The translations under genes were made by a program, and so were the position numbers. The notes under the pieces were generated by a model. That model worked only from the letters and a program-made list of their open reading frames with translations. It did no database searches and was not told where the DNA came from. Of a DNA stretch of 19,450 bases, positions 1 through 19,450 are shown piece after piece. This stretch comes from an uncultured Rhodanobacteraceae bacterium (GTDB taxonomy: Bacteria; Pseudomonadota; Gammaproteobacteria; Xanthomonadales; Rhodanobacteraceae). Positions within the stretch are counted from its first letter, which is position 1, and the number at the start of each line of letters is the position of its first letter. Location of the stretch: the NCBI GenBank assembly GCA_913053815.1, contig CAJXGK010000003.1, forward strand, positions 1 through 19,450. Reading direction: 5' to 3'.

Positions 1-16
1 TTTTAAATACTTGAAA

Positions 17-93
17 TGGTGCGCCCGGCGGGATTCGAACCCACGACCCCTGCCTTCGGAGGGCAGTACTCTATCCAGCTGAGCTACGAGCGC
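17..93 (-). tRNA. tRNA-Arg (anticodon CCG)
   Basis: Read on the minus strand this folds as a full cloverleaf. The 7-bp acceptor stem pairs GCGCTCG with CGGGCGC (one U-G pair). The D-arm is standard, the anticodon stem CTGCC/GGCAG closes the loop CTCCGAA (anticodon CCG, decoding CGG), and the T-arm has the GGTTCGAATCC signature. The 3' CCA is encoded at 17-19. A second copy of the 5' half lies just upstream of the gene (see 136-176). A TAAAAT -10-like hexamer on the minus strand (plus 115-120) could serve this gene, but no clear -35 is visible. Confidence 0.97.
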
Positions 94-135
94 TTTGACT
101 TGTTCTATTCACCTATTTTACATGAACGGCTTATA

Positions 136-176
136 CCTTCGGAGGGCAGTACTCTATCCAGCTGAGCTACGAGCGC
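136..176 (-). repeat. Duplicated 5' half of tRNA-Arg (41 bp)
   Basis: These 41 bp are identical to 53-93, the 5' half of the tRNA-Arg gene from the acceptor 5' strand through the D-arm and anticodon loop. The copy stops just inside the 3' strand of the anticodon stem, so it cannot make a tRNA. The two copies are direct repeats 42 bp apart (83-bp period). This is either the remnant of a tandem tRNA-Arg pair that lost the 3' half of one copy, or a scar of integration or excision at the tRNA. The repeat ends only 27 bp before the acyl-CoA synthetase reading frame opens. Confidence 0.9.
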
Positions 177-203
177 GTGACGCGTATTGTCGCATATCTT
201 TAG

Positions 204-1910
204 TTGCTTGCCGCTCCTTCGGGTTTGTTGGCCAGTTATGTGCACGGTGCCAGTCCCACGCCTTTGCTCGGTACCACGATTGGTGGGTTTCTGGATCGGG
301 CGGTGCAACGCTGGGGCGATCGGCCCGCGCTGGTGGTACGTGAACAAAACCTGCGCCTGAGCTATGCCGAGTTGGGGCGCGCTGTGGAGCAACTGGCCGC
401 GGCGTTGCTGGCACGAGGTCTGAAACCGGGTGACCGGGTCGGGATCTGGGCGCCGAACTGTGCCGAATGGGTGCTGACCCAATTCGCTACCGCCCGGGCG
501 GGGCTGATCCTGGTCAATATCAACCCTGCCTACCGTACCCATGAACTCGCCTATGCCTTGAATAAGGCCGACTGCGCAGCGCTGTTGCTGACCCGACGGC
601 ACAAGGATTCGGACTATCTAGCCATGCTGCGCGAGCTGGCTCCGGAACTGCGCGACGCCGCACCCGGTGCGTTGCACGCGCAGCATCTGCCGGAGCTGCG
701 CAACGTGGTGCTGTTGGAGGATACCAGCGAAGCCGGGGTACTAGGTTGGAACACCCTGCTGGATTCGGTGACGGCGGAATCGACTGAGTTCCTGAACCAG
801 ATCGCGGCCACGCTCAATTTCGATGACCCGATCAACATCCAGTTTACCTCGGGCACCACCGGCCAGGCCAAGGGGGCCACGCTAACCCATCACAATCTAC
901 TCAATAATGGCTTTTTTGTCGGCGAGGCGATGCGCCTGACTGAACAGGATCGGCTATGCATTCCGGTCCCTTTCTATCATTGTTTTGGTATGGTGCTGGG
1001 CAACCTGGCCTGCATTACCCACGGTAGTTGCATGGTCATTCCGGGTGCCGGGTTCGATCCCCTGGCTACACTCGAAACCGTGGCCGAAGAACGCTGCACG
1101 GGCCTGCATGGGGTGCCGACCATGTTCATTGCCGAACTCAACCATCCGCGCTTCAACGAGTTTGAGCTGGGTTCGCTGCGCACCGGTATCATGGCCGGGT
1201 CACCCTGCCCGACCGAAATCATGCGCCGGGTGGTAAACGCCATGCATATGCGCGATGTCACCATCGCCTACGGGATGACCGAAACCAGTCCGGTGAGTTT
1301 CCAGACCACCCCGGACGATCCGCTAGAACGTCGGGTGAGTACCGTAGGTCGGGTTCACCCACATATCGAAGTGAAGATCGTCGATACTGAAGGTCACATC
1401 GTGCCACGCGGCATCACCGGTGAGCTGTGTACTCGCGGCTATTCGGTGATGCTGAGTTACTGGAACGATGCGTCACGCAGTCACGAAGTCATTGATGCCG
1501 CCGGCTGGATGCACACCGGCGATCTGGCTATTATCGATGCGCAGGGCTACGCCAATATCGTCGGCCGCATCAAGGATATGGTCATCCGCGGCGGCGAAAA
1601 CATCTATCCCCGTGAAATTGAGGAGTTTCTCTACACTCATCCGCAGATCCTTGATGTGCAGGTGTTCGGCGTGCCTGACCCGAAATACGGTGAAGAACTG
1701 TGCGCCTGGATTCGACTCCGCGAGGATCAACAACTGAGCGATGAGGACATTCGCACTTTCTGCCAAGACCGCATCGCCCATTACAAAATTCCCCGCCATA
1801 TCCGCTTCGTAGATAGTTATCCGCTGACCGTCACCGGCAAGGTGCAGAAGTTCCATATGCGCGAAACCATGATGCAGGAGCTCGACCTCACCGTGGCACG
1901 CACGGCCTGA
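204..1910 (+). CDS. Acyl-CoA synthetase (AMP-forming fatty-acid-CoA ligase)
   Basis: A 568-residue member of the ANL adenylating superfamily. It activates a fatty acid to an acyl-adenylate and then transfers it to CoA, acting in the cytoplasm or at the membrane. Visible motifs: the P-loop [11 protein letters not shown] (residues 214-224), [10 protein letters not shown] (from 356), HTGDLA (from 437) with the following [16 protein letters not shown] hinge, and the C-terminal TVTGKVQK with the expected catalytic lysine K546. Length and the early SYVHGAS segment match the ACSF2-like/FadD branch of medium- to long-chain ligases; chain-length preference cannot be read. The frame opens after a TAG at 201-203, so the start must be TTG 204, TTG 225/228 or a later GTG; none has a good Shine-Dalgarno. 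The original start and promoter may have been changed by the tRNA-fragment duplication just upstream. It is convergent with the MFS gene (47-bp gap). Confidence 0.93.
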
Positions 1911-1957
1911 TATTGGGGGCGTGCTTCACCGTGCCTATCACCGGAGCAAGGGTAGAC

Positions 1958-3211
1958 TCAGCCCGGCAGGTGGGTCTCCCGGCGAAAGATATACAGGGCC
2001 ACAGCAATGCCGGCCATGGGCACCAGGGTCATGTAGAAAGCAACATTGCCACCAATATGGGTGAATAATAAGGCAATGATAAACGAGCCCAAAGTTCCAC
2101 CTAGTGCGGAAAACACTACGATTAGCCCGGTCATCGAAGCCTGTCGCTCAATCGGAAGAGTGCTCAGCATGACTGAATTAACCACCGGATAGATCGGGGC
2201 CATCAGCAGCCCGATCAAGGGAAACATATACGCCACAAAAGGGGCACTGAACCAGGTGTCATCTGCGCGTACATGCACGTGCGAGGCTAGGGGCAACACC
2301 AGCAACACCAGCACAGCCATGCCCAGCAGACAGAAATTGAGCAGTGGATACCAAGACATTCTTCGCAACACATAGCTGGCTAGGAGCCGCCCCAGTGCCA
2401 GCCCCCCGGCAAAGATGCTGGCCATCTGCACACTCAGCGCGGACGGTAGATGCAGGACCTGGCGATTGAAGGTTGGCAGCCAGGTACCCAGTCCTTGTTC
2501 GATGAGCACATAGAGAAAGATCGAGACGATAAATGTGTAGACCACGGGTTTACTAAGCAGCCGCAGCATATCCACAAAAGCACCACCCGGTTGCGTTGGC
2601 TTGCGTTTCGCGGCGGATTCGTCCAGCGTCGCCAGGCTGAGGGTGGCGATCACTACCACACAGGCCCCTGCAATCACCCAGTACACATGCACCCAGACCA
2701 GGCTTGCTGGTGCTTTAGGATTAATAAAGGCACTAAATAACCAGTAGCCGCCGAGTACCCCGATCATGAATAGCCCTTCAAGCACATTCATCAGACTGGC
2801 ATGATGGCGCCGGTCAGACGTCAACAAACCGATGGATGAATACACACTCACCTTGATTAGGGCAAAGGTAATGCCGATGACCAGAAACAGGAGTTCGGCC
2901 ATATGGAAGCTTGGAAACTCCGCCATCAACACACACACCCCAGCTACCAGCGCATGGCCCAGGATCATCGCCCGACGATATCCTAGTCGGGGTAGATAAG
3001 ATGCGGTCACAAACGAAACGGTGGCAATAGAAAGATCTTTGCTGGCCTCAAGGATGCTGCCGCTTTCTTTGCTGATACCAAAACTCTGGATCGACTGCAG
3101 GATGACCGTGCCGACACTATTCAACAAAACTGCATAGATCATGTAGCTCAAGGCCATCGAAATCAGGATCAGTAACCGGTCTTTCGATAGCAACACGGGA
3201 GCGTGGGTCAT
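1958..3211 (-). CDS. MFS family (sugar) transporter
   Basis: A 417-residue integral inner-membrane protein with about twelve hydrophobic helices and a polar central loop (DESAAKRKPTQPGG, around residues 194-207) between two six-helix halves, as expected for the major facilitator superfamily. The loop after helix 2 carries YLPRLGYRRAM, a degenerate form of the MFS signature. The substrate is inferred from position: it is the last gene of the run containing the glucoside phosphorylase and the TonB-dependent receptor, so it probably carries the same saccharide into the cytoplasm. The start is ATG 3211 with only a weak ribosome-binding site. It lies 133 bp after the receptor stop, with a strong hairpin in the gap, so it may be expressed at a lower level than the two upstream genes or from its own promoter. 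Confidence 0.9.
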   Translation of the reverse strand: MTHAPVLLSKDRLLILISMALSYMIYAVLLNSVGTVILQSIQSFGISKESGSILEASKDLSIATVSFVTASYLPRLGYRRAMILGHALVAGVCVLMAEFPSFHMAELLFLVIGITFALIKVSVYSSIGLLTSDRRHHASLMNVLEGLFMIGVLGGYWLFSAFINPKAPASLVWVHVYWVIAGACVVVIATLSLATLDESAAKRKPTQPGGAFVDMLRLLSKPVVYTFIVSIFLYVLIEQGLGTWLPTFNRQVLHLPSALSVQMASIFAGGLALGRLLASYVLRRMSWYPLLNFCLLGMAVLVLLVLPLASHVHVRADDTWFSAPFVAYMFPLIGLLMAPIYPVVNSVMLSTLPIERQASMTGLIVVFSALGGTLGSFIIALLFTHIGGNVAFYMTLVPMAGIAVALYIFRRETHLPG

Positions 3212-3297
3212 AAGGTCATGGCTCGTAAAACGACAAACAACTTCGGCATGCCCAGACCTACCAGGCTCGCATGGAGGGTTCGAGATTGCACTGGTCT

Positions 3298-3324
3298 CCC
3301 GGAGGTAGCCACGCTACCTCCGGG
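3298..3324. terminator. Strong intercistronic hairpin (attenuator-like)
   Basis: A perfect 12-bp inverted repeat, CCCGGAGGTAGC / GCTACCTCCGGG, with a 3-nt loop. It sits 20 bp after the TonB-receptor stop and 86 bp before the MFS start. There is no clear T-run on the minus strand after the stem, so it is more likely a partial terminator or mRNA-stabilising stem than a full intrinsic terminator. It would bias expression toward the receptor and phosphorylase. Confidence 0.7.
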
Positions 3325-3344
3325 TCTTACTTTGTAGCAACCGA

Positions 3345-5870
3345 TCAGAACTTGTACCGAGCCTGGAAACGAATCTGCCGTCCAAAGATCGGGCGGGCCA
3401 TTTCCAAACCATTGACGATACCTGAATTGGTGACCCGGGCATTGCCTTCGGTCAGTCCTAACTGATTAGTGAGATTGCTACCCTCCAGTCGAAACTGCAG
3501 ATGCTTACCGACATTCGCAATCACCCCGGCATTAAGCATGTAATAGGCCGGTAGTGGCTGAGTATTGGCGATATCCGAATAGCGGAAACCCACGTGGCTA
3601 TAGGTCGCAAACAGCATCACGTCGCCCCATTGCGTCGGAATCCGATAGCTTGGTGTGAAACGAAACTGGAACTTCGGCTGCCGCTGTAAAAAATTGCCGA
3701 TGTAGTTATAACCGGCCTGGGTACCCGTGCCAGCCGAAGAATAGTGCTCGTATTTGCTGTTCTGCCAGTCCCCGGTCAGATCCATGGCAAAATTCTCAAC
3801 CGGCGACCAATGCGCGGTAAAGTCCACGCCATGGGAACTCGCTCCATAAACGCTGGTCACATTCTGGCCGGTCGCCGTGAACTGTTGGAACGGGACGCCG
3901 CTGAATAGCCTGCGGAATGCGGTGATGCTGGTGTACCAGTCGGAACCAATCATCTTGAAGCCTACCTCAAAGTTCTTGATCTTCTGTACCTGCGGTTGGC
4001 CACTGCGCAGATCATCGAAACCGGGGAAATGCACACCCTGGTTATAGCGCGCATACACGCTCATGTTCGGCTGCAATGCATAGGTTGCACCCAGAGTCCA
4101 GGATCCACGGGTACCATGGTAAGTTGACGGCGTAAAGCTACCATTGGTCACCGAGGTATTGTTGTTATAGAGAGTCAGTGGGTTGCCATCGAGGTCAACA
4201 TTCGTGGCATTAGAAACCGAGCCGTTAACCGACTGGTTCTCTGACCGATACCCTGCATCAAGCAGCCAGCGATTGATCTTCCACTGGTCGGACAGAAATC
4301 CAGCGATGTTGCGACCAGTATAGGAATCGACCAGTGCGTAGAAAGGACCGCCTAGAAAACCGTTACGGGTTACTTGAACACCATTATTGAGGGTTACATT
4401 GATCAACTGGGCATTGGGTGTCGCCGTCACTAGCATGTTGTTGCCCAGGTACCAGGTATCGTTCGATGAGTAACTGGCCAGGTAGCTGCCGAAGGTTAGC
4501 GTGTTGCCTGGGAAGATTTCTTTGCTGATCCGTGCTTCATCGGTCAGCGAACGGATCTTTTTGTTCACCACCCAAAATCCGAGTGAGGCCACCGCTTGAT
4601 TCGGATTCACCGCTCCTCCACCATTGACATAGGTCGCGGTGGCTGAGGTAGCTAAGCCACCCGCTGCGGCCACGACACTCAAATTAGCGTTGGCCGCAGT
4701 CATCGTGGTGGCGGTAAAGTCGCTCAGGGTTTGTGGCGAGAAGTTGTTAAACAACGCATTCGTCGGCATATCTCCGCCGGTGAAATTGAATTTATTGCTG
4801 AACGACCAACCGTTATCGAAATACAGATCCAAATTCGAGCCAACCATATGGATATTGGCACCACGCCCGTTAGCGAGATTGGCGTTGATGGTGCCCGGTG
4901 GATTGCCCGGCGTCACCTGAATGTTCACCAGGCGCATCGCGTTACCGGCAAACGTTCCGGTCAGGGGATTGAATCCGGGGAAGGCCGAGACACTATTACC
5001 GTTGTTGGTCGTGACCAGGGGCACATCCGTGATGAATAGATTCTTGTCATTAAGGACTCGCGCATAGAACATGACTGAACCGTCAGCCAAATCATGCGAC
5101 AGAGTGGCCGTCAACTGACCACCTTGATCGGCTGGAAACTGCGAGCTGCGAATGCCGTTGGAGGTACGGTAAAAGCCACCGATACTGTAATACCAGCCAG
5201 TGGAAATCTTACCGCCATAGAAACCGTCGAGACGATAGTAGCCATGCGTTCCAACGGTGTAGCCAACGCTTCCGGTCGACTTGGCCGTCCCCTGCTTGAG
5301 GATATAGTTGGCCGTAGCACCGATCTGGCCATTGGAGAAGATCACCGAAGGCCCCCCCTGCAAGACTTCGACTCGCTGCACGGTATCGTCGATACGAAAC
5401 AGTGAGTCGTTCGCCATAAACGACAGAGTTGGAGCTGCGTAAATCGGTGAACCATTGAGCTCCACCGTCACATAGGGCGCATCGCTCCCCCCCGGGAAAC
5501 CCGCAATCTCGATGTTGGCACCGGTTTCACCACCACTCGATTCAACCCATAGTCCCGGTACAATCTTCAGCAGGTCGGCCGCACTGGAGGGCATGGCCAT
5601 GCGGATCTTCGACTGATCCGCTGTGGTGATCTGGAAACTAGCGTTGATCCGTTTCACCCCGAGAAAGGTCGGCGCACCGGTCACCACGACTTGATTCAGC
5701 GTCTGCGTACTCTTCGGGGCCTTTGCTTTGGCCTTGGTTGCCGGGGTTTTAGTTGCCACGGCAAACTTCGCTGCTGTCGACGGGGCCTCCTGGGCCAGGA
5801 CCGTACCTGACAGCAGTGCCGATACGATGGCCACGGACATGATAGTCCGTTTGCATAGTTTTCTGTTCAT
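3345..5870 (-). CDS. TonB-dependent outer-membrane receptor
   Basis: An 841-residue TonB-dependent transporter predicted to import an oligosaccharide across the outer membrane using the TonB-ExbB-ExbD energy system. A signal peptide is clear (MNRKL.. then a hydrophobic stretch ending GTVLA, cleavage near A26/Q27). It is followed by a Lys/Ala/Thr/Pro-rich linker and TLNQVVVTG, a TonB-box-like segment. The plug follows (ADLLKIVPGLWVESSGG, VTVELNGSPIY, QRVEVLQGGPSVIFSNGQIG), then a long aromatic-rich beta-barrel that ends RYKF, with the terminal Phe typical of outer-membrane proteins. ATG 5870 is preferred because GGAGG lies 7 nt upstream; ATG 5876 would overlap the phosphorylase stop but leaves only 1 nt of spacing. 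Either way the gene is translationally coupled to the phosphorylase, since its Shine-Dalgarno lies inside the last phosphorylase codons. Confidence 0.95.
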   Translation of the reverse strand: MNRKLCKRTIMSVAIVSALLSGTVLAQEAPSTAAKFAVATKTPATKAKAKAPKSTQTLNQVVVTGAPTFLGVKRINASFQITTADQSKIRMAMPSSAADLLKIVPGLWVESSGGETGANIEIAGFPGGSDAPYVTVELNGSPIYAAPTLSFMANDSLFRIDDTVQRVEVLQGGPSVIFSNGQIGATANYILKQGTAKSTGSVGYTVGTHGYYRLDGFYGGKISTGWYYSIGGFYRTSNGIRSSQFPADQGGQLTATLSHDLADGSVMFYARVLNDKNLFITDVPLVTTNNGNSVSAFPGFNPLTGTFAGNAMRLVNIQVTPGNPPGTINANLANGRGANIHMVGSNLDLYFDNGWSFSNKFNFTGGDMPTNALFNNFSPQTLSDFTATTMTAANANLSVVAAAGGLATSATATYVNGGGAVNPNQAVASLGFWVVNKKIRSLTDEARISKEIFPGNTLTFGSYLASYSSNDTWYLGNNMLVTATPNAQLINVTLNNGVQVTRNGFLGGPFYALVDSYTGRNIAGFLSDQWKINRWLLDAGYRSENQSVNGSVSNATNVDLDGNPLTLYNNNTSVTNGSFTPSTYHGTRGSWTLGATYALQPNMSVYARYNQGVHFPGFDDLRSGQPQVQKIKNFEVGFKMIGSDWYTSITAFRRLFSGVPFQQFTATGQNVTSVYGASSHGVDFTAHWSPVENFAMDLTGDWQNSKYEHYSSAGTGTQAGYNYIGNFLQRQPKFQFRFTPSYRIPTQWGDVMLFATYSHVGFRYSDIANTQPLPAYYMLNAGVIANVGKHLQFRLEGSNLTNQLGLTEGNARVTNSGIVNGLEMARPIFGRQIRFQARYKF

Positions 5871-5872
5871 GT

Positions 5873-8800
5873 TCATTCCTCCACCTTTGGATCAGTACTG
5901 TCGTTACTTCTCTGCTTCGCAGAGACCTGGGTAGGCCGAGCAGGTAATGCCTGCCCGGCCATGAAAACGATTGGATCGAAATGGGTAAGCGTCGTCAGGA
6001 CCGCATCGGCATCCACTAGAATCTGCGGATCACCAATACCCAGCGATGACATACCGGCGGCGCGGATGCTGACCAGCCCAGCCACGGCATCCTCCACGCC
6101 AAGGCAGGCATTAGGATGCACTCCTAACCCTTTAGCGGCATCGAGATAGATGTCCGGGGCCGGTTTGCTATGTTCGATCTTCGCGGCGTCCACTATGTAA
6201 TCAAACAATTCGGCAATGCCCAATTTACGCACAATTTCGGGTGCGTTACGGCTGGCTGAGGCCAACGCCACCATGAGTCCTGCTGCTCGTACCGCTTCGA
6301 TAGCAGCGCGTGCGTTCGGCAGCAGATTGTGGGGTCCAAGCTGCTTGATCAGGGCCTGGTAAGACGCATTTTTACGATCACTCAGAGCCTGTTTTTCTAT
6401 TTCGCTATAGGGCCGCTTGACATGCTCCAGAAGAATCGCCAGGGAAGCCCGCCGATCGAGACCTCTCATGCGCTCAGCCTGGCTGGGAGCAAAGGGAATT
6501 GCCAACTCCGTAGCCAGTGACTGCCAGGCGGCCTGATGCAAAACTGCCGTATCGGCGAGCACTCCATCAAGATCAAAAATTACTGCCTGAAGGGGCTGCG
6601 TAGGGGACTCGACGGGAGACAGGCTGAGGGATGGGAAGTGTAAGGTTTGTCCGCTATGCAGGTGCTGGGTAGCCCCCGCATGGTTGAATTCGATGGCGTT
6701 GCCGTCGAGCAGGCTGTAGGTCACCCCCGCTGTATCAACCGCTACCCGCAAGCGGGTATTACGCCACACCACGCCGAACCGGTAACTCTGCCACTCGGGG
6801 GGTAACCGGGGGGTGAGCTGCAGCTGTCCGCTGTGTACGCGCAGGCCACCGAAACCCCAGGTCAGGGCCAACCAGCTACCCGCCATCGAAGCCAGATGCA
6901 CCCCGTGCGCAGCATTGCCGTGCAAGTCATCCAGATCGACGCGCAAACTCTCCAGAAAATATTTGTAGGCCTTGTCGAGCGCACCGACCTCGGCAGCAAG
7001 TACCGCAAAGGTCGAGGCCGACAACGTCGAGTCATGCACCGTGACGTCTTCGTAGTATTCGAGATTGCGTCGCTTGGCTTGCTGATCCACCGCCCCGCCC
7101 GCCAACACCAACGCTAACACCGTATCGGCTTGTTTGCAGACCTGATGACGATAAATGGTCAACGGGTGTAAATGCAGCAGCAACGGACGTTTTGCGCTCG
7201 CCTGCCGGCTTAATCGCGGTTTGTCGAGAAAGGTGTCGTCCTGAGGAAAGATTCCCAACCTTTCGTCTACTGGAAGATACATAGCCTCGGCGGCATGCCG
7301 CCATTGCCTGAGCTCCTCCGCCTGCAGACCGATACGCTCCGCCAAAGCGGCGTAGGCATCGGGATAGGTATCCGCCAGCCACTCTGCCGTCCGCGCTGCA
7401 TCAAACAGATGAGCTTGGGCCATACGATTGGTGTAGTGATTATTGTCAACGAGAACCGTATATTCATCGGGACCGGTCACCTCATGGATGCAGAAAGCCC
7501 CATCACGGCGCGGATTAAAATGACCAATATCCATCCAGATGCGTGCCGTTTCGAACAACATCTCCGCACCGTACTCACGCAGAAATACCTCGTCCCCACA
7601 AACGTCGACGTAACGGCGAACGGCCCAGGCAATGGCTGCATTGATGTGATACTGCGCCGAGCCACCAGGAAAGTAAGCCGAGCACTCGTCACCGCTGATA
7701 GTTCGCCACGCATACAAGGCTCCGCTTGGGTGGTTCAATTCGCGCGCATGGGCACGAGCTTGTTCCAAGGTGCGATACCGATATTCGAGTATCCCACGGG
7801 CGAGTTCTGGGGTGATTGTGGCCAATGCCGGAAGCATGAATACCTCCGCGTCCCAGAAATAATGGCCTTCGTAACCCATCCCGGTTAGACCCTTCGCGGC
7901 AACGCTGCCTGACCCATCCCGGTTGGTCGATTGATAGATGTGAAACAGATTTAGCCGCAGCGCTTGCTCAATGTCCGGAGCACCGCTTACATCCAGATCC
8001 ACGCGATCCCAGAAGTGGGCCAGTATCCGAGTCTGATCATCCTGAAGACTTTGGTAGCCCCCAGTCCGTGCATCTTGCAGCGTGTTACGTACCTTGTTCA
8101 GCAGCGTGGCATCGGGCTCATCACTATCCGGTTGCGACCAGGCATAGGCTACGAATTTCTCAAGTTCTATGGTTCTTCCCGGCTCAAGTTCGGCCACCAA
8201 GGTATGCGATACCCCCTCGGCAACCGGACCCGTGTGTCGGCACTCTAAACCTTTCCCGGATAGGCGATGGGCTTGGCCACAAACCACCCGGATACCGCTA
8301 TACGTAGTCTGCTGCCGCAACCAAGCCAGTTGCTCGTCACTACCGGTCTCACACAGGTGCAACCCACCATCCGTACGTGTACTGATGCGTGGATCGTTGC
8401 CGTGGTCGCTAGGCAGCGGAGCCGTTTCGATCACCGATTCCACAGTCAGTGGACCACGATAATCCACCGAATGTACCCGGTAGCGGATGGCCAGCAAACC
8501 TGGGATCTCCAAGGCCACCAAGCGCTGAGCGATGATTTCTACGATGGCTCCTGACGAGGCTCGCCACGTCATAGCTTGGCGATAACAACCCTGACGCAGG
8601 TCCAGTTCACGCTTAAAGGCGAGCCGCTCGCCATGCTGCAAATCCAGCATTTCATCACCAAGTCGCAAACGGATGTGGGTCCCATCTGCAACCGGTACGC
8701 GGGTATCGCTACTGCGAGCAAAGCCTGGAAAACGTTCGTGATAGTCGATCGGCATGCGTTCCCATACCCCACCCAGAAACACCCCGTGACTAGCACTGTC

Positions 8801-8980
8801 ATCTTCTTCGAGTCCGCCGCGCACGCCTAAGGTGCCATTGGCAAGCGCGAACAAACTTTCCTCCTGGGCCGTATGTGCTGGATCGCATTTATACCGAACC
8901 AGCCGCCATGGATCGATCTCCGGCGTTTCTTGAGAAATACCGGCCTTGCTTACTGGCGATGTCAAATGTCGCTCTTCCAC
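5873..8980 (-). CDS. GH65 alpha-glucoside phosphorylase fused to beta-phosphoglucomutase
   Basis: A bifunctional cytoplasmic enzyme of about 1035 residues. Residues 1 to about 780 are a glycoside hydrolase family 65 phosphorylase (maltose, trehalose, kojibiose or nigerose type). Motifs are the N-terminal RYKCDPAHTAQEESLFALAN, GYEGHYFWDAEVFMLP (Asp near 377), HEVTGPDEY with the expected general acid near E506, and VTVHDSTLSAS near the phosphate site. Residues about 798-1030 are a HAD-fold beta-phosphoglucomutase: FDLDGVLADT (nucleophile D803, acid/base D805), ASASRNAP, KPAPDIYL and GVEDAVAG. Together they would phosphorolyse a disaccharide to glucose plus beta-glucose-1-phosphate and isomerise that to glucose-6-phosphate. 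The start is taken as GTG 8980, because GGAG (8989-8992 on the complement) lies 8 nt upstream; an open TTG at 9034 sits inside the operator palindrome and is unlikely. Substrate within GH65 cannot be decided from sequence alone. Confidence 0.93.
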   Translation of the reverse strand: MEERHLTSPVSKAGISQETPEIDPWRLVRYKCDPAHTAQEESLFALANGTLGVRGGLEEDDSASHGVFLGGVWERMPIDYHERFPGFARSSDTRVPVADGTHIRLRLGDEMLDLQHGERLAFKRELDLRQGCYRQAMTWRASSGAIVEIIAQRLVALEIPGLLAIRYRVHSVDYRGPLTVESVIETAPLPSDHGNDPRISTRTDGGLHLCETGSDEQLAWLRQQTTYSGIRVVCGQAHRLSGKGLECRHTGPVAEGVSHTLVAELEPGRTIELEKFVAYAWSQPDSDEPDATLLNKVRNTLQDARTGGYQSLQDDQTRILAHFWDRVDLDVSGAPDIEQALRLNLFHIYQSTNRDGSGSVAAKGLTGMGYEGHYFWDAEVFMLPALATITPELARGILEYRYRTLEQARAHARELNHPSGALYAWRTISGDECSAYFPGGSAQYHINAAIAWAVRRYVDVCGDEVFLREYGAEMLFETARIWMDIGHFNPRRDGAFCIHEVTGPDEYTVLVDNNHYTNRMAQAHLFDAARTAEWLADTYPDAYAALAERIGLQAEELRQWRHAAEAMYLPVDERLGIFPQDDTFLDKPRLSRQASAKRPLLLHLHPLTIYRHQVCKQADTVLALVLAGGAVDQQAKRRNLEYYEDVTVHDSTLSASTFAVLAAEVGALDKAYKYFLESLRVDLDDLHGNAAHGVHLASMAGSWLALTWGFGGLRVHSGQLQLTPRLPPEWQSYRFGVVWRNTRLRVAVDTAGVTYSLLDGNAIEFNHAGATQHLHSGQTLHFPSLSLSPVESPTQPLQAVIFDLDGVLADTAVLHQAAWQSLATELAIPFAPSQAERMRGLDRRASLAILLEHVKRPYSEIEKQALSDRKNASYQALIKQLGPHNLLPNARAAIEAVRAAGLMVALASASRNAPEIVRKLGIAELFDYIVDAAKIEHSKPAPDIYLDAAKGLGVHPNACLGVEDAVAGLVSIRAAGMSSLGIGDPQILVDADAVLTTLTHFDPIVFMAGQALPARPTQVSAKQRSNDSTDPKVEE

Positions 8981-9005
8981 ACGTTTATCTCCATAGCTGG
9001 ACAGC

Positions 9006-9034
9006 ACCCTAAAACTAAATGATATCGATATCAA
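9006..9034 (-). promoter_or_regulatory. Candidate promoter of the sugar operon
   Basis: On the minus strand TTGATA (9034-9029), a 17-bp spacer and TAGGGT (9011-9006) form a weak sigma-70-like pair about 30 bp upstream of the GTG start. The -35 and spacer overlap the operator palindrome, so a bound repressor would block it. The -10 is poor, so this is only a candidate. Confidence 0.35.
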
Positions 9035-9054
9035 GTTATCGATATCATTTAGTT
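9013..9054. promoter_or_regulatory. Operator: 18-bp perfect inverted repeat with LacI-type palindromes
   Basis: Arms 9013-9030 and 9037-9054 are perfect reverse complements around a 6-bp centre. Within them, TGATATCGATATCA (9020-9033) is a 14-bp palindrome with the central CG typical of LacI-family operators. A second near-palindrome centred on CG 9040-9041 lies 14 bp away. The site is 24-65 bp upstream of the proposed GTG start of the phosphorylase. The LacI gene at 11888 is the obvious candidate ligand-responsive repressor. Confidence 0.7.
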
Positions 9055-9060
9055 GGTAAA

Positions 9061-9068
9061 AGTATTTA
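9061..9068. repeat. Target-site duplication, left copy (AGTATTTA)
   Basis: These 8 bp abut the left terminal repeat of the mobile element and are repeated exactly at 11740-11747, next to the right terminal repeat. Eight base pairs is the usual duplication length of the IS1595 family. Confidence 0.85.
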
Positions 9069-9093
9069 CCTGATTAGCCTCAAAACTCAGCCA
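9069..9093 (+). repeat. Left terminal inverted repeat (transposase 3' side)
   Basis: Starts CCTGATTAGC and continues with conserved AA and CTCAGC blocks. It matches the right end (11715-11739, reverse complement) at 20 of 25 positions. It overlaps the last codon and stop of the ancestral transposase frame (9087-9092). Confidence 0.8.
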
Positions 9094-10037
9094 CGCTGAT
9101 TACTCGCCATGCACAAGGACGGCTCGGAATGCAGTTTGTACAGCACCCTCGCACGGGCCGGTCGCGGCAGCATCTCGCGCAGGCGAAAACAGCGGTTAGA
9201 CCGGTAGACGGCTTCGGCCAGATACAAGCGTGCCTACTTGGCCTGCCGGATTGCGTGGTAGCGCCCGCTGATGGCGCGTTTGAGATTGCCCAGCAACACA
9301 TTGACCCAGCATGCGCCCTGGACTTTGCCGGTGGCACGTCGTCCTTCGATTTTCAGCACGGTGTGCGTATGGCCGGCATCAGCAAAGCGCCGGAAGCAGA
9401 ACAAGCCGTCGCTAAAAACTTCGGCGCCCGGGGCCAGATGATGCACCGGCCAGTTTTGGATACTGTCATTGTCGAAGCTGCGCACCGGTTCGATGACTGC
9501 ACAACTTGGATGCTCCAGCGTTTCATCGGTTTGTAGCGCAACCAGGAACGCCTGCTTGTTCTCCGAGCCGCACCCCGACTTGCCTCCGTTGCGCTCTCCG
9601 CCCAGATAGGCATCGTCGACTTGTACGAAACCCGACAACGGGCGCGGCGCTTCACGTTCGGCCATGACCTGCATGACCTTGCGCTTGATCCTCAAGGCCA
9701 CCTCGTCGTTCACTCTCAGATACCGCATCAGTTCCAGGGCCACCATGTGTTGGTCTTGGTCGCGGTCAGCAGGTGGATCGCCAGCATCCAGATCGTCAGA
9801 GGCAGCTTGGTCGACGCGAAGATCGTGCTGCTGAGCAGGGGCGTCAGGTGCCGACACCACCGGCACGGGTGATACATCTGCCGCTCACGACGAAAGCGCG
9901 AACGCCGCCGATCCCCCACATGCCGGGCAACGGAAGCCCTGTGGCCAGTGCACCCAGTGCAGAGCGCGGTAACATTTCGCTTCCATGCCGTACTACTACA
10001 TGAACTCGACCATCGACAGCCCCTGCTGAAATTGCAT
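9087..10037 (-). pseudogene. ISXO2-like (IS1595 family) transposase, degraded
   Basis: The ancestral frame of about 316 codons starts at ATG 10037 (MQFQQGLSMVEFM) and ends at TGA 9087-9089. It is broken at least four ways: two adjacent TAG codons at 9993-9998 (CAG-CAG in relatives, by my reading), a +1 shift near 9903-9910, a 2-nt shift near 9744-9750, and a TAG at 9234-9236 where a Tyr codon is expected. Pieced together, the domains are a zinc ribbon (CPACGG and CRWC), the ATKTN helix, the DDE-type core with FVQVDDAYLGG and FSDGLFCFR, and the GACWVNVLLGNLKRAISG segment. The largest surviving open segment covers 9234-9866. Length and motif order match IS1595-family transposases. It could not make an active enzyme. 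Confidence 0.88.
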
Positions 10038-10097
10038 AAGATTGATCGACATCACTAGGTCCTCGACTGTGGAGAGGATCCCAGCTTAACCCATCAC

Positions 10098-10143
10098 CGC
10101 CGCAAATCATGCGACAACATGCTGATATTCAAGGCCAATCGAT
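10098..10143 (+). repeat. Internal third copy of the element end (degenerate)
   Basis: This stretch aligns with 11694-11739 at about 33 of 46 positions, including a block of 18 of 19 around CAAATCATGCGACA. It lies just upstream of the transposase start, where the 5' terminal repeat of a simple 1.07-kb IS would be. It is therefore probably the original end of the IS, no longer used as a boundary, with the passenger segment lying beyond it. Confidence 0.7.
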
Positions 10144-10180
10144 AAACCTCTTGACATTGATATTAAGTTGAATGTTTATC
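10141..10180 (+). promoter_or_regulatory. Candidate promoter with dyad upstream of the passenger gene
   Basis: A consensus TTGACA (10151-10156) lies inside an inverted repeat, GATAAAC (10141-10147) and GTTTATC (10174-10180). A -10 is less clear: GTTTAT at 17-bp spacing, or TATCAT further along. It starts right at the internal element end, a place where IS ends often supply a -35. It would give a leader of about 300 nt for the passenger gene. Confidence 0.35.
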
Positions 10181-10490
10181 ATATACGCCTCAATAGGCGA
10201 GGCTTAATGAAGCCAACATCTCCGCCTTAGTATTGTCAACACTGAGCCCCAGTTCTCGTACCCAACCCCGGTGACTGGCTGTCGATGGCTGAATATAAGC
10301 ACGGATCTTCGGTGTCCTTGTGGCGTTGGCGTGAAGGTGCCGATTCATGCGTGATCTCGTTGTTCAAAGAGGTCTTGCAAAGCTTCTCGGACTAGAAGCA
10401 GAGCCTAGCTCCTGAGTGCTATGGAATCATAAGGGACCTGACACCTACCCAGGGTCCAATCACTATCAGTCAATCAGTAAGAGGTCCCTC
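10144..10490 (+). other. Leader region of the passenger gene, no assignable gene
   Basis: This 347-bp stretch has no recognisable gene. A 36-codon frame from ATG 10285 (MAEYKHGSSVSLWRWREG...) ends at TAG 10393-10395 and matches nothing I know. Near the 3' end GGGACCT (10433-10439) can pair with AGGTCCC (10482-10488), which covers the passenger ribosome-binding site, or its GGACC can pair instead with GGTCC (10453-10457). The two pairings exclude each other. Confidence 0.4.
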
Positions 10491-11492
10491 ATGCCCAAAC
10501 AGACACAAACTGTTTTCCGCTGGTTAGGTTTCAACCATCGACCGCCCAGGCATCTACCCCCTACGGTCACACCCATGCAGGCCCGAATGTTTCGCTTACT
10601 GCGTATTCTCTTCGGTCTTATCTGGTTATTCGACACTTGGACCGCTTCATCGGGTGTGAACAAATTGGCCGTTGCCCATTTTCTCGGGTTACCGTTCTCA
10701 TCTTGGCCCGTACACCTCGTCGGCAATGGTATCGTCCTCTTAGACCTCTACATCGCCTTAGTACTGTTATCAGGCAAAGGCATGCGATCGGCCTTGTGGA
10801 TCGGCATCGGCTACCTGACATTCATGTGGATCGTCGTCGAACACGGCGGGGGCTTCAATCCGGCCAACGGCGGCACCGATGCTGGCATTGCGCCGCCCTA
10901 TCTCATTGCCATGATCCTTACCTATACCTGCTGGCGCATCAGTCAGCCGCTGTCGACACCGACCGATCACACCGTGCGCGACCATACGCTACTGTGGATC
11001 CATGCTGCCCGCAATATGCTCGGCTTCTTGTGGGCTTGGGACGCGCTGTTTAAGTGGCATCCCTATTTTCTGGCACACTTTGTCCGCTATATGGCAGAGG
11101 CCCAGCAAGGCCAACCCACCTGGTTGGTCGATTACATCCAGGTTTGGATCAATGCCATCACACACATCGATCCCCTACTTTTCGGGTTACTTGCGGCCGC
11201 CACGGAGGTAACGGTCGCCTGGAGTCTGCTTTCCGGAAAACTCCTGCGTTATCTGTTACCCATCGGCATGGTTTTCTCATTCACAATCTGGTCAACTGCG
11301 GAGGCTTTTGGCGGACCTTACAGCAATGGTCAAACTGGCATGCCCGGCAACATGTTTGGTAACGCGGTGATTTATATGCTTATTCTCGCCTATTTCATGG
11401 TGTTATACCGTTGGCCAAGATACGGTGGTGTTCGGGAAATGGAGGCAGCGCTTGCCGCGGATGAGCCGCGAGATATAGGCAGCCACTCCTAA
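10491..11492 (+). CDS. Duplicated DoxX/DoxD-like integral membrane protein (element passenger)
   Basis: A 333-residue polytopic membrane protein. ATG 10491 is chosen over a frame open from 10416 because TAAGAGG lies 6 nt upstream. About eight hydrophobic helices fall into two homologous halves of four. The first half has LVLLSGKGMRSALWIGIGYL then EHGGGFNPANGGTDAG; the second has WSLLSGKLLRYLLPIGMVF then EAFGGPYSNGQTGMPG, each followed by a final helix and an Arg/Trp border. Four-helix units with such a Gly-rich loop resemble the DoxX/DoxD group, which includes thiosulfate:quinone oxidoreductase subunits, but no cofactor ligand or partner DoxA gene is seen. The function is unknown. It is intact while the transposase beside it is ruined, suggesting selection on the passenger. 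Confidence 0.8.
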   Translation: MPKQTQTVFRWLGFNHRPPRHLPPTVTPMQARMFRLLRILFGLIWLFDTWTASSGVNKLAVAHFLGLPFSSWPVHLVGNGIVLLDLYIALVLLSGKGMRSALWIGIGYLTFMWIVVEHGGGFNPANGGTDAGIAPPYLIAMILTYTCWRISQPLSTPTDHTVRDHTLLWIHAARNMLGFLWAWDALFKWHPYFLAHFVRYMAEAQQGQPTWLVDYIQVWINAITHIDPLLFGLLAAATEVTVAWSLLSGKLLRYLLPIGMVFSFTIWSTAEAFGGPYSNGQTGMPGNMFGNAVIYMLILAYFMVLYRWPRYGGVREMEAALAADEPRDIGSHS

Positions 11493-11693
11493 TATTGGCG
11501 TGACAGAAAAATAGATCGCCGCACTACATCCCGCTGATTTCCAGGCCATGTCATCGAGTTGATGGTGATCCATCTATCATGAAGCGAATCGCCTCCCAGC
11601 AAGGCCACCCGGTCTCATTTTCAAAACGGAGTAAGTATCCCTGGTAAAACCGGGGATACTTACTCCGAATGTGGACGTAACATTGCTCATTGA
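11493..11693. other. Passenger 3' flank inside the element
   Basis: Noncoding stretch between the passenger stop and the right-end repeat block. Apart from the long hairpin at 11627-11667 I see no gene, RNA or second terminal repeat here. Confidence 0.5.
11627..11667. terminator. Long perfect hairpin near the right end
   Basis: Arms 11627-11641 and 11653-11667 (CGGAGTAAGTATCCC and its complement) are perfect over 15 bp. The stem extends through TGGT/ACCG (one G-T pair) to a 3-nt AAA loop, so about 19 bp in all. TTTT follows the stem on the minus strand; no T-run follows on the plus strand. It could end passenger transcription, or stop transcription entering the element from the LacI side. 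Confidence 0.65.
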
Positions 11694-11739
11694 CGCCACA
11701 AATCATGCGACAGCTAGCTGAGGTTCGGCGCTAATCAGG
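11694..11739 (+). repeat. Right terminal inverted repeat and subterminal block
   Basis: The outer 25 bp (11715-11739) are the inverted partner of 9069-9093. The inner block CAAATCATGCGACA is shared with the internal copy at 10098-10143 but not with the left end, so this is the same end type (transposase 5' side). Confidence 0.8.
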
Positions 11740-11747
11740 AGTATTTA
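11740..11747. repeat. Target-site duplication, right copy (AGTATTTA)
   Basis: An exact repeat of 9061-9068, immediately outside the right terminal repeat. With one copy removed, the empty site reads GGTAAA-AGTATTTA-TCCGCC. Confidence 0.85.
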
Positions 11748-11887
11748 TCCGCCTACGTATGGCAACGCCAACTACACGTATCGGTAAACATTGACGCAGA
11801 ACCTAAGTGCAGGGAAACTGTGTTGAGCAGCAACCCATCATGCGCAGATATGGCCAGATCGAGTCCAGCCACTTTCGAGGGCATCTT

Positions 11888-12898
11888 TTGAGCCGGAACG
11901 ATCAACCAGGAAAAGGCTCTGTACCCTCCGGCCTGACCATGGCCGACTTAGCCAAGATGGCGGGTACCTCCAAAATTACCGTTTCGCGCGCGCTGGCCAA
12001 CAGCCCCCTGGTCAGCACCACTACCCGCCAGCGCATCCAGGCATTGGCTCGCGAACATGGCTACAAGCTCAATGTCAGTGCCCGCAATCTGCGCCTGCGC
12101 CGTAGCCATACTGTTGCCGTCATTGTCGAGATGAAACCCTCTATAGACCGCTCAATGATGGATCCCTACCCTCTGCGTCTGCTCGGCAGCATCACCCAGG
12201 AATTATCCATTGCCGGCTACAGCGTTCTTCTGACCACACGCCACGATGCGAACTCGGCGGCGGTGCAGGCCGCCGACGGATTGATTCTGCTTGGCCAAGG
12301 GGTGCATCAACATGCCGTTCAGCAGTTCGACAAGCTGGGGCTACCCTTGGCGGTCTGGGGAGCGTCACCCACGGGCGACCCACACGTCGTCGTCGGCAGT
12401 GACAATCGTCAGGGTGGAGCAATCGTAGCCGAGCATTTCATCTCCATTGGTCGGTGCCATCCGGTATTCATCGGCAACCCTAGCCATCCCGAGATTCTCG
12501 ATCGTATGAATGGATTCGTCGATGTGCTAGCTACCCACGGCATCAAGCCGATGCTGATCCGTCGTAGTGAATTCACCATGGCCGCCGGGATGAATGCCGT
12601 GCAATCCCTGACCACCCGCAAGGCCGTATTTGATTCTATTTTTGCCTCCAGTGACCTGCTGGCCATGGGGGCGATTCGCACCCTGGATCGGCTCGGCCGG
12701 TCGACACCGCAAGATGTTTCGGTAATCGGCTACGACGACACCCCGCTGGGAGCGAACTTCTTGCCCCCCTTATCCTCAGTACATCAAGACTGGCAGGAAG
12801 GCGGCACCTTGCTGGCGCGCAAGATACTGGCCCTAATCAAGGGCGAAGCTCCAGACTCCGAAATGCTTCCAACATCGCTGGTGGTGCGTGAAACCTGA
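11888..12898 (+). CDS. LacI-family transcriptional regulator
   Basis: A 336-residue repressor with an N-terminal LacI helix-turn-helix (LTMADLAKMAGTSKITVSRALANSPLV, residues about 16-42, then the hinge helix) and a periplasmic-binding-protein-like sugar-sensing domain (HTVAVIVEM, ADGLILLGQG, VVVGSDNRQGG, DSIFASSDLLAMGAIRTL, VSVIGYDDTPLGA). TTG 11888 is chosen because GAGG at 11877-11880 lies 7 nt upstream and gives the standard LacI length; the frame is open from GTG 11807, and ATG 11840 and 11939 are alternatives with weaker sites. Before the element inserted, this gene and the phosphorylase operon would have been divergent, about 230 bp apart, with the operator palindrome between them. It probably represses that operon and responds to its sugar. 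Confidence 0.92.
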   Translation: MSRNDQPGKGSVPSGLTMADLAKMAGTSKITVSRALANSPLVSTTTRQRIQALAREHGYKLNVSARNLRLRRSHTVAVIVEMKPSIDRSMMDPYPLRLLGSITQELSIAGYSVLLTTRHDANSAAVQAADGLILLGQGVHQHAVQQFDKLGLPLAVWGASPTGDPHVVVGSDNRQGGAIVAEHFISIGRCHPVFIGNPSHPEILDRMNGFVDVLATHGIKPMLIRRSEFTMAAGMNAVQSLTTRKAVFDSIFASSDLLAMGAIRTLDRLGRSTPQDVSVIGYDDTPLGANFLPPLSSVHQDWQEGGTLLARKILALIKGEAPDSEMLPTSLVVRET

Positions 12899-13338
12899 AC
12901 CTAGGACTCCGCCGGTACATGACCCGCAGCGGGCTTTCTCGTTACGGGTACGTAAAGGAGGTGGGCAGGCAACGACTTGCACGATTCGTATAAGCAGGAA
13001 TCCAGTGGAAGGGGCCCTTATCCACACCCAGCCAATACAGCTCTGCGGTATCACCTACCTTGCAGGCACTCTGCACCTAGGATAATGGGGTTTAAGGGTT
13101 GGGCATGAACAGCAAGGTATTTCGGCTACCAACCGGCATCCCAACGGCTCGGCATCAATGATAACGAGTCCACGCCGGGCTCCATGGCTGGGCCCGGGAT
13201 GATGAGAATGAATAAATAGGCAAGGTCTGCATTGCAACATGTGGGCAAGACGTAATGTCCGGCTCTTGCGCCTGGTATTGGTTTCACTCATTATTCTCTT
13301 CATCTTGATAGAAAGATGTCTACACAGGATACCTCTTT
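12899..13338. other. 440-bp intergenic region before metF
   Basis: I find no convincing gene. A modest hairpin CCGGGC (13175-13180) / GCCCGG (13192-13197) may end the LacI transcript or form part of the metF leader. I looked for SAM or SAH riboswitch cores upstream of metF and did not recognise one. Confidence 0.4.
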
Positions 13339-14160
13339 ATGCCCTCAATCTCTCTGGAGTTCTTCCCCCCTAAGACCGCCGATCAACGGGCCCAGTTCCA
13401 GCGCTCACTACCAAGATTCATGGCGATGCGCCCCGAGTATGCGAGTGTCACCTTCGGGGCGGGCGGCTCGACGCTCAGCTATACCCCGGAAACCGTTAAA
13501 CAACTGATGGCTAAAGGCCTAGACACGGCACCGCATCTATCTTGCATGGGTGGCACGCGGGAGGAGATTACCGTATTGCTGGACGCGTACCTAGCCTTGG
13601 GATGCCGGCGCATTGTAGCGCTGCGGGGCGACCTCCCTTCGGGTATGGCCCGGGCGGGGGACTTACGTTACGCCTCGGAATTGGTGGCTTTTATCCGTGC
13701 CCACAGCGGCCATCACTTCCGTATCGAGGTGGGCTGTTATCCCGAGGTGCATCCTCAGGCCAAAGATGCACAGGCCGATCTGCACCATTTCCAGGCCAAG
13801 ATCGACGCCGGTGCCAACGGTGCCATCACCCAGTATTTCTTCAACGCTGACGGCTATTTCCGCTTTGTCGAGGAGGTTCGTGGACTGGGCATAGAGGTAC
13901 CGATTGTGCCGGGGATCATGCCCATTACCAATTTTAGCCAGTTGCAACGCTTTTCCGAACAATGCGGCGCTGAGATTCCACGCTGGATTACGCGCCGCAT
14001 GCAAGCTTTTGGTGCCGATACCGAAAGCATACGGGCCTTGGGAGCCGACGTGGTAGCGGGTCTGTGCCACCGCCTGCTCGAAGGGGGAGCCCCCGGATTG
14101 CACTTCTATACGCTTAATCGAGCCCAGGCCACTCAGGCCGTCATCGATCGCCTGGATTGA
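13339..14160 (+). CDS. metF: 5,10-methylenetetrahydrofolate reductase
   Basis: A 273-residue flavoenzyme that reduces methylene-THF to 5-methyl-THF, the methyl donor for methionine synthesis. The sequence shows SLEFFPPK with the conserved catalytic Glu (E7), SVTFGAGGS, HLSCMGGT, the FAD-site ALRGD (D98), GCYPEVHP, GANGAITQYFFNADGYFRF with the substrate-binding Gln, VPGIMPITNF, and LHFYTLNRA near the C terminus. It is a single catalytic domain, as usual in bacteria, slightly shorter than the E. coli enzyme. ATG 13339 has AGGA 9 nt upstream. It is followed in the same direction by ilvE after 81 bp; they may be co-transcribed. Confidence 0.96.
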   Translation: MPSISLEFFPPKTADQRAQFQRSLPRFMAMRPEYASVTFGAGGSTLSYTPETVKQLMAKGLDTAPHLSCMGGTREEITVLLDAYLALGCRRIVALRGDLPSGMARAGDLRYASELVAFIRAHSGHHFRIEVGCYPEVHPQAKDAQADLHHFQAKIDAGANGAITQYFFNADGYFRFVEEVRGLGIEVPIVPGIMPITNFSQLQRFSEQCGAEIPRWITRRMQAFGADTESIRALGADVVAGLCHRLLEGGAPGLHFYTLNRAQATQAVIDRLD

Positions 14161-14241
14161 TCCACCTGCCAGCGCCGCAGAATACTGAATAGAGCGTCCC
14201 ATCCCGACTATGATGAGGGTTTGGCAGCTCGGATAATTACC

Positions 14242-15165
14242 ATGAGCAAGCGTTACCCTGAGTGGATCTGGCACAACGGCGAAATCAAGCCGTGGGCGGA
14301 GGCTACCACCCACGTGATGGCCCATGCCCTGCACTACGGATCCTCGGTATTCGAGGGCATTCGCAGCTACAATACGCCACAAGGCTCAGTCATTTTTCGC
14401 CTCACCGATCATCTCAAACGCCTATTCCATTCCGCGCGGGTCTACGACATCGTCATCCCGTATTCACCCGAGCAGATTGCTCTTGCCTGTCGTGAAGTGC
14501 TGCACCGTAACAGCCTTGCTCAAGCCTACCTACGACCGATCGCATTTCGTGGACTGGGAGGCTTCGAACTAGGGGCTGATACGCCTATTGACGTTGCGGT
14601 AGCCGCTCTGGCCATGGGGGCCTACCTTGGCGAAGGGGTGCTGGAACAGGGCATTGATGCCTGCGTATCGTCCTGGCAACGGGCGGCTCCCAACACCATT
14701 CCCGCAGGAGCCAAGGCCGGCGGTAATTATCTTTCGGGCCAACTGATTGCTCGTGAAGCCAAACGTCTTGGCTTCAGCGAGGGTATCGCGGTAGCAACCA
14801 GTGGGTTACTCAGTGAAGGGGCCGGGGAGAACCTATTTCTAGTGCTTGACGGTGTGTTGCATACCCCCCCGCTATCCAGCGCGATCTTGCACGGCATCAC
14901 CCGCAACTCACTGATGACGCTGGCCCACGACGACGGAATCGAGATCGTAGAACGCAATCTACCCCGTGAGTACCTGTATTTTGCCGACGAGGTGTTCATG
15001 TGTGGCACCGCCGCTGAGATCACCCCGATCCGTTCAGTAGACGGCAAACCGGTAGGTCCGGGCCGGCCGGGGCCGGTCACTCAGCATTTACAGAAAATAT
15101 TTTTTGGCCTGTTTGACGGCAGTACCCCGGATCGACATGGCTGGCTGGAAGCCGTCGAGACCTGA
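14242..15165 (+). CDS. ilvE: Branched-chain amino acid aminotransferase
   Basis: A 307-residue fold-type IV PLP enzyme that transfers the amino group between glutamate and the keto acids of Leu, Ile and Val. The Schiff-base lysine is K158 in AGAKAGGNYLSGQLIAREA. Other marks are WHNGEIKPWAEATTHVMAHALHYGSSVFEGIR, LRPIAFRG, LLSEGAGENLF, HGITRNSL and DEVFMCGTAAEITPIR, with length close to E. coli IlvE. The frame is open from TTG 14221, but ATG 14242 (MSKRYPEWIWHNGEIKPW) fits the family N terminus and has CGGA 9 nt upstream. Confidence 0.96.
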   Translation: MSKRYPEWIWHNGEIKPWAEATTHVMAHALHYGSSVFEGIRSYNTPQGSVIFRLTDHLKRLFHSARVYDIVIPYSPEQIALACREVLHRNSLAQAYLRPIAFRGLGGFELGADTPIDVAVAALAMGAYLGEGVLEQGIDACVSSWQRAAPNTIPAGAKAGGNYLSGQLIAREAKRLGFSEGIAVATSGLLSEGAGENLFLVLDGVLHTPPLSSAILHGITRNSLMTLAHDDGIEIVERNLPREYLYFADEVFMCGTAAEITPIRSVDGKPVGPGRPGPVTQHLQKIFFGLFDGSTPDRHGWLEAVET

Positions 15166-15168
15166 GGC

Positions 15169-15308
15169 AACCTCTCAAAACCGTCACCAGTGGGCCGAGT
15201 GCAAGGTCTTGTGGAGTGAGTGAGCGACAAGACCTATCAAGGTGATAGGCGAGGAGCGAACCAACACATGACATCGCAATCAGTTCGCGCAATAGGTTTT
15301 TAGAGATT
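15169..15308. repeat. Nested inverted repeats in a convergent intergenic spacer
   Basis: Between the ends of ilvE and the reductase gene, an outer imperfect stem pairs 15169-15182 with 15295-15308. It encloses three hairpins: AGGTCTTGT/ACAAGACCT (15204-15212, 15227-15235), CCTATCA/TGATAGG (15233-15249), and GCGAAC/GTTCGC (15256-15261, 15283-15288). The first two overlap by 3 bp, so they compete at the base. It could serve as a bidirectional terminator, a palindromic repeat element or a structured RNA. Confidence 0.55.
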
Positions 15309-15361
15309 ACCCTGCGCAGATCACCCCGGCCAGGGAATGTTTGCCTTGAGTGTGCGCCAGC

Positions 15362-16411
15362 TCAGGCGGCGTCAACGAGCCCGGAACACTCCGGCTCAAC
15401 CTTGAGCCGTTGGTGCATGATAGGACTGGTGGTGGTGTACTGCAGAGGCACTTTGATACCTGGCTGTAAGCGAGCCTTGACGGCAAATGCCGCCAGTGCC
15501 GACTCGTGAAAACCGGAAAGTATCAGCTTCTTCTTGCCGGGATAGGTGTTGATATCGCCGACTGCAAAGATGCCCGGTACACTGGTCTGAAATTTCTCTG
15601 TATCGACACGGATCTGACTTCGATCCAGGTCCAGACCCCACTGGGCAATCGGCCCGAGCTTGGGATGCAGCCCCCAAAACACCAGCAACTGTTCAGCCTC
15701 GACACGATTGATCAGGCCGGCACGGTTACGCACCCGGACGGCGTTGAGTTCAGTATCTGCATGATCGATACCCACCACCTCTCCTTCGAGAAACTGCATG
15801 CGCAAATCGTTACAGAGCGCATGCATGCGATTCACGCTGGCCGGTGCGGCACGGAATTTCTGTGAACGGTGTACTAAGACTACGCTGTTGGCGATTTCGA
15901 CCAGATTCAGAGCCCAATCTAGGGCTGTATCACCCCCACCCGCGATGACCAGGTCTTTACCTGCAAAGATGGCCGGCTCACGCACTCGATAATGCAGACT
16001 GGCCCCTTCGAGCTGGGTCACCCCATGCGTATGCAAGCGCCGTGGCTCGAAAGCACCCAGCCCTCCGGCGATAATGACGGCGGCGCAGTCAAACTCGGTT
16101 CCTGCTGAAGTGGCCACTTCAAAACGGTCGTTAGCACCTACCTGCACTTGGGTGACGGTCTGGCTGAGATGATATTGTGGCTCGAACGGGCGAATCTGTT
16201 CCTGCAGGCGTTCGATCAATTCTTGAGCACCGCACATCGGTAAACCGGGGATGTCATAAATCGGTTTGTCCGGATACAGCTCAACGCACTGTCCTCCAGG
16301 CAGGGCCATGGAATCGAGCAAATGCGATTTCAGTCCGAGCAGCCCCAGTTCAAATACCTGGAACAGCCCTACCGGACCGGCGCCCACAATAACCACGTCG
16401 GTTTTGATCAT
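15362..16411 (-). CDS. Ferredoxin--NADP reductase, thioredoxin-reductase-like type
   Basis: A 349-residue flavoprotein that moves electrons between NADPH and ferredoxin or flavodoxin. The FAD Rossmann motif is VGAGPVG (residues 9-15), followed by PGGQCVELYPDKPIYDIPG. The NADPH motif is IAGGGDTALDWA (from about 156). The C terminus has VGDINTYPGKKKLILSGFHE, a signature of FNR type 2. There is no CxxC redox pair after the NADPH motif, which argues against thioredoxin reductase. ATG 16411 is preferred; GTG 16429 is an in-frame alternative and neither has an ideal ribosome-binding site. It lies 96 bp after the histidine kinase on the same strand, so it may belong to that transcript. Confidence 0.92.
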   Translation of the reverse strand: MIKTDVVIVGAGPVGLFQVFELGLLGLKSHLLDSMALPGGQCVELYPDKPIYDIPGLPMCGAQELIERLQEQIRPFEPQYHLSQTVTQVQVGANDRFEVATSAGTEFDCAAVIIAGGLGAFEPRRLHTHGVTQLEGASLHYRVREPAIFAGKDLVIAGGGDTALDWALNLVEIANSVVLVHRSQKFRAAPASVNRMHALCNDLRMQFLEGEVVGIDHADTELNAVRVRNRAGLINRVEAEQLLVFWGLHPKLGPIAQWGLDLDRSQIRVDTEKFQTSVPGIFAVGDINTYPGKKKLILSGFHESALAAFAVKARLQPGIKVPLQYTTTSPIMHQRLKVEPECSGLVDAA

Positions 16412-16507
16412 TTCACCATCACGCCACACAGAAACAAGTGGCTATGATAACTGAGACCATCAAGTTACCGATGATTACGGCCCAATCAGCACCCGCTCGA
16501 CAGATTG

Positions 16508-17809
16508 CTAACTGGATTTTTTGGCAAACTCCAGCATAGCCACCGCTCCGCCCTCAGGGCGTGGGGCCAGTCGAACCCGCCAGCCATACAGGTTGCACAA
16601 ACGCCACACGATGGCCAGACCGAGGCCGGCTCCCATGCCTTTTACCCCCTCACCCCGGACTCCACGCTCGAACAAGCGGCTGGCATCCTCCGGATTAATG
16701 CCCGGTCCGGAATCCTCGATCAACACCCGATCTTCTTGTACGCGAATCGTAACATCCCCTTCCTGAGTATATTTGAAGGCGTTACCGATGAGGTTGGCCA
16801 GCGCTACGGAGACTACCGATCCCGGGGCCTGAACGGTTAAACTCGACTCAAGCTGTAGATGAACCCGTACCGGTTTGTTGCCAAGCTGAGGGCGCTGCAG
16901 ATCGATCACATTAGCAACGATCTGCGCGACATCCGTGCTCTCATCCTGAACCTGCTGCCCCCCCTGCTCTGCACGCGACAGCAGCAGCAACGCGTCGATA
17001 ATTTCCGCGGCTTGGCGACTGGCGCGCTCGACTCGTTTCAATCGTTCGCTCAACTTAGCCGTCAGATTCGGTGAAGTGAGCATCAATTCGGCAGTACTGG
17101 CAATCACTGCGATTGGAGTACGCAGTTCGTGACTGACATCGGCATTGAACTCCTGATCACGCTGTAGCAGCTCGGTCAGACGTTTGGCGTAATCATCCAG
17201 AGCCAGGGCCACTTCGCCAACCTCATCAGCGGCAAAATGAGGCGCCAGGGGCTCCAAACGGCCACTTTTTCGCAGGGCTCGCAAACGCCGGGCCAAATCA
17301 GTAACCGGGCTCATGATCCGCACCGATAACCAAGCTCCAATAAGCACCGACAGCGCCCCAAACACTCCCACCGCGGCGATCAAGGCATACTTCAGCTGTT
17401 GTTGGCTCTCCAACATCTGTGAGCTGTCGTAACGCACGAAAAACCAGTAATGAGGATCCTTGCGCACCGCCAACATATATTGCTGCACCGAACCGTCCGG
17501 CTCGACCTGTTTGATGGTATGCACACCGTTGTCAAGATCACGCCAGGCGAAAGGAACATTGGAAAATTTGCGTTGGCTGTAGACGTGACCACGGGTCTTT
17601 TCCAGTGGGTAGCCCTGGGTCTCAGGGTTGTTGTAATACGCGTTCGCAAAGCTGTTGATATTGCGTTCCAGCGAATTACCAATGAGTTGATTTTCGAGTC
17701 GGTTGCGCAAGTACATCGCGCTGGCCGCAAAAAGTACGCTCAGCGTGATCGCAAACAGGGAAAAGGACAGGAATATGCGGCTCCGTAGCCTACGCCGATA
17801 GGGAAGCAT
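16508..17809 (-). CDS. Membrane sensor histidine kinase
   Basis: A 433-residue two-component sensor. Two membrane helices (about 11-31 and 142-163) frame a periplasmic sensor of about 110 residues, then a HAMP linker (about 165-215) follows. The dimerisation box is FNADVSHELRTPIAVI (phospho-acceptor H227). The ATPase domain has the N-box NLIGNAFKYT (N343), the G1 box EDSGPGI and the G2 box GAGLGLAIV. It is transcribed after the response regulator and overlaps its end by 20 bp, so the pair is translationally coupled. The periplasmic domain resembles nothing I can name, so the signal is unknown. Confidence 0.94.
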   Translation of the reverse strand: MLPYRRRLRSRIFLSFSLFAITLSVLFAASAMYLRNRLENQLIGNSLERNINSFANAYYNNPETQGYPLEKTRGHVYSQRKFSNVPFAWRDLDNGVHTIKQVEPDGSVQQYMLAVRKDPHYWFFVRYDSSQMLESQQQLKYALIAAVGVFGALSVLIGAWLSVRIMSPVTDLARRLRALRKSGRLEPLAPHFAADEVGEVALALDDYAKRLTELLQRDQEFNADVSHELRTPIAVIASTAELMLTSPNLTAKLSERLKRVERASRQAAEIIDALLLLSRAEQGGQQVQDESTDVAQIVANVIDLQRPQLGNKPVRVHLQLESSLTVQAPGSVVSVALANLIGNAFKYTQEGDVTIRVQEDRVLIEDSGPGINPEDASRLFERGVRGEGVKGMGAGLGLAIVWRLCNLYGWRVRLAPRPEGGAVAMLEFAKKSS

Positions 17810-18479
17810 CCGTATCGCCCATGCGGTAGCCGATGCCGTGTCGGGTGTGAATCAGCGGCTTATCGAAAGGTTTGTCGATCAGGGTTCGCAGCCCATGAAT
17901 GTGGACACGCAGGGAATCACTATCAGGCAGTTGCTCGCCCCACACATATTGTTCTAGCTGGTGGCGTGTCACCACCGAAGGACTGGCTTCCATCAACACC
18001 TGTAGCAATTTCAAGCCGATCGGATTAAGTAAGATGTCCTTACCGGCACGATTTACAGTTAGTGCATCCAAATTGTAGGTGAGATCAGCCACCTTGAGCA
18101 GCCGGCTCTTGGGCCCTTTGCTGCGTCGGGCCAGCACTTCAATTCGCACGCCCAGCTCTTGCAAAGCAAACGGCTTGGTCATGTAATCGTCAGCACCTGA
18201 ATCGAAACCGGTAAGCTTGTGCTCAAGCGTATCGCGCGCCGTCAACATCAATACTGGGGTGGACTTATCCGCCTCATGGCGCAGCTTGCGACAGACCTCC
18301 AGACCATCCATGCCGGGCAAAGTAAGATCCAGCACGATCACGTCGAAATCATGCACGATGGCGAGATGCAGGCCGGTGACCCCGTCTCCTGCAAAGTCCA
18401 CAACATGACCCCGCTCTTCCAGGTAGTCGCCGATATTGGTAGCAATATCGTTGTTGTCTTCAATGACCAGTACGCGCAT
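17790..18479 (-). CDS. OmpR/PhoB-family response regulator
   Basis: A 229-residue regulator. The receiver domain has the acidic pair at ED8-9, the phospho-acceptor D51 in VIVLDLTLPGMDG, Thr80 in MLTA and K102 in MTKPF. The winged-helix DNA-binding domain follows (NPIGLKLLQVLMEASPSVVTRHQLEQYVWG, then DSLRVHIHGLRTLIDKPF and IHTRHGIGYRM). ATG 18479 has GGGAG 10 nt upstream. It heads an operon with the histidine kinase and possibly the ferredoxin-NADP reductase. The regulated genes cannot be inferred. Confidence 0.95.
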   Translation of the reverse strand: MRVLVIEDNNDIATNIGDYLEERGHVVDFAGDGVTGLHLAIVHDFDVIVLDLTLPGMDGLEVCRKLRHEADKSTPVLMLTARDTLEHKLTGFDSGADDYMTKPFALQELGVRIEVLARRSKGPKSRLLKVADLTYNLDALTVNRAGKDILLNPIGLKLLQVLMEASPSVVTRHQLEQYVWGEQLPDSDSLRVHIHGLRTLIDKPFDKPLIHTRHGIGYRMGDTDASLSA

Positions 18480-18820
18480 GGCAAGTAATCTCCCGTCTCA
18501 ATTTCAGATCCTTCAGCAAACCCACTGTAGTAAGTATTCAGTCGGACTAAGAGAATTGTAGCGATGGATGGAAACGATGGGGTAGAATTTTTACGGGTTT
18601 GTGACAAGTCGTGACGCTATCCACGACGCTCCGAAGCCATTCAGACCGATGTTTCATTGACGCAACCTATTCATCCCTCGCCCGGTAGAGCGCCAGCTTA
18701 ACGCTTTAAGTCTGCCGCTTCATCCATATAGAGAAAAGCGGAGTTCCCGTAGTTCGGGGGCCAAGCGGCTATAAGCCATACCGCCATTCATCTGCAAGCC
18801 GGTACCCCACCGGTCACGAA
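18480..18820. other. Regulatory gap between the response regulator and tRNA-Gly
   Basis: No gene is seen. On the minus strand TACAAT (18560-18555) is a good -10 for the response-regulator operon, but the -35 position is poor, which hints at activator dependence. A 5-bp hairpin CCGGT/ACCGG (18799-18813) lies just past the tRNA-Gly 3' end and may aid its termination or processing. Confidence 0.4.
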
Positions 18821-18894
18821 TGGAGCGGGTGAAGGGAATCGAACCCTCGTCAGTTGCTTGGGAAGCAACAGCTCTGCCATTGAGCTACACCCGC
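18821..18894 (-). tRNA. tRNA-Gly (anticodon CCC)
   Basis: On the minus strand the cloverleaf has the acceptor GCGGGTG/CACCCGC, the D-arm AGCTCAATGGCAGAGCT, the anticodon stem GTTGC/GCAAC around loop TTCCCAA (anticodon CCC, decoding GGG), the T-arm GGGTTCGATTCCC, and an encoded CCA at 18821-18823. It resembles gammaproteobacterial glyU-type genes. Confidence 0.97.
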
Positions 18895-19395
18895 ACGAGT
18901 GTTCAGCTTACGCAGCCCCATCGGATTCGGCAAGCAATATTGGCTCTATAGAACCGACTCGAAATAAGCATTCATCTTTTGATCCTGTCGTGGTCGACTT
19001 TAATCTTTCCTGTGAATCCGGCACAACTAATACGCCTAGCGATGATGAAGACGACAAGCTTCCACCCACCGGTAGACACCCCGATGTTCCTCGCCACGTT
19101 GGGGTTCGCGTTTGCTCATCCGCCACCTACTCCTGGTTCCTAGCCCGCACCGCAAACCACTCGCTACGGATTTTAGAGCTACCCAGCGGTTCAGACCATT
19201 ACTCATAACTCAAAAACCTGCCGGGCGACCTCCATCTTACCTTCGGTGGATAGCCACCCAGAGCCCCCAAACAGACATGCCGCATTGCACCATCCATCGG
19301 CAAGCTGCGGTTCAGGTGTATCAGTCAAAGTAGTCGTCGAAAGGAACCCGGCACCTACATCGTGCCGCGGCCAGGTTTGTTGGAGACTACGACTT
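18895..19395. other. About 500 bp without a recognisable gene
   Basis: Open frames here are short, have no ribosome-binding site, and read like random translation. One begins inside the tRNA-Gly gene. I see no RNA gene or mobile-element end. It probably holds the promoters of tRNA-Gly (minus) and of the gene starting at 19396 (plus). Confidence 0.4.
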
Positions 19396-19450
19396 ATGAA
19401 GACACTATCGATAGGACATCGCTTCGCCTTGAGTAGCGGCTTGCTGATGA
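19396..19450 (+). CDS. Partial CDS, N terminus only (possible methyl-accepting chemoreceptor or membrane sensor)
   Basis: ATG 19396 has GGAG 10 nt upstream (19382-19385) and opens a frame still open at the window edge: MKTLSIGHRFALSSGLLM. A short basic start leading into a hydrophobic segment, with the K-x-L-S-I-x-x-R pattern, is common in chemoreceptors and related membrane signalling proteins. Only 18 residues are visible, so the assignment is tentative. Confidence 0.45.
   Translation, partial: MKTLSIGHRFALSSGLLM

Follow-up and report, generated by a model that had tools for sequence, protein, structure and literature searches.

We posit that a 2671-base segment in this Rhodanobacteraceae genome is a transporter insertion sequence (tIS) of the IS1595 family, which would have hybrid ends, would have moved its cargo, a membrane-protein gene with a putative role in relation to copper, as a unit, and would later have been exchanged between species. 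Taken as a whole, we consider this reading likely. The window, i.e., the whole stretch of DNA analyzed (19,450 nucleotides), comes from one contig of a draft genome (G000; 2.36 Mb in 437 contigs, 81% complete) and was compared with 12 congeners, among them G010, the sister species, and G011, giving a set of 13 genomes of the genus. The segment (9069-11739) lies between a leftward gene for a GH65 glycoside-hydrolase/HAD fusion and a rightward lacI-type gene (Table 1). Promoter and terminator scans returned three and zero hits, respectively, as compared to means of 2.1 and 2.2 in shuffled sequences.

Table 1. Features of the unit and its borders (positions are those of the window).
Feature	Position	Strand	Remarks
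Target duplication, left copy AGTATTTA	9061..9068	.	8 bases; identical in the sister species G010
Left terminal repeat (CCTGATTAGC...)	9069..9091	+	19/23 positions match the right end
Broken IS1595-family (ISXO2-like) transposase gene	9092..10056 (approximate limits)	-	DDE part in ORF 9237-9866
Inner, decayed right end of IS copy	10098..10144	+	Direct repeat; end 10144 set by comparison with G010
IS481-type element remnant	10234..10447	-	Outer end ~40 bases from the start of the passenger gene
Passenger gene for a membrane protein of 333 residues (weakly DoxX-like, with a two-fold internal repeat)	10491..11489	+	Open, 333 codons
Near-perfect hairpin	11627..11667	.	3′ of the passenger gene
Outer right end, 77 bases	11663..11739	+	90% identical to the right end of G010:C14, another IS copy
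Target duplication, right copy AGTATTTA	11740..11747	.	8 bases

The terminal repeats (9069-9091 and 11717-11739) match at 19 of 23 positions, and the letters bear out the 20 of 25 given for the slightly longer ends of the initial annotation. The same annotation had described an identical sequence on both flanks; indeed, AGTATTTA lies immediately outside both ends and has no further occurrence on the + strand of the window. When 3000 bases (8901-11900) were scanned for 23-base ends with at least 19 matches and arms at least 500 bases apart, a single pair was returned, with an exact 8-base duplication, as compared to one pair in total across 40 first-order Markov shuffles of this stretch. None of the 40 shuffles gave a pair with a duplication, and we reject a chance match of the ends on this ground. 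Members of the IS1595 family generate 8-base target duplications, as represented here by the two copies of AGTATTTA, and have short terminal inverted repeats, the same kind of ends being shared by the unit and by two IS copies in G011. One of the latter is bordered by a perfect duplication, TATGGCCT occurring twice, while the flanks of the other agree at just two of eight letters and form no duplication. Across the 13 genomes the end pattern has 19 matches and the reversed pattern none.

The assignment to the IS1595 family is further supported by the transposase: its piece at 9237-9866 on the - strand matches both the Pfam DDE_Tnp_IS1595 profile (PF12762; 3.5e-22) and the NCBIfam IS1595 model (NF033547; 106 bits against a cut-off of 75), as expected of an IS1595-type DDE transposase. 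When aligned to an intact 328-residue relative, the region is split over two frames in the window and three in G010, and in neither is the transposase intact. These profile matches and frames confirm the decayed ISXO2-like transposase earlier described inside the element. The split lowers present mobility and leaves the family origin untouched; the element is probably immobile now. The two near-identical IS copies of G011, which are 1096 bases long, offer a template for the undecayed state: in them about 100 bases separate the right end from the start of the transposase, and the one transposase that was translated has an uninterrupted frame of 328 residues. A second, decayed right end, which the initial annotation had overlooked, is found at the corresponding place in the window, where 10098-10140 forms a direct repeat with 11694-11736 of the outer right end at 77% identity; its counterpart in G010 is better preserved. 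Given this inner end and the length of the G011 copies, the stretch from 9069 to ~10144 is one former IS copy of 1.08 kb.

The segment is absent from all four congeners that have both flanks on one contig (G007, G008, G009 and G011); the remaining seven congeners other than G010 have no match to both flanks. G010 carries it at the identical site with the identical AGTATTTA duplication. An independent insertion of the unit at one site in two species was rejected as less likely than descent or recombination, duplication and place being identical. The initial annotation had proposed a search for the empty site with a single octamer: the sites without the segment were recovered, but the four are too diverged for the exact 8 bases to be aligned, so that "empty" here means lacking the segment, with no single AGTATTTA visible. 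It had likewise proposed a search for further copies with different flanks. Among the 13 genomes no second insertion with other flanks was found, the only carriers being G000 and G010 with the unit at one site. This is the main weak point of the tIS reading, in that with the only other copy at the same site in the sister species, mobility as a unit rests on one insertion. At that insertion, the passenger gene lies between the ends that the duplication borders. The earlier proposal that the 2671-base unit moved whole, with the membrane protein as its cargo, is supported by the outer ends, the exact duplication and the uninterrupted congener sites. Among the 19 matches to the end pattern, seven belong to the window, the G010 copy and the two G011 copies. 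We looked for further cargo units in the wider surroundings of seven of the 12 others and found no partner end with at least six of eight duplication letters, though for one of these seven (G010:C63) the contig stops on the side of the prospective partner; the other five were examined within ~1.5 kb only.

The passenger gene is open in both species, with 17 synonymous and 17 nonsynonymous changes between them (dN/dS 0.30); by raw counts these are fewer amino-acid changes than neutral drift would give. Its dS is 0.076 as compared to 0.53-1.37 in ten flanking genes, and in blocks of 30-60 codons all six passenger blocks (synonymous difference 0.044-0.139) fall below all 81 flanking-gene blocks (0.147-0.787). 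The decayed transposase region is 88.6% identical between the two genomes, with many gaps. Of the flanks adjoining the unit, the left one is 91% identical over 161 bases, which belong for the most part to the beginning of the GH65 gene, and the right one 95% over 140 bases; farther out, identity in 100-base windows is 72-77% at 8300-8700 and, on the other side, 79% at 11900 and then 82-87% up to 12600. The nearest GH65 block stands at 0.236, a value that is not unique, and divergence is ordinary (0.502) in the first lacI block, located 140 bases from the element. The flank signal of exchange is therefore modest; nevertheless, the low synonymous divergence of the passenger relative to the flanking genes suggests that a block of ~3 kb passed between the two species after their divergence. 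Alternatively, the insertion might predate the species split and the passenger might merely be slow at synonymous sites, with no interspecies exchange. Such an old insertion would fit the site and duplication common to both species, the transposase broken in different frames in each, and the ordinary lacI block beside the element. We regard it as unlikely because the decayed transposase, which should be free to drift, is also close between species whose flanking genes are far more diverged, and because the GC3 of the passenger resembles that of its neighbors.

The passenger itself is not matched by any Pfam or NCBIfam family above cut-off. That it is an intact membrane-protein gene, as first annotated, is upheld by its open frame, and its designation as DoxX-like is weakly supported: three relatives (L060, L066 and L152) have sub-cut-off scores for DoxX or DoxX_3 (17-19 bits against cut-offs of 23.6-25), but the passenger has no Pfam DoxX match, and three other relatives (L053, L058 and L059) have neither a DoxX nor a DoxX_3 match in Pfam. 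Accordingly, none reaches the DoxX family (PF07681/DoxX_3) above cut-off. The hydropathy of the passenger and its two-fold internal repeat are compatible with two sets of four helices. The two halves align to each other, at 1.5e-14 in the genus's own homologue and at 0.002 in the passenger, so that, from sequence, the family resembles a four-helix unit in two copies.

When one genome per species was scanned with a pattern, 33 loci with relatives of the passenger were obtained. The tree was built from 21 rows out of the passenger and this set, with L063 and L064 among those left out; the alignment rows exclude L068, L069, L077, L078, L082, L083, L084 and L087 and include L008, L012, L016 and L017. 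In this 21-row tree the passenger belongs to a clade of seven rows, separated from the genus's own homologues with a support of 100/100, which comprises BMS3Bbin13 (78% identity), an "Acidobacteria" MAG (61%) and Salinisphaera-type sequences (58-59%). The genus's own homologues are 29-35% identical to the passenger, and, given this low identity and the separate clades, we rejected the notion that the cargo is their vertical homologue. From its grouping with outside relatives, apart from those homologues, we infer that the passenger entered the genus from outside. The nearest relative outside the genus, that of BMS3Bbin13, has neither IS ends, which were searched for around it, nor copA-copB genes adjoining. 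Relatives are present in eight records of a plasmid collection, the best two at 35% and 37%; none was found in a phage collection, and among viral contigs 29 stretches fit a pattern with none confirmed. Solved structures gave one match, with an E of only 0.57.

The gene neighborhoods of these relatives offer a basis for predicting the function of the cargo. Among the seven loci at 53-78% identity, copA- and copB-type genes are found shortly upstream in four (L059-L062), with one gene intervening in L060; of the rest, L063 is cut by a contig end and L058 and L064 are without copA-copB. L061 and L062 are nearly identical, so that the independent cases of this association number about three. Only in L060 were the copper genes scored by models; in L059, L061 and L062 they were assigned via BLAST clusters. 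Among the genes listed near a more distant relative, which is encoded by an Acidithiobacillus caldus plasmid, none is a copper gene. Judging by the neighbors of its relatives, the passenger most likely acts in the inner membrane and contributes to protection from copper or redox stress. DoxD/DoxDA is a thiosulfate:quinone oxidoreductase, and the cargo might, like it, serve sulfur oxidation rather than copper tolerance: a distant relative encoded on a plasmid of Thioclava is flanked by rhodanese-like and DsrE genes, and relatives are present in Acidithiobacillus and Thiomonas. We deem this improbable since, at E up to 0.1 for the passenger and up to 0.5 for four relatives, Pfam finds neither the DoxD nor the DoxA domain of the thiosulfate:quinone oxidoreductase, copA-copB are next to the closer relatives, and the Thioclava locus also has multicopper-oxidase genes.

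Further context for a role of the cargo in copper tolerance comes from the genus's own homologue, which is present in 10 of the 12 congeners; it is missing in G009, and both G010 and G000 match with the passenger only. It is flanked by an HNH gene in all ten genomes and, on the other side, by a GNAT gene in nine (the latter being unseen in the G011 stretch). In G010 and G000 the HNH and GNAT genes are ~70 bases apart with nothing between them, i.e., both carriers are without their own homologue at its usual site. An MNIO (bufferin-type) gene is found near the homologue in seven of the ten genomes, excepting G006 and G007, as well as G003, which is cut by a contig end. The MNIO protein of G011, the sole one scored, matches Pfam MNIO at 3.9e-87 and reaches 304 bits, just under the NCBIfam bufferin-maturase cut-off of 310, and its gene is adjoined by DUF2282 and DUF2063 genes. 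At the corresponding locus, the two carriers showed no MNIO gene. A CopB gene is coded by six of the 13 genomes, including G010 but not the incomplete G000. The passenger possibly stands in for the distant homologue absent from the usual site in both carriers. In a more far-reaching version, the copper-protective cargo of a hybrid-ended IS1595 transposon would have replaced a resident homologue lost with its copper-bufferin neighborhood and would then have been swept between the two species by homologous recombination, with the transposase already dying; we offer this tentatively, as possible but doubtful. Copper-chelating peptides known as bufferins are encoded in clusters that frequently contain DoxX genes, according to one report (PMC12452194), and another places GigT of Cupriavidus metallidurans, which is loosely DoxX-related, in a copper-resistance operon (PMC10304878). 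GigT and the bufferin-cluster DoxX proteins resemble the passenger in being membrane proteins with a loose relationship to DoxX that are encoded with copper-stress genes; the cargo differs from them in its double length and sub-cut-off DoxX score, and no MNIO gene is seen at its carriers' locus.

The architecture of the right-hand part bears on how the unit might have been assembled. Between the inner and outer right ends lie, in this order, the IS481-type remnant, the passenger gene and the strong hairpin. The transposase of a copy related to the remnant scores 212 bits, just below the NCBIfam IS481 cut-off of 224. The palindrome at G010:C60 is near-perfect. The outer right end is closer to the right end of G010:C14 (90%) than to the inner right end (77%), and the transposase start of G010:C14 is only 75% like that of the window over 84 bases; these similarities place the two right ends of the unit in different IS lineages. 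The initial annotation is thus amended by the extra decayed inner right end and the origin of the outer one from another lineage. In the G010 unit both ends differ from those of the window, and the end pattern is no longer matched by its outer right end.

We propose that the unit was assembled from an IS copy, a neighboring membrane-protein gene, which may already have been preceded by the IS481-type remnant before capture, and a right end taken from another, related IS copy. The transposase would have paired its own left end with the outer right end, though both the choice of ends and the order of assembly are conjectural, and the whole 2671-base unit would have inserted between the GH65 and lacI genes, giving rise to the 8-base duplication. 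Thereafter, the transposase would have decayed while the passenger stayed open, and the inserted segment would have moved between species, most likely by homologous recombination through the flanks. Assembly in place, in which a plain IS1595 copy (left end and outer right end) made the duplication and the transposase and right end of another copy, the IS481 remnant and the passenger recombined in later, so that the passenger never moved between these ends, is quite unlikely: it would explain the different lineages of the two right ends and the one known insertion site, and the left end is assignable to neither lineage since G010:C14 is cut by a contig end, but it requires extra recombination that spared both outer ends and the duplication, and the left end and transposase are contiguous, as in intact copies.

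Where one arm of a composite transposon has shrunk to an end, the cargo is bordered by parts of two related IS copies, and the outermost ends move it. The unit, read as a tIS, is comparable in both respects, but its right-hand copy is just a 77-base end and no intact arm is left. IS families with passenger-carrying members are established as tIS in two reports (PMC11891212, PMC7986276), one of which describes ISNha5, an IS1595-family member whose passenger is a transcription regulator (PMC11891212); the earlier statement that some IS1595 elements carry passengers is thus in accord with a described case. ISNha5 and the unit both have an IS1595-type transposase and a gene dispensable for transposition between their ends. 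In contrast to ISNha5 as portrayed there, the unit has a membrane protein as its passenger, a right end that is doubled and of mixed origin, and a broken transposase. IS1595 copies are also mentioned as neighbors of copper genes in Acidithiobacillus in a further report (PMC10214660). The initial annotation knew of no such cargo in this family, and we likewise found no DoxX cargo on an insertion sequence in the literature searched, which was mostly without subscription papers. While passenger-carrying insertion sequences are already known, what is unusual in the unit is the type of cargo, the hybrid ends and the signal of later, apparently recent, exchange between two species.

The unit illustrates how an insertion sequence may capture a host gene by using its own left end and the right end of a neighboring relative. 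It also offers a test case of a cargo gene that survives the decay of its transposase and is apparently spread by recombination. Should the role in copper tolerance hold true, a poorly understood family of membrane proteins would join the mobile metal-tolerance genes. As a separate observation, apparently unpaired IS ends occur in several genomes of the genus.

The element lies beside an operator-type palindrome whose core, on site comparison, is conserved both in the sister species that carries the element at the same site (G010) and in four congeners without the segment (G007, G008, G009 and G011). The target duplication begins 6 bases from this palindrome, and the element separates the palindrome from lacI. 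Downstream of the passenger gene, a strong hairpin is conserved in both carrier species despite differing letters.

The genus's own distant homologue of the passenger is present between the HNH and GNAT genes in all nine of the congeners showing both genes; it is absent from this gap in both carrier species.

Features of the two carrier species, with coordinates in the window or in fetched stretches (L-numbers)
Feature	Position	Remark
Operator-type palindrome, 42 bases	9013-9054 (window)	adjoins GH65 gene
Strong hairpin after passenger gene	11627-11667 (window); 12765-12815 (L026)	
HNH-GNAT gene gap	7223-7295 (L102); 10313-10388 (L103)	

On contig C5 of the congener G011, a pair of almost identical IS1595 copies (L122, L134) lie in opposite orientations at a distance of about 23-24 kb. 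One has a perfect 8-base duplication and the other none, a one-sidedness for which simple inversion between the copies does not account. Seven further IS1595-type ends, from G001, G008, G010 and G011 (L157-L163), showed no partner end with duplication within the fetched stretches, the one on G010:C63 being truncated by the contig end.

On another G010 contig (C60 13602-13661; L045 1479-1538), two IS481-type ends stand head to head and together make up a near-perfect palindrome of 60 bases; locus L003 has this same IS481-type end twice in tandem. Among the loci of passenger relatives (L061, L062, L063), two contigs of the Lysobacterales MAG SP48 carry sequence nearly identical to Salinisphaera hydrothermalis, which probably reflects mis-binning.
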